Source: Phycisphaera sp. (GTDB lineage Bacteria; Planctomycetota; Phycisphaerae; Phycisphaerales; SM1A02). Taken from it: DNA of 64,000 nucleotides. The notes under the pieces are model-generated. The model made no database searches. It saw only the letters and a list, made by a program, of their open reading frames with translations, and was not told the DNA's origin. Below are positions 1 to 64,000 of this stretch, one piece after another (the first letter of the stretch is position 1; the number at the start of each line of letters is the position of its first letter). Location: the NCBI GenBank assembly GCA_016124975.1, contig WGMP01000029.1, forward strand, positions 1-64,000, written 5' to 3'. The position numbers and the translations under genes are program-made.

Positions 1-420
1 ACAAGCAGGGGTGCCCGTGGACTTCAGTCCGCGGAACGGATGACGGCAGCCGCCGCCTCCGACGCCTGCCCTCCTGCAGACCGAAGCGCGCTGCCGCTCT
101 CGATTGACGACTCCGACGGTGTGGACCATCCGGCACGACAATCATGTCTGGGGACTCCGACGGTCCGAATCGTGCGACACGAGAATCAGGGGTGCCCGCA
201 TGCTTCAGCATGCGGAACGGATGATGTCAGCCGTCGACTCCGACGCGTGTCGTTCAGCAGACTGAAGTCTGCTGGCACACTCGATTGACGACTCCGACGG
301 TGTGGACCATCCGACACGACAATCATGTCTGGGGACTCCGACGGTCCGAATCGTGCGACACGACAATCAGGGGTGCCCGCATGCTTCAGCATGCGGAACG
401 GATGATGTCAGCCGTCGACG
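1..420. repeat. REP-like palindromes in 181-bp tandem repeat
   Basis: No gene is seen in 1-684. A 181-bp unit starts at 101 and again at 282 (second copy breaks off near 418); 1-100 is the diverged end of another unit. Each unit carries a 20-nt hairpin, CCGCATGCTTCAGCATGCGG, at 196-215 and 377-396, preceded by GGGGTGCC and followed by GGAAC. A variant stem with matching changes on both arms is at 15-34 (CCGTGGACT/AGTCCGCGG), and an inverted copy with another stem is at 255-275 (CAGCAGACT/AGTCTGCTG). The same extended element recurs at 39159-39410 beside the REP-associated transposase, so these look like non-autonomous elements mobilised by that protein. Confidence 0.8.
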
Positions 421-684
421 CAGACACCTCGCGCTCCGCGCGCTTCACCCACGGCCTCGCATGGTGTTCGCCTTCGTCGACTCCGCGTCACGCCGGCGCG
501 GCTAGCCAAGCGCTGGAAAATCTTCCTGCAAAACATGCAGACTTTCGCGACCGCGCCCGACTGGGTGCTAAGTTCGCGCGCGTCGGTGCATCCGACGGAA
601 AGGCGGAAGAGAGAAGTGTCCCATCCATTCATCGGGGGTTCCCCCATCGCGCAGGCGCGCGGCGGGAGGGCGGTGTCGCGCGCA

Positions 685-2310
685 ATGACCGGCGTCGGGC
701 GAAGCCGTCCTGCGGCGCTGCGCATGTCGCCGGGCGCGCGCACGCGCAGCGTGGCACAGGCCCGCGCGCTCGCGTTCATGCTCTGTGCGCTGTCGCTCGT
801 CGCCTTCCACGCGCGGCCGCAGGACGCGCCCGATCCCCCGTCCACGACGCCGCTTGAGCTGATCGAGGCAGGAGATCCGTCCGTGCGAAGGTTCGGCGAC
901 GGCGTCGCCGCCAGCGGCAGCCTTCTCGCCATCGCGGCGCCGACCGACGGCGACGACGCATGGTCGCCGGGGTTCGTCGCGATCCACCGCGTGCTGTGGA
1001 CCGCGCGCGACGGGGTCGAGGTCGTGGAGGAGGCCAGGTTCTCATCGAGCCTCGGAGCCGAGGGCGAGCATTTCGGGGCGGCGGTCGCAGCATCCGTGCT
1101 GCAGCCCACGGGCCATTCGCCTGCGCAGACCGCCATCCCTCCGATGCGCGGCGACCTCGTGGCGGTCGGCGCCGATCGCGCCGATGTCGACCTCCCCGCG
1201 GGTCCGCCCATCCCGATGGCTGGCGCGGTCGATCTCTTCGAGCGCGCACATCGCGGGGCCCCGCGTTGGGGCCGCTCAGCCAGGCTTCGTGCGACAAGCC
1301 CACAGCCAGGCGCAGAGTTCGGCGGAGCGCTTGCGTTCGACGCAGGCGGCGCCGCGCGGCTTGCGGTCGGTTCCGCGCGGCACGATGCGCGCGCGGGCAT
1401 CGACGCGCCGTGGGTGTGGGACGCAGGGCGCGTCCATGTCTTCACTCGCCACGGCGATGCCGCGGCTCGAGGCGGCGCGGCGCGCTGGAGCGAAGCCGCC
1501 GTCATCGACCCGCCGAGGCCCGAGCTCAGCGGTTGGTTCGGCGCATCGGTCGCGATCGAAGGCGAGCTCCTCGCGATCGGAAGCCCCGGGCATGATGTGC
1601 CGCGACCCGATGGCGCCGGAACCATCTCGAACGCAGGCGCGGTCTTTCTCTATCGGCGCATCGCATCCGACCCCGCGGGCGGTGCTCCGCTCGAGCGATA
1701 CCGTCTCGAGCGCGTGTTCACCGCGCCGGAGCCGGAGGAGTCGGCCTGGTTCGGCCTTGCGATCGCGCTCGAAGACGAGGCGCTCGCCATCGGCGCCCCT
1801 CGTGCAGCGGGCACCCGCGCCGACGGCGAGCGCCGCGGTGCCGTCTACCACTTCGACCTCGCGAGACCCCAGTCGCACCCGAAGCGGATCGACCCGCCGA
1901 GCGAGCGTGTCCGCACGGGTTTCGGGCAGACGCTCGCGTTGCGCCGCGGCACACTCCTGATCGGCGCGCCGAGCACCGACGCGCCGTCTGCAGCGGCCGA
2001 TTCCCCGATGCTCGAGGATGTCGGAGGCGCCTGGATCTATGCGCTCGACGACGGTGCGTTCACTGCGGAACTCGTTCCCCCTCGAGCGACTCGATCGGTG
2101 CTCTTCGGCGCGACCGCGGCGCTTGCGTGGCCTGGCTTCATCCACGATCCCATGGCGTGGAGCGAACAAACCGCCCGAGAGTGTCCGCACGGCGCTCCCG
2201 ACCCGGCCCCGGTCGCCGTCGTCGGGCATCGCTACACCGAGGAGGAATCGCAGGTCCCGAGCCCAGGCGCCGCGCTCTACCGCGCGTCCCGCGTCAAGGC
2301 GCCGCCGTGA
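685..2310 (+). CDS. secreted FG-GAP-like beta-propeller protein
   Basis: Probably exported, function unknown. After a basic N-terminus and a hydrophobic stretch (signal peptide ending near FHARPQ) the protein is built of about seven repeats of the form FG-x-(A/S)-(L/V)-A-x-x-x-x-L-A-I-G-(A/S)-P, the pattern of FG-GAP/integrin-alpha propeller blades. A protein of the same design with a dockerin-like tail lies at 31947-33464; this one lacks the tail. The start is uncertain: ATG 685 has a GGAGGG about 15 nt upstream, ATG 724 would also leave the signal peptide intact, and the open frame reaches 535 without a ribosome site. The 3' end overlaps the convergent dus gene by 17 nt. Family assignment is fairly sure; ligand and role are not known. 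Confidence 0.7.
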   Translation: MTGVGRSRPAALRMSPGARTRSVAQARALAFMLCALSLVAFHARPQDAPDPPSTTPLELIEAGDPSVRRFGDGVAASGSLLAIAAPTDGDDAWSPGFVAIHRVLWTARDGVEVVEEARFSSSLGAEGEHFGAAVAASVLQPTGHSPAQTAIPPMRGDLVAVGADRADVDLPAGPPIPMAGAVDLFERAHRGAPRWGRSARLRATSPQPGAEFGGALAFDAGGAARLAVGSARHDARAGIDAPWVWDAGRVHVFTRHGDAAARGGAARWSEAAVIDPPRPELSGWFGASVAIEGELLAIGSPGHDVPRPDGAGTISNAGAVFLYRRIASDPAGGAPLERYRLERVFTAPEPEESAWFGLAIALEDEALAIGAPRAAGTRADGERRGAVYHFDLARPQSHPKRIDPPSERVRTGFGQTLALRRGTLLIGAPSTDAPSAAADSPMLEDVGGAWIYALDDGAFTAELVPPRATRSVLFGATAALAWPGFIHDPMAWSEQTARECPHGAPDPAPVAVVGHRYTEEESQVPSPGAALYRASRVKAPP

Positions 2311-3445
2311 ACGCAGCCTGCGACGCGCCGCGCGGATACCAGCGCTCGAGCGTCCGCCGCCAGTCGACGACGGTCTCGCAGTCGATGAACTCGCGCTTCA
2401 CGCGCTCGGCCTCGGGGTGATGCGTCGCGAACTTGATGCCGAACTTGCGCATCCGGCGCCCGCCCGCAGCCTCGCCGTGGAGCTGCATCGCAAGTTCGAA
2501 GTGCGACTCGAGCGCGGTGCGCTGCTCGGAAAGGGTCGGCGCGCGCGCAGTCTCGCCGCGCATCAGTGCACGCGCCTGCGTGAAGATCCACGGGTTTCCG
2601 ATGCATCCGCGCGCAACCGACACCCCGTGCACGCCCGTGTAGTCGTGCATGCGGAAGATGTCGTCGACCGTCCAGATGTCGCCTGAACCGAAGATCACGC
2701 GGTCGGGGTAGCGCCGCACCAACTCGCGAAGGAACTCCCACTTCCCGGGCCCGAGGTACTTCTGCTGCACGGTTCGGCAATGGACCACGGCCCACGCGTA
2801 GCCGAGCTCGTAGGTCGCCGCGAAGATCTCCTCGAACTTCGCCGCCATCTCGGGGGTGTCGTCGTACGCGCGTCGCAGCTTCACCGTGCACGGGATCTCG
2901 CGCGGCACCACCGCGCGCACGGCCCGCAGGATCTCGATCGCATCGTCGGGGTAGGCGAGGAAGTGCCCGCCTCGGTTCGCCTTCTTGATCTTCTTGACGG
3001 GGCACGCCAGGTTGACGTCGATGACGTCGTAGTTCATGCCGACGAGGATCTCGCTTGCGCGCGCCATCTCATGGGGCGTGGTCCCCATCACCTGCCCCGC
3101 GATCGGATGGTCGTCAAGCCCGGCCGCGATGTTGTCTTCGATCTCGCCCATGCCGCACTCTGTCGCGAGCAGGTCGGGGTCTTCCTTGCGTCGCCCCTTG
3201 CCGCCATTGATGAGCGTGCGGTCGAGGAGCGCCTCGGTCACGCAGAACGGCGCACCATGGCGCCGCGCGACGAGCCGCATCGCCCCGTCGGAATAGCCCG
3301 CGAGGCCCGCCTGGAAGAACGGCGCGTCGAAGCCCCTCACGGCCGCGGGAATCCGCGGGTCGATGGTCCACTCGCGCGCGATGTGCTCGACCGGGCGCGA
3401 GATCGGGTAGTCGGGAAGGTTGGCAGGCGAGAGTTCGACGGACAT
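2294..3445 (-). CDS. dus: tRNA-dihydrouridine synthase
   Basis: Reduces uridine to dihydrouridine in the D-loop of tRNAs using FMN and NADPH. The 383-residue product has the Dus TIM-barrel order: an N-terminal APFFQAGLAGYSDGAMR segment matching the APM-x-G-x-T-D start of the family, DVNLACPVKK with the catalytic Cys at about residue 148, TVKLR, VVHCRTVQQKY (usual form VHGRT) and FGSGDIW/GVSVARGCIGNPWIF for the phosphate of FMN. Length is slightly above the usual 320-350. The Gly before Cys (GCP in most members) is Ala here. It is a single gene, convergent with the propeller protein; which Dus subfamily it belongs to cannot be told by eye. A TACCCT -10-like box lies 53 nt upstream. Confidence 0.9.
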   Translation of the reverse strand: MSVELSPANLPDYPISRPVEHIAREWTIDPRIPAAVRGFDAPFFQAGLAGYSDGAMRLVARRHGAPFCVTEALLDRTLINGGKGRRKEDPDLLATECGMGEIEDNIAAGLDDHPIAGQVMGTTPHEMARASEILVGMNYDVIDVNLACPVKKIKKANRGGHFLAYPDDAIEILRAVRAVVPREIPCTVKLRRAYDDTPEMAAKFEEIFAATYELGYAWAVVHCRTVQQKYLGPGKWEFLRELVRRYPDRVIFGSGDIWTVDDIFRMHDYTGVHGVSVARGCIGNPWIFTQARALMRGETARAPTLSEQRTALESHFELAMQLHGEAAGGRRMRKFGIKFATHHPEAERVKREFIDCETVVDWRRTLERWYPRGASQAAFTAAP

Positions 3446-3559
3446 CGGGAGCAGGCGGCAGGTTCGACGGCGAGAGGCGATCGCATCGCCAGACCGAGAG
3501 GGTACGCGCCCGACCCGTGCGACGGGAACCGCGGCGCGACCGCGGCGCCGCGCGTCGCG

Positions 3560-4330
3560 TCAGCCGCGCCGGCGCCGCACGGGCGCGCCGAGCCCCGCGA
3601 GCAGCGCGAGGGCCGCCGCCGGGGCCGGAACAGCCCTGATCTGGTCCTGCGCCACGGGGTTCGCGAGGACCTCGAGGCCGCTTCCGAGGAATCCGCCCGC
3701 GCCGAGCGACTCGACGATCTCGCTGAACGCAGATGCCGTGGTCGCAGAGGCGTCGGCCTGGAATGCGCCGAGTCCGAGCGTCATCCGCGCACGGGCCACG
3801 CCTGCGTCGGCGGTGTCGAGGTTCTCGTGGACGATCTCCCAGACCACGAGCTGGAACGCCGCCGAGATCGTCGCGCGCGACGCGTGAGGCCCGATCACGC
3901 GATTGGTCGCGGGATCGATCCAACGCGCGAACAGGTCCTCGAGAAGCGTGGCGCGCATGGCGCCCAGTCCCGCCGCGCCGAGAGTTCTTTGCTCGAAGAG
4001 ATACATCGCGCCGCCGTCAAGCGCGGGCCCAAGCTCGAGCGCCCAGCTTTGGAACGGAGTCCCCTCGCCATCCTCGAAGTCGTGCTGGAAGGCGGCGCGC
4101 GCGTGCATGGTCACCGACCCAGACGCATCCCAGGCGAGGGTCGCCGCGTGGCCGCAGAGCTCGCTGCGGCCCTCGGTCCGCGCGACAAGCGATGCCACGA
4201 AGGCGGCGTCGGCGGACGATGCCACGGCGCAGGCGACCAGACCCGCGGCGATGCATCGCGCCAGCGGACGCCCTCCGCGTGCTGCCAAGCAGCGGCCGAT
4301 CGTCCTTGCATGTCCGTTTCCCCTCTTCAT
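3560..4330 (-). CDS. PEP-CTERM-like exported protein
   Basis: 256 residues, function unknown. A signal peptide (basic start, then CIAAGLVACAVASSADA) precedes a body without recognisable enzyme motifs. The last about 25 residues consist of VPAP, a hydrophobic Ala/Leu/Gly helix and a final RRRR cluster: the three-part architecture of PEP-CTERM sorting signals, which are handled by an exosortase in the inner membrane in other bacteria. No exosortase gene is in this window. Start ATG 4330 has AAGGAG about 10 nt upstream, so this start is well supported. The gene stands alone between dus and the OxyR-type gene. Confidence 0.72.
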   Translation of the reverse strand: MKRGNGHARTIGRCLAARGGRPLARCIAAGLVACAVASSADAAFVASLVARTEGRSELCGHAATLAWDASGSVTMHARAAFQHDFEDGEGTPFQSWALELGPALDGGAMYLFEQRTLGAAGLGAMRATLLEDLFARWIDPATNRVIGPHASRATISAAFQLVVWEIVHENLDTADAGVARARMTLGLGAFQADASATTASAFSEIVESLGAGGFLGSGLEVLANPVAQDQIRAVPAPAAALALLAGLGAPVRRRRG

Positions 4331-4447
4331 GGCGCAGGCTCCTTCGGGCGGAACCTACTTCCAAACCGCATGATCGCAACCGCCGCGCCACGATGCGCAG
4401 AAGTTCCACGCGTCACCGCCCGCACAGCCGTCACGATCATCACGCGC

Positions 4448-4516
4448 CGCACGGGCCGCACGCTCCGCACAGGCCGTGCAGGCCGTGCAGGCCGCGCAGC
4501 CCGCACAGTCCGCGCA
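4448..4516. repeat. degenerate 9-bp microsatellite
   Basis: Between the PEP-CTERM-like gene and the oxyR-like stop there is a run of nine-base units of the type GCAGGCCGT / GCAGCCCGC / GCACAGGCC with mismatches. It sits just past the oxyR stop codon and has no coding role that can be seen. Confidence 0.6.
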
Positions 4517-4520
4517 AGCG

Positions 4521-5489
4521 TCACTCGGCGACGATCGGCGCGCGCGCCCGCACGGCCTCGCGGATCCATGCCGCGAGCCGCCCCACTTCGCCAAGCCGCG
4601 GATATCCCGTCCGCGCGGCGAGCGCAACATGGCGCGACGGGGCCTGGCCGTCGAACGCACGAAGCTCGAGCACGGTGCCGAGCTCCGTCGGAATCGAGCA
4701 GGCAAGCGCGGGAAGCAGCGAGTATCCCGCCCCGGCCGCCACGAGGTACTTCAGCGTCTCGATGCTCGCGGCGGCGAGCTTCGGCTCGTCCCCGCTTCCC
4801 GCATGGCAGATCGCAAGCGCATGGTCGCGCATGCAGTGCCCCTCCTCGAGAAGCACCATCTCGTGCGCGTCGAGACAGTTGGGCACCAGCCGCTTCACGC
4901 CGAGGATCGCGCTTCCGCGCCGCGCAAGCAGCCGAAACGGCTCTGTGAAGAGCGGCTCGAGAACGAGCCCGGGCTCGCGGCCCGACGGCGCGAGCACCGC
5001 CGCATCGATCGCTCCGACGGCGAGAAGCTCGAGAAGCTCCGCCGTCCTGTGCTCAGACACCTCGAAGGGCAGCTCCGCGGGCCCCTTTCGGCGCGCGGCG
5101 GCCGACGCAGCCCCTCCCGCATGCGCGAGGAGGTGCGGCACGAGATAGGGCCCAAGCGTCGGAATCACCCCCACGCGAAGCGGGCGGAGTTCCGCGCTCG
5201 CCAGGCGCCTCGACTCGTCCGCCAACGCCCCTGCGGCCGCAAGCAGGCCGTCGATCTGCGGCAGCAGCGCGCGACCTTCGTCGGTCACCAGGAATCGCCG
5301 CCCACGCCGCTCGAAGAGCCTCGCGCCAAGCGCCTCCTCGACCTTCCGAACCTGCCCCGAGAGCGTCGCCTGCGCGATGCCGAGCCTCCGCGCGGCGCGA
5401 CCGAAGTTCGCCTCTGCGGCCACGCAGCTCACCGCGTGAAGTTCCCGCAGGGAGCAGTCGAGGGGACGCTGGACGCGCGATCCATTCAT
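4521..5489 (-). CDS. oxyR: OxyR-type LysR regulator
   Basis: Probable peroxide-sensing transcription factor. The N-terminus (residues 14-72) is a LysR winged helix with the segment ATLSGQVRKVEEALG, very close to OxyR (TLSGQIRKLEDELG). In the effector domain Cys219 and Cys228 lie in GHCMRDHALAIC; the spacing of nine and the context equal the redox pair Cys199/Cys208 of E. coli OxyR, GHCLRDQA..C. Length 322 is slightly over the usual 305. No catalase or peroxiredoxin gene is adjacent. The start codon touches a palindrome, ATCGG-N5-CCGAT (5488-5502), and a TATGAT -10-like box lies at 5501-5506, so negative autoregulation is likely. The assignment as a LysR protein is firm, as OxyR good. Confidence 0.87.
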   Translation of the reverse strand: MNGSRVQRPLDCSLRELHAVSCVAAEANFGRAARRLGIAQATLSGQVRKVEEALGARLFERRGRRFLVTDEGRALLPQIDGLLAAAGALADESRRLASAELRPLRVGVIPTLGPYLVPHLLAHAGGAASAAARRKGPAELPFEVSEHRTAELLELLAVGAIDAAVLAPSGREPGLVLEPLFTEPFRLLARRGSAILGVKRLVPNCLDAHEMVLLEEGHCMRDHALAICHAGSGDEPKLAAASIETLKYLVAAGAGYSLLPALACSIPTELGTVLELRAFDGQAPSRHVALAARTGYPRLGEVGRLAAWIREAVRARAPIVAE

Positions 5490-5524
5490 CGGATAAACCG
5501 ATCATATCAATCCGATTGATCGCC
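5488..5524. promoter_or_regulatory. candidate OxyR operator and oxyR -10 box
   Basis: A 15-bp palindrome ATCGGATAAACCGAT (5488-5502) has the ATNG-N7-CNAT layout of OxyR half-sites; seven bases later comes a poorer second copy beginning ATCCGATTGATCG. A second inverted repeat CGATCA-N12-TGATCG (5499-5522) overlaps it. On the minus strand TATGAT (5506-5501) is a good -10 box 11 nt from the oxyR start. Layout is seen; binding is inferred. Confidence 0.5.
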
Positions 5525-5623
5525 TTGCACGCTCATCGCTGGGGCGGTTTGATGCGCAGCGTCAAGGGAGGGGTCGCGTGGAGCGACCGCCGAGCCCTCG
5601 ACGCCACCTGACAAGCCCCCTGC

Positions 5624-5669
5624 GTCAGCGGCCCCACTCGCGTTTGCGCGTCGGGGCCGCTGACTTTTT
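5624..5669 (+). terminator. intrinsic terminator, plus strand
   Basis: Perfect 12-bp stem GTCAGCGGCCCC/GGGGCCGCTGAC (5624-5635 and 5653-5664) followed by TTTTT at 5665-5669. The T run is on the plus strand only, but no plus-strand gene is annotated upstream; only the 134 nt between the oxyR start and this hairpin could feed it. Confidence 0.75.
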
Positions 5670-5689
5670 GCGTTCGCATGAACTCTGGC

Positions 5690-5917
5690 TCAGCTGCGCT
5701 TGCGCCACCGCGCCGCCTCGATGCACGCGACGAGATGCATGATCCAGCCGAGCGTGCCGAGCGTCACGAACCACAGCACGCCCGTCAGGACGAACATCAG
5801 GAGCGCCGCGAGCACGCGACCCTGCACGAGTTGCCCAAGACCGGGGATGAAGAAGCTGCAGACTGCGGCGATGACATTGCCCGCGCTTCCCTGGCCAGTT
5901 CCTGTGGAGGTGCTCAT
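5690..5917 (-). CDS. small two-helix membrane protein
   Basis: 75 residues. A short Ser/Gly/Thr-rich N-terminus leads into two hydrophobic segments: about residues 14-47 (containing IPGLGQLVQGR, a turn motif of TM2-like small membrane proteins) and about 48-66. The end is basic (ARWRKRS). Proteins of this type sit in the inner membrane; the function is not known. A GGAG lies 6 nt before the ATG. It is the last gene of the minus-strand run pdxJ-dapA-nudix, 38 nt after the nudix stop, so it may be cotranscribed. The stem of the plus-strand terminator lies 25 nt beyond its stop. Confidence 0.68.
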   Translation of the reverse strand: MSTSTGTGQGSAGNVIAAVCSFFIPGLGQLVQGRVLAALLMFVLTGVLWFVTLGTLGWIMHLVACIEAARWRKRS

Positions 5918-5955
5918 GGCGCTCCGTTTCGCAATCGTCTGCGGCGGGTTTCAGA

Positions 5956-6465
5956 TCACGGCGACGGTGTCCGCGGCCACGACTCGACCACGCGCGGCCT
6001 GATCGGCTGCTCCGCGCAGTCGATGTGCACCATGAAGAAGCCACCGCGGTGCCTGCAGACGTTCGGCCACATCACCGCGCGGTCGGTCTCGGGAATCGGC
6101 AGCTTCTCGACGTCCTCGACGCGGTGCCACTCGAGCCGCCCCTCGTCGAACTCCGAGTGAGGGATCTCGTCGTGACGGATCGCGCGCGTCGCCTCGAAGA
6201 GGAAGATCAGCCAGTGCTCCTCGCCTTGGTACGCGCGCTCGCTCACGATCGAGATCAGCCTGATCTCGTCGGGCTTGAGCGCGATCGACGCCTCCTCGCG
6301 GATCTCGCGGAGCGCGCAGTCGTGCGGCCCCTCGCCATCGGCGATCTCGAGCTTTCCGCCGATCGGCGAGTACATGTCGCGGTTCGGCGGCTTGCGGCGA
6401 TGGAGGAGCAGGAGCCGCCCCTCCTCGTCGTAGAGGTAGCAGAGGACGGCGATCTTGTACGGCAT
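5956..6465 (-). CDS. NUDIX hydrolase
   Basis: Hydrolyses a nucleoside diphosphate linked to another moiety; substrate not known. The Nudix box is seen as GGKLEIADGEGPHDCALREIREEASI (GX5EX7REUXEEXGU with one residue difference in spacing: G...E, REIREEASI). The start MPYKIAVLCYLY is typical for this group and is used here. An in-frame GTG at 6510 overlaps the dapA stop as GTGA and would add 15 residues; if used, translation would be coupled to dapA. Length about 169 residues is normal for a single-domain Nudix enzyme. Operon position behind dapA suggests a housekeeping role rather than a link to lysine synthesis. Confidence 0.87.
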   Translation of the reverse strand: MPYKIAVLCYLYDEEGRLLLLHRRKPPNRDMYSPIGGKLEIADGEGPHDCALREIREEASIALKPDEIRLISIVSERAYQGEEHWLIFLFEATRAIRHDEIPHSEFDEGRLEWHRVEDVEKLPIPETDRAVMWPNVCRHRGGFFMVHIDCAEQPIRPRVVESWPRTPSP

Positions 6466-6506
6466 CGACCGCGCGTCGTGCGGATTGGCAGGAATCGCGG
6501 GGGAAC

Positions 6507-7469
6507 TCACGCGCGCACCGTCTGGGCCTGCCCCGTCTGCCCCGTCTGCCCCGTCTGCTTCGTCTCGACCGCGATCGCCTCGAGCTTCGTCAGCCCTGCC
6601 GTCGCCAGAATCTCGGCGATCCGCACGACCGTCTCCTTCGACGCCTCCGCAAGCGGAAGCCGCACCGCGCCCGAGTCGCGGCCGAGGATCTTCATCGCCG
6701 CCTTGAGCGGCACGGGGTTCACATCGAGCGACAGAAGCCCCTTCGCAAGCGGGAAGATGCCGCGGTGGATCTCCTGCGCCTCCGCGAAGCGGTCGCCGAG
6801 GAACGCGTCGCACAGCGCCTGCACGCGCGCGGGGATCAGGTTCGACACCACGCTCACGACGCCCGCGCTGCCGCAGCCCGCGAACGAAAGCGTCAGCGAG
6901 TCGTCGCCCGAGAGGATCGTGATGCCGCAGCGCTGTCGGATCTCGCTCGCGGAGTCCATCGACCCCGTCGCCTCCTTGATGGCGACGATGTTCGGATGCT
7001 TCGCGAGGCGCGCGACGGTGTCTGGGTTGATCGCCACGCCGCAGCGCCCGGGGATGTTGTAGAGCATCACGGGAAGCGGGCACGAATCCGCGACCGTCAT
7101 GAAGTGGCGATAGAGCCCCTCCTGCGAGGGCTTGTTGTAGTAGGGGCTCACCTGGAGCCCAGCGTCCGCGCCGAGCTCGAAGGCGAGCTTCTGCAGCTCG
7201 ACCGCATGGCGCGTGCAGTTCGAGCCGGCGCCCGCGATCACCTGCAGGCCGCGCTTCTTCCCGAGCTCGACCGCCGTCTCGACCACGAGCCGATGCTCGT
7301 CGTCCTCGAGCGTGGGCGACTCGCCCGTCGTGCCGCAGGCGACGATGCCGCGCACACCGCCATCGGCCTGGAAGGCGATGTGGTCGGCAAGACGCGCCTC
7401 GTCGACGGCGATCCCGTCCGAGGTGAAGGGCGTGACGATCGCTGTGTAGCAGCCACGGAACTCGATCAT
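6507..7469 (-). CDS. dapA: 4-hydroxy-tetrahydrodipicolinate synthase
   Basis: Condenses pyruvate with aspartate semialdehyde in the diaminopimelate/lysine pathway. Visible family features: GCYTAIVTPF at the N-terminus, GTTGESPTLEDDEH (pyruvate-binding TTGE), YYNKPSQEG with the catalytic Tyr, YNIPGRCG, and the Schiff-base Lys in IVAIKEATGS. Length 320 exceeds the usual 290-300 because of a C-terminal tail ending in three TGQ triplets encoded by a 9-bp microsatellite. The ATG has no ribosome site; a TACACT box ends 7 nt upstream (7477-7482), consistent with a leaderless transcript. It lies between pdxJ and the nudix gene on the same strand. Confidence 0.95.
   Translation of the reverse strand: MIEFRGCYTAIVTPFTSDGIAVDEARLADHIAFQADGGVRGIVACGTTGESPTLEDDEHRLVVETAVELGKKRGLQVIAGAGSNCTRHAVELQKLAFELGADAGLQVSPYYNKPSQEGLYRHFMTVADSCPLPVMLYNIPGRCGVAINPDTVARLAKHPNIVAIKEATGSMDSASEIRQRCGITILSGDDSLTLSFAGCGSAGVVSVVSNLIPARVQALCDAFLGDRFAEAQEIHRGIFPLAKGLLSLDVNPVPLKAAMKILGRDSGAVRLPLAEASKETVVRIAEILATAGLTKLEAIAVETKQTGQTGQTGQAQTVRA
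6529..6567. repeat. 9-bp microsatellite inside dapA 3' end
   Basis: Three near-perfect copies of TGCCCCGTC plus partial ones encode the repeated Thr-Gly-Gln at the C-terminus of DapA. The period keeps the reading frame. Confidence 0.8.
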
Positions 7470-7476
7470 GGCGCGG

Positions 7477-7482
7477 AGTGTA
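7477..7482 (-). promoter_or_regulatory. TACACT -10 box, 7 nt before dapA ATG
   Basis: Minus-strand TACACT is followed by seven bases and the dapA ATG, with no Shine-Dalgarno sequence. Part of the recurring leaderless-type arrangement. Confidence 0.55.
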
Positions 7483-7535
7483 GCGGGAGTTTCCCGCGAA
7501 ACACGCCGCGAGCGCGCCGCGAGCGCGCCGCACGA

Positions 7536-8270
7536 TCACCGCGCGTCGATCGCGTCCTTCATCTCCCGCACCGCCGCGCGCAGACCAGCGAATACAGCGC
7601 GCGACACGATGGCGTGGCCGATGTGCAGCTCGCGGAGGTTCGGAATCGCGGCGATGGCCGCAACATTCCCGTAGTTCAGCGCGTGCCCCGCGTTCGGGCG
7701 CATGCCCGCGGCGCCCACCGCCTCGACCGCACGCCGCACCTTCGCAAGCTCGGCCGCGGTGCGGGCGTCCCCCGCCCCAAAGTCATGATGGGCATGGGCA
7801 TACGGCCCCGTGTGGATCTCGCAGAAGTCGAAGCCCGCGCGCGCCGCCGCCTCGATCTGCCGTTCGTCGGCGTCGATGAACGCGCTCACCGCGATGCCCG
7901 CGCCCTTGAGGCGCGCCACCGCCTCGCGGATCCGTCCCTCCTGCCCCGCGACATCGAGGCCGCCCTCGGTCGTCACCTCGGCCCGCCGCTCGGGCACGAA
8001 CATTGAGAGCCCGGGCTTCAGCGCGATCGCGATCGCCACCATCTCGTCGGTCGCCGCCATCTCGAGGTTCAGCTTCGTCCGCACGACCTCCTTCAGGCGC
8101 GGCAGGTCCGAGTCCTGGATGTGCCGCCGGTCCTCGCGGAGGTGCACGGTGATCCCGTCCGCTCCGCCAGCCTCGGCTTCGGTCGCCGCAAGCACGGGGT
8201 CGGGCTCGTAGGTGCGGCGCGCCTGGCGGACGGTCGCGACATGGTCGATGTTGACGCACAGTTCAGGCAT
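7536..8270 (-). CDS. pdxJ: pyridoxine 5'-phosphate synthase
   Basis: Joins 1-deoxyxylulose 5-phosphate and 3-amino-1-hydroxyacetone phosphate in vitamin B6 synthesis. The product opens with [22 protein letters not shown], the PdxJ signature, followed by [43 protein letters not shown] and LNYGN, each at the family position; 244 residues is the normal length. The ATG at 8270 is used because the open frame extends far upstream only as an antisense shadow of phoU. Divergent from phoU with 57 bp between; TATGCT lies 28 nt upstream of the start. dapA follows 66 nt later on the same strand. Confidence 0.95.
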
Positions 8271-8312
8271 GGCTGATGTATCCGAGAGGGCCGTCAGCAT
8301 ACGCGCGAGAGG

Positions 8313-8318
8313 TATACT
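8313..8318 (+). promoter_or_regulatory. TATACT -10 box, 9 nt before phoU GTG
   Basis: TATACT at 8313-8318, then nine bases, then the GTG start of phoU; no ribosome site fits between. The -35 region (about 8290-8295, GCCGTC) is poor. Confidence 0.55.
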
Positions 8319-8327
8319 CGCGCTCCC

Positions 8328-9008
8328 GTGACGACCTTCAACGAACGACTCGCCGACCTCCGCACCGACATCGTTGCCCAGGGCGACCGCGTGCTCGACA
8401 TCACGCTGCGCGCGGTCGAGAGCTACTTCGACGGCGACCGCGCCAAGGCCGCCGCCGTGATCGCGCTCGACGAGGAGATCGACCGAGTCGATGTCGAGAT
8501 CGAGCGCGCGTCGATTCCGCTGCTTGCGATGGGCGTGACCGACGAGAAGTCGATCCGCTCGGTGCTGACGATCGTGAAGGTCAACAACGAGCTCGAGCGC
8601 GTCGCCGACTGCGCGGTGGACATCGCGGAGGCCGTCCTCTCCGATGTGGCGCTCCCCGCGCGCATCCCCGATGTCTTCCGCGTGATGGCGAACTCCGTGA
8701 TCGGCATGCTGCGCGACTCGAACCGCGCCCTCGCGGACGGCAACACCAGCCTCGCGCAGCAGGTGCTTCTCTTCGACGACACCGTGGCGTCGTTCAAGAA
8801 GCAGCTCATGAAGACCGCGCAGGAGCAGGTCGCCGCGGGCACGCTTCCCGTCGACTACGCGTTCCGCCTCCTCACGATCACGAAGTCGATCGAGCGCGTC
8901 GCCGACCACTGCACGAACATCTGCGAGCAGGTGATCTACCTGCATGCGGGCCTGATCGTGCGCCATCGCCCCGAGGGCTGGTCGAAGCCGCTTCCGCCTT
9001 CGCCCTGA
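8328..9008 (+). CDS. phoU: PhoU-type phosphate regulator
   Basis: PhoU is a peripheral helical-bundle protein that signals phosphate sufficiency from the Pst transporter to the PhoR kinase. The 226-residue product has both PhoU repeats: an N-terminal [27 protein letters not shown], then [14 protein letters not shown] with [16 protein letters not shown], and the second [22 protein letters not shown]. The two E/D-x-x-x-D metal-binding motifs ([18 protein letters not shown]) are present. No pst or phoBR genes are in the window, so it is an isolated copy. Starts with GTG directly behind a -10 box. The next gene, a sugar pyrophosphorylase, follows after 45 nt. Confidence 0.93.
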
Positions 9009-9053
9009 TCTCTCCCCTTCCGAGCCCCGACCTCCCAGACCCACGGAGCGGAC

Positions 9054-10457
9054 ATGCAGACGACCGAACGCGAACCCGAAATCCGCGCCGACTTCGAGCG
9101 CCACGGACAGGCCCATGTCCTGCGCCATCTCGGCACGCTCGACGACGCGCGACGCGCGGCGCTCATCGCCCAGCTCGCGTCGGTCGACCTCGCGCTCGTC
9201 TCGCGGCTCGTGAAGGGCGGCGAGGAGTCGAAGGTCGACTACGCGTCCGTGAAGCCCGCGCCCTATGTCGCGCTCGGCTCGCCCGCGGGTTCCGCGCGCG
9301 CGCACGGCGAAGCGCTCCTCCGCGCAGGAAAGGTCGCCGTGTTCACCGTCGCGGGCGGCCAAGGCACGCGCCTCGGCTGGAAGGGCCCCAAGGGCACCTT
9401 CCCCGCGACCGTCGTCACGGGCAAGCCGCTCTTCCGCGTGTTCGCCGAGCAGATCGCGGCCGCCGAGAAGCGCTACGGCCGCTCGCTCCCCTGGTACATC
9501 ATGACGAGCCCGCTGAACAGCGCCGACACGCAGGCGTTCTTCCGCGACAACAACTGGTTCGGCCGAAATCCCGCCGACACCTTCCTCTTCGAGCAGGGCA
9601 CGATGCCGTCGGTCACCTTCGACGGCAGGCTCATCCTCGAGAGCCCGCAGTCGCTTGCGCTCAACCCTGACGGCCACGGCGGCGCGATCCGCGCGCTCCA
9701 CGCGAGCGGCGCCCTCGAGGACATGCAGGCGCGCGGAGTCGAGCACATGAGCTACTTCCAGGTCGACAACCCGATGGTGCGGATCGCGGACCCCGTGTTC
9801 CTCGGCCTGCACGCGTCGAGCGAGGGTTCGTCGGCCGAGATGTCGAGCAAGATGGTCGCCAAGCGCAACGCGGCCGAGAAGGTCGGCGTCTTCTGCGAGG
9901 TCGCCGGCAAGACCGCGGTCATCGAATACAGCGACATGCCCGCCGAGCTCACGAACTCGCTCGACGCGCAGGGCAAGCTCCGCTTCAACGCAGGCTCGAT
10001 CGCCATCCACGCGATCTCGGTCGAGTTCATGCAGCGCCTCACGCAGGGCGACTTCGCGCTCCCCTTCCACCGCGCGAAGAAGAAGGTCCCCTACTGGTGC
10101 GACGACGCGAAGAAGACCGTCGAGCCCGCGGAACCAAACGCGATCAAGTTCGAGGCGTTCATCTTCGACGCGCTCGGCCTCGCGAGGAAGTCGCTCGTGA
10201 TGGAGACAAGCCGCACCGAGGAGTTCGCACCCCTGAAGAACGCGACCGGCGAGGACAGCCCCGCCTGGAGCCACCAGATCCAGTCAAACCGCAACGGCGA
10301 CTGGCTCGAGAAGTTCGGCGTGAAGATCCCGCGCAAGCCCAACGGCGATGTCGACGCCCGCATCGAGATCGCAGCCGAAACCGCCCTCGAGGCCGACGAC
10401 CTCGCCGATGTCGCGCTGCCCCGCGAGATCAAGTCGGGCGAGGAAGTGCTGCTGTAG
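9054..10457 (+). CDS. UDP-sugar pyrophosphorylase (UDPGP family)
   Basis: Transfers UMP from UTP to a sugar 1-phosphate, giving UDP-GlcNAc or a related UDP-sugar for envelope polysaccharide. The nucleotide-binding loop is [15 protein letters not shown] (about residues 100-114), with the NPDGHGG segment, the [11 protein letters not shown] motif and the FAPLKNATG segment characteristic of the eukaryote-type UAP/UDPGP family rather than the bacterial GlmU or GalU folds. Length 467 agrees with that family. Substrate cannot be decided by eye; the closest overall motifs are those of UDP-GlcNAc pyrophosphorylases. CGGAG lies 6 nt before the ATG. A strong hairpin terminator follows. Confidence 0.87.
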
Positions 10458-10509
10458 GTCGGGACGAGGCGCGCACGCAGCCACGCCGCGCGACCCGCCG
10501 TGAACATGC

Positions 10510-10552
10510 GAAGGCCCCGCGCGGAGTGTGCTCCACGCGGGGCCTTCGGTTT
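10510..10552 (+). terminator. intrinsic terminator after UDPGP gene
   Basis: 12-bp perfect stem GAAGGCCCCGCG (10510-10521) with CGCGGGGCCTTC (10536-10547), then GGTTTCTC. The T run is short, but the stem is very stable and it lies 53 nt after the stop codon; it may also serve the convergent RCC1 gene. Confidence 0.7.
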
Positions 10553-10598
10553 CTCGATTCCCATCTTTTCCGCGATGGGGCCGTGTTTCAGACGAGAC

Positions 10599-11579
10599 TC
10601 ACTGGCAGACACCCCACCTCGTAAGGACCTCCGCGAGATCGACGCCGTTCACCGTGCCGTCGGCCGAGATATCCGCGCGACACGAGGTGTCGGCGAGCCT
10701 CAGCACAGCGGTGTGGGCTCGGCCTGCAGCGATCTGAAGAACAGGGCCGAGACCCGATGGCACCGAAGACTGCCCGTATGCATCGCTGCCCCATGCAACG
10801 ACGCTTCCGTCGGCCTTGATTGCCACGACATGGTCGCTCCCGCATGAGATCTCACGGACGGCTCCCAGCGTCGCCGGCACATTCGCCTGTCCGCTGCCGT
10901 TGTCTCCCCAGACCCGCACGCTCCCGTCGCTGCGGCGCGCTGCGGAGAAATACCGCCCGGCACCAATCTGCACGACCCCACCGAGATCCGCTGGAATCGT
11001 GACCTGCCCAGCGTTGTTGTAGCCCCAGCCACGGACGACGCCGTCCTGCTGCAGCACGAGCGTGAAGTCATCGCCTCCTGCAATCGAAAGACATGCGGGC
11101 AGTTTCGCAGGAACATTGGTCTGTCCGTCGTTGTTTGCACCCCAGCAGCGGACGACTCCATCGGCCTGCAGCGCAACGGAGTGCTGACCACCCGCCGAGA
11201 CCCGAACGACGGGTCCGAGGTCTGCAGGAACACTGCAGGCTCCGGCACCATTGAAGCCCCAGCAGACGACCGCTCCGCTGATCAGGCGCGCCATGGTGTG
11301 GTTGTTTCCACCCGAGATCTCCACGACGTTCCCTAGATTCGCGGGAACATTGAGCGCGCCGAAGGCGCTGTCGCCCCAGCAGGCTACGCGCCCATCGGCG
11401 AAGAGCGCGACCGTGTGCCAGTCGCCAGAAGTGATCTGGATTGCGTTCGAAAGGTCCGATGGCACATTTGCCTGACCATAGTTGCCTCCTGGACCCGCAC
11501 CCCAACACACCACATTTGCAGCCTCGACAACGCCACTTGTGGCAAGAAACGTCATGGCAGCAACAGCGGATAGACGCAT
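10599..11579 (-). CDS. secreted RCC1-repeat protein with dockerin-like end
   Basis: Exported protein of unknown role. A signal peptide (MRLSAVAAMTFLATSGVVEA) is followed by seven repeats of about 43 residues of the form V-x-C/A-WG-x-N-x-x-GQ-x-x-VP-x-x-L-x-x-V-x-x-I-x-x-G-x-x-H-x-x-A-L-x-x-DG, the blades of an RCC1-type propeller. The last 28 residues (ADISADGTVNGVDLAEVLTRWGVCQ) are one dockerin-like loop with a terminal WG-x-C, the short anchoring tail found on many planctomycete exported proteins. ATG 11579 is preceded by GAGGAGG at 7 nt and so is preferred over 11597. Ends convergent to the terminator at 10510. Confidence 0.85.
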   Translation of the reverse strand: MRLSAVAAMTFLATSGVVEAANVVCWGAGPGGNYGQANVPSDLSNAIQITSGDWHTVALFADGRVACWGDSAFGALNVPANLGNVVEISGGNNHTMARLISGAVVCWGFNGAGACSVPADLGPVVRVSAGGQHSVALQADGVVRCWGANNDGQTNVPAKLPACLSIAGGDDFTLVLQQDGVVRGWGYNNAGQVTIPADLGGVVQIGAGRYFSAARRSDGSVRVWGDNGSGQANVPATLGAVREISCGSDHVVAIKADGSVVAWGSDAYGQSSVPSGLGPVLQIAAGRAHTAVLRLADTSCRADISADGTVNGVDLAEVLTRWGVCQ

Positions 11580-11739
11580 GAAACCTCCTCGGTACACTTG
11601 TGAATCTCATTGACGACAACGACGCGCCTTCAGGCCACCCGGCCGTCACGACATGCGCGCCGACAAGACCCCATGCGGCGTGCATCGGCGCATCCGTAAG
11701 CCCCCGTCGCGAACGCGATGGAAGCCACTGCGCACGCGC

Positions 11740-11745
11740 TATCCT
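11740..11745 (+). promoter_or_regulatory. TATCCT -10 box, 7 nt before ECF sigma ATG
   Basis: TATCCT, seven bases (GCGGCCG), then ATG 11753. No Shine-Dalgarno sequence. This box also decides the start of the sigma factor gene, whose frame is open further upstream. Confidence 0.55.
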
Positions 11746-11752
11746 GCGGCCG

Positions 11753-12337
11753 ATGTCCGCGCCGCTCACCACGCTCCTCAACTCCGCGCTTGCCGGCGAT
11801 GCCGCTGCCGCAGAGCGAGCGTGGACAGAGGTTTACGCCGAGGTTCGCACCATCACCGCGAACGCGATCGCGCGGGAGCGAGGGGTGCTTGCGGGCGACG
11901 GCGACCTGCATCCGACCGCGCTCGTCCACGAGATCTTCCTGCGTATCGGACGGAATCCGCCGCGCTCGTGGGACAGCCGGCGGCACTTCTTCGGGGCGGT
12001 CTCGCAGGCGTGCGAGCAGGTCCTCGTCGACCTCGCCCGTGCCCGCCAGACCCTGAAGCGCGGCGGTGGCAAGGCGCCCGTCCCGCTCACCTTCGTCGCG
12101 GGCGAGCTCATGCACGCCGATTCCGCGCGTGCGGCCGCCGATGTCGGCCTGCCCGCCGCGCTCGACGCGCTCGCGCGCGAGTACCCGCGTGCGGCCGAGG
12201 TGGCGCGGCTTCGCTACATGATGGGCTTTCCGACGGCCGAGACCGCGCGCATCCTCGGGGTGAGCGAGTCGACGGTCGAGAAGGACTGGGCCTTCGCCCG
12301 CGCGTGGCTGCGTCGCGAACTCGATCGCGGCGCGTGA
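11753..12337 (+). CDS. ECF-type RNA polymerase sigma factor
   Basis: Extracytoplasmic-function sigma factor of the group found beside kinases in planctomycetes and acidobacteria. The 194-residue protein has region 2 (LHPTALVHEIFLRIGR, SRRHFFGAVSQACEQVLVDLARARQTLKRGGG) and region 4 (RAAEVARLRYMMGFPTAETARILGVSESTVEKDWAFARAWLRREL), matching the TIGR02999-like family in length and motifs. It lies 34 nt upstream of a Ser/Thr kinase with sensor repeats on the same strand; such pairs are believed to act together, with the kinase controlling the sigma factor, but that is inference here. No anti-sigma factor gene is seen. Confidence 0.92.
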   Translation: MSAPLTTLLNSALAGDAAAAERAWTEVYAEVRTITANAIARERGVLAGDGDLHPTALVHEIFLRIGRNPPRSWDSRRHFFGAVSQACEQVLVDLARARQTLKRGGGKAPVPLTFVAGELMHADSARAAADVGLPAALDALAREYPRAAEVARLRYMMGFPTAETARILGVSESTVEKDWAFARAWLRRELDRGA

Positions 12338-12371
12338 CGGTTTCCGTGAAGGATCGACCGCAGGATTCCGC

Positions 12372-15300
12372 ATGAAGACCGAGATGGAATCGGAGAGCGA
12401 CAACCTCGAGGCGCGCCGCGCCCGCATCCAGGCTGCGTTCGCAGAGGCGACCGACACACCGACGCTTGCGCGCAGCGCGTTTCTCGCGCGGCTTCGCGCC
12501 GAGGACGCTTCGCTCGCCGACGAGGTCGAGTCGCTCCTCCGCTATCACGGCGCGCCAGACGACGCATCCGCGTCGCTGGCGCACCCGCTCGTCGGTGGTC
12601 TCATCGGCGGCCTCATCGGCTCCTCGATCGCAGGCTTCGAGATCGATCGCCTCATCGGGATCGGCGGAATGAGCCTCGTCTATGCGGCAACTGAGCGGTT
12701 TCCCCATCGCCGCGTCGCGCTGAAGTTCATCCGCCCCGAGCGCCTGACCGCCGCGGCGCAGCGGCGGCTGCGCGTCGAGGCCGAGGCGCTCGCGCGGCTC
12801 GAGCACCCGAACATCGCGCGCGTCTTCGCGGCGGGCTCGAGGTCGATCGCTGCGGATGGCGCCGCGACGCAGGAGTTCCCGTATCTCGTGATGGAGCTCG
12901 TGCCTGACGCGAAGCCCGTCACGCGCTGGGCCAGCGAGCGCGCGCTCGATGTGCGCGCGCGCATCCTGCTTGCGGCGACCATCGCCGATGCGATCGAGCA
13001 TGCTCACCGCGCGGGCGTGATCCACCGCGACCTCAAGCCCGGGAACGTGCTTGTCGGCGCCGACGGCGTGCCGAAGGTCATCGACTTTGGAATCGCGGCT
13101 GTGACCGACTCGACCGTCACCGCCGCGACCGAGGGACCGATGGGCACGCTCGCGTACATGAGCCCCGAACAAGCTCATGGCCGCGGAACCGACACGCGCA
13201 GCGATGTCTGGGGCCTCGGCGCGCTGCTCTACGACCTCCTCACGGGCCAACCGCCGTTCGACGGCGAAGACGCCTCGCTCGCAGGCCATCTCGTGCGGCT
13301 CATGCACGGGGCGCCCGCGCCCGTCGCACCGCTCGTCGCGCAGTCGCTCGGCGCCGACGAGGCCGCGCGCCTGCCCGCAGCGACCGACGCGGTGCTGCAG
13401 AAGGCGCTCGCGACGGATCCCGCCGATCGCTACCGCAGCGCCGCCGAACTCGCGGAGGAACTCCGCAACCTCGTCGAAGGCCTGCCGCTCCTCGCGCGCG
13501 CCGCCTCGCGCGGCGACGAACTGCGGCGGCTCGCGCGGCGTCATGCGCGCGCGATCGCCACCGTCTCCGCGATCGCGGCCGCCGCCACGGTCGCGCTCGT
13601 CGTCGTCTCCGTCCTCCTCGCGCAGACGCGCGCCGCGAACGAGCGCGCGCAGTGGGCGGCGTATGTCGCGTCGCTCGCAGCCGCCGGTTCGCTCCTCGAG
13701 CAGGGCGATGCCAGCGCGGCGGCCGCGCAGCTCGACGCGGCGCCGCATGAGCATCGGGGCTGGGAGTGGCGCGCGCTCTCGCGCCGTGCCGACCAGTCGA
13801 TCGCGCGCCTCGACTTCGGAGGCAACGACCAGGTCTACGACCTCCGCTACTCCCGTGACGGCAAGACCCTCTACGCCGCTGCGACCAGCTATGCAGCCGC
13901 CATCGACGCGGCGACCCGCCGTGAACGCTGGCGCACCGAGCTTCCAGACGGCTTCGTGGCGTGGAGGCACGCGCCCGTCGCGCAAGGCGGTTCGCTCGTC
14001 GTCGACTTCCGTGGCGTGCTCGTCCATCTTGACGATGCGGGGCGCGTGCAGCGCGAGCGCCCGCTGCCGTCGGCGCGCACGCTTGCGACCGATGCGAAGG
14101 GCGAACGCGTGTTCGTCGGCCTTGCGACGGGCATCGAGGAGATCGACCCGCGCACGCTCGACACGATCCGCACCGTCGCACTCGATCCCCCGCTTTCGGT
14201 CGAGCGCGGCGTCGCGCTCGCGAGCCTCGCGATGTCACCCGATGGCTCGCTGCTCGCGCTCGGCGAGACGAGCGGCGCGGTCCGGCTCCTCCGCGCCGAC
14301 GACGGCTCCATGCTCTGGCGATGGATGCCGTCGGAACCGATTCGCTACGAAACCCGCGGAATCGCCTTCTCGCCCTCGGGTGACCGGCTGGCGGCTACCT
14401 CGACCGAGCGCGTCACGATGCTCGGCGTCGCGTCAGGCGAGGCGATCTGGAGCCAGACGCCGACAGGAATCTGGTTCCGTACGCCTGCCTTCAGCCCCGA
14501 CGCGAACGAGCTCCTCGTCGCGACCTACGACGAGTGGATCGCCCGCTTCGATGCCGTCACAGGCGAGCCGCGCGCGACCATTCACGGAGCAGGCGGGCAG
14601 ATCTGGTCGCTCGCGCAATCGCCCGATGGCCGCGAGTTCGTCGCAGGCACCTTTAACAACGAGATCCGCTTCTTCCCGGCCGAGGCATCGCCGGATGCCC
14701 CTGCCATCGCACTCGATGGCTCATCGGTCCAGAGCGTCTCGTGCCGCACGCGCGTGCTCACGGCGACGGCCGCAGGCGCCCTGTTCGAGATCCGCGACGC
14801 ATCGCCCGTGCGGATCGCACTCGACGCCCACGCCAACGCCGTGCACGAGCTTCCCGACGGAACCGCCGCGGTGGGCCACCGCACCGGCGTCGTGTGGCTG
14901 TCGAAGGAAGGCCGCGAGACACATCGCGTCGCGTGCGACGCATCGGTCGAGCGCGTCGGATCGATCGACGGCGGTCGCACCACGCTCGCACGGCTCGCGG
15001 ACGGCACGCATGCAGGCTTCGACAGCACCACAGGCGCGCCGCTCTGGACGCAAGACGGCATGAACTCGGACTCGGATGTCGCGTGCGACACCGCGATCAG
15101 CGGCCGTCTGCTGCTCGTGAAAGGAACACTGGGCGCGCCGCACGCGGTCGACTCCGCGACCGGGGTCGAGACCCTGATTCCGTGGAACATCGAGCACCCG
15201 CTCACCGCTGCCCTCTCGCCCGATCGACGCACCATCGCGCTCGGCACCATCGCACGGGCGGCGGAAGTCGCGCTGATCGACGCGGGCGACCTCGCGCCGC

Positions 15301-15539
15301 GCACGTTGTTCGCAAGCCACCGCAAGCCGGTGCACGCGGTCGATTGGTCCCCCGACGGATCCCGCGTGGCGTCCGCCTCGATCGACGGCACGGTCCGCCT
15401 CTGGCATGTCGCGCGCGCCACCGAACTCCTTACCCTGTGGCGCGGCACCTGCAACGACCTCTCCTTCGACGCGCGCGGCAACCTCTGGCTCGCCTGCGAG
15501 GACGGCATGCTGCGCATGATCGACGGCTCGCCGCGCTGA
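12372..15539 (+). CDS. membrane Ser/Thr protein kinase with WD40-like sensor
   Basis: Hanks-type kinase anchored in the inner membrane. Residues about 88-355 form the kinase domain: Gly loop GIGGMSLV (96-103), Lys118 in VALKFIRPE, HRDLKPGN (217-224), DFG (238-240) and the APE-equivalent MSPEQ. One transmembrane helix follows (about 393-415, AATVALVVVSVLLAQ), then EHRGWEWRALSRR, a linker typical of this class, and about seven WD40/YVTN-like repeats to the end, the last being VHAVDWSPDGSRVASASIDGTVRLWHV. The repeats should face the periplasm or cell exterior. The N-terminal 80 residues hold two Gly-rich LIGGLIGS turns. All catalytic residues are present. Transcribed with the ECF sigma gene; converges on a sigma-like gene with a 15-nt gap. 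Confidence 0.93.
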   Translation: MKTEMESESDNLEARRARIQAAFAEATDTPTLARSAFLARLRAEDASLADEVESLLRYHGAPDDASASLAHPLVGGLIGGLIGSSIAGFEIDRLIGIGGMSLVYAATERFPHRRVALKFIRPERLTAAAQRRLRVEAEALARLEHPNIARVFAAGSRSIAADGAATQEFPYLVMELVPDAKPVTRWASERALDVRARILLAATIADAIEHAHRAGVIHRDLKPGNVLVGADGVPKVIDFGIAAVTDSTVTAATEGPMGTLAYMSPEQAHGRGTDTRSDVWGLGALLYDLLTGQPPFDGEDASLAGHLVRLMHGAPAPVAPLVAQSLGADEAARLPAATDAVLQKALATDPADRYRSAAELAEELRNLVEGLPLLARAASRGDELRRLARRHARAIATVSAIAAAATVALVVVSVLLAQTRAANERAQWAAYVASLAAAGSLLEQGDASAAAAQLDAAPHEHRGWEWRALSRRADQSIARLDFGGNDQVYDLRYSRDGKTLYAAATSYAAAIDAATRRERWRTELPDGFVAWRHAPVAQGGSLVVDFRGVLVHLDDAGRVQRERPLPSARTLATDAKGERVFVGLATGIEEIDPRTLDTIRTVALDPPLSVERGVALASLAMSPDGSLLALGETSGAVRLLRADDGSMLWRWMPSEPIRYETRGIAFSPSGDRLAATSTERVTMLGVASGEAIWSQTPTGIWFRTPAFSPDANELLVATYDEWIARFDAVTGEPRATIHGAGGQIWSLAQSPDGREFVAGTFNNEIRFFPAEASPDAPAIALDGSSVQSVSCRTRVLTATAAGALFEIRDASPVRIALDAHANAVHELPDGTAAVGHRTGVVWLSKEGRETHRVACDASVERVGSIDGGRTTLARLADGTHAGFDSTTGAPLWTQDGMNSDSDVACDTAISGRLLLVKGTLGAPHAVDSATGVETLIPWNIEHPLTAALSPDRRTIALGTIARAAEVALIDAGDLAPRTLFASHRKPVHAVDWSPDGSRVASASIDGTVRLWHVARATELLTLWRGTCNDLSFDARGNLWLACEDGMLRMIDGSPR

Positions 15540-15554
15540 ACGCGCGTGCACGCC

Positions 15555-16148
15555 TCACCGCGTCGCCGCCTCCATCAGCCACGCGAGTTCGTCGTCGATG
15601 TCTTCGGAGGCGATGCCTTCCTCGCGCAGCGCGTCGCGCAGCGCGCGGTCGAAGGGTTCGGCCATGCGGGTGGCGCGCGCGCGGGCTTCGGCGGTCGTGA
15701 TGCCGCGTTCGCGGGCGAGCGCGGAGGTCTCGTGGCCTTCGAGCGCGGTCTTGCGGAAGATGTCCCACGCGTCGGCTTCGCCTGCGGTTTCTGCGGCGTC
15801 CCGCGTGCGCGCGGCGGCGGCGGCGACGACGCCCGCGGCCCACGCGCGCTCGAAGGCCTCGAACGCCTGCGGATCAAGCGGCGTCTCGCAGGGCTGCGTG
15901 CAGTCGCAGCCCGTGCATGCGCCCGTCGCCTTGCGTGCGTCGCGCGCGGCGGCGAGCAGCGCGCGCACCACGCCGCGCCTGAACGGAAGGCCGGATTCCG
16001 CGGCCGCACGCAGCGCAGCGTGATCGGCCGCGAAGCGCGCGGCGAACGCGTCGACGTCGTCGATCCACGCGAGCCTCGCGCACGCGAGGTAGGCGCGCAC
16101 GGGCGCCTCCGCGCGCGCGGCGACCGAATCGATCGCGACGCGCGTCAT
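15555..16148 (-). CDS. degenerate ECF sigma-like protein with Cys cluster
   Basis: 197 residues. The C-terminal half resembles region 4 of planctomycete ECF sigma factors: FERAWAAGVV, WDIFRKTALEGHETSALARERGITTAEARARATRMAEPFDRALRDALREE, then a tail DIDDELAWLMEA like the D-E-L-R-x-L-L ending of those proteins. Region 2, needed for core polymerase and -10 recognition, is not recognisable; in its place is an Ala/Arg-rich helix and four cysteines, CTGCDCTQPC (CxxCxCxxxC), suggestive of a metal site. It may be an anti-sigma-like or regulatory derivative rather than a working sigma factor. The start overlaps the recJ stop as ATGA, so the two are translated together. Confidence 0.7.
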   Translation of the reverse strand: MTRVAIDSVAARAEAPVRAYLACARLAWIDDVDAFAARFAADHAALRAAAESGLPFRRGVVRALLAAARDARKATGACTGCDCTQPCETPLDPQAFEAFERAWAAGVVAAAAARTRDAAETAGEADAWDIFRKTALEGHETSALARERGITTAEARARATRMAEPFDRALRDALREEGIASEDIDDELAWLMEAATR

Positions 16149-17896
16149 CGCACGCTCCCGACCGTGGCGGGCGCGAGGTCGACGAGCCGTGCGTTCGGCT
16201 CGACCGTGCCGCGGAACCGATCGAGCCCTGGCTCGATCACGAGGTCGAGCAGCATGCCCTTCTCGAGCGACTCCGCGTGGCGCGCGCCATCCCACCACTG
16301 GATGCGCAGGAAGCTGTCGCGGCCGAACCGCGGCTGGCTCACGACGAGCTCGAGATGCCGCGCGTCGCCGGTCTTCCCGAAGATGCGTGTGCGCGTCAGT
16401 CGGGCACCCTCGACGAGGAGCGCGGGCTTCCTGTTCTCGCGGCCGAAGGGCGCGAGTTGCTCGATTCCCTGCACGGTCGCGATGTCGAGCTCGCCGATCT
16501 CGCACGACGAGTCGATTGCAAGCGGCGGGCGCTGCTCCTCGACGGGCGGCAGGAGCGCGTCGACCTCTCGCACGAACGCCTCGGTGAAGCGCGCGATCTC
16601 GTCGGGGCCAGCCGCCGACATGCCCGCGGCCATGGCGTGGCCGCCGAAGCCGACGAGATGCTCCGCGCAGGCCGCGAGCACGGTGTGCAGCTCGACGCCC
16701 GCGACACTTCGTCCCGAGCCCTTGTAGAGCTCCTTGTTGCGCGTGAAGAGGATCGCGGGGCACGCGAAGCGGTCGACGAGCCGCGAGCAGACGATGCCCA
16801 CGACGCCGAGGTTCCACGACTCGCTCGCGAGGACGATGCCGCGCGGCGGCGCGCCCGAGGCAAGCTGCGGCGCCAACTGCGCAAGCGCCTCCTCGAAGAT
16901 GCGGTTCTCTTCCTTCTTGCGCCCCGCGTTCAGCTCCTCGAGGCGCGCCGTGATCTCCTTCGCGCGCATGCGGTCCGCGGTCGTCATCAGCTCGACCGCC
17001 TCCTCGGGATGTCCCATGCGTCCGCAGGCGTTGAGCCGCGGCGCCACGCGGAACGCGACCTGCTCGGCATCGACCGTCTCGGCCACGCGCGAGGACGCGA
17101 GCAGCTCGTCGAGCCCCGCGATGCCCGTGCGGTGGGCGAGCGTGAGCCCGCGCGCCACGATGATGCGGTTCTCGCCGAGGAGCGGCACGACATCGGCGAC
17201 GGAGCCGATCGCCGCGAGCGGAAGCAGCGCAAGCAGCCGCTCCGACAGCACCTTCGGCAGCCGCTCCGATCCGCAGAACCGCTCCGCGAGCATCCATGCG
17301 AGCTTCCACGCGACGCCCGCGCCGCAGAGCTCGCCGAACTTCTGCGCGCCAGGTAGCCGCGGGTGCACGACCGCGCGCGCCGCAGGAATCTCCTGCGACG
17401 GATGCAGCTCGTGGTGGTCGGTGATGACGAGCTCGAGGCCGATGTCGCGCGCATGCACCGCCTCGCGGATCGCGGAGACGCCGCAGTCGACCGTCACGAC
17501 CGTTCCGACGCCCTCTGCCTTCAGCGCATCGAGCGCCTCGCGGTTGAGTCCGTATCCCTCCTCGATCCTGTGCGGGACATAGGTGCGCACGGGCACCTCG
17601 GGCGCGATCGCGCGCAGCATGTGCCAGAGGATCGCGGTCGACATGATGCCGTCCACGTCGTAGTCGCCGTAGATCGCGAGCCTGCGCCCCGACTGAAGCG
17701 CCTCGAGGATCGCGTCGGCGGCCTCGCGCATCCCGTGCATCGCGTCGGGGCGCTCGAGCTGGAGGAGGGTCGGCCTGCAGAAGGCCTCGCGGGCGTCGAG
17801 CCCGTGAAGTCCGCGCGCCGCAAAGAGCCGATCGAGGAGCCCTCCCCCGTCCTCGCGCCGCTCGGGCCTGATCCACCTCTTGGTCGGGAACTCCAT
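16145..17896 (-). CDS. recJ: single-strand DNA exonuclease RecJ
   Basis: 5'-3' exonuclease acting on single-stranded DNA in recombination and mismatch repair. DHH-family motifs are intact: GDYDVDG (77-83), VDCG (about 136-139), TDHH (159-162), then AIGSVADVVPL and the DHHA1-domain GGHAMAAG with the GFGGHAMAAGMS signature. 583 residues is normal for RecJ. Start ATG 17896 is chosen because TACACT ends 7 nt before it (17904-17909) while the longer frame has no signal. recJ is the first gene of a two-gene unit with the sigma-like gene and is divergent from the adenylate-kinase-like gene. Confidence 0.95.
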   Translation of the reverse strand: MEFPTKRWIRPERREDGGGLLDRLFAARGLHGLDAREAFCRPTLLQLERPDAMHGMREAADAILEALQSGRRLAIYGDYDVDGIMSTAILWHMLRAIAPEVPVRTYVPHRIEEGYGLNREALDALKAEGVGTVVTVDCGVSAIREAVHARDIGLELVITDHHELHPSQEIPAARAVVHPRLPGAQKFGELCGAGVAWKLAWMLAERFCGSERLPKVLSERLLALLPLAAIGSVADVVPLLGENRIIVARGLTLAHRTGIAGLDELLASSRVAETVDAEQVAFRVAPRLNACGRMGHPEEAVELMTTADRMRAKEITARLEELNAGRKKEENRIFEEALAQLAPQLASGAPPRGIVLASESWNLGVVGIVCSRLVDRFACPAILFTRNKELYKGSGRSVAGVELHTVLAACAEHLVGFGGHAMAAGMSAAGPDEIARFTEAFVREVDALLPPVEEQRPPLAIDSSCEIGELDIATVQGIEQLAPFGRENRKPALLVEGARLTRTRIFGKTGDARHLELVVSQPRFGRDSFLRIQWWDGARHAESLEKGMLLDLVIEPGLDRFRGTVEPNARLVDLAPATVGSVR

Positions 17897-17903
17897 GATT
17901 CGG

Positions 17904-17909
17904 AGTGTA
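17904..17909 (-). promoter_or_regulatory. TACACT -10 box, 7 nt before recJ ATG
   Basis: Identical hexamer and spacing as at dapA: TACACT-N7-ATG on the minus strand, no ribosome site. Confidence 0.55.
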
Positions 17910-17983
17910 CCGAGCCCCGCGCGGCATCCATCGAAGGGTGCCGAGCACGGCTCGTCGCCGCAGCCCGTGGGACCGAGGCCCAT

Positions 17984-18020
17984 CCCCTCGATGCCCCTCC
18001 CCTCGATGCCCCTCCCCTCG
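17984..18020. repeat. 16-bp direct repeat in recJ/adk intergenic region
   Basis: The unit CCTCGATGCCCCTCCC occurs twice with a third partial copy in the 221-bp divergent region. A TACCCT box at 18074-18079 could be the promoter of the adk-like gene, 38 nt before its ATG. Confidence 0.5.
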
Positions 18021-18117
18021 GGCGATTTTGCCGATTTCGCTCCGCCCCCGCGCCCCGCGTGCCGATGCCCGTTCTACCCTCCGCACCGCGTCCGCGGACG
18101 GGCGCCCGGAGCGAGCC

Positions 18118-18759
18118 ATGTCCACAGTGTCCCCACCTCAGTCCAAGCGTCGCTACAAGACGGTCCTCCTCTTCGGCGCCCCCGGTGCCGGCAAGGGAAC
18201 GCAGGGCAAGATCCTCGGCAAGGTGCCCGGGTTCTTCCACCTCGCGTGCGGCGATGTGTTCCGCTCGCTCGACATGGGGTCCGAGCTCGGCAGGAAGTTC
18301 ATGGCGTACTCGTCTCGCGGCGAGCTCGTGCCCGACGAGCTGACGATCGAGATGTGGAACCAGAACATGCACGCGCAGACCGTGCTCTCGATTTACAAGC
18401 CCGCGGTCGACCTTCTCGTCCTTGACGGCATCCCGCGCAACGTGACACAGGCGCGCGAACTCGAGAACCACCTCGAGGTGCTCGCGGTGCTGCACCTCGT
18501 CTGCCCCGACATCGAGGCGATGGTGACGCGCATGCGCCGCCGCGCGCTCAAGGAGAACCGCATCGACGACGCCGACGAGAAGGTGATCCGCAAGCGGTTC
18601 GAGGTCTACGAGCGCGAGACGCGGCCCGTCCTCGCCTGCTACCCGAACGAGATCATCTACGAGGTGAACGCGATGGGTTCGCCCGCCGAGGTCCTGCAGC
18701 ATGTGCTCGAGGTGATTGTGCCGATCCAGAACGAGCATTTCCGCAATCCGTTGTCGTAG
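18118..18759 (+). CDS. adenylate kinase-like nucleoside monophosphate kinase
   Basis: Balances adenine nucleotides (ATP + AMP to 2 ADP) or phosphorylates a related NMP. P-loop GAPGAGKGTQG is at residues 20-30, followed by HLACGDVFRSL (NMP-binding), LVLDGIPRN (usual DGFPR) and a LID-like stretch RMRRRALKENRIDDADEKVIRKRFEVYERETRPVLACY. The R-x-D-D pair is kept (NRIDDADEKVIRKR). The length, 213 residues, fits Adk, but the LID region is short and no Zn cysteines are seen. The usual DG(F/Y)PR has Ile. It could therefore serve another NMP. Stands alone, followed by the 77-bp tandem repeats. Confidence 0.82.
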   Translation: MSTVSPPQSKRRYKTVLLFGAPGAGKGTQGKILGKVPGFFHLACGDVFRSLDMGSELGRKFMAYSSRGELVPDELTIEMWNQNMHAQTVLSIYKPAVDLLVLDGIPRNVTQARELENHLEVLAVLHLVCPDIEAMVTRMRRRALKENRIDDADEKVIRKRFEVYERETRPVLACYPNEIIYEVNAMGSPAEVLQHVLEVIVPIQNEHFRNPLS

Positions 18760-19007
18760 CGGTCGCCGCTGCGGCGGCTCCCTCTGGTGCTGGGGATGCG
18801 GATGGTGATCGCGCCGCTGCGGCGGCGTGATTTGAGCGGTCGCCGCTGCGGCGGCTCCCTCTGGTGCTGGGGATGCGGATGGTGATCGCGCCGCTGCGGC
18901 GGCGTGAGTTGAGCGGTCGCCGCTGCGGCGGCTTCCTCTGGTGCTATGGATGCGGGTCGTGTTCGCGCCGCTGCGGCGGCGTGGTTTGAGCGCGCCGCTG
19001 CGGGCGG
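18758..19007. repeat. three 77-bp tandem repeats rich in GCCGC palindromes
   Basis: A 77-bp unit begins at 18758, 18835 and 18912 and a fourth partial copy begins at 18989. Each unit carries GCCGCTGCGGCGGC twice, able to fold into GC hairpins. It fills the whole 248-bp space between the convergent adk-like and PDZ genes; perhaps it works as a bidirectional terminator. No coding potential is seen. Confidence 0.85.
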
Positions 19008-20165
19008 CTAGAGGCCCGCGCCTGCGCGGAGGGACCTCAGTTCGGCGGCGAGCGTTTCGAGCCTGGCCTGGACGGACGGATCGATCGAGGGCTCGCTCGA
19101 CGGTTCGATCGTCGCCGCTGCGTTGGCCGCCCCCGCGAGGTCGCCCGCTCCCGCTGCGCCAATCTCGGCCGCGATCTCGTCGAGCTTCTCCCTGATCTTG
19201 CGCACGCCCTCCGGGTCTGCTCCCGCGAGCTGCAGCCTCATGATCTCCTTGCGGAGGCTCTGCACGGTCGCGGGTGGGAAGCGCTCGCGCGGGTCGCCGC
19301 GATCGGGAAACTCGACCGTCTGCGCCGAGGGCAGGAACCGCTGCGAAGCGACCTGCGCGCGAGCGCGCCGCTCGAGCGACACGGCGTTCACCGCAGGGCC
19401 CGCCGGATCGCCGAACTTGTCGAGTTCCTCCGTGGACCCAAGCCGCAGCGAGAGCTTGATGTCGTCGGTCTGCTCGCTTCCATCGGCGGCGAGCTGGGGC
19501 CGCCCCGCCGCATCGCGCTTGGCGCGACGGACGACGAGCTTCACCTCGGCGGCGGGCGGAAGCGTCTGCACGACGCGGATCAGGTCGGCGCGATCGATGA
19601 TGCGGGTTCCGTTGATGTCGAGGACGGCGTCGCCGATCTGCAGGACGCGCTCCGCGGGCATGCCCGCGATGAGGCCCGTGATGCGTACGCCGCCATCGCG
19701 CCCGTCGAACCCGTCCATGCGCACGCCAAGCGCGCCGCGCGGCGCATGCAGGATCCGCGACTCAAGCACGGCCACCAGCGCGTTGCGCGCTTCGGGCGAA
19801 AGGTCCTTTCGGAGGAGGAGCGCCATGAGCTCCTCGGGCGAATCCCGCCGCGCGCGGATCTGAGCGCGCGCAGATGCCCGCTCCGCGTAGGTCTCCGCAT
19901 CGAGCTGCCGCGCGAGGCGAACGAGCTCGCCGTCGACATCGATCCGCGACAGGTCGGCATCGGTCGGCAGCGCGGGCACAGGCGCCGTCGGCAGCACGAC
20001 CCGCCGCCCTGCCTCCGCGCCTGCGCCGAGCGGGATCTCGAAGTCGCCCTCGACGCCGCCGCGCGGGTTCACCTCAACGGGGACACGCGGCACCGTCTGC
20101 GCGGCACGGTTCTCAGCCTGCGCGGCCAGCCCGAGGACAAGCGAAAGTGCGGCTTCGGAAAGCAC
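19008..20165 (-). CDS. exported PDZ-domain protein
   Basis: 385 residues. A short hydrophobic start (LSEAALSLVLGLAAQA) looks like a signal peptide. One PDZ domain spans about residues 145-215: GVRMDG..GGVRITGLIAGMPAERVLQIGDAVLDINGTRIIDRADLIRVVQTLPPAAEVKLVVRRAKRD, with the usual carboxylate-binding loop region. No protease domain is seen, so it is likely an adaptor or scaffold. The C-terminal part is Ala/Asp-rich with predicted helices. The GTG start at 20165 is supported by TACCCT ending 6 nt upstream (20172-20177). Function unknown. Confidence 0.72.
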   Translation of the reverse strand: MLSEAALSLVLGLAAQAENRAAQTVPRVPVEVNPRGGVEGDFEIPLGAGAEAGRRVVLPTAPVPALPTDADLSRIDVDGELVRLARQLDAETYAERASARAQIRARRDSPEELMALLLRKDLSPEARNALVAVLESRILHAPRGALGVRMDGFDGRDGGVRITGLIAGMPAERVLQIGDAVLDINGTRIIDRADLIRVVQTLPPAAEVKLVVRRAKRDAAGRPQLAADGSEQTDDIKLSLRLGSTEELDKFGDPAGPAVNAVSLERRARAQVASQRFLPSAQTVEFPDRGDPRERFPPATVQSLRKEIMRLQLAGADPEGVRKIREKLDEIAAEIGAAGAGDLAGAANAAATIEPSSEPSIDPSVQARLETLAAELRSLRAGAGL

Positions 20166-20171
20166 GGAGAG

Positions 20172-20177
20172 AGGGTA
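20172..20177 (-). promoter_or_regulatory. TACCCT -10 box, 6 nt before PDZ-gene GTG
   Basis: Minus-strand TACCCT-N6-GTG, no ribosome site. Same arrangement as for dapA, recJ and others. Confidence 0.5.
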
Positions 20178-20281
20178 GCACGGGATCGGGCCGCGTCACG
20201 CGGCTGTGGGCCGCTTTCACGGAAACGCGGCAAAACCGCGGGGAAATGCCACACGCGGGTCCCTCGCGCGGCCGCCTCGGC

Positions 20282-21403
20282 TCACTCGCCGAGCACCGCC
20301 GCGACCGCGCGGGTGCGCTGCGCGATCCAGTCGATCAGGTTCAGGCTCGCCTTCAGGAACGGTTCCGCGGGGATCCCCGCGAAGTCGCCGTCGCGCGCGA
20401 TCGGCGAGGCCGCCTCGGCCATGATGGCCGACATCATGAGCCACGGGACGAGCGGCGCGATCTCCGCAAGCTCGATCGCGGGCGCGGCCGCATAGCCCGT
20501 GGCGAACGAGCGCAGATTCTCGGGGTCGAGGCCGACGGGCCACGCGAGCGGGTTCTCGCCCACGCGCTGGCGGATCGAGAACTGCAGCATGGCGTTGGCG
20601 ATCTCGGCCGCGATCGACTCGTGGCGCGCGCTGTCGAAGTCGATGACCGCGGCGAGCACATCGCCCGACCAGAGCGTGTTCCCGGGGTGGAAGTCGCCGT
20701 GGCAGATGGCGGTGCGCTGCATCGCGAGGCCCTTCGCGTTCAGCTTCGACTCGACGCGGTCGAGATGCGCGAGCATCCCGTCGACGGAGGCCTGCAGCGA
20801 GACGGCCGTCTCTGCGGACGCGCTCTCGCACGCGCGCTCGAGCGCTTGGCGAAGCGTCGTGCGGACCGAGGCGAAGGCGCTGAATCCGCCGAGCGGGAGC
20901 TCATCGAGAAGCTCGAGCCCCGCGAAGGCGCCATGGAGCCGCGAAAGCGCGATGCCCGCCGCACGCGCCTGCTCGGCGTGGCGGGCGTAGCGCGTGCCAG
21001 GCACCCACACGAAGAGCTCGTAGAGCCGGCTGTCGAGCTCGAGGAGCGTGCCGCCCGTCCGAAGCGAGACCAGCGAGGCGACGGGCACGCCCGACTTGGC
21101 GGCGATCTGCTGCAGGCGGTGGCTCGCGGTGGCGCGGTCGCGCTCGCGATCGGCGACCCGTCCGCTCGCGCGGCGCTTGAGGAGGTGCTCGCCGCGCTCG
21201 GTGACGAGCTTCAGCTTGGCCGCGCGGCGCGAACCGCGGCGATACTCGCGGATCGCGCTGATGACGCCGAGGTCGTAGTGCGAGAGGACCTGCGCGATCT
21301 CGTGCGCGGTGAAGCGCTCGCGGCGCGAGTCCGACGCTCCGTGGCCATCGGCCCGCGGGTGCGGTGCGTCGTTCTGGGCGTTGGGCTCGTGCTTCTCGGC
21401 CAC
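20282..21403 (-). CDS. phosphotransferase (APH/choline kinase-like)
   Basis: 373 residues with the aminoglycoside phosphotransferase-type kinase fold. Brenner motif HGDFHPGN is present (CHGDFHPGNTLWSGD, about residues 225-239) and the metal-binding VIDFDSAR follows, where DFD replaces the usual DWE/DFE. The N-lobe has LLKRRA with a probable ATP Lys. Such proteins phosphorylate small molecules (homoserine, choline, sugars) or proteins; nothing here identifies the substrate, and antibiotic resistance should not be assumed. It lies last in the minus-strand run tpiA-secG-yicC-this gene, 60 nt after yicC. Confidence 0.8.
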   Translation of the reverse strand: MAEKHEPNAQNDAPHPRADGHGASDSRRERFTAHEIAQVLSHYDLGVISAIREYRRGSRRAAKLKLVTERGEHLLKRRASGRVADRERDRATASHRLQQIAAKSGVPVASLVSLRTGGTLLELDSRLYELFVWVPGTRYARHAEQARAAGIALSRLHGAFAGLELLDELPLGGFSAFASVRTTLRQALERACESASAETAVSLQASVDGMLAHLDRVESKLNAKGLAMQRTAICHGDFHPGNTLWSGDVLAAVIDFDSARHESIAAEIANAMLQFSIRQRVGENPLAWPVGLDPENLRSFATGYAAAPAIELAEIAPLVPWLMMSAIMAEAASPIARDGDFAGIPAEPFLKASLNLIDWIAQRTRAVAAVLGE

Positions 21404-21463
21404 GGCGGTCGGTCGCTGGCGGTGTGCGCAGGTGAGGCGGCCGCGCGCTCGGCGGCTCTCCGT

Positions 21464-22354
21464 CTATTCGGCGTTCGCCGCCTGCTCCTTGATACGGTCG
21501 ATCGAGGTCTTCATCTCGACGACCCGCCGCGCAATTCCCACATCCTGCGACTTGCTCGCGATCGTGTTCGCCTCACGCAGCATCTCCTGCGACAGGAAGT
21601 CGAGCGTGCGGCCCGCGGGTTCGGGGTGCGCGGGCGAGATCACGCCGTCGAACTGCTCGAGGTGGCCCGAGAGCCGCGCGACCTCCTCGGCAATGTCGGA
21701 GCGCTCGGCGAAGACGGCGACCTCGCGCAGGAGGTCGGTCTCGGCGGCGACGGCGCCGACTTCGGCGAGCAGCGTGTTCATGCGGGTGCGCAGGCGCTCC
21801 TGATAGGCCGTCGACGCCTGCGGCGCGAGGCGCGCGATGTCGGAGAGCGCGTCGCGGAGGATCGCGCCGTGACGGCTGAGTTCGGCTCGGATCGACTCGC
21901 CTTCGCGGGCGCGCATCTCGAGGACGCGCGCGCACGCCTCGTCGAGAAGACGAAGGACGACGGGCCGCGCGAACTCGACGATCTTCTCGACGCCGTCGGT
22001 GCGGAGGACGCCCGGCACCGCGAGGAGCGCGCCGAGGTCGACCGTGGCGCGGTCGCGGAGCTCGACGGGAAGCGCGGCGAGAAGCGCGGTGAGCGCGGTT
22101 CGCGCGGCGTCTGGGTTCACCTCCGCCGCCGCGACTGCGCCGCCGGGGACGAAGCGCACGAGCACCATCACGCTGCCGCGGCCAAGCCTGCGCGCGACGG
22201 CGGCCTCGATCTCTGCCTCGAGGGTCGAGAGTTCCTCGGGAAGGCGCACAGTCGCCTTGAAGAAGCGGTTGTTGACGCTCTTCACCTCGACGGCGAAACG
22301 GCAGCCCTCCGCGTCAGCGGCGGCGGCGCCGAAACCTGTCATCGAGCGGATCAT
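21464..22354 (-). CDS. yicC: YicC-family endoribonuclease
   Basis: YicC proteins are endoribonucleases, linked in E. coli to turnover of a small RNA and conserved in stationary phase functions. The start MIRSMTGFGAA is the family hallmark, followed by VEVKSVNNRFFK and LRLPE-like VRLPEELSTLE; the C-terminal DUF1732 part has GRTLDFLSQEMLREANTIASKS-(Q)-D and the final VVEMKTSIDRIKEQAAN, all typical. 296 residues is the normal length. The ATG follows the secG stop by 18 nt, indicating cotranscription. Confidence 0.92.
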   Translation of the reverse strand: MIRSMTGFGAAAADAEGCRFAVEVKSVNNRFFKATVRLPEELSTLEAEIEAAVARRLGRGSVMVLVRFVPGGAVAAAEVNPDAARTALTALLAALPVELRDRATVDLGALLAVPGVLRTDGVEKIVEFARPVVLRLLDEACARVLEMRAREGESIRAELSRHGAILRDALSDIARLAPQASTAYQERLRTRMNTLLAEVGAVAAETDLLREVAVFAERSDIAEEVARLSGHLEQFDGVISPAHPEPAGRTLDFLSQEMLREANTIASKSQDVGIARRVVEMKTSIDRIKEQAANAE

Positions 22355-22372
22355 GGTCGTGGAGCCTTCGGC

Positions 22373-22855
22373 TCAGCCGCCCGCGGGCGGAGTGGCGGGG
22401 TCGGCCGCTGGAGTGTCGGTCGGCGCGGGCGCGGGGACCGGCGCAGGCGTCTCCGCGGGCACGGTGGGAGCAGCATCGGCGGGCGCGGGCGCGGGTTCGG
22501 TCGCAGGGTTTGCCGCATCGCCCGACGGGAGCGTCGGCTCGAGGCCAGCGCCGGGGGCCGCAAGCGGATCGGTCGCAGGCGCCGTGTCGGCGACGGGCTC
22601 GACGGGGGTCGAGCGGATGATGTTGCCCGTGATGTTGAGGCCGATCGCGAGGAGCAGGTAAATCCCGAACGCCGTGATCGTCGCCACGGTGAGCGCGTCG
22701 CCCGTGCGGCCACCGAAGGCCGTGTCGGTTCCGCCACCGCCGCCGAACGCGCCCGAGAGTCCGCCGCCCTGCGGGCGCTGAACCAGGATGATCAGGACGA
22801 GCGCAACCGCCGTCACGAAGAAGAGAAGCGTCAGGATGGTGAAGAGGAAGCTCAT
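22373..22855 (-). CDS. secG: preprotein translocase subunit SecG, extended
   Basis: Small SecYEG subunit in the inner membrane. Two transmembrane helices (about residues 3-24 and 55-76) flank the family motif LVQRPQGGGLSGAFGGGGG-TDTAFGGRTGD, with LVQ..KGGGL and a Ser/Gly loop in other SecG proteins. Length 160 is about twice that of E. coli SecG-like cores: residues 85-160 form a Pro/Ala/Thr-rich tail (repeated PAP, TDTPAADPATPPAGG) of low complexity. Start ATG 22855 is chosen over the longer frame because it begins directly at the first helix. Located 52 nt behind tpiA, a neighbour relation seen in many bacteria. Confidence 0.92.
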   Translation of the reverse strand: MSFLFTILTLLFFVTAVALVLIILVQRPQGGGLSGAFGGGGGTDTAFGGRTGDALTVATITAFGIYLLLAIGLNITGNIIRSTPVEPVADTAPATDPLAAPGAGLEPTLPSGDAANPATEPAPAPADAAPTVPAETPAPVPAPAPTDTPAADPATPPAGG

Positions 22856-22907
22856 GGCGTTGATGATCCGTTCAAGCGCACGCCGCGGGCGGGTTCGCGA
22901 CCGAGGC

Positions 22908-23678
22908 TCATCGGCGCGCGGCGGCCTCGATGATGGCGGCGAAGTCGGCCGCGACCAGCGAGGCACCCCCGACCAGACCGCCGTCGATCTCCTCAGAGGC
23001 GAAGAGTTCGGCGGCGTTGCGGGCGTTCACAGAGCCCCCGTAGATAATGCGGGTGCGCTCAGCGAATCGACCACTATACAGCCTCCCAAGCGTCTTCCGC
23101 GCGGTGGCGTGCGCGGCGGTTGCGTCCGAGGGCGTCGCGGTTCGACCTGTCCCGATCGCCCAGACGGGTTCGTAGGCGACGACGAGCGAGGCGAGCGCGT
23201 TCTCGGAATGCCCCGTGAGCGAGCCGCAGAGCTGCGACTCGATGACCGCATCGGCCTCGCCACGCTCGCGCTCGGAGAGGGTCTCTCCGACGCAGAGGAC
23301 GGGGACGAGGCCGGCGTCGAGGGCACGGGCGATCTTTCGCGCGAGGAGTGCGTCGTCCTCGCCGAGGCCATGGCGGCGCTCAGAATGACCGATAAGCACA
23401 TGGGTGCAGCCCGAGTCGCGGAGCATGCTCGCGCTGATCTGCCCCGTGAAGGCGCCGTGGGTCTCGGCGGAGCAGTCCTGGCCACCGACGCGTAGGTCCC
23501 GCGACTCGACGGCGCGCGCGTCACCGAGGTAGACGAATGGCGGGAAGACCACGCACTCGACGGCGCGGCCCGCGGCGGCGGCGGCGGTGGCGCGCGCAAG
23601 CTCGGCGGCACCCGCGCGGGTGAGGTTCATCTTCCAGTTGCCGCCGACGAAAGGCGTGCGAGAGTCGCGGGTGGCCAT
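22908..23678 (-). CDS. tpiA: triosephosphate isomerase
   Basis: Interconverts dihydroxyacetone phosphate and glyceraldehyde 3-phosphate. All active-site pieces are seen: GGNWKMN (catalytic Lys), HVLIGHSERR (catalytic His), VVAYEPVWAIGTG (catalytic Glu, phosphate loop 6), YGGSVNARNA and DGGLVGGASL. 256 residues is normal. TAGGCT ends 6 nt before the ATG (23685-23690), again a leaderless layout. First gene of the run tpiA-secG-yicC-phosphotransferase; divergent from alaS with a long inverted repeat between them. Confidence 0.97.
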   Translation of the reverse strand: MATRDSRTPFVGGNWKMNLTRAGAAELARATAAAAAGRAVECVVFPPFVYLGDARAVESRDLRVGGQDCSAETHGAFTGQISASMLRDSGCTHVLIGHSERRHGLGEDDALLARKIARALDAGLVPVLCVGETLSERERGEADAVIESQLCGSLTGHSENALASLVVAYEPVWAIGTGRTATPSDATAAHATARKTLGRLYSGRFAERTRIIYGGSVNARNAAELFASEEIDGGLVGGASLVAADFAAIIEAAARR

Positions 23679-23684
23679 GTGCGC

Positions 23685-23690
23685 AGCCTA
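23685..23690 (-). promoter_or_regulatory. TAGGCT -10 box, 6 nt before tpiA ATG
   Basis: Minus-strand TAGGCT-N6-ATG. No Shine-Dalgarno sequence. Confidence 0.5.
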
Positions 23691-23696
23691 CCCCAG

Positions 23697-23759
23697 AAAC
23701 GGTGCTTGGCATGTGCCGAGAGGTGCCGTGGACCCGCTGACCCATGCCAGGCACCGTTT
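23697..23759. repeat. 17-bp inverted repeat between tpiA and alaS
   Basis: AAACGGTGCTTGGCATG (23697-23713) pairs with CATGCCAGGCACCGTTT (23743-23759) with one G-U type mismatch and a 29-nt loop that contains another GGTGCC. It occupies most of the 123-bp divergent region, between the two promoters. Part of the GGTGCC...GGCACC motif repeats inside the loop. Possibly an extragenic repeat or a shared operator. Confidence 0.6.
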
Positions 23760-23801
23760 CCTTCTCTGGGAACCGTTTCCATCTATCCTTCCCCTCCTCA
23801 T

Positions 23802-26669
23802 ATGCCGCGCCCCACCACCGCCGCCGAGATCCGCAAGGCCTTCATCGACTTCTTCGTCGAGAAGGCAGGCCACACCTTCGCCCCGTCGAGCCCCGTCGTC
23901 CCACACGACGACCCGACCCTGCTCTTCACCAACGCGGGCATGAACCAGTTCAAGGATGTGTTCCTCGGCCGCGGCAAGCGCCCCTACACCCGCGCCGTCA
24001 ACACCCAGAAGTGCATTCGCGCCGGCGGCAAGCACAACGACCTCGAGGATGTGGGCAAGGACACCTATCACCACACCTTCTTCGAGATGCTCGGCAACTG
24101 GTCCTTCGGCGACTACTTCAAGGAAGAGTCGATCCGCTGGGGGTTCGAGCTCCTCACCAAGGTCTACGGCCTCGACCCGAACCGCCTCTACGCGACCTGG
24201 TTCGAAGGCAACGCCGCCGCTGGGCTCGAGCCCGACCTCGACGCCAAGCGCATTTGGGAATCGCTCCTCCCCGCGGGCCATGTCCTGCCGGGAAACATGA
24301 AGGACAACTTCTGGGAGATGGGCGACACGGGCCCGTGCGGTCCGTGCACCGAGATCCACTTCGACCGGATCGGCGGCGGCCGCAACGCCGCGTCGAAGGT
24401 GAACTCGGGCGACCCCGATGTCCTCGAGATCTGGAACCATGTGTTCATCCAGTTCAACCGCGAGCCCGACAAGAGCCTGAAGCCGCTCCCCGCGAAGCAT
24501 GTCGACACGGGCATGGGCTTCGAGCGACTCGTCTCGGTGATCCAGGACAAGCGCTCGAACTACGACACCGACATCTGGGCGCCCGTCTTCGAGGCGATCC
24601 GCGTGCGCACGGGCGCGCGCGCCTACTCGGGCAAGCTCGACGACCACACCGACATCGCCTACCGCGTGATCGCAGACCACATCCGCTGCCTCACGATGGC
24701 GCTCACCGACGGCGCCACGCCGTCGAACGAAGGCCGCGGCTATGTGCTGCGCCGCATTTTGCGCCGCGCCGTGCGCCACGGGCACCAGACCCTCGGCGTG
24801 CGCGGGCCGTTCCTCAAGGACCTCGTGCCAGCGGTCGTCGCGAGCCTCGGCGGCGCGTTCCCCGAGCTTGCGCCCGCCGCGAAGCGCGTTGCGCAGCTCA
24901 TCGAGGACGAGGAGATCCAGTTCGGGAAGACGCTCGAGCGCGGCCTCGCGCTCTTCGCCGACGCCGCCGCGCGCGTCAAGAAAGCGGGCGGAAAGACCAT
25001 CTCCGCCGACGATGCGTTCCGCCTGCACGACACCTGGGGCTTCCCCATCGACCTCACGCAGGTGATGGCCGAGGAAGCGGGCCTGACCGTCGATGTCGCG
25101 GGCTACGAGACGCTCATGGAGGCCGCGCGCGAGAAGAGCCGCTCGGCCGGCGGCGCGGAGACGGGCATGCACTTCCCGCCCGACGCGATCGCGAAGCTTG
25201 AGGAACTCGGCGCGAAGCCGACCGACGACCACGGCAAGTTCGCGGGCAAGCCGACGAGCGCAACGCTCATGGCGATCTGGAACGGCCACGACTTCGACGA
25301 GACCGCGGAGGCAGACTCGACGGGACTCCTCGCCTTCGTCTTCGACAAGACCCCGATGTACGCCGAGATGGGCGGACAGGTCGCCGACCACGGCACCTTC
25401 CGCGTCGACCGCGCACGCGGCCACGGCAGCGACCTCGAGCGCTCGTCGGGCGGAAACAGCGTGTTCGTGGTCGAGGATGTCCAGCGCGCGGGCAGCTATG
25501 TGCTCCACATCGGCCGCGTGAAGCAAGGCCGCTTCTCGTGCGGCGAGTCGGGACAGCTCATGCTCGAGCGCGACCGCCGCGAGTCGATCCGCGCGAACCA
25601 CAGCGCCACGCACATGCTGAACCTCGCGCTGCGCGCCGTCGCGGGCGACGAAGTCGAGCAGAAGGGCTCGCTCGTCGACGACGAGAAGCTGCGCTTCGAC
25701 TACGCAGCGAAGGCCGCGCTCACGATCGACCAGATCAGGGAGGTCGAGCGTCGCGTGAATGACGCCATCAAGGCGAACCTTGCGGTGGACGCCCGTGAAG
25801 TCCCGCTCGAGAAGGCCCGCACGATCAGCGGCGTGCGCGCCGTGTTCGGCGAGCGCTACCCAGACCCCGTGCGCGTCGTGTCGATCGGCGCGCCCGTCGC
25901 CGAGCTCGTCGCGAAGCCCGACAACCCGAAGTGGCGCGAGCTGTCGATCGAGTTCTGCGGCGGCACGCATCTCGGCACGATGGGCGAGGCGAAGCAGTTC
26001 GTGCTCTTGAGCGAAGGTGGCCTCGCCGCAGGCGTGCGCCGCGTGTTCGCGCTGACGGGTCCGCGCGCGATGGCCGCGCAGATGGCGGCCGACAACCTCG
26101 CGCAGCAGATCAAGGACGCCGCGAAGCTCGACGGCGAGGCACTCGCGAAGGAGATCGCGGAGATCGCAAAGCTGATGGAGACGCTCGAGATCGGCGCCGT
26201 CGCGAAGGTCGAGCTCGACCGCTCGATGGAGCCGCTGCGCGAGCGCGCGAAGGCCGCGCGCAAGCAGGCCGAAGGCGCCGCGCGCGACGCGGCGGTCGCA
26301 CAGGCGCGCGAGATCGCCGATGCGCACGCGAAGAAGGACGCCACGAAGCCCCTCGTCGCCATGATCAACGGCGCCGACGCGCCCGCGCTCCTCGCCGCGA
26401 TCGACTGCGCCCGCGCCAAGCTCGGCGACACGCCGATCCTCTTCCTCTCCCCCGACTTCGATGCAGGCAAGGTGGCGATCGCCGCCACGAGCCCGAAGCC
26501 CGCGATCGACAAGGGCCTCAAGGCCGGCGACTGGGTGAAGGCCGCGGCGCAGGCGTGCGGCGGCGCCGGCGGAGGCCGCCCCGACACTGCGCAGGCGGGC
26601 GGCAAGGACCCGTCGAAGACCCGCGAGGCGCTCGAAGCGGCGCAAGCGTTTGCGGCTGGCAAGGCGTAA
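23802..26669 (+). CDS. alaS: alanyl-tRNA synthetase
   Basis: Charges tRNA-Ala. The 955-residue protein has the class II core (FTNAGMNQFKDVFLG, HHTFFEMLGNWSFGDYFK, GMGFERL), the editing domain with HSATH near residue 600 and CGGTH near 718 (Zn ligands H-x-x-x-H and C-x-x-x-H), a coiled coil and the C-Ala domain ending in the Gly-rich [15 protein letters not shown] segment. Start ATG 23802 is the natural N-terminus (TAAEIRKAFIDFFVEKAGH); TATCCT lies 12 nt upstream. The last about 360 nt have a second copy at 28408-28770, beyond a toxin-antitoxin module; the copy used here differs from it mostly at third codon positions. Confidence 0.98.
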   Translation: MPRPTTAAEIRKAFIDFFVEKAGHTFAPSSPVVPHDDPTLLFTNAGMNQFKDVFLGRGKRPYTRAVNTQKCIRAGGKHNDLEDVGKDTYHHTFFEMLGNWSFGDYFKEESIRWGFELLTKVYGLDPNRLYATWFEGNAAAGLEPDLDAKRIWESLLPAGHVLPGNMKDNFWEMGDTGPCGPCTEIHFDRIGGGRNAASKVNSGDPDVLEIWNHVFIQFNREPDKSLKPLPAKHVDTGMGFERLVSVIQDKRSNYDTDIWAPVFEAIRVRTGARAYSGKLDDHTDIAYRVIADHIRCLTMALTDGATPSNEGRGYVLRRILRRAVRHGHQTLGVRGPFLKDLVPAVVASLGGAFPELAPAAKRVAQLIEDEEIQFGKTLERGLALFADAAARVKKAGGKTISADDAFRLHDTWGFPIDLTQVMAEEAGLTVDVAGYETLMEAAREKSRSAGGAETGMHFPPDAIAKLEELGAKPTDDHGKFAGKPTSATLMAIWNGHDFDETAEADSTGLLAFVFDKTPMYAEMGGQVADHGTFRVDRARGHGSDLERSSGGNSVFVVEDVQRAGSYVLHIGRVKQGRFSCGESGQLMLERDRRESIRANHSATHMLNLALRAVAGDEVEQKGSLVDDEKLRFDYAAKAALTIDQIREVERRVNDAIKANLAVDAREVPLEKARTISGVRAVFGERYPDPVRVVSIGAPVAELVAKPDNPKWRELSIEFCGGTHLGTMGEAKQFVLLSEGGLAAGVRRVFALTGPRAMAAQMAADNLAQQIKDAAKLDGEALAKEIAEIAKLMETLEIGAVAKVELDRSMEPLRERAKAARKQAEGAARDAAVAQAREIADAHAKKDATKPLVAMINGADAPALLAAIDCARAKLGDTPILFLSPDFDAGKVAIAATSPKPAIDKGLKAGDWVKAAAQACGGAGGGRPDTAQAGGKDPSKTREALEAAQAFAAGKA
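26323..26669 (+). repeat. left copy of alaS 3'-end direct repeat
   Basis: This in-frame end of alaS is matched by 28422-28770 (similarity reaching back to about 26309/28408). About 18-19 base differences in 350, of which only four or so change an amino acid (for example AHAKKDATK versus AHTKKDATQ). Confidence 0.9.
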
Positions 26670-26684
26670 GCGAAGGGCACGCGC

Positions 26685-27761
26685 TCACGACGCCGCAGGC
26701 AGCGCGATCGACAGCGCGCGAGCATGCTCGTAGTCGATCACGGCCTTCGGAGGCGTCTCCTTCCACGCGGCTTCCTCGTGCGAACGGTCGCTGATCGCAG
26801 ATGACGACAGTCCACCGAGCGTGTCGCGGATCAACCGCAACACCACGAGGTCATCGGCCTCGAGTGCAGCCGCGGCGCGTTCACCCCGAGGCCCGACTCG
26901 GAAGACCTCGCCCGTGTTGCCGTTCTGGAAGGTGACTTCCTCGACCGAGACGATCTCGCCCTCCTCGAGGGCGGACCGAAGCACGCTGAAGCCGACGGGC
27001 ACTGGCCCGTATGGCATGCGGCAGTACGCAACACCCGTGAGCGAACGACCCGAACTCCGGTACGCGAGGAAGTCGGAGTAGAACAGCAGTTTGTAGAGCT
27101 TCGTCTGCGTGACGAGCGGCGCGTTCCCGCACAGCCATGCGACCACCGCCGAGTAGCGATCGAAGGCGAACGCCCGCATGCCGCTTCGGTGGCTGACTTC
27201 GACCGGTATCTCCGCATAGGTTCGCAAACGCACGCCAGCGCCACCACCCTCCCCCGCGCCCGAAAGTCTCGCCTCCGCCAGCGCGCGTTGCCGCTCTGAC
27301 AACAATCCGCCCCGATGGTCGAGCAACCCGCGGACAACGCTCGGGTTCTCGCACGCGCGGAGCAGGACATCCTCCTTCTCCTGCTGGAGCGCGCCGAGTT
27401 CATAGCGGTTGATCGTCGCAGGGCTCATCCCGAGCAGCGTCGCGAGCGCCACCTGGCTGAGCCCCCACTGCTCGCGGATACGGGTGATCTCGGCGGGCAG
27501 CAACAGCCCCCGCTTGCGGCGATACGCGTCGAGCGCGAGCGCGGCCGGATCGCCAAACGCGGGGTCAACCTCGATGCCGCCGCATGTCGTGCAAACGAGC
27601 ACGGGAATCTCAAGCGCGACCGCCTCTCCGCGCACGGAGAACTCCTGCGCGCGGACCTCGCGCCGCGCAGACCGCTCGCATTCGCACGCCGAGCACAACA
27701 CCTTCGCCCTGCCGGTCGCGCCACCCTCGCTCGCATCAGCTCGCGCCTTCGACTTCTTCAT
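26685..27761 (-). CDS. antitoxin: zinc ribbon, HTH and Panacea domain
   Basis: 358 residues, three parts. Residues about 20-80: zinc ribbon with two CxxC pairs (CSAC, CTTC), like the MqsA/YgiT N-terminus. About 90-145: helix-turn-helix (LLPAEITRIREQWGLSQVALATLLGMSPATINRYELGALQQEKEDVLL) as in MqsA. About 195-330: a Panacea/SocA-like (DUF4065) domain, seen in QTKLYKLLFYSDFLAYRSSGRSLTGVAYCRMPYGPVPVGF. Panacea is a known general antitoxin domain that can neutralise many toxins. The gene lies 63 nt behind a broken MqsR-like toxin gene, the toxin-first order of mqsRA. It ends 15 nt from the alaS stop on the opposite strand. Probably binds its own promoter (palindrome 28285-28298). Confidence 0.9.
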   Translation of the reverse strand: MKKSKARADASEGGATGRAKVLCSACECERSARREVRAQEFSVRGEAVALEIPVLVCTTCGGIEVDPAFGDPAALALDAYRRKRGLLLPAEITRIREQWGLSQVALATLLGMSPATINRYELGALQQEKEDVLLRACENPSVVRGLLDHRGGLLSERQRALAEARLSGAGEGGGAGVRLRTYAEIPVEVSHRSGMRAFAFDRYSAVVAWLCGNAPLVTQTKLYKLLFYSDFLAYRSSGRSLTGVAYCRMPYGPVPVGFSVLRSALEEGEIVSVEEVTFQNGNTGEVFRVGPRGERAAAALEADDLVVLRLIRDTLGGLSSSAISDRSHEEAAWKETPPKAVIDYEHARALSIALPAAS

Positions 27762-27824
27762 GCTCGCACCTCTTCCGTTCGAAACGCGTTGACTCGCCCT
27801 GCCTCGCTCAGAGTCGCGACGGCG

Positions 27825-28258
27825 CTAGCCTCCGCCACGCCCGCCACCACCCCCGCCACCACGCCCACCACCACGAAACGGATACCGCAGCGGTCGCTCG
27901 GCCGCGTGAAACGACCACACGAACCCCTGCGCAGCGCGCCCCGCACCGGCAGGCTGCGTGAGCCGCAGCTTGATGTACACCTCGACCGTTCCAAGTTCGG
28001 TTCCCTCCAAGACCTGTCCAAACACCCACACATCCTTCGACGGGTCGCTGTGGTCTGCAGTCGGCCCCGACGAGTAGTTCGCCGTCGTCAGTCGCGTGAT
28101 CTCGTCAAGCGCCGCACGCCGCGTCATCCCAAGTTCGACCAGCGCCCTGTCGACCTCCGGATGCCCCTTGAAACGGCACTGAAACGGCACTCGCCGAACT
28201 GAATCGCGAAGCGAAACGCCGCGAGAAACTCCTCGACCTCCTCCCTCGTCGCATGCAT
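27825..28258 (-). pseudogene. MqsR-like toxin, frameshifted by 11-bp duplication
   Basis: The first frame begins [21 protein letters not shown]; the rest continues one frame away as KGHPEVDRALVELGMTRRAALDEI, then TTANYSSGPTADH, DVWVFG, EVYIKLRL, FVWSFHAAERPLRYPF. The motifs SGP-x-x-D, VWVFG, VYIKL and SFH-x-AE-PL-x-YP belong to MqsR-family RNase toxins. The break is an 11-bp tandem duplication, TGAAACGGCAC twice at 28169-28190 (plus strand). Removing one copy joins both parts in one 140-residue frame (434 minus 11 = 423 nt), the usual length plus a Gly-rich tail RGGGRGGGGGGGRGGG. AAGGAG lies 11 nt before the ATG. Either an inactivated toxin, a switchable slippage site or a sequence error. Confidence 0.82.
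28169..28190. repeat. 11-bp tandem duplication in toxin gene
   Basis: TGAAACGGCAC occurs twice head to tail. Because 11 is not a multiple of three it throws the toxin out of frame. Confidence 0.95.
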
Positions 28259-28261
28259 GCC

Positions 28262-28345
28262 ATCGTCTTCTCCTTGGCAGAATCATATCGTGCGATATAG
28301 GTATTATCGTTTTGAGTACAGATTTTCCCGAACATTCCCGCTCAA
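28262..28345 (-). promoter_or_regulatory. AT-rich toxin promoter with palindrome
   Basis: The only clearly AT-rich stretch nearby. ATATCG-TG-CGATAT (28285-28298) is a perfect palindrome with a two-base centre; -10-like TATATC and TAATAC boxes overlap or flank it on the minus strand, and AAGGAG at 28275-28270 is the ribosome site of the toxin. Likely operator for the HTH antitoxin. Confidence 0.6.
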
Positions 28346-28407
28346 TCGCGAACTTTCCAATATTGGACCTCCTTCGCAGTACGGCGCGCTCCCAGCGCGC
28401 GCGCCCG

Positions 28408-28770
28408 CGCGGATCGGCCAACGCCCACACGAAGAAGGACGCGACGCAGCCGCTCGTCGCGATGATCAACGGCGCCGACGCGCCCGCGCTTCTCGCCGCG
28501 ATCGACTGCGCGCGCGCGAAGCTCGGCGACACGCCGATCCTCTTCCTCTCCCCCGACTTCGACGCAGGCAAGGTGGCGATCGCCGCCACGAGCCCGAAGC
28601 CCGCGATCGACAAGGGCCTCAAGGCCGGCGACTGGGTGAAGGCCGCGGCGCAGGCCTGCGGCGGCGCCGGCGGCGGCCGCCCCGACACCGCGCAGGCAGG
28701 TGGCAAGGACCCGAGCAAGACCCGCGAGGCGCTCGAGGCGGCGGAGGCGTTTGCGAACGGGAAGGCGTGA
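28408..28770 (+). pseudogene. second copy of alaS 3' end
   Basis: Encodes the last about 115 residues of AlaRS (from [18 protein letters not shown] to AFANGKA) in frame to its own stop, with no start or upstream part. Nucleotide identity to 26309-26669 is about 95% by eye, with mostly synonymous differences, so both copies evolved as coding sequence before they came together. It is probably the original alaS end, cut off when a TA-bearing segment carrying a replacement end was inserted, or a duplicate created by that event. Confidence 0.88.
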
Positions 28771-29041
28771 GTCGTCGCGGGGGAAACGGGAGTGGGCGCT
28801 CGTTGTCGTCAGCGCCCAACTCCAGGCGGGCGAACGATTTACTAAACGGAACACAAGTTCGCTCGACCGATTCTCTCGACCCTCTTCGTCACCCTCGCGG
28901 ACGCCGCACGACGAAATCTCGCCCGTAAACACCCTGCGCGCCTTGCGTTGCGCGCGGCCGATGCCATACTTCGCCGCGCCCGTCGTCCCCGGGCGCACAG
29001 CGATGCTGTAGGCGGGTTGATTCACGCGGCAACGCCGCAGG
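28771..29041. other. intergenic region, no gene seen
   Basis: 271 nt between the alaS remnant and the beta-helix gene. GGGCGCT/AGCGCCC (28793-28817 area) could be a weak hairpin terminator. No promoter with confidence. Confidence 0.5.
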
Positions 29042-31912
29042 ATGGCGAAAGAGATGGCACCCTGGTCGATGAACCGAATCGGTTGCGTGGTCGGTCTGTT
29101 CCTGCTGTGCGCGACCATGCTCGCGCCGTCGGCGTTTGCGGTTGATCGGCGGGTTCCGCAGGACTATCCGACGCTGCAGGCGGCGGTGGATGCGGCGGAC
29201 GATGGCGACGAGATCGTCGTGTCGCCTGGGACCTGGCAAGGCTTTAGCGTGTCGAACAAGTCGCTGAAGATCCGTTCGACGGGGTCGTTTGCGACGACGA
29301 GGATCACGAGCCAGTGCTGGATCAACAGCGCGCCGAATGGATTCGAGTTCGAGAACATCACTCTAATCGGCCTGACACTGAACACAGCATCCACGGTGTT
29401 GACTTGGGACCGCGTCCGTGCGGCCGGCGTCGCGGTCCCACTTTCGGGGACCGCGCGCGTCGCGCTCCTCGACTCGGAACTCGTCGGATCCCAGATCTAC
29501 TCCGCAAACTCGCAGCAAGTCGCGAGCAACCACAGCATCACCCGTACCATCTTCCGAAGTAACTCCTCAATTAGCAGCACCGGCTCGCTCTCGGTGACAG
29601 CTTCCGAGTTCATCGCCTGCAACTCCCCGATCAGTATGGGACAGAGCGTCACAATTGATGGCTCAGTCTTTCAGGGCGGAATCGGAGGTGGTGCAGTCTC
29701 CGGAAACGGGGTAACGATCTCGAACAGCGAGGTTCGGGACTACGAAAGCAGCACAAATCGAGGAGCAATCTATTCCACAGGCGCGGTGACCGCTTCATCA
29801 AGCGTGTTCGTGGGATGTCGCTTCCGTAACAACACGAGCGTGAATGGCTACGGAGGCGCCATCAGCGCCCAAGGTGCCATCACCGTCACATCGTGCTCGT
29901 TCTCGGCGTGCGGAGCAGGTGGAAGTGGCGGCGGAGTGCTCGGCGGCGCGATCGCTGGCCTCACGACCGACTCGGTAACCTCGCTTGCCGATTGCACCTT
30001 CGTGGATTGCGGGGGGGATGAATCCGCGCAGGCGCTCTATGGCGGCGCCGTTTACACGCCTGGCCCGCTAAGCGTGATTCGATCTAGCTTCACGACTTGC
30101 GGCGGAAATGCGTGGTACGGCGGCGCGATCTTCGCAAGTTCGGGACATGTGACGCTCACCGATTGCTCATTTGTGGGCAACAGGACACCGCCGTTCAGCG
30201 GCGGCACTATCTACCAGGGTGGCGCGGTGTACTTCGTGGGCAGCGCATCGATTACGCGATGCCGATTCATTGACAACTCTGCTGGCAGTGGAGGCGCACT
30301 GGTGTTCCAGGGTGGTGTCCCGTTTGCATCCGCGTTCATTACTGAGTGTCTGTTCGTTGGGAACACGACCATCAGTACAAACTTCGGCCGCGATATCGCA
30401 GTTCCACCGACCGGGCAAAGTGCCATCGCCTTCCTCTCCCAAAACACCTTCTGCGCCACCGAAGCGCAGGCGTGCAGCGGCTTCTACTTCGAGAAGGGCC
30501 CGAACACATTCGGCGCCGACTGTGCGTCGGACTGCGATGGCGACGGACTTCCGAACGCGTATGAGCTGAAGATCGGCCTCGACACCGACTGCAACGGGAA
30601 CGACATCCCCGACAGCTGTGAGGCGGGTTCGGACACTGCGCCCGACTGCAACGCGAACGGCATCCCCGACGCGTGCGACATCGCGAACGGTGCGGCTGAC
30701 TGCAACAAGAACGGCGTCCCTGACACCTGTGAACCCGACTGCGACGGCGATGGCATTCCGAACGCGTGCGAGATCGCGGCAGGCGCCGCCGACTGCGATG
30801 CGAACGGCGTGCCTGACTCGTGCCAGTCGGACTGCAACGCCGACGGCGTGATCGACGCTTGCGAAATCACCGCAGGAGCCGCCGACTGCAACACGAACGG
30901 AATCCCCGACTCGTGCGAGATCGCGAACGGCAGCGCAGCCGACTTCAACAAGGACGCCATTCCTGACTCTTGCCAGCCCGAGATGCAGTTCGCTGGCCTC
31001 GAGCTTGAGATCGTGCCGATCGTGAACCGTGGCCTCGACGACCTCTTCCCGCAGACTGCGATCTGCTACCGCTTGTACGCGCGTACCACCGTGGCGGGCG
31101 CCGCGGTCGTCGGGCTCTTCGGCAACAACGCGCACCCTCTCTCGATCAACGCGACGGGCGGTTTCTGGCAGAGCCCCTTCGGCGGGGACCTTGCGAGCCA
31201 GATTCCGTGCAACCTCTCGGGCGCGCTGCCGAGCGCGAAGTACGACAGCTGGTTCACCATCGGCCTCGCCTGCGCGGCTGGCAACAGCGTGCAGAACACG
31301 GGCCTCGACCTCACAGCCTTCAACAACGGCGGCGGCGTCAACGACAACGACGGCATTATCTTTGTGCAGCCTGGCGCCGCGCAGTCGATCGCGGGCACCT
31401 CAAGGCGGGTGCTGCTTGCGCAACTCACAACGAACTCGGCCGTCCTTCCGAGCGGGTTCATCGATGTCGTGGGCCGTTCTGCGAGCGGCACAGCAGGCTG
31501 GGAGGCCTACAACCAGGCGATCCCCGTTCCCGCGCTCGTCGACTGCAACAACAACGGCCAGCAGGACGCCTTCGAGATCGCGCTCGGCACCGTGCGCGAC
31601 TGCGACCAGAGCGGCGTGCCCGACACCTGCGAGTACGGCTCCGCCAGCACAGACTGCAACGGCAACGGCGTGCCCGACCTCTGTGACGTGATCAGCGCCT
31701 TCAGCGCCGACCTCAACGGCAACTTCGTGCCCGACGAGTGCGAGTGCTCGGGGGATGTCGACGGCAACGGACGCGTCGACGTGGACGACATCATCGATGT
31801 GATCGCCGCGTGGGGTTCCGTCGGCGACAATCCCGCCGATGTCAACAACGACGATGTCGTGGGCGCGGCCGACCTTGCCATCGTGCTTGCGGGCTATGGC
31901 GGCTGCCTGTGA
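29042..31912 (+). CDS. exported beta-helix protein with DCNxNGxPDxCE repeats
   Basis: 956 residues. Signal peptide ([27 protein letters not shown] 29069 is an equally good start). Residues about 35-480 are a right-handed parallel beta-helix: it opens with [28 protein letters not shown], the common start of this fold, and has repeated GGAIY/GGAVY and [14 protein letters not shown] rungs. Residues about 495-650 hold about nine acidic repeats DCN-x-NG-x-PD-x-CE, like thrombospondin type 3 calcium repeats; two more ([36 protein letters not shown]) come before the end. The C-terminus is a two-loop dockerin-like tail ([45 protein letters not shown]). Likely a surface adhesin or polysaccharide-binding protein. 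Confidence 0.85.
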
Positions 31913-31946
31913 TCCAAACCATGCGGGATTTCCCGAAGGAGCGCGC

Positions 31947-33464
31947 ATGAACGGACACACACGAGATCACAGGAGGCGTCACGCCAAGACCCCCGCCGTC
32001 ATCGGCGCGTTCGCAGCAGCGTTCGCGGCTGCCCTTGTTGACGCGCAGGTCACGGTTGCGCCCGACCAGAGCGTGAACGCGAACGATGCGCAGCCCTACG
32101 ACACCGCGGGGTACGGACTCGCGGTCGACGGCACGACGATGCTCTTCGGGGCACGCGGATCCGACTCGATCGCGCTGAACGGCGGATCGGTCTACGCGTT
32201 CACGCGCGCGAGCACGGGCTGGCAGCAGTCGCAGAAGATCCTGTTTCCCACCGCGCAGACGGGAGACGAGATCGGCACCGCGCTCGCCGTGCGCGGAGGC
32301 GTCGGTGTCGCGGGCGCACCGCTGCGTGGTGCGTCGGGTAGGGCCTTCATTCTGCGGTTCGACGGCGGCGCGTGGTCGACGGTCAGCGAAGTCAGCGACA
32401 CAGCGCTCGCAGCCGGCTCGGGATTCGGATCGGCCGTCGCGTGCACCGAGGATGTGGTAGCGATCGGCGCGCCCGCAAGCCACGAGGGCGTTGGCGCGAA
32501 TGCGGGCCGCGTGCGGCTGTTCAACCGTAGCGGCACGCAGTGGAACCAGGGCGCCGTGCTGACGGCTGCGTTTCCCGACCCCGGCGACCGCTTCGGCTTC
32601 GCCGTCGCGATGAGCGGACCGTGGCTTGCGATCTCGGCGCCAGGCGACGACGACGCAGCGGTGAACGCGGGCTGCGTCTGGCTCTATCGCAGCGGCCCGA
32701 CAGGCTACTCGTTCTTCCGCAAGATCGACTGCCCGCTGCCTGCGGCGCAGGCAGCGAACGCGAGCTTTGGCCAGTCGGTCGCGATCGCGGGCGACACGCT
32801 CGTCGTCGGCGCGTCGGAGGCAGGGCTCTCGGGCGCTTCGTCTGGCGCCGCGTTCCGATACCAGCTCACGCCCAAGGGCGCGACGCTGGCCGCGACGCTC
32901 CTGCCGCCTGCCGGGTCGTCGGGCGCCGAGTTCGGCTTCTCCGTTGCAACCGACGGAGCCGCGGTCGCGGTTGGAGCGCCAGGACTCGTCGCAGCAGGCC
33001 AACTGCGCGGCGGCGCGTTCGTCTATCTGAATGGCACGACGCTCAGCGGCGTCCTCGCGCCGAGCTCCTCGGGAGCGATGCAGCTTGTCGGCACACGCAT
33101 CGCCTGCGTCGCGTCTGGCGTGATCGCGGCTGCTCCCGCCGCACAGGTCGGTGTCGCCGTCTACGCAGGCCGCATGTTCGTCCTCGACCGTACGAAGGAC
33201 TGCAACGCGAGTGGAGTTCCAGATGCGATCGAAATCGCGAATGGCACGCTCGCCGATACGAACGGCGACGGCACGCCCGACAGCTGCCAATGCCTGGAGG
33301 ATCTGTCGCAGGACGGTGTCGTGTCGGCACCCGACCTCGCGCTACTGCTGTCCTTCTGGGGCACAGCGGGCTCGCCCGTCGTGGACCCAGACTTGGATGG
33401 AGACGGTATCGTCGCAGCTGGCGACCTCGCGCGACTGCTGAGCCGTTGGGGGCCGTGCGAGTAG
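31947..33464 (+). CDS. exported FG-GAP propeller with dockerin-like tail
   Basis: 505 residues, function unknown. After a signal peptide ([18 protein letters not shown]) come about seven FG-GAP-like blades ([56 protein letters not shown] and so on), then one [12 protein letters not shown] repeat and a two-loop dockerin-like tail ([45 protein letters not shown]) ending WG-x-C. AAGGAG 6 nt before ATG 31947 fixes the start. It follows the beta-helix gene by 34 nt on the same strand; both carry the same tail and repeats, so they may be made together. Confidence 0.85.
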
Positions 33465-33488
33465 ACCGCCCCTTGGATCGATCAGCCG

Positions 33489-34097
33489 TTGTCACCGATC
33501 TCGAAATCTTCGCCCTCCCCCGCCCTCCCCGAACGCGCGCTTGTCGCCGCGTCTGTCTCGCATGTCCTCGGCCGCCGCATGCACCCGTGGGGCCTGCACG
33601 GGCTCGCGCACTGGTGGCGCGTGCGGCACAACGGGTTGCTCGTCGCCGACGCGATGGGCGCGAGCGCGCGCGTGGTGACGCTGTTTGCGATCTTCCACGA
33701 CTCGCATCGGAACGACGACGGCGCCGACCGCCAGCATGGGCCGCGCGCGGCGGCGTGGCTGGCGCGCGTGCGGCGCGGGCAGGACGCGGACTGCTGCGTC
33801 GTCACCTCCGACACGATCCGCGCGCTCGATGACGGAGAGTTCGAGTCGCTGCGCGTTGCGTGCGAGCTGCACACGGGGACGCCCCGCCACGACGACCCGA
33901 CGGTCGCCGCGTGCTTCGTCGCCGACCGGCTCGACCTCTCGCGCGTCGGGTTCCGGCCCGACCCGCGGCGGATGCCTGCGCCTGCGGGGCTCTTGACCGA
34001 CGCGGTGATCGACGCCGCGATGGAACGCGAGCGCGTGGGACTCAGGTGGGCAGGCGGCGCAGAGATCGAGACGGTGTGGGGCGTGAGCCGCGATTGA
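33489..34097 (+). CDS. HD-domain protein
   Basis: 202 residues. HPWGLHGLAHWWRVRHNGLLVADAMGASARVVTLFAIFHDSHRNDDGADRQHGPRAA shows the first His, the HD pair in FHDS and a following acidic/His set as in small HD-type metal-dependent phosphohydrolases. No partner domain. Substrate unknown. The start is uncertain: the open frame begins at TTG 33489, and no ATG precedes the conserved HPWG segment. The last residues (VWGVSRD) end 115 nt before the AbiE-type module on the same strand. Confidence 0.6.
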   Translation: MSPISKSSPSPALPERALVAASVSHVLGRRMHPWGLHGLAHWWRVRHNGLLVADAMGASARVVTLFAIFHDSHRNDDGADRQHGPRAAAWLARVRRGQDADCCVVTSDTIRALDDGEFESLRVACELHTGTPRHDDPTVAACFVADRLDLSRVGFRPDPRRMPAPAGLLTDAVIDAAMERERVGLRWAGGAEIETVWGVSRD

Positions 34098-34182
34098 GGT
34101 GGAAACAAGGCCTCTCTATTCTCGGACTCAGTGAATCGCGAGCATCGATTTGATGCTGGAAGGCGGTTGATTCGAAGAGCGT

Positions 34183-34209
34183 GTCAGAAATGTGCGATAT
34201 ATTTCTGAC
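34183..34209. promoter_or_regulatory. inverted repeat operator over abiEi -10 box
   Basis: GTCAGAAAT (34183-34191) and ATTTCTGAC (34201-34209) are perfect 9-bp arms around nine bases. The TATATT -10 box (34198-34203) lies in the second arm and spacer, and the GTG start of abiEi comes 8 nt later. AbiEi proteins are known to repress their own operon by binding inverted repeats, so this is the likely operator. Confidence 0.75.
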
Positions 34210-34211
34210 GC

Positions 34212-34883
34212 GTGATCGCCCTGCCCGACCAACTCCTCACCCGTACGAAGTCCGCCCCGTCGCAGCGTGTGTGGACAACGGCGGACTTCCTCGACCTCGG
34301 CAGCCGTGCGGCGGTCGACCAAGCGCTCTCGCGGCTCGTACGCCGCGGCGCGCTCACCCGCCCTGCGCGCGGGCTGTACGCGGTGCACCGCAAGTCGGAG
34401 CGCCTTGGGATCGAGTTGCCCGCGAAGCTCGAGGAGGTCGTCGACGCGCTCGCTCGCCGCTCGGGCGCGACCGTCGTCCCATCGGGCGCAACCTTCGCGA
34501 ATCAACTCGGGCTCTCCACGCAGGTGCCGATGCGCGCAACCTTCCAAACGACGGGCCGCGCGCGGCGATACCAGATCGGCGGAACGACCGTCGAGCTGCG
34601 ACATGTCTCGCCGCGGCGGCTCAAGGCCTCTTCGCCGCGCAACCTCGCGGTGCTCTCGGCAATCGCGCACCTCGGCAAGGCGAACATCGACGAAACGACG
34701 CTTGCGCGCCTGCGCAGCGTGACCGAACGCGCCGACGACGCTTCGCTTCTCGACGACGCTCGCAACCAACCCGCCTGGGTGGTTGCGGTCGTGCGCCAGG
34801 TGATGGCTCGCACCACGGCGGCTGCGGCGCCCGATGCCGGCGTGGCCACGCCGCCGTCGCGTCGGAGGATGCGGGGTGGATGA
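34212..34883 (+). CDS. abiEi: AbiEi-type antitoxin (DUF6088-like)
   Basis: Antitoxin and repressor of a type IV toxin-antitoxin module. 223 residues: N-terminal winged helix (VWTTADFLDLGSRAAVDQALSRLVRRGALTRPARGLYAV), then a C-terminal domain (VPSGATFANQLGLSTQVP, RRYQIGGTTVELRHVSPRRLKASSPRNLAVLSAIAHLG), which are the motifs of the DUF6088/AbiEi group. The GTG start directly follows a -10 box inside an inverted repeat. The stop overlaps the start of the toxin gene by 8 nt, so both are coupled. Family and pairing are sure; phage protection is inferred from other AbiE systems. Confidence 0.87.
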   Translation: MIALPDQLLTRTKSAPSQRVWTTADFLDLGSRAAVDQALSRLVRRGALTRPARGLYAVHRKSERLGIELPAKLEEVVDALARRSGATVVPSGATFANQLGLSTQVPMRATFQTTGRARRYQIGGTTVELRHVSPRRLKASSPRNLAVLSAIAHLGKANIDETTLARLRSVTERADDASLLDDARNQPAWVVAVVRQVMARTTAAAAPDAGVATPPSRRRMRGG

Positions 34884-35955
34884 GTTCGCGCGTTTCCACC
34901 CGAATGAGCGCGACGAGGTGTTCGCAGTGTCGGCAGACGCGCTTGGGGTGCCGGGCGTCGTGGTCGAGAAGGACTTCTGGGTTTGCTGGACGCTGCGCAG
35001 GCTCTACTCGCCCGCGCTGCGCGACTCGATCGCGTCAGAGCAGGCGCGTGCGGATGCCTCAACCATGCGCTCCTCTCCGCTCTTCGTCTTCAAGGGCGGC
35101 ACTCCGCTCTCGAAGGTCTTCGGCGCGATCGATCGGTTCTCAGAGGACATCGACATCACGGTCGATCGCGCCACGATCGGCGCGCCGAGCCCCGTGAGCT
35201 CTGACTCGCGGAAGACGCGCGAGCGCCTTCGCGAGGCGATCGAGGGTGCTTGCATCGAGTGGACCCGCGAGACGATCAAGACGGCGCTTTCTTCTGCGAT
35301 CGAGGCCACGCTCGACCCTCGCGAAGACTGGAGCCTCGACCTCGACCCCAACGCTCGCGAGGCGACGCTGGTCTTTCGATATCCATCGAAGGAGGCGTCG
35401 GCGCATCGCTACCTGCTTCCCTCGATCCGCGTTGAGTTCGGCGCGCGCGGCGAGCAGGAGCCATCGGAGGATGCATCGGTGAGCCCAATGGCCGCCGCCA
35501 CCGTTCCGCAGGCATTCAAGGAGCCGAAGACGACGGTGCGCGCGATGTCGGCTGCTCGGACCTTCTGGGAGAAGGCCACGCTTCTGCATGGAATCCACCA
35601 TCGCGGCGCACCGATCCGAGCGCGCCAGGCGCGGCACTACTTCGATGTCTTTCGGCTCGCGGATCATCGGCTCGGCCGAGCGGCACGCGCTGACCGTGCC
35701 CTGCTCGGGCGCGTCGTCGAGCACCGCGAGCTGACTGATCTCCAGCCCTCCGCGCGCTATCGCGAGGCGGCGGAAGGCATGATCCGCCTTGTGCCGCAGG
35801 AGAAACAGCTTGCCTCGCTCGAGGAAGACTATCAAGCGATGCGCGACATGTTCCTCGCGGAGCCTCCTTCGGTTGGTGCGATTCTGAAGCGACTTGAGCG
35901 GCTTGAGCGGGAGGTCAATCGTGCGGGGGAGAGCGGCACACGGGCCACGCCGTAG
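34876..35955 (+). CDS. abiEii: AbiEii/AbiGii-type nucleotidyltransferase toxin
   Basis: Toxin of the module; AbiEii proteins are DNA-polymerase-beta-type nucleotidyltransferases (GTP- or NTP-using) that stop growth, in some cases by adding nucleotides to tRNA. Motif I is FKGGTPLSKVFGAIDRFSEDIDITVDR, with GG-T-x-L-x-K and the catalytic D-I-D; later FWEKATLLHGIHHRG holds the conserved Lys, and RQARHYFDVFRLAD a D-x-F-x-L segment. All expected catalytic residues are present. 359 residues is normal. Start GTG 34876 (VDEFARFHP) overlaps abiEi. A hairpin ATGAACCG-N8-CGGTTCAT (35981-36004) lies 25 nt after the stop. Confidence 0.9.
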   Translation: MDEFARFHPNERDEVFAVSADALGVPGVVVEKDFWVCWTLRRLYSPALRDSIASEQARADASTMRSSPLFVFKGGTPLSKVFGAIDRFSEDIDITVDRATIGAPSPVSSDSRKTRERLREAIEGACIEWTRETIKTALSSAIEATLDPREDWSLDLDPNAREATLVFRYPSKEASAHRYLLPSIRVEFGARGEQEPSEDASVSPMAAATVPQAFKEPKTTVRAMSAARTFWEKATLLHGIHHRGAPIRARQARHYFDVFRLADHRLGRAARADRALLGRVVEHRELTDLQPSARYREAAEGMIRLVPQEKQLASLEEDYQAMRDMFLAEPPSVGAILKRLERLEREVNRAGESGTRATP

Positions 35956-35980
35956 GCGACCACCCGAACCGCTCACTCCG

Positions 35981-36004
35981 ATGAACCGCCGCTGCCCGGT
36001 TCAT
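35981..36004. other. hairpin between abiE and acs
   Basis: ATGAACCG and CGGTTCAT, 8-bp arms with an 8-nt loop, 25 nt after the AbiEii stop. It lacks a T run, so its role as a terminator is uncertain. Confidence 0.4.
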
Positions 36005-36044
36005 GGCCAACGCAACACCCGCGCCGCCACCTGACCCCGTCCCG

Positions 36045-36050
36045 TACATT
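36045..36050 (+). promoter_or_regulatory. TACATT -10 box, 6 nt before acs ATG
   Basis: TACATT followed by six C and ATG 36057. Selects this start over the longer open frame from 36003. Confidence 0.5.
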
Positions 36051-36056
36051 CCCCCC

Positions 36057-38069
36057 ATGTCCTCCCCCGCTGCGAGCCCCAACGGCAATGTCGAATCGCT
36101 CCTGAAGGAAGACCGCGTGTTCGCGCCGAGCGCTGCGCATGCGGCCGCGCTTGGCGGAGCGTTCTGTGCGTCGATGGACGAGTACCGCGCGCGCCACGCG
36201 CGGTCGATCGCAGACCCCGAGGGGTTCTGGGGCGAGGTCGCGGCGGACTTCGAGTGGTTCACGCCGTGGACGCGCGTCCTCGAGTGGAGCGCGCCCGACG
36301 CAAAGTGGTTCGTGGGCGCGACGACCAACATCTGTCACAACGCGCTCGACCGGCATGTGCTTGACGGGCACGGGCACGAGGTCGGGATCATCTGGGAAGG
36401 CGAACCGAAGGGCGCGAACGGCACCCCCGAGGTGAAGCACCTGTCGTACGGCGAACTGCTCGACGAAGTCTCGCGCTGCGCGAACGCGCTGAAGTCGCTC
36501 GGAGTGAAGAAGGGCGATGTCGTGACGCTCTACATGGGCATGGTGCCCGAGCTTGCGATCGCGATGCTTGCCTGCGCCCGCATCGGCGCGGCGCACAGCG
36601 TGATCTTTGGCGGTTTCCCCGCGCCTTCGATCGTCGACCGCGTGCTCGACGCGTCGTCGCGAGTGATCGTCACCTGCGACGGCGCGTGGCGGCGCGGGCA
36701 GGTCGTGCCGCTCAAGAAGAACGTCGACGAGGCGATTGCGCTGCTTGCCGCGCAGAACCACACGGTCGAGCATTGCATCGTGCTCCATCGCACGAAGAAC
36801 GAGATCGCGTGGACCGCAGGCCGCGACCACGCGTGGCACGAGCTCGTGGGCGCGCAGAGCGCGGAATGCGCGTGCGAGGCGATGGATTCCGAAGACCTTC
36901 TCTTCCTCCTCTACACCTCGGGTTCGACGGGAAAACCGAAGGGAATCCGCCACACGACCGGCGGCTACATGGTCTACACCGCGTACACCGCGCAGCAGAC
37001 CTTCAATCTGCGTGCAGGCGCGGGCCATGTCTACTGGTGCACCGCCGACATCGGCTGGGTGACGGGCCACTCGTACATCGTCTACGGCATCATGCCGAAC
37101 CGCGTGCCGACCGTGATGTACGAGGGCGCGCCGAACTGGCCTGCGGACGACCGCTTCTGGGAGATGGTCGCGCGCCACCGCGTGACGCACTTCTACACGG
37201 CGCCGACCGCGATTCGCGCGTTCATGAAGTGGGGCGACGAACACCCCGCGAAGCACGATCTCTCGAGCCTGAAGGTGCTCGGCACGGTCGGCGAACCGAT
37301 CAATCCTGAGGCGTGGATCTGGTACCACGAGAAGATCGGCCACGCGCAGTGCCCGATCGTCGACACCTTCTGGCAAACCGAGACGGGCGGGCATGTGATC
37401 ACGCCGCTTGCGTGCGCGACGCCGACGGTGCCTGGCTCGTGCACGCTGCCCTTCTTCGGGATCGACGCGGCGGTGGTCGACGAAAACGGCCATGAATTGC
37501 CCGCGAACACGGGCGGCCTGCTCGTGATCCGCAAGCCGTGGCCGAGCATGCTGCGCGGGATCCACGGCGACCGCCAGCGCTTCATCGACACCTACTGGTC
37601 GCGCGTCGCTGGCATGTATCTCGCAGGCGACGGCGCGCGCCGCGACGACCGCGGGTACTTCTGGATCATGGGGCGCATCGACGATGTCATCAACGTGTCG
37701 GGGCATCGCCTCGGCACGATGGAGGTCGAGAGCGCGCTCGTCTCGCACGAGGCGGTCGTCGAGGCGGCGGTCGTCGGCATGCCGCACGACATCAAGGGGA
37801 CGGGCATCGCTGCGTTCGTATCGCTTGGCCCCGGCCACGCGCCGAGCGAGGCGCTGAAGGCGTCGCTGCGTGAGCATGTGTCGGGGTTCCTCGGGCCGAT
37901 CGCGAAGCCCGACATGATCCGCTTCACGCAGGCGCTGCCGAAGACGCGCTCGGGGAAGATCATGCGGCGGCTGTTGCGCGATGTGGCGGCAGGCCGCGAT
38001 TCGAAGCAGGACACGACGACGCTTGAAGACTTCAATGTGCTCGCGGCGCTGCGGGGGAACGACGAGTGA
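36057..38069 (+). CDS. acs: acetyl-CoA synthetase (AMP-forming)
   Basis: Activates acetate (or propionate/acetoacetate-type short acids) to the CoA thioester through an acyl-adenylate. The 670-residue protein has the adenylate-forming core: LLYTSGSTGKPKGIRHTTGGY (phosphate loop), WCTADIGWVTGHSYIVYGIM, VDTFWQTETGG, YLAGDGARRDDRGYFWIMGRIDDVINVSGHRLGT, and the regulatory/catalytic Lys in RSGKIMRRLLR. Acs family features (ADIGW, WWQTETG-like FWQTETGG) favour acetate. The C-terminal Lys is the target of acetylation in other Acs enzymes. The stop overlaps the mntR start as GTGA. Confidence 0.93.
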   Translation: MSSPAASPNGNVESLLKEDRVFAPSAAHAAALGGAFCASMDEYRARHARSIADPEGFWGEVAADFEWFTPWTRVLEWSAPDAKWFVGATTNICHNALDRHVLDGHGHEVGIIWEGEPKGANGTPEVKHLSYGELLDEVSRCANALKSLGVKKGDVVTLYMGMVPELAIAMLACARIGAAHSVIFGGFPAPSIVDRVLDASSRVIVTCDGAWRRGQVVPLKKNVDEAIALLAAQNHTVEHCIVLHRTKNEIAWTAGRDHAWHELVGAQSAECACEAMDSEDLLFLLYTSGSTGKPKGIRHTTGGYMVYTAYTAQQTFNLRAGAGHVYWCTADIGWVTGHSYIVYGIMPNRVPTVMYEGAPNWPADDRFWEMVARHRVTHFYTAPTAIRAFMKWGDEHPAKHDLSSLKVLGTVGEPINPEAWIWYHEKIGHAQCPIVDTFWQTETGGHVITPLACATPTVPGSCTLPFFGIDAAVVDENGHELPANTGGLLVIRKPWPSMLRGIHGDRQRFIDTYWSRVAGMYLAGDGARRDDRGYFWIMGRIDDVINVSGHRLGTMEVESALVSHEAVVEAAVVGMPHDIKGTGIAAFVSLGPGHAPSEALKASLREHVSGFLGPIAKPDMIRFTQALPKTRSGKIMRRLLRDVAAGRDSKQDTTTLEDFNVLAALRGNDE

Positions 38070-38524
38070 CGCGGGGAGCGACACGGAAGGCGACGCGCGC
38101 GAAGAAGCCGAAGACGACCTCGAGCGCCGAGCACCACCGCGTGCTGCGCCAGCAGCATGAGTCCGAGGCGGCGCAGGACTACTGCGAGGTGATCGCGGAA
38201 CTGCTCGATTCAGGTGTCGAAGCGCGCGTCGGCCGCATCGCCGAGCGATTCGGCCTTTCGCATGTGACGGTGAGCCGCGTGGTGCGGCGCCTCGCGAGCG
38301 AGGGATACATCGTGGCCCGCGCGCGCGCGCCGCTCGGACTGACGCCGCGCGGCCGCACGCTCGCCGCCGAGGCGCGGGCGCGCCACGAGGTCGTCGTCGC
38401 GTTCCTGCGCGCGATCGGCGTCGACGAACGCACCGCACAGGCCGACGCCGAGGGCATCGAGCACCATGTGTCGCCCGCGACGCTGCACGCGATGGCGCGG
38501 GTGGCGCGATCGCCGCGCAGATAG
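38066..38524 (+). CDS. mntR: manganese-responsive regulator MntR
   Basis: DtxR/MntR-family repressor. The 152-residue protein has a winged helix (ARVGRIAERFGLSHVTVSRVVRRLASEGYIVARARAPLGLTPRG) and a dimerisation domain, without the SH3 part of DtxR. All six metal ligands of Bacillus MntR are kept at identical spacing: Asp38, Glu41, His107, Glu129, Glu132, His133 (D8, E11, H77, E99, E102, H103). Asp at the first position is the Mn-selective form. An N-terminal basic extension (residues 1-20) matches the E. coli-type MntR. Overlaps acs, so has no promoter of its own nearby. The likely target is the palindrome before the importer at 51578. Confidence 0.93.
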   Translation: MTRGATRKATRAKKPKTTSSAEHHRVLRQQHESEAAQDYCEVIAELLDSGVEARVGRIAERFGLSHVTVSRVVRRLASEGYIVARARAPLGLTPRGRTLAAEARARHEVVVAFLRAIGVDERTAQADAEGIEHHVSPATLHAMARVARSPRR

Positions 38525-38525
38525 A

Positions 38526-39065
38526 TCAGGCGGGCGGCTTCCACCAGAGCAGATCGACGAGGGCTTCGGGCGGTGGCGACAGCGTCGGAGATCCTGCGCG
38601 CGGCAGCCGAAGGAAGTCTGGCGCAGAGCTCCACTCCCAATCCTCGGCCCGCCGGCAGAGTCCCGCGCGCACGGGGTTGAGGTGGATGTATCTGACCTTG
38701 GCCCAGTACTCCTGCCAGGACCAGATCGTGCGGTCGTGGCCGCCTCCATGGAGCCAGAACGCCCCCGCGGCTGCATCGGCGTCAATGCAGATGTGTGCAT
38801 GCCTGCGGATGTTGAACGCCGTGTGCTGCTTGAAGCGGCGCAACCATGCAGATACCGAGAGCGTGCGCGCCGTCACAAGCAGATGGACATGGTTCGACAT
38901 GAGCACCCATGCATGGAGTTCGATGCAGGATTGTGTGACATCTGCAGACAGCTGGTCGCGGATGATCCGACGGGTGGCATCATGGCCCAGCCAGTGCGCG
39001 CGTCCATCGCACGAGAAGGTGAGAAAGGCCGTTCTGGACGGCGCATGGCGGACTTGCGTTGTCAT
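38526..39065 (-). CDS. REP-associated tyrosine transposase (RAYT)
   Basis: Y1-type single-strand transposase of the IS200/RAYT group. 179 residues: AFLTFSCDGRAHWLG, HAWVLMSNHVHLLV with the HxH metal motif (HVH), a helix WLRRFKQHTAFNIRRH, and VRYIHLNPVRAGLCRRAEDWEWSS holding the catalytic Tyr and the RAYT signature. Start ATG 39065 with GGAGGAG about 10 nt upstream is preferred; the longer frame runs into the REP palindrome. It converges with mntR (1-nt gap). Three REP hairpins lie directly upstream at 39194-39351, and relatives lie at 15-396. No terminal inverted repeats of an insertion sequence were seen, so it is likely a domesticated single copy. Confidence 0.92.
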   Translation of the reverse strand: MTTQVRHAPSRTAFLTFSCDGRAHWLGHDATRRIIRDQLSADVTQSCIELHAWVLMSNHVHLLVTARTLSVSAWLRRFKQHTAFNIRRHAHICIDADAAAGAFWLHGGGHDRTIWSWQEYWAKVRYIHLNPVRAGLCRRAEDWEWSSAPDFLRLPRAGSPTLSPPPEALVDLLWWKPPA

Positions 39066-39158
39066 GTGCTCGACTCCTCCGGAGGCGAACATATCGGTGG
39101 TCCGGGCCACCTCTCCGTGATGTGACGGATTCGCACCGTTCGCAGCGAACGGGGAGCG

Positions 39159-39410
39159 ATGCGCATCGGAGTCGAAGGCTGGCATCATCCGTTCCGCATG
39201 CTGAAGCATGCGGGCACCCCTGATCTTCGTGGCGCAAGGTTCAGGTCGTGGGAGTCGACAAACAAGGGGTGCCCGCAGGTTTCAACCTGCGGAACGCGAA
39301 CCGTCGGAGTCGACGGCTGGCATCATCCGTTCCGCATGCTGAAGCATGCGGGCACCCCTGATTTTCGTGGCGCGCGGTTCGGGTCGTGGGAGTCGACAAC
39401 CAAGGGGTGG
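39159..39410. repeat. REP cluster upstream of the RAYT gene
   Basis: Fills the 401-nt space between RAYT and the DUF1501 gene. Hairpins: CCGCATGCT-GA-AGCATGCGG at 39194-39213 and 39332-39351, and an inverted one with compensated arms, CCGCAGGTT-TC-AACCTGCGG, at 39273-39292. The unit repeats with a 138-bp period. Flanks GGCACCCCTGAT and GTTCCG are shared, inverted, with the cluster at 1-420. No promoter or gene is seen within. Confidence 0.88.
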
Positions 39411-39466
39411 ATGCCTTCGTGGCGGATGCCTTCGTGTCGCGGGGCTCCGCGTCGCGCGACCCGCCC

Positions 39467-40969
39467 TCACGCGAGCAGGCCTGCGATCACCTTCGCGTCG
39501 CCTTGCACGCCCGTGAGGCGGTGGTTGAGGCCTGCGTGGGCATAGCCGAGGCGCAGGTGGTCGAGGCCGAGGAGGTGCAGCACCGTCGCCTGGAAGTCGC
39601 GTACGCGCACGGGGTCGCGCGCGATGCGGTAGCCGAGTTCGTCGGTCTCGCCGTAGACGGTGCCGCGGCGCACGCCGCCGCCCGCCATCCACATCGTGAA
39701 GGCGTGCGGATGATGGTCGCGCCCGAGGAAATCCTTCTTGCCGTCGCGGAACTCCGCGACGGGCGTGCGGCCGAACTCGCCGCCCCAGACGACGAGCGTC
39801 TCGTCGAGCAGGCCGCGGCGTCGGAGGTCGCGCACGAGCGCGGCGACGGGCTGGTCCATCTCCTTGCACTTCTTCGGGAGCTGAGTGAGGAGATCGTCGT
39901 GCGGGCTCGTGCCGTGGCCGTCCCAGCCCCAGTCGTAGAGCTGCACGAAGCGCACGCCGCGCTCGACGAGCCGCCGCGCGAGCAGGCACGAGTTCGCGAG
40001 ACTCGGCTTCCCAGGCTCCGCGCCGTACTCCTCGAGCGTCTCCTTCGGTTCGCGCGCGAGGTCCATCGCCTCAGGCACGGCCATCTGCATGCGATAGGCG
40101 AGCTCGTACTGCGCGATGCGCGCCTCCGTCTCGCGGTCGCCGTGCTCGGCAAGCCGCGCGCGCCCGATCGACGCGATGGCCTCGATGGTGGCGCGCCGCG
40201 TCTCGCGCAGCATTCCCTCGGGGTCGTTCACATAGAGGACGGGCGCACCGCTCGCGCGACACTGGACGCCCTGGTAGACGCCCGGAAGGAAACCGCTCCC
40301 CCACACGCTCTTGCCTGCGTCGGGCGTCTTGTCTCCCGACACGAGCACGACGAACGCAGGCAGGTCGCGCGACTCGCTTCCGAGCCCGTAGCCAACCCAC
40401 GAGCCGAGGCTCGCGGCGCCGAACCGCGCCTCGCCCGTGTGGAGGAGAAGCTGCGCGGGCGCATGGTTGAACTGGTCGGTCGTGAGCGTCTTCACGACGC
40501 AGACCTCGTCCTCGATCGTGCGGAAGTGCGGGAGAAGGTCGCTCGTCCAGAAGCCCGCGCGGCCCGCCTGCCTCAACCTGTGCTGCGGCGCGAGGAGCGT
40601 CGGGTGGCCCTTGATGAACGCGAACTTCTCGCCCTTCAGGTACTCGTCGGGGCAAGGTGTCCCGTCGAACTTCGCAAGCTCGGGCTTGTAGTCGAGAAGC
40701 TCGAGCTGGCTCGGCGAACCTGCGAGGTGGATGTAGATCACGCTCTTCGCACGCGCGGGGAAGTGCGGAGCGCGCGCGGCGAGCGGGTCGGCTCCCGCGA
40801 CGCCCCCGCCGCCGCGCGCGGCGCCCGCCTCGCGCGCGAGGAGCTCGGACAGCGCGATTCCGCCAAGGCTGAACGCGGCGGTTCCGCCCGCGAGGCCTCC
40901 GAGGCACGAGCCGAGAAAGGTGCGGCGCGTCTGCGCTTCGAGGTTGGCGAGTGCGTCGCGCGGCGTCAT
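39467..40969 (-). CDS. DUF1501 protein with Tat signal
   Basis: 500 residues. N-terminal twin-arginine signal RRTFLGSCLGGLAGGTAAFSLGG. The body is the DUF1501 (sulfatase-fold, alkaline-phosphatase-like) family: SVIYIHLAGSPSQLELLDYKP, KTLTTDQFNHAPAQLLLHTG, GSWVGYGLGSES, VWGGEFGRTP, GRDHHPHAFTMWMAGGGVRRG and DFQATVLHLLGLD are its usual segments. These proteins occur in planctomycetes next to DUF1549/DUF1553 cytochrome-like proteins, as here, where the partner begins 8 nt upstream. Reaction not known; the fold suggests ester or phosphate hydrolysis outside the cytoplasm. Confidence 0.93.
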   Translation of the reverse strand: MTPRDALANLEAQTRRTFLGSCLGGLAGGTAAFSLGGIALSELLAREAGAARGGGGVAGADPLAARAPHFPARAKSVIYIHLAGSPSQLELLDYKPELAKFDGTPCPDEYLKGEKFAFIKGHPTLLAPQHRLRQAGRAGFWTSDLLPHFRTIEDEVCVVKTLTTDQFNHAPAQLLLHTGEARFGAASLGSWVGYGLGSESRDLPAFVVLVSGDKTPDAGKSVWGSGFLPGVYQGVQCRASGAPVLYVNDPEGMLRETRRATIEAIASIGRARLAEHGDRETEARIAQYELAYRMQMAVPEAMDLAREPKETLEEYGAEPGKPSLANSCLLARRLVERGVRFVQLYDWGWDGHGTSPHDDLLTQLPKKCKEMDQPVAALVRDLRRRGLLDETLVVWGGEFGRTPVAEFRDGKKDFLGRDHHPHAFTMWMAGGGVRRGTVYGETDELGYRIARDPVRVRDFQATVLHLLGLDHLRLGYAHAGLNHRLTGVQGDAKVIAGLLA

Positions 40970-40976
40970 CGGGGAA

Positions 40977-43265
40977 TCACGATCTCGTGAGGAAGTCGTC
41001 GAGGTTGAGGATCACATTCGCGGCGGCGACGAGCGCGGCGTCGCGCGCAAGGTCGATGGAACCTTCGGCCGCGCGCCCCGCGAGGACCAGCGCGAGTTCG
41101 TCGCGCCCCGCATAGCGCACGCGTTCCGAAGCGACGAGCGCGGCGAGCCGCTCGACCTCGTCGTCATGGGCGCGTCGCCCGAGCGCGCGCTCGAGCATGG
41201 CGCGCACCGCGGCCGCGTCGTCGGCGTGCGCGCGCGCCGACACCGCCAGCGCCTGCGCCGCCTCGAGGTAGACGGGATCGTTCAGCATGACGAGCGCCGC
41301 AAGGGGCGTATTCGTGCGCGTGCGCCGCACGGTGCAGGTCTCGCGGCTCGTCGCGTCGAAGGCGATGAACGATGGATACGGCGAACTCCGCCTGAGGAAG
41401 GTGTAGATCGCGCGGCGATGGCGGTCCTCGCCCTCGCTCGTCTTCCAGTCGTCGCCCGAGTAGACGACCTGCCACACGCCTTCGGGCTGCGGCGGCATGA
41501 CGGGCGGGCCGCCGAGCTTGCGCGAGAGAAGCCCGCTGGCCGCGAGCGCCGTGTCGCGGATCTGCTCGGCCTCGAGCCTGAGGCGCGGCGCGCGCGACCA
41601 GAGGCGGTTGTCGGGGTCGCGCGCAAGCGCCTCAGCCGACGCAACCGACGACTGGCGGTAGGTCGCGCTCGTGACGATCTCGCGGAGCAGCGCCTTCATC
41701 GAGAACCCGCGCTCGACGAGGACGCTCGCGAGGTGGTCGAGCAGCGCCTGGTCGCTCGCGCCCGAACCCATCACGCCGAAGTCCTCGCTCGACTCGACGA
41801 TGCCGCGGCCGAAGAGCGTCTCCCATGCGCGGTTCGCCGCAACGCGCGCGAAGAGCGGGTTCGCGGCGCTCGCGACCCAGCGCGCCATCGCAAGTCGGTC
41901 CGCGGGCTGTGCGCCGTCGACGCCGCCGAGGACCGCGGGCACGCCCGCCTCGACCTCTTCCTCGGGGCTTCCGAGCGAACCACGCGCCAGCACATGCGTC
42001 TTCCGCCGCGCGTCGCCCGCAAGCTCGCGCATGACGGGCGCGCTCGTCTTCGCGCCCGCGCGCTCGACCTCGAGGCGCGGGTGGTCGTCGTCGCGGTCGG
42101 CGTCCTCGGTCTGGTTCAGATAGGCGAGGAAGCGGAAGTACTCGCGGTGCGTGAACGGGTCGTAGGGATGCCCATGGCACTGGACGCACTGGAAGGTGAC
42201 GCCGAGGAACGACTGCCAGGTCGTCGACACGCGGTCGAAGACGGCGGCCATGCGGAACTCCTCGTTGTCGGTGCCGCCCTCCGTGTTCGTGAGCGTGTTG
42301 CGGTGGAACGCGGTCGCGAGGACGTCGGACTCGGTCGCGCCCTCCAGCATGTCGCCCGCGAGAAGCCGCACGGCGAACTCGTCGTACGGCATGTCGGCGT
42401 TGAGCGCGTCGATGAGCCAGTCGCGCCAGGCCCAGATGTCGCGTCGGCTGTCCTTCTCGTAGCCCTGCGTGTCGGCGTATCGGCCGAGGTCGAGCCAGAT
42501 GCGCGCGAAGCGCTCGCCATAGGCTGGGCTTGCGAGCAGCGCGTCCACGAAGCGCTCGTAGGCATCGGGTCGCTCGTCCGCGAGGAACGCCTCGCGCAGC
42601 GCGTCGTCGGGCGGAAGCCCCGTGAGGTCGAGCGCCACGCGGCGCGCAAGCGTGGCGCGGTCGGCCTCCGCCGAGAGCGCGAGCCCCGCCGCTTCGAGGC
42701 GCGCGATCACGAGATCGTCGAGCTGAGGGCGGTCGAGCGGACGCGCGGCGCTTGCGTCGCGCCCCCCCGCCGTCGCAGGCACGACCGGCTCCGATCGAGG
42801 CGCGAACGCCCAGTGCGTGCCCCACTCTGCGCCCTCGGCGATCCAGCGCCTGATCACGCCGATCTCCTTCTCGGAAAGCGGCGCGGCCTCGGGCGGCATG
42901 CGCTCGTCGGGGTCGCCCGACACGATGCGACGGAAGAGTTCGCTCGCCTCGGGGTGGCCTGCGACGACCGCCGTCTCGCCGCTTCGAAGCGGCGCCTTGA
43001 TGCGTGATTCGTCGGCGAGGTTCAGGCCCGCGAGCTCGCGCACGCCGCCGTGGCAGCGGAAGCACTGCGAGGCGAGGATGGGCAGCACCTCGCGCGCGAA
43101 GTCGACGCGCGCGCCGTCGTCGGGCGCGGGGTCGGCGCGCGCGGCGGGCACCTCGTCGCCGTACCGCGTCTCGCGAGCGAACGCGGCGCCTGCAAACGCC
43201 GCACAGAGCGCGAGCGCGGCGCCCGCGCCGCGATGCCTGCTGGTTGGCGGAAGGCCTCGCCGCAT
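40977..43265 (-). CDS. PSCyt1/DUF1549/DUF1553 protein
   Basis: 762 residues, exported (hydrophobic AALALCAAFAGAAFA). N-terminal cytochrome-like PSCyt1 segment with CFRCH (haem-type CxxCH, about residue 52) and MPP; then DUF1549 (RPLDRPQLDDLVIARLEAAGLALSAEADRATLARRVALDLTGLPP, YGERFARIWLDLGRYADTQGYEKD) and DUF1553 (MARWVASAANPLFARVAANRAWETLFGRGIVESSEDFG, LLDHLASVLVERGFSMKALLREIVTSATYRQSS, ALVMLNDPVYLEAAQAL). All typical for planctomycetes. Transcribed ahead of the DUF1501 gene. TATCCT ends 6 nt before the ATG (43272-43277). Function unknown, perhaps oxidative breakdown of polymers. Confidence 0.93.
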   Translation of the reverse strand: MRRGLPPTSRHRGAGAALALCAAFAGAAFARETRYGDEVPAARADPAPDDGARVDFAREVLPILASQCFRCHGGVRELAGLNLADESRIKAPLRSGETAVVAGHPEASELFRRIVSGDPDERMPPEAAPLSEKEIGVIRRWIAEGAEWGTHWAFAPRSEPVVPATAGGRDASAARPLDRPQLDDLVIARLEAAGLALSAEADRATLARRVALDLTGLPPDDALREAFLADERPDAYERFVDALLASPAYGERFARIWLDLGRYADTQGYEKDSRRDIWAWRDWLIDALNADMPYDEFAVRLLAGDMLEGATESDVLATAFHRNTLTNTEGGTDNEEFRMAAVFDRVSTTWQSFLGVTFQCVQCHGHPYDPFTHREYFRFLAYLNQTEDADRDDDHPRLEVERAGAKTSAPVMRELAGDARRKTHVLARGSLGSPEEEVEAGVPAVLGGVDGAQPADRLAMARWVASAANPLFARVAANRAWETLFGRGIVESSEDFGVMGSGASDQALLDHLASVLVERGFSMKALLREIVTSATYRQSSVASAEALARDPDNRLWSRAPRLRLEAEQIRDTALAASGLLSRKLGGPPVMPPQPEGVWQVVYSGDDWKTSEGEDRHRRAIYTFLRRSSPYPSFIAFDATSRETCTVRRTRTNTPLAALVMLNDPVYLEAAQALAVSARAHADDAAAVRAMLERALGRRAHDDEVERLAALVASERVRYAGRDELALVLAGRAAEGSIDLARDAALVAAANVILNLDDFLTRS

Positions 43266-43271
43266 CGCTGC

Positions 43272-43277
43272 AGGATA
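43272..43277 (-). promoter_or_regulatory. TATCCT -10 box, 6 nt before DUF1549 gene ATG
   Basis: Minus-strand TATCCT-N6-ATG, no Shine-Dalgarno sequence. Confidence 0.55.
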
Positions 43278-43318
43278 CGGGAGGCGCGCTGCGGATTGAA
43301 CGCTCGGAGGTCAGACGA

Positions 43319-43352
43319 CAAAGAAAGCGGCCCCGCCTGGGGCGGGGCCGCG
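43319..43352 (-). terminator. intrinsic terminator of metalloprotease gene
   Basis: 11-bp stem GCGGCCCCGCC (43328-43338) with GGCGGGGCCGC (43342-43352), 3-nt loop. Read on the minus strand it is followed by TTTCTTTGT, a proper T tract, 44 nt past the stop of the metalloprotease gene. Confidence 0.85.
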
Positions 43353-43395
43353 TTGCATCAAGGAGTGGATCGGCTCGGAGGAGCGCTGCGCGCCG

Positions 43396-46137
43396 TCAGT
43401 TCATGACGACGATCGCCTCGAGCGCCGCATCGGTGCGGTCCTTCAGGTCCGCGAGGTGCGCGCGCGAGTACGGATCGCAGTTGCCCGTGGTGGCCTTCGC
43501 CAGCGTGGCGTCGAGCTTCGCCTTGAGATCGCGCAGCTCCTGCGCCGAAAGCTGACGCGCCACGCGCGGCAGGCCGGCCTTGCCCGTCGCGACCGCGATG
43601 AGGCGGTCGGTGTAGTCGGCCTGCAGGTTGCGGCGGAACGCAGAGATCATCGGGTTGCGCGGATCGGACGATCCGAGCTTCGAGGGCGAGACCTCCTGGA
43701 AGATCTCGGTCGAGAGCGCGGTCATCAGCTCAGGCAGCGTGAACGCGTCCTGATCCTTCGGCACGCGCTTCTCGTTGTCGAACACGCGGCTCAGCGTGGT
43801 CGGGTTGAGAAGCATCGTGAGCGCCATCGACTGCGTGGCCGCGATCTGATCGTTGATCGGCCAGGTGCTCTCGGCCATCGAGCCGCGGCCGCCATCCATC
43901 CACTTCTCGACCGTCATCTTGTTGACGAGCTCGGGCGAAAGTCCGTACGCCTCGTCGCGGAACGCGGTCTCGATGATGAACTTCAGCGCGGCGCGCTGCT
44001 TCTCGACCTCGACGGGCACCAGCGGGTCGCCCGTGTTCGGGTCGCCCTTCTTGGCGCGGCTCACATAGGTTCCGCCGATCCAAGGCGCCATCATGTCGAT
44101 GCTCGAGCGCTGCTTGCGCAGCGTCTTGAGGTAGCCCCTGCGCGCGCGCTCCCAGCTGTCGCCGTCCTTCACATACTTGTCGAGAATCGCGGCGCGAAGC
44201 ATGCCGACGAGCTTCATCTCGGCCTGCGCGAAGTCGAGCGGGTCCTTGGAGAAGTCGTAGCGACGCGCCAGCGGGTCGGGGCCGCCCGTGTCCTCGTCGG
44301 TGAGGTACGCATGACCTGGCTCGCCGACACGCGCGGCGACCTTCGCGGGGTCGTCGAAGGTGTAGCCGTACTCGATCGCCCACATGTCGTAGGGGCCGAT
44401 GCCGACCATGGTGTAGTCGCCCTGGATCTGGTCCTTGTCGACATTGAAGTTCGTCGACATGTAGTCCATCACCGAGGCGGCGAGAGGCTTGCCCTTGACC
44501 TTGTCCGAGTTGATCTCGTCGAGGGTGTAGAGCGCGGAAGCCTTGAAGTTGTGACGGAGGCCGAGCGTGTGGCCGACCTCGTGCGCGACGAGGTGCGCAA
44601 GCTGCGGGCCTGCGAACGACTCAGGGACGCCGTCGAGCGTGTCGCCCTTCGGCGCGTTCGGGTCGGCAGACTGTTGGTCGAGCGCAAGCACATCGAGCAC
44701 CATGCTCGCCATTGCCATGTTGCTGGCGAGCCCATGCGCCGCGAAGCACATGGAGCCGCAGCGCGAGTGGTCGTGCAGGTCGCCGCCCGCGGCCTGGTAC
44801 CACTCCGAGATCGCGCGCAGCTCGGGGCTGGCGGCGATCGCAGGGTCCTTGCGGCTGTCGGCGGGGTCCGGGTCGCCCGCGGCCGCGCGCCTCTGGCGCT
44901 CGATCAGCGCGCTCTGGCGATCGCTCGAGGGCAGGAGCTGGATGCGCGGATCCCACTGCGGGTGCGCCTCGAGCCAGCCGAGCGTCTCGGAGGTGAGGCT
45001 CGTCACGACCTCGGTCGGCCGGTCGTCGTACCAGCTGTAGAACGCGCGGATCCAGCCGTCGGTGAGCACGATGTCCGCGTCGAGGATCTCGCCCGTGACG
45101 GGATGCGCGCGGCTCGGGCCGATGGCCGTCGCCACATCGTTGTTCAGCCAGCGCACGAAGTTGTAGCGCACATCCTCGGGATCCTTGTCCATGTGCGCGC
45201 CAGTCACCTCGTCCTGCTGATAGACCTCGATCGCGTTGTCGATGCCGATCTTGCGGAACGCCTCGTTCCACTGGAGCACGCCGTCGCGAACCCAGCGGCG
45301 GTAGCGCACCGGAACCGTGTACTCGACATAGAAGATGATCGGTTCCTTCGGCGGCGAGAGCGAGAGCTTGGGGTCGCGCTTCTCGAGGTTCCAGCGGTTG
45401 ATGTAGCGCGTGGCGTTGGTCTCGGTGCCGTAGAGGCCGAGATCGCGGTAGCCCGTGAGGAAGTAGCCCACGCGGTCGTCGGCGACACGCGGCTTGTAGC
45501 CCGTGTTCTCAGGCAGCACCGAGATCGAGTAGTGCACGACCTTGAACTTGCCGGAGGGATCGGGCGCCTCGATGGCGATCTCGACATTCTGCGGGAAGCT
45601 CTTCGCCTTCGCGATCTTCGCGAGGCGGCCGTTGAGCTGCAGGCCCACCAGCTGCTGCGACTGGCCGACGAGCATGCCGTCGAGGTCGATCACAGGCTGT
45701 CCGCTCGGACCGGTCGCGACGATCGGGACCTCGAGCAGGACATTGTCGGTGAAGATCCGCTGCACGGAATCCCTCGACGCCTGCTCGCCCGTCGAGCGCA
45801 CATCGAGCTGCGGCTGGATGAGCGCGAGGCGGTTGCCGTACTGGCGCCAGAACACATACTTGTCGGGGCCCTGCAGGCCCGCGAAGATCTCGCCGCCCGA
45901 GGGGGTCGCCGCGATCAGGAAGCGCATCTTCTCCCAGCCTCGCGGGAGCTCGGCGAGCATCTGCTCGTCCTTGCGGTTCACGAAGAGGTTGAAGAGCGAG
46001 TTGCCGTCGGCGCTCGAGACGACCCTCTCGAAGTTCTTCGAGACATCCGCGAAGGGCGGGAGTTCCTGCTGGGCGACCGCGACCGCGGTCACGAGCGATG
46101 GAAGGAGCGCAACACAGGTTCGGAAGAGGGATGCCAT
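43396..46137 (-). CDS. exported zinc metalloprotease (DUF5117/DUF4953-like)
   Basis: 913 residues with signal peptide (LLPSLVTAVAVAQ). The zinc motif is VAHEVGHTLGLRHNFKAS (HExxHxxGxxH, about residue 517), with a metzincin-like Met turn ASVMDYMS following. Upstream IIFYVEYTVPVRYRRWVRDGVLQWNEAFRKIG and downstream GPYDMWAIEYGY are typical of the large zinc-dependent metalloproteases with DUF5117/DUF5118 domains. Likely works in the periplasm or outside. ATG 46137 is chosen (GGAG 11 nt upstream); a GTG at 46188 would add 17 residues. Followed by a T-tract terminator. Substrate unknown. Confidence 0.9.
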   Translation of the reverse strand: MASLFRTCVALLPSLVTAVAVAQQELPPFADVSKNFERVVSSADGNSLFNLFVNRKDEQMLAELPRGWEKMRFLIAATPSGGEIFAGLQGPDKYVFWRQYGNRLALIQPQLDVRSTGEQASRDSVQRIFTDNVLLEVPIVATGPSGQPVIDLDGMLVGQSQQLVGLQLNGRLAKIAKAKSFPQNVEIAIEAPDPSGKFKVVHYSISVLPENTGYKPRVADDRVGYFLTGYRDLGLYGTETNATRYINRWNLEKRDPKLSLSPPKEPIIFYVEYTVPVRYRRWVRDGVLQWNEAFRKIGIDNAIEVYQQDEVTGAHMDKDPEDVRYNFVRWLNNDVATAIGPSRAHPVTGEILDADIVLTDGWIRAFYSWYDDRPTEVVTSLTSETLGWLEAHPQWDPRIQLLPSSDRQSALIERQRRAAAGDPDPADSRKDPAIAASPELRAISEWYQAAGGDLHDHSRCGSMCFAAHGLASNMAMASMVLDVLALDQQSADPNAPKGDTLDGVPESFAGPQLAHLVAHEVGHTLGLRHNFKASALYTLDEINSDKVKGKPLAASVMDYMSTNFNVDKDQIQGDYTMVGIGPYDMWAIEYGYTFDDPAKVAARVGEPGHAYLTDEDTGGPDPLARRYDFSKDPLDFAQAEMKLVGMLRAAILDKYVKDGDSWERARRGYLKTLRKQRSSIDMMAPWIGGTYVSRAKKGDPNTGDPLVPVEVEKQRAALKFIIETAFRDEAYGLSPELVNKMTVEKWMDGGRGSMAESTWPINDQIAATQSMALTMLLNPTTLSRVFDNEKRVPKDQDAFTLPELMTALSTEIFQEVSPSKLGSSDPRNPMISAFRRNLQADYTDRLIAVATGKAGLPRVARQLSAQELRDLKAKLDATLAKATTGNCDPYSRAHLADLKDRTDAALEAIVVMN

Positions 46138-46284
46138 CGTCGATTGGACTCCGTTGGTGTCGGCCCGCGCCAATGCGGGCGTGAGCACGCACTGTACGCG
46201 AGAGTCGGCGGCGGGACGCGGCGCGCGGGCGCCCCGCGGGCGACTTCGTACCGCGGTGGGCGCGCGCGGTTCACGGGAAGCGAT

Positions 46285-46312
46285 GACGGGCGGCCCAAGC
46301 GGGCCGCCCGTC
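46285..46312. terminator. hairpin behind secreted-protein gene
   Basis: 12-bp perfect stem GACGGGCGGCCC/GGGCCGCCCGTC with a 4-nt loop, 41 nt after the stop of the minus-strand gene 46353-47366. No T tract on either strand. Confidence 0.5.
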
Positions 46313-46352
46313 GATCGGATGCAGAAGACAAGCCTTCAGTCGAGGCGTTCGT

Positions 46353-47366
46353 TCAGCAGTCGCCCCACGAGCTCAGCAGGATCGCGAGGTCGGACGCGTC
46401 GGTGTTGCCGCTGTCGTCGATGTCGCCGCCGGCCGCGTCCCACGCGCCGAGGAGCGTCGCGAGGTCGGAGGCGTCGACCGAACCGCTGCCGTCGAGGTCC
46501 GCGGGGCAGCTCGAGCCGCCGCCGCCCGCGACCACGAAGAACTGGTCGCCGGGGATGTCGGCGAAGCTCACCGAGCGCGGCTCGCCGAGGTTTCCGCCGC
46601 CACCGAGCGGGCCGAGGACCTGGTTCGAGAGGAAGTCGTGGCCCTGGCCGTTGATGAAGGCGGACACCTTGAGGTCGCCGCCCTTGTAGCCCGCGATCGA
46701 CGAGAGCGGGATCTGCAGCTCGACGCCCGTGAAGACGCCCGCGCCGCTTCCGATGTCACTGCCGCCCACGACGCCCGCGATGTTCGAGTTGTCGAGACCG
46801 AAGCCAAAGCCGCTCTTGAAGACCGTGGCGCCCGCGAAGCCCGCGCCGCCAGAGCCCTGGTAGCCGCCCGTGCCGGCGCCTTCGGTGGGAAGCGTGGCGT
46901 AGTTGAAGAACACGGCGAAGGTCGGGCCGCCGCAGGTGAGGCTCACCCAGAGATCCGCCTCGAATCCCTCGTCGAAGCGAAGACCCTCGACGGTCTTCGG
47001 GGTGCTGAGGTCGTCGCCCATGCGGTTGAGGCCGTTGAAGTCGACATCGAGGTTGTCGCCACGGAGCTGGTTCTGCCCGCCGGGGACGGCGTCGATGAAG
47101 ACCTCGAGCTTGTTGTAGTTCGACTCGAGGTTGCCCGCGAGGAGGAGGAAGAGGAAGCCGCCCTCGATGCGCGCGTAGGCGCCGTTGAGCTCGCTGCCGT
47201 TCGCGAAGTCGATCGTGCCCTGGTTCGCGTCGCCGAAGCCGGTCTGGGTGTTCTGGACGACGACGGGCTTGCCGTAGGCGGGGTCTGCGACGCCGTCGAG
47301 GGTGACCTGGGCGTGCGAGGCGCCGGCGATGGCGAGCGCCGCTGCAAACATGATCGTGTTGCGCAT
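46353..47366 (-). CDS. exported protein with dockerin-like tail (WGDC)
   Basis: 337 residues. Signal peptide MRNTIMFAAALAIAGASHAQ, then a beta-rich body beginning VTLDGVADPAYG that resembles carbohydrate-binding or domain-9-type surface modules only loosely (EGGFLFLLLAGNLESNYNKLEVFIDAVPGG). Gly-rich loops follow. The last about 52 residues are a two-loop dockerin-like tail (CPADLDGSGSVDASDLATLLGAWD, DIDDSGNTDASDLAILLSSWGDC) ending in Cys. GGAG lies 8 nt before the ATG. Function unknown. A hexanucleotide microsatellite lies in its leader. Confidence 0.78.
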   Translation of the reverse strand: MRNTIMFAAALAIAGASHAQVTLDGVADPAYGKPVVVQNTQTGFGDANQGTIDFANGSELNGAYARIEGGFLFLLLAGNLESNYNKLEVFIDAVPGGQNQLRGDNLDVDFNGLNRMGDDLSTPKTVEGLRFDEGFEADLWVSLTCGGPTFAVFFNYATLPTEGAGTGGYQGSGGAGFAGATVFKSGFGFGLDNSNIAGVVGGSDIGSGAGVFTGVELQIPLSSIAGYKGGDLKVSAFINGQGHDFLSNQVLGPLGGGGNLGEPRSVSFADIPGDQFFVVAGGGGSSCPADLDGSGSVDASDLATLLGAWDAAGGDIDDSGNTDASDLAILLSSWGDC

Positions 47367-47411
47367 CTTTCGAAACTCCTGAATGTCGTGAGGGTGGTTG
47401 ACCTGATGAAC

Positions 47412-47482
47412 GATGTCGATGTCGATGTCGATGTCGATGTCGACGACGAGGACGAGGACGAGAACGAGAACGAGAACGAGGA
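47412..47482. repeat. GATGTC/GAGGAC hexanucleotide microsatellite
   Basis: Five perfect GATGTC copies (47412-47441), then GACGAC and a run of GAGGAC/GAGAAC units. It lies 45-115 nt upstream of the start of the minus-strand gene at 47366. The rest of 47367-47613 shows no gene. Confidence 0.9.
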
Positions 47483-47613
47483 CCCGACGAATCTAGCCGA
47501 GTCGGCGTTGATTCCGAACCTTCTTTCGCGCCGTCGGCCCGCGTTTCGCGCCGTGCGCGGCAAATGGGCTGGTTACAGGGCGTCCTGCCGCGAGCGCACC
47601 CCGTTGCGCCGAC

Positions 47614-49683
47614 TCACTTGACGGGGCCCCATGAGGCGAGAAGTGCAGCGAGATCGGCGGCGTTGACAACGCCGTCGCCGTTCACATCGGCGGGACCGCC
47701 GGCCGTTCCCCACGCGCCGAGCACGGCGGCGAGATCCGCACCATCGACCATGCCGTCCCGGTTCAGATCGGCGGGGTTCGGCGGCGAAGGCGGCTCGCCC
47801 TGCGAGAAGATCACGGTCGAGTACGGCCCGATGTTGACAAGCGCGGAAGCGGGCATGCCGTCCCACGGGACGGATGTCGTGGCCTCGGTGTCGAAGGTGC
47901 CCCAGTTCGAGAACGACGGGTCGTAGCCGTTCCAGTCGCTGTTGAAGCGCACGCGCCACTGGCCACCGCGCGGCATGCCGATGCGGTAGTTGTTGATTCC
48001 GTTCTGCGTGAAGTTCATCACGACGACGACATCGTCGAGGTCGCCGCCGTTCTGCCAGCGGTGGAACGCCACGACCTTCGCGCCGTCGTTGACATGGTGG
48101 AAGTTCAGGCTCGCGCCCTTCAGGCCCTGCGAAACGCCATCGAGGTTGCGTCGCAGGCGGATGAGGTCGCGGTACATCGACTTGATGCCCGCGTAGGTCG
48201 TCGCCTTGCTCCAGTCGAGCGGGTCGGTGTCGGTGAACCAACCGTCCTCGAGGAACTCCTGGCCTTGGAAGAGCATCGGGATCCCGGGGGTGGTGAAGAC
48301 GAGCGCAGCGCCGAGGGTCGAGCGCTTCTTCGAGAACCAGCTTCCTGCGTTGCCGGGCCAGATCGTCTCGGGCACGCGCTGGCGGCCGTTCGCGACCTCG
48401 TCGTGGCTCTCGGTGTAGATGACGCGTCGCGTGTGGCCGCCCGACAAGGTGCTCGTGACCGCGTCGCGGATCGCCCACATGCTGCGGTCGGAGTCGTTCT
48501 GCGCCTCGATCACGCCGCGCACGGGATGGACGAAGGCCGTGTCCCACTGCGAGTCGAACCCAGCGCCGCCCTCGCCCGTCGTGCGCGTGATCCAGTTGTT
48601 CGCGTCCATGTCCTCCGCGATCATGATCTTCCATGGGCTCAGCGCGTTCACCTCGTTGTTGAGCCACTGGAGGAGCGACCAGCCCTCGGGGATCTCGGGG
48701 CCGCTGAAGTCGGCGAGGCGGATGAACTTCGTGCCGTCGATGCGGTGGCCGTCGAGGCGGAACTCGTCGAGCCAATACATCATGTTGTCGCGGATGAAGC
48801 TGCGCACCTCGCCGCGGCCGAAGTCGGGCCGCGGGCCCCACGGCGTGTTCGCGCGGAAGTCCTGATAGAAGTAGATGCCACCGCCGTTGTTCTGGCTCCA
48901 GCCGTCGTAGCGCCACAGGTCGAGGTCGCTCGGGCCGAAGTGGTTGTAGACCATGTCGCCGATCACGGCGATGCCGCGCGCGTGCGCCGCGTCGACGAAC
49001 GCCTTGAGGTCGTCGGGGTGCCCGTAGGCGCTCTCGAACGCGAACGGGTGCGCGGGGTTGTAGCCCCACGAGAGCGACCCCGCGAATTCCGCGAAGGGCA
49101 TGAGCGCCACGCAGTTGACGCCGAGGTCCTTGAGGTAGTCGAGCTTGTCCTTCGCCTTCGAGATCGGCGCGGGCACCGACGGATGCTGGCCGAAGGTGCC
49201 GATGTGCATCTCATAGAGGACGAGGTCGTCGAAGTTCGGCGTGGCGTAGTTCGTCGTCGTCCACGCGTAGGACTGCGGGTTGTAGATGACGGAGTTCCCG
49301 ACGGAATTCGTCATGCGCCGCGCGCGAGCGTCGGCCTTCCAGATCGTGCCCGCGGGGCCCGTGATGACGAACTTGTACTGGGCGTTCTGGTAGGCGAACG
49401 GGACATCCGCAGACCAGTAGCCGTTGCCCTCGCTGACGAGCGGGTTGGCCGTCATGCTCCAGCCGTTGAAGGTGCCCGCGACGCGCACGGCGGTGGCGTT
49501 GGGCGCCCACACGCGGAAGGTCGTGCCCGCTGGAAGCGGGGAGAAGTAGGGAATGGCGCCCACGCCCGGACGCGGCGACTGCGCGTGCGTGGCGGAAATC
49601 GCTGCGAATGCCGCCGCGGCGCAGGCGGCGAGTGGGATCCAGCGGCGCGCATGGCGCGCGGGTCGGAGGTCTCGCTTCGTCAT
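47614..49683 (-). CDS. exported GH13 alpha-glucan enzyme with dockerin-like tail
   Basis: 689 residues. Signal peptide (IPLAACAAAAFAAISATHAQ); CBM48-type domain (FRVWAPNATAVRVAGTFNGWSM); GH13 barrel with GVNCVALMP, VIGDMVYNHFG (region I), FRLDGHRIDGTKFI (region II, nucleophile Asp near 310), IAEDMD (region III acid/base Glu near 353), TESHDEVAN (region IV, near 424); beta domain; two-loop dockerin-like tail ending WGPVK without Cys. The CBM48-GH13 layout is that of branching enzyme or maltooligosyltrehalose trehalohydrolase, but export and tail suggest degradation of external starch or glycogen. TAGACT ends 9 nt before the ATG. Confidence 0.9.
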   Translation of the reverse strand: MTKRDLRPARHARRWIPLAACAAAAFAAISATHAQSPRPGVGAIPYFSPLPAGTTFRVWAPNATAVRVAGTFNGWSMTANPLVSEGNGYWSADVPFAYQNAQYKFVITGPAGTIWKADARARRMTNSVGNSVIYNPQSYAWTTTNYATPNFDDLVLYEMHIGTFGQHPSVPAPISKAKDKLDYLKDLGVNCVALMPFAEFAGSLSWGYNPAHPFAFESAYGHPDDLKAFVDAAHARGIAVIGDMVYNHFGPSDLDLWRYDGWSQNNGGGIYFYQDFRANTPWGPRPDFGRGEVRSFIRDNMMYWLDEFRLDGHRIDGTKFIRLADFSGPEIPEGWSLLQWLNNEVNALSPWKIMIAEDMDANNWITRTTGEGGAGFDSQWDTAFVHPVRGVIEAQNDSDRSMWAIRDAVTSTLSGGHTRRVIYTESHDEVANGRQRVPETIWPGNAGSWFSKKRSTLGAALVFTTPGIPMLFQGQEFLEDGWFTDTDPLDWSKATTYAGIKSMYRDLIRLRRNLDGVSQGLKGASLNFHHVNDGAKVVAFHRWQNGGDLDDVVVVMNFTQNGINNYRIGMPRGGQWRVRFNSDWNGYDPSFSNWGTFDTEATTSVPWDGMPASALVNIGPYSTVIFSQGEPPSPPNPADLNRDGMVDGADLAAVLGAWGTAGGPADVNGDGVVNAADLAALLASWGPVK

Positions 49684-49692
49684 GGTGCGGCG

Positions 49693-49698
49693 AGTCTA
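49693..49698 (-). promoter_or_regulatory. TAGACT -10 box, 9 nt before GH13 gene ATG
   Basis: Minus-strand TAGACT-N9-ATG, no ribosome site. Confidence 0.5.
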
Positions 49699-49785
49699 CT
49701 CCGCATCCTCCACGGGTCGAGCGCGAAATCCCGACGAGGCGTCAGGAAATCGCGTTGAAATCCGCACTGCGTCCGCAAACGGCGG

Positions 49786-50079
49786 TCAGCGGAGCAGCAC
49801 AAGCGCGCCGAGGCTTGCGACGACCGCAACGACTCCGCCTGCGAGGAGCGAGGCGGCCACGCCGACCGCGACCGCCCCGAGGCAACCCTTCGCGCCACGC
49901 CTCCCGACGGAGCGATAGCCAAGCCCCGTTCCCGGGATCGAGGCGTGCGTCGTGCGCCGCCCCTTGGCGTCGACTCCGATGCGCGCGCCGCGCCGTCCGA
50001 CGGACCAGCCGACGCCGCTCCGCGAGAGGTTCACGCGAAACGGCCCGAGATTGATGCCTCGCCTGAAGTACCAGCCCAT
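49786..50079 (-). CDS. DUF4236-like small membrane protein
   Basis: 97 residues. MGWYFRRGINLGPFRVNLSRSGVGWSVGRRGARIGVDAKGRRTTHASIPGTGLGYRS is the DUF4236 sequence pattern (FR-x-x-x-x-GP-x-R-x-N-x-S-x-SG-x-G-x-S-x-G-x-x-G-x-R), followed by one hydrophobic helix (about 70-95). Function not known. It lies on the minus strand 49 nt behind the DUF1080 gene. Confidence 0.8.
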   Translation of the reverse strand: MGWYFRRGINLGPFRVNLSRSGVGWSVGRRGARIGVDAKGRRTTHASIPGTGLGYRSVGRRGAKGCLGAVAVGVAASLLAGGVVAVVASLGALVLLR

Positions 50080-50128
50080 CGTCGTCCCCCTTCGCCACTG
50101 GCTGCTTCGCCCTTCTCTGGTCGCGCGC

Positions 50129-50938
50129 TCACTTCCCGAGCGGGCGCAGCCAGATGTTGCGGAAGCGGATCGGGTCGCCGTGGTCCTGCAGGCTGATCGG
50201 CAGCGCGGCCTCGTGCGCCGAGTACTTCGCGCGCGCCATGTGCGCGGTCGCGCCCTGGATGACCGAGTGGTCCTGCACCAGCACGCCGTTGAAGAAGACG
50301 GTCATCGTGCCAGGCTTCTCGAGGGAGCCGTCTGAACCGAAGACAGGCGCGTGGAAGATGACGTCGTAGGTGTTCCACTGTCCGTTCGGACGCGCAGGGT
50401 TGACGAGCGGCGGATACTGGCCATACATCGCGCCCGCCATGCCGTCGACATAGGTCTCGTTCGGGTTCGAGCCGAGGATCTGGAGCTCGTAGCGGTCCAT
50501 GAAGAAGACGCCGCTGTTGCAGCCCTTCTGGCCTTCGCAGTTGTTCGTCTCGGGGATCATCCACTCGATGTGGAGCTGGCAGCTTCCGAAGCCGTCGCGC
50601 GTGCGGATGCCGCCCGAACCGGGGACCACCTCGAAGTAGCCGTCGCGCACAGCCCACTTCGCGGGGCCGTCGCCGCTCGTCCACGCGGAGAGGTCGGTGC
50701 CGTCGAAGAGGACGACGGCGTCGCTCGGGGCGCGGCCCTCGGGCGTCTCGACGCGCGCGGGCTGCGGGCGGGCGGGGTCGTGCACGGCCCACTCTCGACC
50801 CTTCTCCGCGCCCTCCTGCTGATTCGCGGCAGGCGCGGCAGGAACGGTGCTCGCGGCCACGAGGAGTCCCGCGGGAATGGCCACGAGGAGACCGAGCGAG
50901 ACGATCGGGCACGAAGGGCAGGAGAGGCTGAATCGCAT
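50129..50938 (-). CDS. DUF1080 (3-keto-disaccharide hydrolase-like) protein
   Basis: 269 residues with signal peptide (VSLGLLVAIPAGLLVAAS). The DUF1080 domain, a concanavalin-like fold common in planctomycetes, fills the rest: VVLFDGTDLSAWTSGDG, FGSCQLHIEWMIPE, GNSGVFFM-like GCNSGVFFMDRYELQILGS, PNGQWNTYDVIFHAPVF, VTVFFNGVLVQDH, ISLQDHGDPIRFRNIWLRPL. Members hydrolyse 3-keto-glycosides or bind glycans; the precise reaction here is open. GAGG lies 9 nt upstream of the ATG. Divergent from the thioesterase. Confidence 0.9.
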   Translation of the reverse strand: MRFSLSCPSCPIVSLGLLVAIPAGLLVAASTVPAAPAANQQEGAEKGREWAVHDPARPQPARVETPEGRAPSDAVVLFDGTDLSAWTSGDGPAKWAVRDGYFEVVPGSGGIRTRDGFGSCQLHIEWMIPETNNCEGQKGCNSGVFFMDRYELQILGSNPNETYVDGMAGAMYGQYPPLVNPARPNGQWNTYDVIFHAPVFGSDGSLEKPGTMTVFFNGVLVQDHSVIQGATAHMARAKYSAHEAALPISLQDHGDPIRFRNIWLRPLGK

Positions 50939-51047
50939 GGTGTGGGCTCCTCTATGGGGCTCGTGGGGCGTTGCACGGGCGGGCGCGGGACGCGTCCGAG
51001 GCGTGTGTTGTACCGCAGCGCGACGCCTTGCGGCGCACTCCCCCCGC

Positions 51048-51053
51048 TATCGT
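51048..51053 (+). promoter_or_regulatory. TATCGT -10 box, 7 nt before thioesterase ATG
   Basis: TATCGT-N7-ATG; no Shine-Dalgarno sequence. Confidence 0.5.
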
Positions 51054-51060
51054 GCGCTGC

Positions 51061-51492
51061 ATGAACCCGACGGATTTCACCGAACGGCTGGTGGTCCGCC
51101 TTCCGCACACCGACGCGGCGGGCGTGGTGTTCTATCCCAAGGTCTTCGAGATCGAGCAGGAGCTCTTCGAGCGCTGGCTCGAGCTCGGCGGCTTCAGCCT
51201 CCGCGACATGCTCGACCGCAAGCTGGCCCCGACCCCGATCGTCCGCTGCGAGGCCGACTACCGCCTGCCCGTGCGGGCGGGCGACAAGCTTGTGGCGCAG
51301 CTCGCGGGCGTCGAGATCGGCCGAAGCGGCTACACGCTCGCGTGGACCTTCTCCCTCGGGGCCGAGGCGGCGATCAGCGTGCGCGTGAAGCGCGTGGCGA
51401 TCGACCCGCGGGCGGGCGAATCGGTCGATCTTCCCGAGGCGTTCAGACAGTGGCTTCTCGAGACGCAGTCGCGAACGGGCGGGCTTTCCTGA
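51061..51492 (+). CDS. hotdog-fold acyl-CoA thioesterase
   Basis: 143 residues, 4-hydroxybenzoyl-CoA thioesterase/YbgC type. The motif HTDAAGVVFYPKVFEIEQELFERWL has the catalytic Asp in D-A-A-G and the helix of the hotdog fold; IVRCEADYRLPVRAGDKLVAQL and SVRVKRVAIDP are the expected strands. Likely cleaves a short or aromatic acyl-CoA in the cytoplasm; the substrate cannot be read. It lies upstream of the manganese importer on the same strand but 85 nt apart with its own start signals. Confidence 0.9.
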   Translation: MNPTDFTERLVVRLPHTDAAGVVFYPKVFEIEQELFERWLELGGFSLRDMLDRKLAPTPIVRCEADYRLPVRAGDKLVAQLAGVEIGRSGYTLAWTFSLGAEAAISVRVKRVAIDPRAGESVDLPEAFRQWLLETQSRTGGLS

Positions 51493-51530
51493 TCGGGGCT
51501 TTCCTGATCGGGGCTTTCCCGCCCGCGCTT
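51483..51530. repeat. 15-bp direct repeat after thioesterase
   Basis: CTGATCGGGGCTTTC occurs twice with further partial copies, beginning at the end of the thioesterase gene. Confidence 0.6.
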
Positions 51531-51555
51531 CCCTGACCGCCGCGCACACCGCCGC

Positions 51556-51575
51556 TTCGTAGCATATGCTACGAA
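51556..51575. promoter_or_regulatory. candidate MntR operator with embedded -10 box
   Basis: TTCGTAGCATATGCTACGAA is a perfect 20-bp palindrome. Its core TAGC-N4-GCTA equals the core and spacing of the E. coli MntR box (ATAGC-N4-GCTAT, from memory). TATGCT (51565-51570) within it ends 7 nt before ATG 51578, so a bound repressor would cover the -10 region of the importer operon. Confidence 0.82.
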
Positions 51576-51577
51576 AC

Positions 51578-52585
51578 ATGCTCCCGATCCATCCTGCCCT
51601 CTCCATCCGCCTTCTCCCGCGACGCGCCGCCGTCCTGGCGTTCGTCGCCTGTGCGACCGCCTGCGCGCTCGTTGGCTGCGGCGAGCACGGCGCGGGCACG
51701 CGCGGCGAAGGCGCGGGGCTGAGCACCGCAGGGGAAGGAAAGCCCTCCGTGGTCGCCACGACCCCCGTCGTCGCCGATCTCGTGCGCGCGATCGCGGGCG
51801 ACCGCGCCGAGGTCACCGCGCTGATCACTCCTGGCGTCGATCCTCATCTCTGGGCGCCGACGCGCACCGAGGTCCTCCAGATCCTCGAGGCGGACGCGGT
51901 CTTCATGAACGGGCTCCTCCTCGAGGGCCGCGCGGGCGACGCCTTCGCGCGCGTCGAGGTCTCGGGCAGGCCCGTCGTGCGGCTTGCGGAGACGCTGCCG
52001 AAGGCCGATCTCCTGACCGACGCGGAGAACCCCTCGCGGTTCGATCCGCATGTGTGGATGGATCCGCTCCTCTGGGCCCGCACCGCGCCCGCGGTGCGCG
52101 ACGCGCTCGTCAAGGTCGACCCCGCTGGCAAGGAGGAGTTCGACCGAAACCTCGCGGCGTTCGAGGACCTCGCGCGCGAGCTCGACCGCGAGTGCGCCCT
52201 GATTCTCTCCGCCGTGCCGCCCTCCGCGCGCGTGCTCGTGACCGCGCACGACGCGTTCGGCTACTTCGGGAAGCGCTACGGGCTTGAGCTGCGCGGGATC
52301 CAGGGAATCTCGACCGAGAGCGAGCCCTCGCTCGCGGCGATCGAGTCGCTTGTGGCGGAGATGTCCGAGAGGCGCGTGCCCGCGCTCTTCGCGGAGTCGA
52401 CGGTGTCGGACCGCTCGGTCCGCGCCGTGATCGACGGCTGCGCGGCGCGCGGACACGAGGTCCTGCTCGGGGAGACGCTCTTCTCCGATTCGCTTGGCCG
52501 CGCTGGAACCCCCGAGGGAACCTGGAAGGGCATGATGCTCCACAACGCGCGCTCGATCGCCCGCGCGCTCGGAGGCGGCTCTTGA
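51578..52585 (+). CDS. mntA: manganese ABC importer, binding lipoprotein
   Basis: Cluster A-I metal-binding protein of the TroA/PsaA/MntA kind. Lipoprotein signal with lipobox LVGC. Metal ligands of the Mn-type site are seen in order: His in DPHLWAPTRTEV, His in DPHVWMDPLLW, Glu in GISTESEPS and Asp in LFSDSLG. The His-rich loop of zinc-specific ZnuA is absent, favouring Mn (or Fe). The leading part of the family, VVATTPVVADLVRAIAGDRAEV, is present. 335 residues. ATG 51578 is chosen over 51566 because the earlier ATG lies inside the palindrome. The stop overlaps the next start as TTGA. Confidence 0.93.
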   Translation: MLPIHPALSIRLLPRRAAVLAFVACATACALVGCGEHGAGTRGEGAGLSTAGEGKPSVVATTPVVADLVRAIAGDRAEVTALITPGVDPHLWAPTRTEVLQILEADAVFMNGLLLEGRAGDAFARVEVSGRPVVRLAETLPKADLLTDAENPSRFDPHVWMDPLLWARTAPAVRDALVKVDPAGKEEFDRNLAAFEDLARELDRECALILSAVPPSARVLVTAHDAFGYFGKRYGLELRGIQGISTESEPSLAAIESLVAEMSERRVPALFAESTVSDRSVRAVIDGCAARGHEVLLGETLFSDSLGRAGTPEGTWKGMMLHNARSIARALGGGS

Positions 52586-53367
52586 GCGCGACCGCGCCGC
52601 CGCTCGAGGTCGTGCACCTGCGCGCGGGCTATGTGCGCGACGCGTGGATCGTGGAGGACGCGTCGTTCGCCCTTGCCGCAGGCTCGATGACCGCGCTCGT
52701 CGGACCGAACGGCGCCGGGAAGAGCACGCTTCTCAAGGCGGTCCTCGGGCTCGCGCCCATCGTGCGCGCAGAGCGCGTGGCCTTCTTCGGTGGCGACCTC
52801 GACGCCGCGCGCGCGCGCGTGGCGTTCATCCCGCAGCGAAGCGCGATCGACTGGGACTTCCCCGCGACCGCGCGCGACGTGGTCGCGATGGGGCTCGTCG
52901 CGAGGATCGGGCTCTTCCGCAGGACGGGGCGCGACGCGCTCGCGGCCGCCGAGCGCGCGCTCGACTCCGTCGGGCTCCTCGGGATGGCGCGGGAACAGGT
53001 GGGCGAACTCTCGGGCGGACAGCAGCAGCGCGTGCTGGTGGCGCGCGCGCTCGTGGCCGAACCCGACCTCCTTCTGCTCGACGAGCCGTTCGCGAACGTC
53101 GACGCCGCGAGCGAGGCGCATCTTGCGTCGGTGCTGCGCGCGCGCGCGGCGCGCGGGAGCACGGTGCTCGCCGTCCACCACGACCTGCGCAGCGTGCGGG
53201 CCCACTTCGACGAAGCGATCCTCTTGAACCGCGCGCTGCTCGCGCACGGGCCCGTGGCGGCGGTGCTGACCGATGCGAGGCTTGCAGAGGCCTATGGCTT
53301 CGTGGGCGTGACTTCCGCCGAGAGGGCTCCCGCCGCGCGCGCAGGCGAGGCGGAGGCGCGCGCGTGA
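52582..53367 (+). CDS. mntB: manganese ABC importer, ATP-binding protein
   Basis: 261 residues. Walker A GPNGAGKST, the segment RVAFIPQRSAIDWDFPATARDVVAMG typical of metal-ABC ATPases (QR-x-x-DWDFP), signature LSGGQQQRV, Walker B LLLLDEPFANVD and H-loop AVHHDL. The QR-x-x-x-DW-x-FP element is shared by SitB/MntB/ZnuC-like proteins. TTG start overlapping the mntA stop. The 24-residue C-terminal end is Ala/Arg-rich. Cytoplasmic side of the importer. Confidence 0.95.
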   Translation: MSATAPPLEVVHLRAGYVRDAWIVEDASFALAAGSMTALVGPNGAGKSTLLKAVLGLAPIVRAERVAFFGGDLDAARARVAFIPQRSAIDWDFPATARDVVAMGLVARIGLFRRTGRDALAAAERALDSVGLLGMAREQVGELSGGQQQRVLVARALVAEPDLLLLDEPFANVDAASEAHLASVLRARAARGSTVLAVHHDLRSVRAHFDEAILLNRALLAHGPVAAVLTDARLAEAYGFVGVTSAERAPAARAGEAEARA

Positions 53368-54224
53368 CGCTTCCGACGACTGGAATCAACACCATCGCCG
53401 TGCTCGCGGGCTGCGCGCTCTTCGGCGCGCTCGCGGGCGCCGTCGGCACGCTCGTCCTCGCGCGCCGTCGCGCGCTCGTCGCCGACGTGGCGGGCCATGC
53501 GACGCTTCCAGGCGTGGCGCTCGCGTTCCTCGTCGCGGAGGCGCTCGGCGTCGACGGCCGCACGCCGTGGATGCTCTTCCTCGGGGGGGCGGCGACCGCG
53601 CTCCTTGCGGCGGCGCTCGTTCCGCCGCTCGCGCGGCTCAGGCGCGTCGGCTCCGACGGCGCAACGGCGCTCGCGCTCGCGGGTTTCTTCGGGCTCGGCG
53701 CGGTCCTCCTCTCGGTCGTCCAGTCGCATCCATCGGGAGCGCAGGGCGGGCTGCGCACGCTTCTCTTCGGAAACGCAGCGGCCATCACGCTCGACGAGGT
53801 GGGTGCGCTCGCGGCCGTCGCGCTTGCGTCGATCGTCGCGCTCGTCGTCCTCTTCAGGGCCCTCGCGATCGTTGCGTTCGACGAGGCATTCGCGCGCACG
53901 GCGGGGCTTCCCGTGCGCGCGCTCGACCTCGCGCTCATCCTTCTCCTCGTGGCGACGGTGGTCGCGGGCATGCAGGTCGCGGGCATCGTGCTCGTCGTCG
54001 CGCTCGTGATCACGCCCGCGGCCGCGTCGCGGCTTCTCGGCGGAACGCTCGCGACCGTCGCGCGCCGCGCGGCGCTCATCGGCGCGCTCGCCGCATCGCT
54101 CGGCGTGGTCGCGTCGCTTCTCGGCGAGCGCATTCCGACGGGCGCCGCGATGACCCTCGCGGCCGCGCTCCTCTTCCTGGGGGCGATCCCGTTCTCGCGC
54201 GCGGCGCGCGCGGAGGCCGCGTGA
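53364..54224 (+). CDS. mntC: manganese ABC importer, permease 1
   Basis: 286 residues, ABC-3 type permease with about eight to nine transmembrane helices. Family features: VLARRRALVADVAGHATLPGVALAFL (usual L..DALSHA.LPG), GSDGATALALAGFFGLGAVLLS and VVAGMQVAGIVLVVALVITPAAASRLL. GTG start overlaps the mntB stop (GTGA), and the stop overlaps the next permease as GTGA. Together with the following gene it probably forms a heterodimeric channel. Confidence 0.93.
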   Translation: MTLPTTGINTIAVLAGCALFGALAGAVGTLVLARRRALVADVAGHATLPGVALAFLVAEALGVDGRTPWMLFLGGAATALLAAALVPPLARLRRVGSDGATALALAGFFGLGAVLLSVVQSHPSGAQGGLRTLLFGNAAAITLDEVGALAAVALASIVALVVLFRALAIVAFDEAFARTAGLPVRALDLALILLLVATVVAGMQVAGIVLVVALVITPAAASRLLGGTLATVARRAALIGALAASLGVVASLLGERIPTGAAMTLAAALLFLGAIPFSRAARAEAA

Positions 54225-55111
54225 ACGCGTTCCTCGCGATCGACCTCCCCGCGCTCCTCGCGGCCGTCCTGGCCACGGTCGCGTGCGGCACGCTCGGCAA
54301 CTGGCTCGTCCTCCGCAAGGAATCAATGACGGCCGACGCCATCGCGCATGCAGTCCTTCCGGGGCTCGTCGCGGGCTACCTCGTGTCGGGCTCGCGCTCG
54401 ATGGGCGCGATGCTCGCGGGCGCGGCGCTTGCAGGCGTCGCGTCGGTGCTCCTCTCGGCCGCGATCCGCGCGCGCACGCGGCTCGAGGCGGGCGCTGTGC
54501 TCGGGGTCGTCTTCACGGCGTTCTTTGCGCTCGGCGTCGTTCTTCTCGAGACCCAGGGCGCGCGGCAGATCGACCTCGACCCATCGTGCGTCCTCTTCGG
54601 GTCGCTCGAGACGCTCTTCGTCGCGGCTCCTGAAGGCGGAAGCTGGCTCGCGGGCGTCCCCGGCGAGATCTGGCTTCTCGCGGCGGCGGCGGTGCTCGCG
54701 CTCGCGTTCCACGCGCTTCTGGCCAAGGAGCTCGCGGCGCTCGCCTTCGACCCGCTGCACGCGCGCCTCTCGCTCCGCTCGCCGCGCGCGCTCGAGCGCG
54801 CGCTCCTCGCTGCGACGAGCGCCGCGATCGTCGCCAGCTTCGCGGCGGTCGGCAGCATCCTCGTCGTCGCGCTCGTCGCGTGCCCAGCGCTCATCGCCGC
54901 GCCGCACGCGCGCAGCGTCGGCGGGCAGCTCTCCCTCGGCCTCGCCCTCTCGATCCCGCTCGTCGGGGCCGCCTACTTCGCGGCGGCCCACGCGCCGAGC
55001 CTGTTCGGCACTGCGACAGCGCTGAACGCGGCGGGCATGATTGCGGTCCTTCTCGTGGCGGCCGTTCCCGCGTCGCACGGAGTCGCGCGCGTCATCCGCC
55101 GCCTGGCGTGA
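54221..55111 (+). CDS. mntD: manganese ABC importer, permease 2
   Basis: 296 residues, second ABC-3 permease: GNWLVLRKESMTADAIAHAVLPGLVAGYLV, VLLETQGARQIDLDPSCVLFGSLE and AAVGSILVVALVACPALIAAPHARS are the counterparts of the SitD/MntD/TroD group. About eight helices. Starts as GTG over the mntC stop; the four genes thus form one translationally coupled operon behind the palindrome at 51556. Its 3' end overlaps the convergent pseudopilin gene by 20 nt. Confidence 0.93.
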   Translation: MNAFLAIDLPALLAAVLATVACGTLGNWLVLRKESMTADAIAHAVLPGLVAGYLVSGSRSMGAMLAGAALAGVASVLLSAAIRARTRLEAGAVLGVVFTAFFALGVVLLETQGARQIDLDPSCVLFGSLETLFVAAPEGGSWLAGVPGEIWLLAAAAVLALAFHALLAKELAALAFDPLHARLSLRSPRALERALLAATSAAIVASFAAVGSILVVALVACPALIAAPHARSVGGQLSLGLALSIPLVGAAYFAAAHAPSLFGTATALNAAGMIAVLLVAAVPASHGVARVIRRLA

Positions 55112-56018
55112 TCGTCCAGTCCTTCGCCGTCGCGCCGTTCGACCAGAGCCGCATGTCGTCGATCTCCTCGGGCGCGCGCGCCTCCGCGTGGCCGTCGGCG
55201 AAAGCCGCGACCGTCACGCCGCCGTTGCGCGCGCTGGTGTTGCCCCACGACGCAGGGTCGTCGGCGTCGTAGCGCTCGCCCCAGGTGCGGCTGTCGAACG
55301 CTGGCGAGCGCACGCGGAAAAAGCCCTCCGCGATCGGCGTGAGCTCGCCGCTCGGCATGCTGTCCTGCCCGCGTGCGCTTGCGAAGACGAGAAGCCCCGC
55401 GGGGCGCGAGATCTCGCTGAGGCGCGTCACGTAGAACTTCCCATAGAGCCCGAGGAACGCGCTGTTGAAGCCGCCGAAGGTCTCGTCGCCGCCGACCCAG
55501 ACGCTGTTGAGGCCGAGGCTCGGGAAGACGCTCGTCTGGTAGAGGTAGTTCGAGTAGTCGGTGAGCTCGAGCTCGCGCAGCATGCGCTCGTGTTCGCCGA
55601 GATAGAGCGCGTTGAAGTCGTGGCCGAGATACGGCGCGAGGCGCCACACCCAGCGGTTGGCGGTGACGCCGATCGTCTGCGCGGCGATCGCGTTGCGCTG
55701 CGCGTCGTAGGCGGGAAGCCCCGCGCGGTAGCCGGGGAGCACTGCGCCCTGCGAGTCGTGCGCGTACTGGGTCCACGCGCCGACAAGCGAGCGCGCCGCC
55801 GCGATCTCCCGTGCGCGCGCACTTGCCTGACGCATCGATGCGAAGACGGGAAAGAGCGCCGCGAGCAAGACAACGAGGATCGCGACCACCACGAGGAGCT
55901 CGACGAGCGTGAAGCCCGCGAGCTCGGCGATGCCGCGGAGCGGGCAGCGGCGCGCGCGTGGCGCGGTCGTCGCGGCGGGAGCGTTGGCGGCGGGAGCGGT
56001 GGCGATGCTTGCGGACAC
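55092..56018 (-). CDS. prepilin-type pseudopilin
   Basis: About 308 residues. The class III signal is G/FTLVELLVVVAILVVLLAALFPVFASMRQASARAREIA: cleavage after Gly by a prepilin peptidase, methylated Phe, Glu5, long N-terminal helix. The long leader (about 35 residues, Ala/Pro/Arg-rich) is unusual and its start unclear; GTG 56018 is preferred over TTG 56090. The C-terminal part has the planctomycete pseudopilin ending with ARNGGVTVAAFADGHAEA. Likely a component of a type II secretion or pilus-like system, whose GspE and GspF candidates lie 3-5 kb downstream of it on the same strand. Confidence 0.85.
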   Translation of the reverse strand: MSASIATAPAANAPAATTAPRARRCPLRGIAELAGFTLVELLVVVAILVVLLAALFPVFASMRQASARAREIAAARSLVGAWTQYAHDSQGAVLPGYRAGLPAYDAQRNAIAAQTIGVTANRWVWRLAPYLGHDFNALYLGEHERMLRELELTDYSNYLYQTSVFPSLGLNSVWVGGDETFGGFNSAFLGLYGKFYVTRLSEISRPAGLLVFASARGQDSMPSGELTPIAEGFFRVRSPAFDSRTWGERYDADDPASWGNTSARNGGVTVAAFADGHAEARAPEEIDDMRLWSNGATAKDWTITPGGG

Positions 56019-56269
56019 GGGGAACCGAATGGCTGGTGGTCGGGTCGGGCGAGGCGAGGCGATACGCAGCGGGCGGGCGGGCCGTTGCAAAGGCCCGAAA
56101 ACCTACACGAACTCACGGGTTTCGGGCGCCGTTGCACGCCAAAGTCCGTGGTCGCCACGCAACTTTCTTCCGCGCGGCGCGGACGGAGTCTACGCTCCGC
56201 CCCGACGCCTGATTTCGCGCGTTTGCGGGATGACCCGAGCCCGTACGCACCGTCTGCACGAGCCCACGC
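56019..56269. other. divergent intergenic region with inverted repeats
   Basis: 251 nt without a gene. GCCCGAAA (56093-56100) and TTTCGGGC (56120-56127) can pair; CGGAG-N6-CTCCG lies at 56184-56199 and includes TACGCT, a possible -10 box for the plus-strand gene (about 75-nt leader). Confidence 0.4.
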
Positions 56270-57340
56270 ATGAACCTCCGACCGATCTCGCCTCTCCGCG
56301 CCCCTGCTCGCCTTCCGAGGCCGTTGCTCGCGGGCATCGCCGCCACCGCGGTCGCAGCGGTGGTCGGCGTCGCCGCCGCCGACACCTACACGGCGACCTT
56401 CGCGTCTCCAACGCTCGACCGCTGGAACTATCCCTTCAACCCGACGCCCGGAACACGCATCACGGCGTCGACCTTCGGCAATGAGCCAGGCGCGCCCGAG
56501 TTCGACAACAGGGACGGACAGTTCATCGTCGGGTTTGACACGGGCGCGCAGGTGCCTGCTGGGCTCGGCGCATCGCGCTACGAGGTCGTCTCCTGCGTGG
56601 TCGAGGTGACGGTCGCGAACGACTTCGTGATCCCCTACGACCCCTCCGTCGACCCGTACACGGTGTTCCTCGCGGCGAGCAACCCCGAGCGCACCGAGGA
56701 CGAAGACCCGGGGCAGCCGATCGAGATCTACGGAGTCGGCTTCCGCAATGGCTTCAGCCGCGCCAACTGGGTCGAGACGAGTCCCTTCACGGTCGCGGGC
56801 CAGAACCTGCTGAATCCGTCGGTGCGCAACGCCTACGCGCTCGGCTGGCGCGACGGCGCGTGGGTCGATGTCTCGAACTCGGTGCGAGGACGCTGGACGC
56901 CCGAGCCATTCGCGGTCGGAACGATCGACGGCCTCAAGCCGGGCGACCTCGTCCCGATCGGAACCGCCATTCGCTTCTCGCTCGATGTGTCGCGCCCCGA
57001 GGTGCAGGCCTACCTGCGCGAGGCTGTCGATGCCGGCCGGTTGCGGCTCTCGGTCACCTCGCTGACGCTGGTGGCGCAGCAGAGCGGCGACTTCCCTGTC
57101 TTCTACTGCCGCGAGAATCCGATCGTGACGGCGACGGGCGTCGGCGCGGCGACGCTGTCGATGACGGTCGCGACCTCCACCTGCGTGGCGGCGGATCTCG
57201 ACTGCAGCGGTTCGGTCGGTGCACAGGACCTCGCGATCCTGCTTGGCGCGTGGGGAGGCGGCGGCCCCGCGGACCTCGACGGCAACGGCACGGTGGGCGC
57301 GTCCGACCTGGCAGTCCTGCTCGGGGCGTGGGGGAACTGA
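56270..57340 (+). CDS. exported protein with Cys-less dockerin-like tail
   Basis: 356 residues. Signal peptide (LLAGIAATAVAAVVGVAAA) ending near ADTYTATF. The body begins with TYTATFASPTLDRWNYPFNPTPGTR and is beta-rich; no known catalytic motif was recognised. The tail has two loops, DLDCSGSVGAQDLAILLGAWG and DLDGNGTVGASDLAVLLGAWGN, without a terminal Cys, as in the GH13 enzyme. ATG 56270 is supported only by the signal peptide. Function unknown. Confidence 0.75.
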   Translation: MNLRPISPLRAPARLPRPLLAGIAATAVAAVVGVAAADTYTATFASPTLDRWNYPFNPTPGTRITASTFGNEPGAPEFDNRDGQFIVGFDTGAQVPAGLGASRYEVVSCVVEVTVANDFVIPYDPSVDPYTVFLAASNPERTEDEDPGQPIEIYGVGFRNGFSRANWVETSPFTVAGQNLLNPSVRNAYALGWRDGAWVDVSNSVRGRWTPEPFAVGTIDGLKPGDLVPIGTAIRFSLDVSRPEVQAYLREAVDAGRLRLSVTSLTLVAQQSGDFPVFYCRENPIVTATGVGAATLSMTVATSTCVAADLDCSGSVGAQDLAILLGAWGGGGPADLDGNGTVGASDLAVLLGAWGN

Positions 57341-57360
57341 CAACGCGGCCGAACGAGGCC

Positions 57361-57416
57361 GCTTGGGAGCCGGCTGCGCCTGGGGAGCCAGCTGCGCCTG
57401 GGGAGCCGGCTACACC
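57361..57416. repeat. 18-bp direct repeat
   Basis: Unit GCGCCTGGGGAGCCRGCT is repeated about three times between the end of the exported-protein gene and the sigma-like gene. Confidence 0.8.
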
Positions 57417-57422
57417 TCGACT

Positions 57423-57746
57423 TCAGGCACGCGAGAGGCGCTGCGAAGGCCGGCCGTACACCGGCTGAAGTCGGCGACGAACGCGCTCCGCGATGTTCTC
57501 GAGCATGCGCTCGACTTCGGCGACGGCGATCTCGAGGACGGCGGCGATCTCCGCGACCGTCAGTTCCTCGGTGTAGCGGAGCATGAGCACAAGACGCTCC
57601 CTCCGCGAGAGTTCCTTGACGAGTTCACGGGTGAGGTCGGTCGCGAGCGCGGGCTGCGTGGCAGCGGCCTCGGGGCGGCGCGCATCGGCCGAAATCTGGA
57701 CTGCATCCTTGCTGGCCATCGGCTTGTCCTTCCTGCCGCCATCCAT
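57423..57746 (-). CDS. small sigma-70 region 4-like protein
   Basis: 107 residues. LTRELVKELSRRERLVLMLRYTEELTVAEIAAVLEIAVAEVERMLENIAERVRRRLQ matches region 4 of sigma factors of the FliA/SigB type (L-x-x-RER-x-V-x-x-x-x-Y-x-E-x-LT-x-x-EI-x-x-x-L). There is no region 2 or 3, so it cannot act as a full sigma factor; it may bind DNA or the polymerase beta flap. The start could be ATG 57746 (TATGCT 12 nt upstream) or ATG 57719. It lies downstream of the GspF gene on the same strand, separated by 304 nt with microsatellites. Confidence 0.72.
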   Translation of the reverse strand: MDGGRKDKPMASKDAVQISADARRPEAAATQPALATDLTRELVKELSRRERLVLMLRYTEELTVAEIAAVLEIAVAEVERMLENIAERVRRRLQPVYGRPSQRLSRA

Positions 57747-57821
57747 GGCAGCCAGCGGAGCATACCCGAAGGCCGCGAAGGGGCAAGGCGGGGTGGGTGC
57801 CCTATGGATCCGATGGATGCC

Positions 57822-57940
57822 ATGAAGCCCATGAAGCCCATGAAGCCCATGAAGCCCATGCAGCCCATGCAGCCCATGAAGCCCATGCAGCCATGCAGCC
57901 ATGCAGCCATGCAGCCCATCAAGCCCGTGCAGCCCGTGAA
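57822..57940. repeat. 9-bp ATGAAGCCC microsatellite
   Basis: Four perfect ATGAAGCCC copies, then ATGCAGCCC/ATGAAGCCC variants and 8-mer ATGCAGCC units. It fills most of the 304-nt gap between the sigma-like gene and the GspF gene. One plus-strand frame would read repeated Met-Lys-Pro up to a stop at 57962, but no start signals are seen and coding is doubted. Confidence 0.92.
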
Positions 57941-58050
57941 GACCACGAAACTGATGGCCTAGGAGGCGCTCGCCGCCGCCGTCGCTCCCGTGCGCGTTCC
58001 CATCGCCGAGGCAGCCTGCGGGAGCCGCGGCCGCTCCGGCGTGCGGCGCC

Positions 58051-59352
58051 TCACTTCGTGATGACGCTCGACATGTTGAAGAGCGGCAGGAGCAGCGCGA
58101 TGGCCACGAGACCGAGGACGCCGCCGAACGCGAGCACGAGGACGGGCTCGAGGAGGCTCGTCGCCTGCTTGAGCGCGGTCTCGAGGTCCTCCTCCGCGAA
58201 GTCCGCGGCGCGGCCGAGGACCTCGGGCAAGCGGCCCGAGCGTTCGCCCGCGGCGACCATGGCCACGACCGTCGGCGAGAGCAGGCTCTCGTTGCGGAGC
58301 GCGTCGACGAAGCTTCCGCCGTCGCGGAGGCGCGCGTCGATCGCATCCCAGAAGCGCTCGGTGCGCGGGCTGTGTGAGAGCCCGCGGCAGATCGCGATCG
58401 CGTCGAGGAGATGGATGCCGCTCTGGAGGAGCGTCGCGAGCGTGCGGCAGCTGACGGCGACGAAGGCGAGCTGCGTGAGGCGGCCGATGATCGGAGCGCC
58501 GAATCGGAGGCGGTCGAGCGTGCTGCGGACGGCGCGCGTGCGCGACGCCACCGCGACGAGGCCGGCGAGCGCCACGGCGACGAGCGAGATCACGATGCCG
58601 TGATCGCGCACGCCGTTGCTTGCGCTGAGCAGGATGTCCGTGAGCCACGGAAGGTCCGCGCCGCGATCGGCGTAGATCTTCGAGAACCGCGGAAGCACGA
58701 AGACGAGGAGCGCGAGCACGACGAGAAGGCCCGCGCCGAGCATGAAGAGCGGATAGCTCGCGGCCGCCTTCAACTGGCGGCCCGTGCGCTCGGCGCGCTG
58801 GAGATGATCGGCCGCGCGCAGGAGCATCGCGCCGAGTTGCCCAGTCGACTCCGCAGCGCGGGTCAGCGCCACGACGATCGGCGGCATGTTGCGGCCACGG
58901 CGCGAGAGCGACGCCGAGAGCGGCGCACCGCTGTGGACATCCTCCGCGAGAAGCTGGACGAACGGGCGGAACTCGACGCGCACGCCCTCTGTGGCGGCAG
59001 AGTCAAGCGCCTCGGCGAGCGGGACGCCCGCCTCACCCATGGTGCCAAGGTGACGGCACAGCGCCGCCATGTCGCTGCGGCGGACCTTGGTGCCCGTGGC
59101 GGAGCCCGTCGGGCGCTGCGCCTTCGCCTTCGAGGAGATCGAGGCGTCGAGCGCGACCGAGAGCACCGTCTTTCCCTCGGCGCGAAGCCTGCGGGCGACC
59201 TCCTGCGGATTCGCGGCGGCCATCGTGCCGCTCACCTCGCGCGCGCCGTCAAGGACGCGGTAGGCAAAGGTCGCGCGCGCGTCGAGACGACCGTCCGACT
59301 CCTGCTGTGGGTCGAAGGTCGGGCCGGGCCTGCTCGGTTGCTTGGTCTGCAT
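58051..59352 (-). CDS. gspF: GspF/PilC-type inner-membrane protein
   Basis: 433 residues. Type II secretion/type IV pilus platform protein with two T2SSF repeats: LCRHLGTMGEAGVPLAEALDSAA..LLAEDVHSGAPLSASLSR, and VSCRTLATLLQSGIHLLDAIAICRGLS..ERFWDAIDARLRDGGSFVDAL..LLSPTVVAMVAAGERSGRLPEVLGRAADFAEEDLE, each followed by hydrophobic helices (about 220-245, 270-290 and 405-425). The N-terminal ATFAYRVLDGAREVSGTMAAANPQEVARRLRAEG is the usual start region. GGGGGGAAG lies 5 nt before the ATG, 15 nt behind gspE. Confidence 0.93.
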   Translation of the reverse strand: MQTKQPSRPGPTFDPQQESDGRLDARATFAYRVLDGAREVSGTMAAANPQEVARRLRAEGKTVLSVALDASISSKAKAQRPTGSATGTKVRRSDMAALCRHLGTMGEAGVPLAEALDSAATEGVRVEFRPFVQLLAEDVHSGAPLSASLSRRGRNMPPIVVALTRAAESTGQLGAMLLRAADHLQRAERTGRQLKAAASYPLFMLGAGLLVVLALLVFVLPRFSKIYADRGADLPWLTDILLSASNGVRDHGIVISLVAVALAGLVAVASRTRAVRSTLDRLRFGAPIIGRLTQLAFVAVSCRTLATLLQSGIHLLDAIAICRGLSHSPRTERFWDAIDARLRDGGSFVDALRNESLLSPTVVAMVAAGERSGRLPEVLGRAADFAEEDLETALKQATSLLEPVLVLAFGGVLGLVAIALLLPLFNMSSVITK

Positions 59353-59367
59353 CGGTCTTCCCCCCGC

Positions 59368-61101
59368 TCACGACGCCGTCGCGAGCATGACTTCCTCGAC
59401 GGTCGTCTGCCCGTCGCGCACCTTGTCGAATCCGTCCATGCGCATCGTGCGGTGACCCGCAGCGCGCGCCGCCACAGTGAGCTCCTGGAGCGTCGCGCCG
59501 CGCGCGACCTCGGCGGTGAACGCCTCGTCGGGCACGAGCAGCTCGAACACGCCGAGCCGCCCGGCGAAGCCGCTGCCGCGGCAACGGGCACAGCCTCCGC
59601 CGCGGGCGAACGCGCCGCACGGACCCGTGACGGCCTCGACCGTGGCGCGCACATGCGGCTCGGGCTCGTAGGTCTCGCGGCAGTGCGGGCAGATGCGCCG
59701 CACGAGCCGCTGCGCGAGCACGCCGCGGACGACGGCGGCCACGAGATAGGGCTCGATGCCGACGTTCACGAGGCGCGTGACCGCGCTGACCGAGTCGTTC
59801 GTGTGGAGCGTCGAGAAGACGAGGTGGCCCGTGAGCGCGGCCTGCACGGCGATGCCCGCGGTCTCCGCGTCGCGGATCTCGCCGACCATGAGGACATCGG
59901 GATCCTGGCGGAGCAGCGCGCGCAGCGCGCTCGCGAAGCTGAACCCCGCCTTGTCGTTCACCTGGAACTGGTTGACGCCCGGCAGCGTGGCCTCGATCGG
60001 ATCCTCGACGGTCGAGATGTTGCAGTCGGTGTCGTTCAGCGCGGAGAGCACCGAGTAGAGCGTGGTCGACTTGCCGCTGCCCGTCGGGCCCGTGACGAGG
60101 GCGATTCCGTTCGGGTGGCCGATGACCTCGCTCCAGCGCTTGTGGATCTCGGGCGTCATGCCGAGCCGCTCGAGCGGCACGAGCGTGGCGCGGCTGTCGA
60201 TGATGCGGATGACGACCTTCTCGCCATGGCGGCCCGGCATCGTCGAAACGCGAAGGTCGACGGGACGGCCCTCGAGGAGGACATGGATGTCGCCGTCCTG
60301 GGGCAGGCGTCGCTCGGAGATGTCGAGGTTCGCCATGATCTTGATGCGGCTCGTGATCGCCGCCGCCATCTTCCACGGCGGATCGGACTTCTCGAAGAGG
60401 CGTCCGTCGATGCGGAAGCGGATGCGCAGCCGCCGTTCGGCGGGCTCGATGTGGATGTCGCTCGCGCCCTCGTGCACGGCGTTCATGAGAAGCGCGTTCA
60501 CCGTCTTGACGACGGGCGAGCGGCCCGCGACCTCGCGCAGGTCGTCGATCTCGGCGACCTCGCGCTCGACGACCGACAGCGCATGCTCGTCGAGGTCTCC
60601 TGCGCTCTCGTCGAGCACGAAGACATTCGCGGCGGGGACATACGCGTCGAGCGCAGCGCGGATCTCGGCGCCCGTCGTGGCGACGATCTGCACCTGCTTG
60701 CCCGTGCGGTGACGGATCTCCTCGAAGAGATACAGGTTCGCCGGCTCGGCGACGGCGACCGTGAGCACGTCGCGCACGAGGAACATCGGAAGCACCAGGT
60801 GCTCGATGAGGTACTCGCGCGGCAGGACCTCGAGGGTCTTCGGGTCGGAGATGCGCGCGATGTCGCGCGCGAAGGGAATGCCGTAGCTCTCGGCGACGGC
60901 CTCCATCACGTCGTAGTCGGAGACGAAGCCGAGCTGGACGAGCGTCTCGCCGAGGAGCGCGCGCTTGCCGTTCTCACGCTGATGCTCGAGCGCGTCCTGC
61001 AGCTGCTTCGGCGTGATGATGCCGCGGCCGATGAGCATCTCGCCGAGCTGGAGCCTCGGGAGCTTGTCGACGATCGCTTGATGCCTCGGAAGTGCGCTCA
61101 T
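59368..61101 (-). CDS. gspE: GspE/PilB-type secretion ATPase with MshEN domain
   Basis: 577 residues. Residues about 15-80 show two LGExL(I/V)xxG...L..A(L/V) segments (LGEMLIGRGIITPKQLQDALEHQ, LGETLVQLGFVSDYDVMEAVAESYGIP), the pattern of MshEN/GspE-N domains that can bind c-di-GMP. The ATPase follows: SDIHIEP, Walker A GPTGSGKST, Asp box, DPDVLMVGEIRDAETA (Walker B) and GHLVFSTLHTND with the His box. Four Cys in CPHC...CARC form the zinc knuckle of GspE. Powers pseudopilus or pilus assembly with GspF. 13 nt behind the STAS gene. Confidence 0.94.
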   Translation of the reverse strand: MSALPRHQAIVDKLPRLQLGEMLIGRGIITPKQLQDALEHQRENGKRALLGETLVQLGFVSDYDVMEAVAESYGIPFARDIARISDPKTLEVLPREYLIEHLVLPMFLVRDVLTVAVAEPANLYLFEEIRHRTGKQVQIVATTGAEIRAALDAYVPAANVFVLDESAGDLDEHALSVVEREVAEIDDLREVAGRSPVVKTVNALLMNAVHEGASDIHIEPAERRLRIRFRIDGRLFEKSDPPWKMAAAITSRIKIMANLDISERRLPQDGDIHVLLEGRPVDLRVSTMPGRHGEKVVIRIIDSRATLVPLERLGMTPEIHKRWSEVIGHPNGIALVTGPTGSGKSTTLYSVLSALNDTDCNISTVEDPIEATLPGVNQFQVNDKAGFSFASALRALLRQDPDVLMVGEIRDAETAGIAVQAALTGHLVFSTLHTNDSVSAVTRLVNVGIEPYLVAAVVRGVLAQRLVRRICPHCRETYEPEPHVRATVEAVTGPCGAFARGGGCARCRGSGFAGRLGVFELLVPDEAFTAEVARGATLQELTVAARAAGHRTMRMDGFDKVRDGQTTVEEVMLATAS

Positions 61102-61114
61102 GATGACCCCCCGA

Positions 61115-61450
61115 TCACCTCAGGCTCCGCGCGGCGAGCTCGACGCTCTCCGCGCACTCGAATCGGTCGGAAAGGCGCGTGACGCGAAGCGCCTCGCGGA
61201 CGGTTGGCTGCGGCGAGACGAGGCGAAGCGCGCCGCCGACCCGCGCGGTCTCCTCGGAGAGCCACAGCAGATCCTCGAGCGCGCCGCTGTCGGCCATGGT
61301 CACGTTCGTCAGGTCGAGCACGACGTTGCGCGAGCCGCGCTCGAACCGCTCGGCGACGATGCGCCGGAAGTTTGACGACGAATCCGCCGCGAACTCGCCG
61401 CTGGCGATCACGAGCGCGACGGGGCCATGCTCTTCCCAAGAAAGCTTCAT
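61115..61450 (-). CDS. STAS-domain anti-anti-sigma factor-like protein
   Basis: 111 residues. Pattern of SpoIIAA-like STAS domains: VALVIASGEFAADSSSNFRRIVAERFERGSRNVVLDLTNVTMADSGALEDLLWLSEETARVGGALRLVSPQPTVREALRVTRLSDRFE. The phosphorylatable Ser is in MADSGAL (usual DSSGL; one Ser is missing but the other stays). Starts ATGA over the HD-GYP stop. Could be regulated by a serine kinase not seen here, or work as a protein-interaction module of the operon. Confidence 0.87.
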   Translation of the reverse strand: MKLSWEEHGPVALVIASGEFAADSSSNFRRIVAERFERGSRNVVLDLTNVTMADSGALEDLLWLSEETARVGGALRLVSPQPTVREALRVTRLSDRFECAESVELAARSLR

Positions 61451-62997
61451 GCCGCCCTCCTGAATCCCTCGTTCGAGCCGACCCCCGGCCCCGAGATCAT
61501 GCGGTCGTACCCAGAGAAGTCGAGCCGGAGGAAGTGCGCGAGGAGCTTCGGATCGAACTGCGTGCCGCCGAGCCGCGACATCTCCGCGATCACATCGGTG
61601 CGCGAGCGCGCGGAGCGGTAGGTGCGGTTCGAGCTCATGGCGTCGAAGGTGTCCGCGAGCGCGATGATGCGCGCGGAGAGCGGGATCGACTCGCCTGCGA
61701 GGCCGTGCGGATAGCCGTGGCCGTCGTAGCGCTCGTGGTGGAAGCGGACGCCGTCGAGGATGGGCGCGAACTGCGGAATGTCGCGCAGGATGCGGAATCC
61801 GACCTCGGGGTGCTGCTTGATCGCCTCGTACTCCGCGTCGTCGAGGCGGCCCTGCTTGCGAAGCACGACCTCGGGCACGCCGATCTTGCCGATGTCGTGG
61901 ACGAGCCCCGAGATGTGGATGTTCTTCACGAAGGGCGCGGGGAAGCCGGCCGCCTCCGCAAGGTCGCGCGAGAGGAGCGCCACGCGCTGCGAGTGGCCGC
62001 GCGTGTAGGGATCCTTCGCTTCGATCGCGGACACAAGCGCGGAGAGCGCGCCGAGGAACATGGCGTCGAGGTCGCGGTAGAGCCTGGCGTTGTCGAGGAA
62101 GACGGCGAGATGGCCCGACGCGGTCTCGACGAGCGTGCTCTCGAAGCTCGACATCGCGCCGTTGCCCGAGATGCGGTCGCCCGCCGCGAGGAGCCCGAGC
62201 GGCTCGGCGTCGCGGCGCACGGGCGACACGACGAGGTCGTCGCCCACGACCGACGAGCGCGGCGACTCGCCGATGCGGTCGAGGATCCGCCGTGCTGCCG
62301 CGGACTCGATGCCTTCCGCGACGATGCCGCCGTTCGAGACGCCGAGGAGCTGCGCCGCGGGCCCGTGGACGCGCAGCGCCGTCCAACGGCATCCGATCGT
62401 GTCGCGCAGCGCGCCGAGGGTGTTTGCGACAAACCGCGCGGGCGACGAGCCGAGCGCCATCTCGCCCGAGAGCGAGTGGAGCAGGTGGAGCTCTTCCCAC
62501 GCCGAGCTGAGCTGTTCGCCCGCGTCGACGCTTGCGAGGCGCTCCGTCTCGCTGCGGACGAGCGCCGAGGCGAGGGCCTCGAGCCGCTGGAGCGAGCCGC
62601 GCTGCCAGAGCGCGCCTGCGCCGAGCACGCGGCGCGCAAGAAGCGAGTCCATGTGCGCGCTCTGCGCGAGAAGATCGACCGTCTCGCAGTCGAGCGCCTC
62701 GTCGAGGAGCACCGCGAGCGCGTATCGGCCGCCCGCCACGGCGCGGGGCAGCGCGAGCGGAACGACCATCAGGCCGTGCAGCGGCTCGACGACGGTCTCG
62801 GCGCCGGGAGACCAGCGCGAGGCCGCGCGGGAGATGGCCGCGCGTGCGGCCGCGGATGCGCACAGCGCATGCAGGATGTCGTCGCCGCGAGCGGGGAACG
62901 CGTCCTCCACCGCCGAATCGACGGGAAGAAGCATGGCGTCGGCCGCGCGGAACGACGCGTGGAGCGGCGCGAGTGGATGGATTGCTGAGGACTTCAT
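61447..62997 (-). CDS. HD-GYP c-di-GMP phosphodiesterase with GAF-like sensor
   Basis: 516 residues. The N-terminal 300 residues contain a GAF-like sensor (LHLLHSLSGEMALGSSPARFVANTLGALRDTIGCRWTALRVHG, APGLLAAGDRISG). Residues about 330-495 are an HD-GYP domain: YTRGHSQRVALLSRDLA, LVHDIGKIGVPEVVL (HD), KQHPEVG, DGVRFHHERYDGHGYPHGLAGESIPLSARIIALADTFDAMSSNRTYR (HH and GYP). All ligands are present, so hydrolysis of c-di-GMP is expected. The start overlaps the receiver stop (ATGA) and its stop overlaps the STAS start, showing coupling of the chain. Confidence 0.92.
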   Translation of the reverse strand: MKSSAIHPLAPLHASFRAADAMLLPVDSAVEDAFPARGDDILHALCASAAARAAISRAASRWSPGAETVVEPLHGLMVVPLALPRAVAGGRYALAVLLDEALDCETVDLLAQSAHMDSLLARRVLGAGALWQRGSLQRLEALASALVRSETERLASVDAGEQLSSAWEELHLLHSLSGEMALGSSPARFVANTLGALRDTIGCRWTALRVHGPAAQLLGVSNGGIVAEGIESAAARRILDRIGESPRSSVVGDDLVVSPVRRDAEPLGLLAAGDRISGNGAMSSFESTLVETASGHLAVFLDNARLYRDLDAMFLGALSALVSAIEAKDPYTRGHSQRVALLSRDLAEAAGFPAPFVKNIHISGLVHDIGKIGVPEVVLRKQGRLDDAEYEAIKQHPEVGFRILRDIPQFAPILDGVRFHHERYDGHGYPHGLAGESIPLSARIIALADTFDAMSSNRTYRSARSRTDVIAEMSRLGGTQFDPKLLAHFLRLDFSGYDRMISGPGVGSNEGFRRAA

Positions 62998-63401
62998 GCC
63001 GCGCGCCTCCGCTCGGCGAGCAGCGCCTCGATCTCCTCGAGGAGCGCGCGCGGGGAGAAGGGCTTCTGCACGACCCGCGCGATGTTCGCGCTGTCGGCCT
63101 CGCCCTCGTGGAGGAGGTGCCCGCGGGCGGTGAGCATCATGATGGGAATCCCAGCGAGCTTCGGATCGGCCGCCATGGCGCGGGCGAGCGCGATGCCAGT
63201 GAGGCCCGGCATCTGCAGGTCCGTCACGACGAGGTCGGCGCCGTAGCTGCGCACGCAGGAGAGCGCCTCCTCGCCGTCGTAGGCGGTCATCACCTCGAAT
63301 CCGGCGTTGCGCAGCTTGAGCGCGACGACCTGGAGGATGTACGCCTCGTCGTCGGCGACGAGGATGCGCACGCGGTCGGAAGTGAAGTCCTGCATGTTCA
63401 T
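62994..63401 (-). CDS. single-domain response regulator (receiver)
   Basis: 135 residues, CheY-like. RILVADDEAYILQVV (acidic pocket), phospho-acceptor Asp in LVVTDLQMPGLTG (about residue 63), MMLTARG (Thr) and VVQKPFSPRALL (Lys). No output domain. Coupled by ATGA overlaps to the histidine kinase before it and the HD-GYP gene after it, so it may relay the signal from kinase to the HD-GYP or ATPase. Confidence 0.94.
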   Translation of the reverse strand: MNMQDFTSDRVRILVADDEAYILQVVALKLRNAGFEVMTAYDGEEALSCVRSYGADLVVTDLQMPGLTGIALARAMAADPKLAGIPIMMLTARGHLLHEGEADSANIARVVQKPFSPRALLEEIEALLAERRRAA

Positions 63402-64000
63402 GCTGCCTTCCTCGCAGTCTGATCCCGTGCGCTCTGGTCCATCGGGATGGCGAACCAGAACCTCGATCCGACGCCGACCTTCGAGTCGACGCCGATCTGG
63501 CCGCCGTGCATTGCTTCGACAATATTGCGGCAGAGATTGAGGCCGAGTCCCGTACCCTTGGCGATCCGCTCGTGGTTCTCGACCCTGTAGAACTTGCCGA
63601 ACAGGCGCGGAAGCGCGTGCTCGGGGATGCCAAGCCCGTTGTCCTTCACGCTGACGACGACGGCGCGCGCGAGGTTGTCGGTGTCGATCTCGAGGCTGAC
63701 CTCGCCGCCGTCGGGGGTGTACTTGAGCGCGTTCGAGAGGAGGTTGAGGATCACCTGCTTCATGAGCGGCCGGTCGGCCTGGGCCACCGCCGCGCGCTCG
63801 GCGCGCGAGAGCTTGAGCGCGATCATGCGCCTATTGGCCTCGCCCTGCTGCTCCTCGACGCACTGCCTGCCGAGCTCGCCGAAATCGACCTGCTCGAGCG
63901 TGGCGCGGGCCATGCCGCTCTCGATGCGCCCGATGTCGAGCATGCGGTCGACGAGCGCCCCGAGGCGGTTCGTCTCGGACAGGATGATTCCCGCGAACTC
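63398..64000 (-). CDS. sensor histidine kinase, C-terminal part (gene runs off the window)
   Basis: The visible 200 residues begin in the dimerisation helix (EFAGIILSETNRLGALVDRMLDIGRIESG, with the His box further upstream outside the window) and include the HATPase domain: N box NLLSNALKYTPDGG, VKDNGLGIPEHALPRLFGKFYRVEN (G1), GTGLGLNLCRNIVEAMHG (G2), VGVGSRFWFAIP. The 5' part is missing. Its stop overlaps the receiver start (ATGA). Probably phosphorylates the receiver that follows. Confidence 0.94.
   Translation of the reverse strand, partial: EFAGIILSETNRLGALVDRMLDIGRIESGMARATLEQVDFGELGRQCVEEQQGEANRRMIALKLSRAERAAVAQADRPLMKQVILNLLSNALKYTPDGGEVSLEIDTDNLARAVVVSVKDNGLGIPEHALPRLFGKFYRVENHERIAKGTGLGLNLCRNIVEAMHGGQIGVDSKVGVGSRFWFAIPMDQSARDQTARKAA

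Follow-up and report, generated by a model that had tools for sequence, protein, structure and literature searches.

Can a single short palindrome, lying almost on top of a start codon, serve both as the operator of a metal-dependent repressor and as the promoter of the operon behind it? The question is raised by the sequence TTCGTAGCATATGCTACGAA in a 64,000-nucleotide stretch of a Phycisphaera sp. genome (contig WGMP01000029.1), the whole of which we call the window. The palindrome is flanked by a thioesterase-like gene and a four-gene TroA/MntA-type metal importer operon, and it ends two bases 5' of the mntA ATG at 51578 (Table 1). A previous sequence-only reading had described it as a perfect 20-bp palindrome upstream of mntA, with the TAGC-N4-GCTA core of the Escherichia coli MntR box and with the hexamer TATGCT 7 bases before the mntA start. 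We could confirm each of these points, including the presence of the same core upstream of mntH, mntS, and mntP in the E. coli sequence NC_000913. In the window, TTCGTAGCATATGCTACGAA is the sole match at up to three mismatches, and none of 100 shuffles contains one. From the analyses below, we consider it probable that this element is an operator for an MntR repressor and also the core promoter of a TroA-type importer, with RNA starting at or near the mntA start codon.

Table 1. Features of the window discussed in the text, with coordinates and basis of assignment.
Feature	Coordinates	Strand	Basis or remark
acs, acetate-CoA ligase	36003..38069	+	stop overlaps mntR GTG start
mntR, 152 aa, E. 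coli-like DtxR/MntR family protein	38066..38524	+	homology, Pfam domains
Y1/IS200-like transposase	38526..39209	-	directly 3' of mntR
MntR-box-like operator (predicted), 20-bp perfect palindrome	51556..51575	no strand	sequence, conservation
Conserved core GTAGC-N4-GCTAC of predicted operator	51559-51572		
Less likely alternative -10, TAGCAT	51560-51565		inside operator, at -18
Predicted -10 element, TATGCT	51565..51570	+	operator spacer and right half-site; pattern, position
mntA/troA-like metal-binding lipoprotein, ZnuA family PF01297	51578..52585	+	profile match; lipobox LVGC by eye
mntB-like ABC ATPase	52582..53367	+	profile match
mntC-like ABC-3 permease	53364..54224	+	profile match
mntD-like ABC-3 permease	54221..55111	+	profile match

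Conservation and rarity of the core

The sequence-only reading had named two outcomes that would speak against an operator, namely a palindrome that is not conserved upstream of orthologous operons or one that occurs at many unrelated sites. We found neither. The lipoprotein was searched for in 61 genomes (the window's own and 60 relatives), 58 of which gave some match, and the best 30 loci were read: 20 have an exact core between -500 nt and +60 nt relative to the match, 2 have a one-mismatch core only, and 8 have no core. At three of these eight box-less loci (G034, G036, G018), an exact box lies further upstream, before mntR. Within the window's genus, 16 genomes were searched, and GTAGC-N4-GCTAC stands at mntA in all 12 with a clear orthologue (the other 4 are 78-88% complete); in 8 of these 12 promoters, there are two boxes 16 bp apart. 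Conservation is confined to the core, as the outer three bases of each arm are variable. All exact TAGC-N4-GCTA matches at the orthologue loci are preceded by G and followed by C, although the search did not require these bases. Genomes of the same genus are non-independent samples, and two of them (G002 and G011) are nearly identical 3' of the box. A stricter pattern, the core with AT flanks, was found in 7 of 246 genomes of the phylum, a figure that says little on absence because the window's own box escapes this pattern.

Elsewhere in the genome, the core is rare. TAGCN4GCTA occurs at 3 places in the whole 3.6-Mb genome, and a core spread over many unrelated sites is thereby rejected: the other two sites fall within coding sequence for dockerin domains, in a pair of repeated genes on contig C32, one of which also has an RHS repeat, leaving the mntA site as the only promoter copy found. 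With at most one mismatch, GTAGCN4GCTAC matches 28 sites genome-wide, 26 of them one-mismatch sites; among 13 of these 26 that were inspected, 11 lie within open frames according to our own gene caller. A backward-read control pattern gave 51 matches in the window genome compared to 2 for the box, but we left this out as a statistic because the control is unmatched for the rarity of TAG in a GC-rich genome. In other members of the genus, exact sites away from mntA include one in G015 and one in G004 that overlap the ends of open frames, as well as a second, intergenic site in G004, one in G007, and a pair in G001 and G003 at a P-type ATPase gene (see below). The computations support an MntR-type operator. 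Its 14 core bases, and not the complete 20-mer, are retained at orthologous operons and seldom occur elsewhere.

The putative regulator and the metal

The sequence-only reading had proposed a likely regulator 13 kb from the palindrome. An MntR-family protein is indeed encoded there (Table 1), but it is nearer to E. coli than to Bacillus MntR: its closest solved relative is the E. coli protein (83.6 bits), with B. subtilis MntR at 59.3 bits. It matches PF01325 (34.2 bits, cut-off 26) and PF02742 (44 bits, cut-off 27) and is without a C-terminal SH3/FeoA domain. A search of the genome with it as query gave no second match at E <= 0.001. The E. coli-type MntR model NF008273 scores 147 bits, under its curated cut-off of 153, and we therefore file the protein as an E. 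coli-like MntR-family member and not as an equivalog of that model. The residues D38, E41, H107, E129, E132, and H133 are present and align without gaps, at a constant offset of 30, to D8, E11, H77, E99, E102, and H103 of B. subtilis MntR, which we take to be the metal ligands of that protein; the claim that all six stand at Bacillus spacing is thus borne out. All six are kept in 36 of the 36 relatives that cover these positions, and one fragment has the last four.

In the window's genus, acs lies 5' of mntR in all 12 genomes examined (the window and 11 of 11 others), and it also precedes mntR in G031, which belongs to another genus. Seven members (G001, G007, G010, G012, G013, G014, G015) have the continuous order acs, mntR, box or boxes, mntABCD. 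In the window, mntR is still found behind acs, with the box and mntABCD 13 kb away, and in G002, G005, and G011 the acs/mntR part and the box/mntABCD part are on separate contigs. The segment after mntR (38526-39409) holds, besides the transposase, two direct copies of a 106-nt repeat, at 39166 and at 39304, with inverted repeats; our guess is that the transposase and repeats moved mntR and mntABCD apart. In several other genera, a box precedes mntR itself (e.g., G021, G034, G035, G036), and self-control of mntR may therefore have been lost in the window's genus.

We then compared the distribution of the box with that of the regulator, defining a strong short MntR as a match at E <= 1e-20 (34 of the 61 genomes) and a box at the mnt locus as one next to either mntR or mntA; for G024, a box before the gene that precedes mntR was accepted as well. 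Loci were mapped by tblastn because gene calling was incomplete in several genomes. Of the 34 genomes with a strong short MntR, 28 have a box at the mnt locus; of 23 genomes without it, none does (six of these 23 have one exact site elsewhere, off the mnt locus). Four fragmentary genomes (G006, G009, G011, G025) were set aside, two of which, G006 and G011, carry a box at mntA. The Fisher p value is 1e-10, or 2e-9 if these four are counted against the link, calculated from tables filled by hand and ignoring relatedness; families f1 and f6 contain both kinds of genome. The six genomes with a strong MntR and no exact box at the locus comprise two in which no clear mntA was found (G003, G004), three with one-mismatch boxes (G017, G020, G026), and one with no box (G054).

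In another family of the phylum, all five genomes of genus g88 have a box upstream of mntA and a match to MntR, one of these matches being a fragment. In genus g66 of the same family, all three genomes have a strong MntR and mntA was not located; two are without any exact site, and the third has two, both more than 1 Mb from mntR. This genus and the six genomes above count against the link. Four more genomes of this family are without a strong MntR, and one of these four, G207, has three exact sites. In a scan of named genomes with this MntR as query, the best 80 of 510 loci were kept, at least 4 of whose records are shared with the 61 genomes. The core occurs in 36 of these 80 loci, in 35 of them within -400 to +900 of mntR; a scrambled core gave 31 sites compared to 47 core sites, a contrast in counts and not in positions. 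In E. coli K-12, the core is found upstream of mntH (one), mntS (two), and mntP (two), with one more inside the mntH coding sequence; the promoter cores are presumably proven MntR sites. Across the 61 genomes, the predicted box at the mnt locus follows the short E. coli-like MntR.

The operon itself has the composition of a TroA/ZnuA-family ABC importer, with a PF01297 lipoprotein, an ABC ATPase, and two ABC-3 permeases. Compared to solved structures, the lipoprotein scores 229 bits with TroA, 128.5 with MntA, and 126 with PsaA. It carries the motif VTAHDAF, like TroA, at a place where the aligned MntA and PsaA chains read VTSEGAF and provide a glutamate as third ligand. Its predicted ligands are H90, H158, H224, and D304 (counted from the methionine at 51578), on the assumption that the residues assigned from TroA act as ligands here. 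The manganese-type H-H-E-D site of PsaA and MntA that had been attributed to this lipoprotein is consequently rejected: the third ligand is histidine, not glutamate, giving the set H-H-H-D as in TroA. TroA-like H-H-H-D proteins bind zinc as well as manganese, and with the match being to TroA, the metal of the lipoprotein is less certain; we favour manganese over zinc or iron as the substrate because of the type of regulator. Searches for Nramp (MntH) and MntP gave no match in the window genome. The coherent regulon that had been proposed is an overstatement, as a single good target turned up in the genome.

A predicted promoter inside the putative operator

Where would transcription and translation of mntA begin? 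In a sample of 439 kb (the window and 20 further stretches), we called 237 genes, 204 of which have at least 40 nt free upstream. Their 60-nt upstream stretches contain TANNNT 59 times, 31 of them at -15 to -12; 23 of these 31 read TANNCT, a common -10-like type in this genome. The peak fits the pattern expected of leaderless transcripts. Shine-Dalgarno (SD)-like words also peak upstream of many genes, so leaderless genes would form one class in the genome. Planctomycetes, represented by one species, appear among the groups with few SD genes in a survey that attributes such bias to leaderless mRNA and/or RPS1 (PMC5397173). The 40 nt before ATG 51578 are free of SD-like words and contain TANNNT twice, as TATGCT and as TAGCAT, both inside the box. 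TATGCT, at -13, lies at the distance of a leaderless -10 (about 12-15 nt before the start) provided that translation starts at 51578 and not at an alternative in-frame ATG at 51566, inside the operator.

The choice of start was examined across the genus, counting from the T of TAGC, so that 51566 is +6 and 51578 is +18. In 10 of the 12 promoters, the TAG within the box lies in frame with mntA as a stop codon, and translation must therefore start 3' of it. The first in-frame start is at +18 in G001 and G015, +19 in G010, and +22 in G007. In five of the 12 (G000, which is the window genome, G002, G005, G006, and G011), ATG codons at both +6 and +18 are in frame, and we infer +18 here because it is common to others and fits the promoter signal. 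In G012, the +6 codon inside the operator is the only in-frame start, and in G013 and G014 a start at +6 appears likelier from the look of the signal peptide; G014 lacks an exact box where the -10 would lie.

Promoters with two boxes permit an internal comparison. As a box yields TANNCT only with a central TA, we compared the central letters of proximal and distal boxes. The TA is present in 7 of 8 proximal and 2 of 8 distal boxes (Fisher p 0.04). In the six two-box promoters assigned a +18 or +19 start, three of which could also start at an in-frame +6 ATG (G002, G005, G011), it is found in 6/6 proximal and 0/6 distal boxes (p 0.002). For the +6 starts of G012 and G013, it is the distal box that stands at the right distance, and this box has the TA. 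The contrast between proximal and distal boxes comes mainly from a T as second spacer base (6/6 compared to 0/6), the third base being A in 6/6 and 4/6, and this T is needed by both hexamers, TATGCT and TAGCAT. A further table (11/11 against 1/9) depends on the assigned starts and was left out of the evidence. Two-box promoters thus provide moderate support for a -10 in the operator, and a -10 inside the operator together with a leaderless or near-leaderless mRNA is supported indirectly. The leaderless -10 switch envisaged by the sequence-only reading accords with the genomic peak as regards TATGCT at -13, and is qualified by the in-frame ATG in the box and by TAGCAT at -18.

On the reading that we prefer, with enough manganese a metal-loaded MntR dimer would bind GTAGC-N4-GCTAC and block RNA polymerase; when manganese is short, MntR would let go and the TroA-type importer encoded by mntABCD would be made. 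In the window's genus, the operator would double as core promoter, its spacer and right half-site forming the -10 TATGCT, and RNA would start at or within about 4 bases of the mntA start codon, without an SD word. As a tentative generalization, which we hold slightly less likely than its opposite, operator, -10, and translation start may be fused in the genus, forming a single element some 25 bp long. The box at leaderless distance would then carry the -10 letters and the second box, 16 bp upstream, would mostly be without them; in at least one species (G012), with its only in-frame start inside the operator, the palindrome would be read by repressor, sigma factor, and ribosome.

Three other explanations deserve weighing. 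The box could be an MntR operator serving a transcript with an ordinary leader, made from a promoter further upstream, with MntR blocking elongation or with a -10 outside the box. The -10 in the box is assigned by pattern and position, SD-like words are frequent enough in this genome to peak before many genes, and the distance from box to gene is about 10-60 nt in other families; nevertheless, the absence of any SD-like word from the 40 nt before ATG 51578, the confinement of TANNNT words to the box in that interval, and the position of TATGCT at the leaderless distance of the genome make this arrangement unlikely. A different repressor, such as a zinc or iron sensor, might own the operator, with MntR being incidental. 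This would suit the TroA-like binding protein with its H-H-H-D site, and a distance of 13 kb does not force a link to mntR, yet from genome to genome the presence of the box tracks the MntR type, the box adjoins mntR in many of them, and MntR-controlled genes of E. coli share its core, so we give such a sensor very little credence. That the palindrome arose by chance and has no function is hardly believable: the window does contain another perfect 20-bp palindrome (GCGCGCGCTCGAGCGCGCGC at 54784, within the mntD coding sequence), but the core of TTCGTAGCATATGCTACGAA is kept in every one of the 12 genus orthologues and is rare elsewhere in the genome. An MntR operator that also contains the -10 of mntA is thus the reading we retain.

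Known systems and further candidate targets

The predicted box shares the TAGC-N4-GCTA core with the upstream regions of E. coli mntH, mntS, and mntP, and the two MntR proteins have the same residue in 55 of 135 aligned columns. Promoters with one core and promoters with two occur both in E. coli and in the window's genus. The flanks of the core differ, being G and C in the genus (GTAGC..GCTAC) and mostly A/T in E. coli, as do the targets, which in E. coli are an Nramp importer, a small protein, and an exporter, and here an ABC importer. According to a figure legend, MntR sites are marked at the E. coli mntH, mntS, and mntP promoters (PMC9806134). In the Treponema pallidum tro operon, the operator of the DtxR-like repressor TroR is reported to overlap the promoter (PMC2628430). 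That system shares operator-promoter overlap with the present one, and its TroA is the closest solved relative of our lipoprotein; the locus described here differs in its short MntR type, E. coli-like core, and predicted leaderless start. The Mesorhizobium nreAXY genes are controlled by NreA, of the CsoR/RcnR family, through a compact operator-promoter, and their leaderless mRNA is documented by 5'-RACE (PMC12724321). They are likewise metal-controlled from a very compact operator-promoter, but the repressor family is another one, and the nre operator fills the -35/-10 spacer while ours contains the predicted -10. MntR boxes, promoter-covering repressors, and leaderless metal-controlled operons are each already known; what seems new is that operator, -10, and start would be fused within a single genus. 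In the open-access literature, searched by title and the start of the abstract, we found no MntR/DtxR manganese circuit in Planctomycetes. The locus makes a manganese circuit amenable to testing in a phylum where that search returned none, and its natural variants (one box, two boxes, start in the box) show operator, promoter, and start codon sharing bases.

In a wider scan, porins, FeoB, a multicopper oxidase, and a heavy-metal P-type ATPase came up as candidate MntR-linked genes. In G003 and G001, an identical exact box with the same spacer lies 22 and 16 nt, respectively, before the ATG of a heavy-metal P-type ATPase gene (TIGR01525, 508 bits); the proteins are 91% identical, and the intergenic surroundings have diverged (L073:1-2065 minus, L076:2001-4001). 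This ATPase is a candidate second target and perhaps an exporter. An OprB-family porin gene adjoining mntR/mntABCD in G046 and G050 is immediately preceded by boxes (L077:1896-3250, L079:2933-4361), which suggests a manganese-controlled outer-membrane channel. Genes for outer-membrane proteins of the Phenol_MetA_deg family likewise have boxes upstream of them or at their 5' end (L086:2001-2899, L082:1143-2087, L069:2461-5302), and in G027 the order is box, mntR, multicopper oxidase, outer-membrane protein. The Stenotrophomonas MntR regulon, with boxes identified by genome comparison, includes an outer-membrane target beside mntH and mntP (PMC13217887); the target is a TonB-dependent receptor there and a member of the OprB or Phenol_MetA_deg family in some relatives here.

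In G023, a box is followed by mntR, by a gene whose product combines DtxR metal-binding and FeoA domains, and by FeoB, as annotated by Pfam, and by eye the FeoB arrangement of G038 is alike (L097:3-2195 and L095:353-2612 for G023/G038). A role of FeoB as a manganese importer at these loci is a guess. In genus g88, two or three boxes 27-34 bp apart precede a DUF1559/prepilin-type gene and a small lipoprotein gene (L155, L157, and L158, around 1469-1550; DUF1559/prepilin assigned by Pfam for L157 only).
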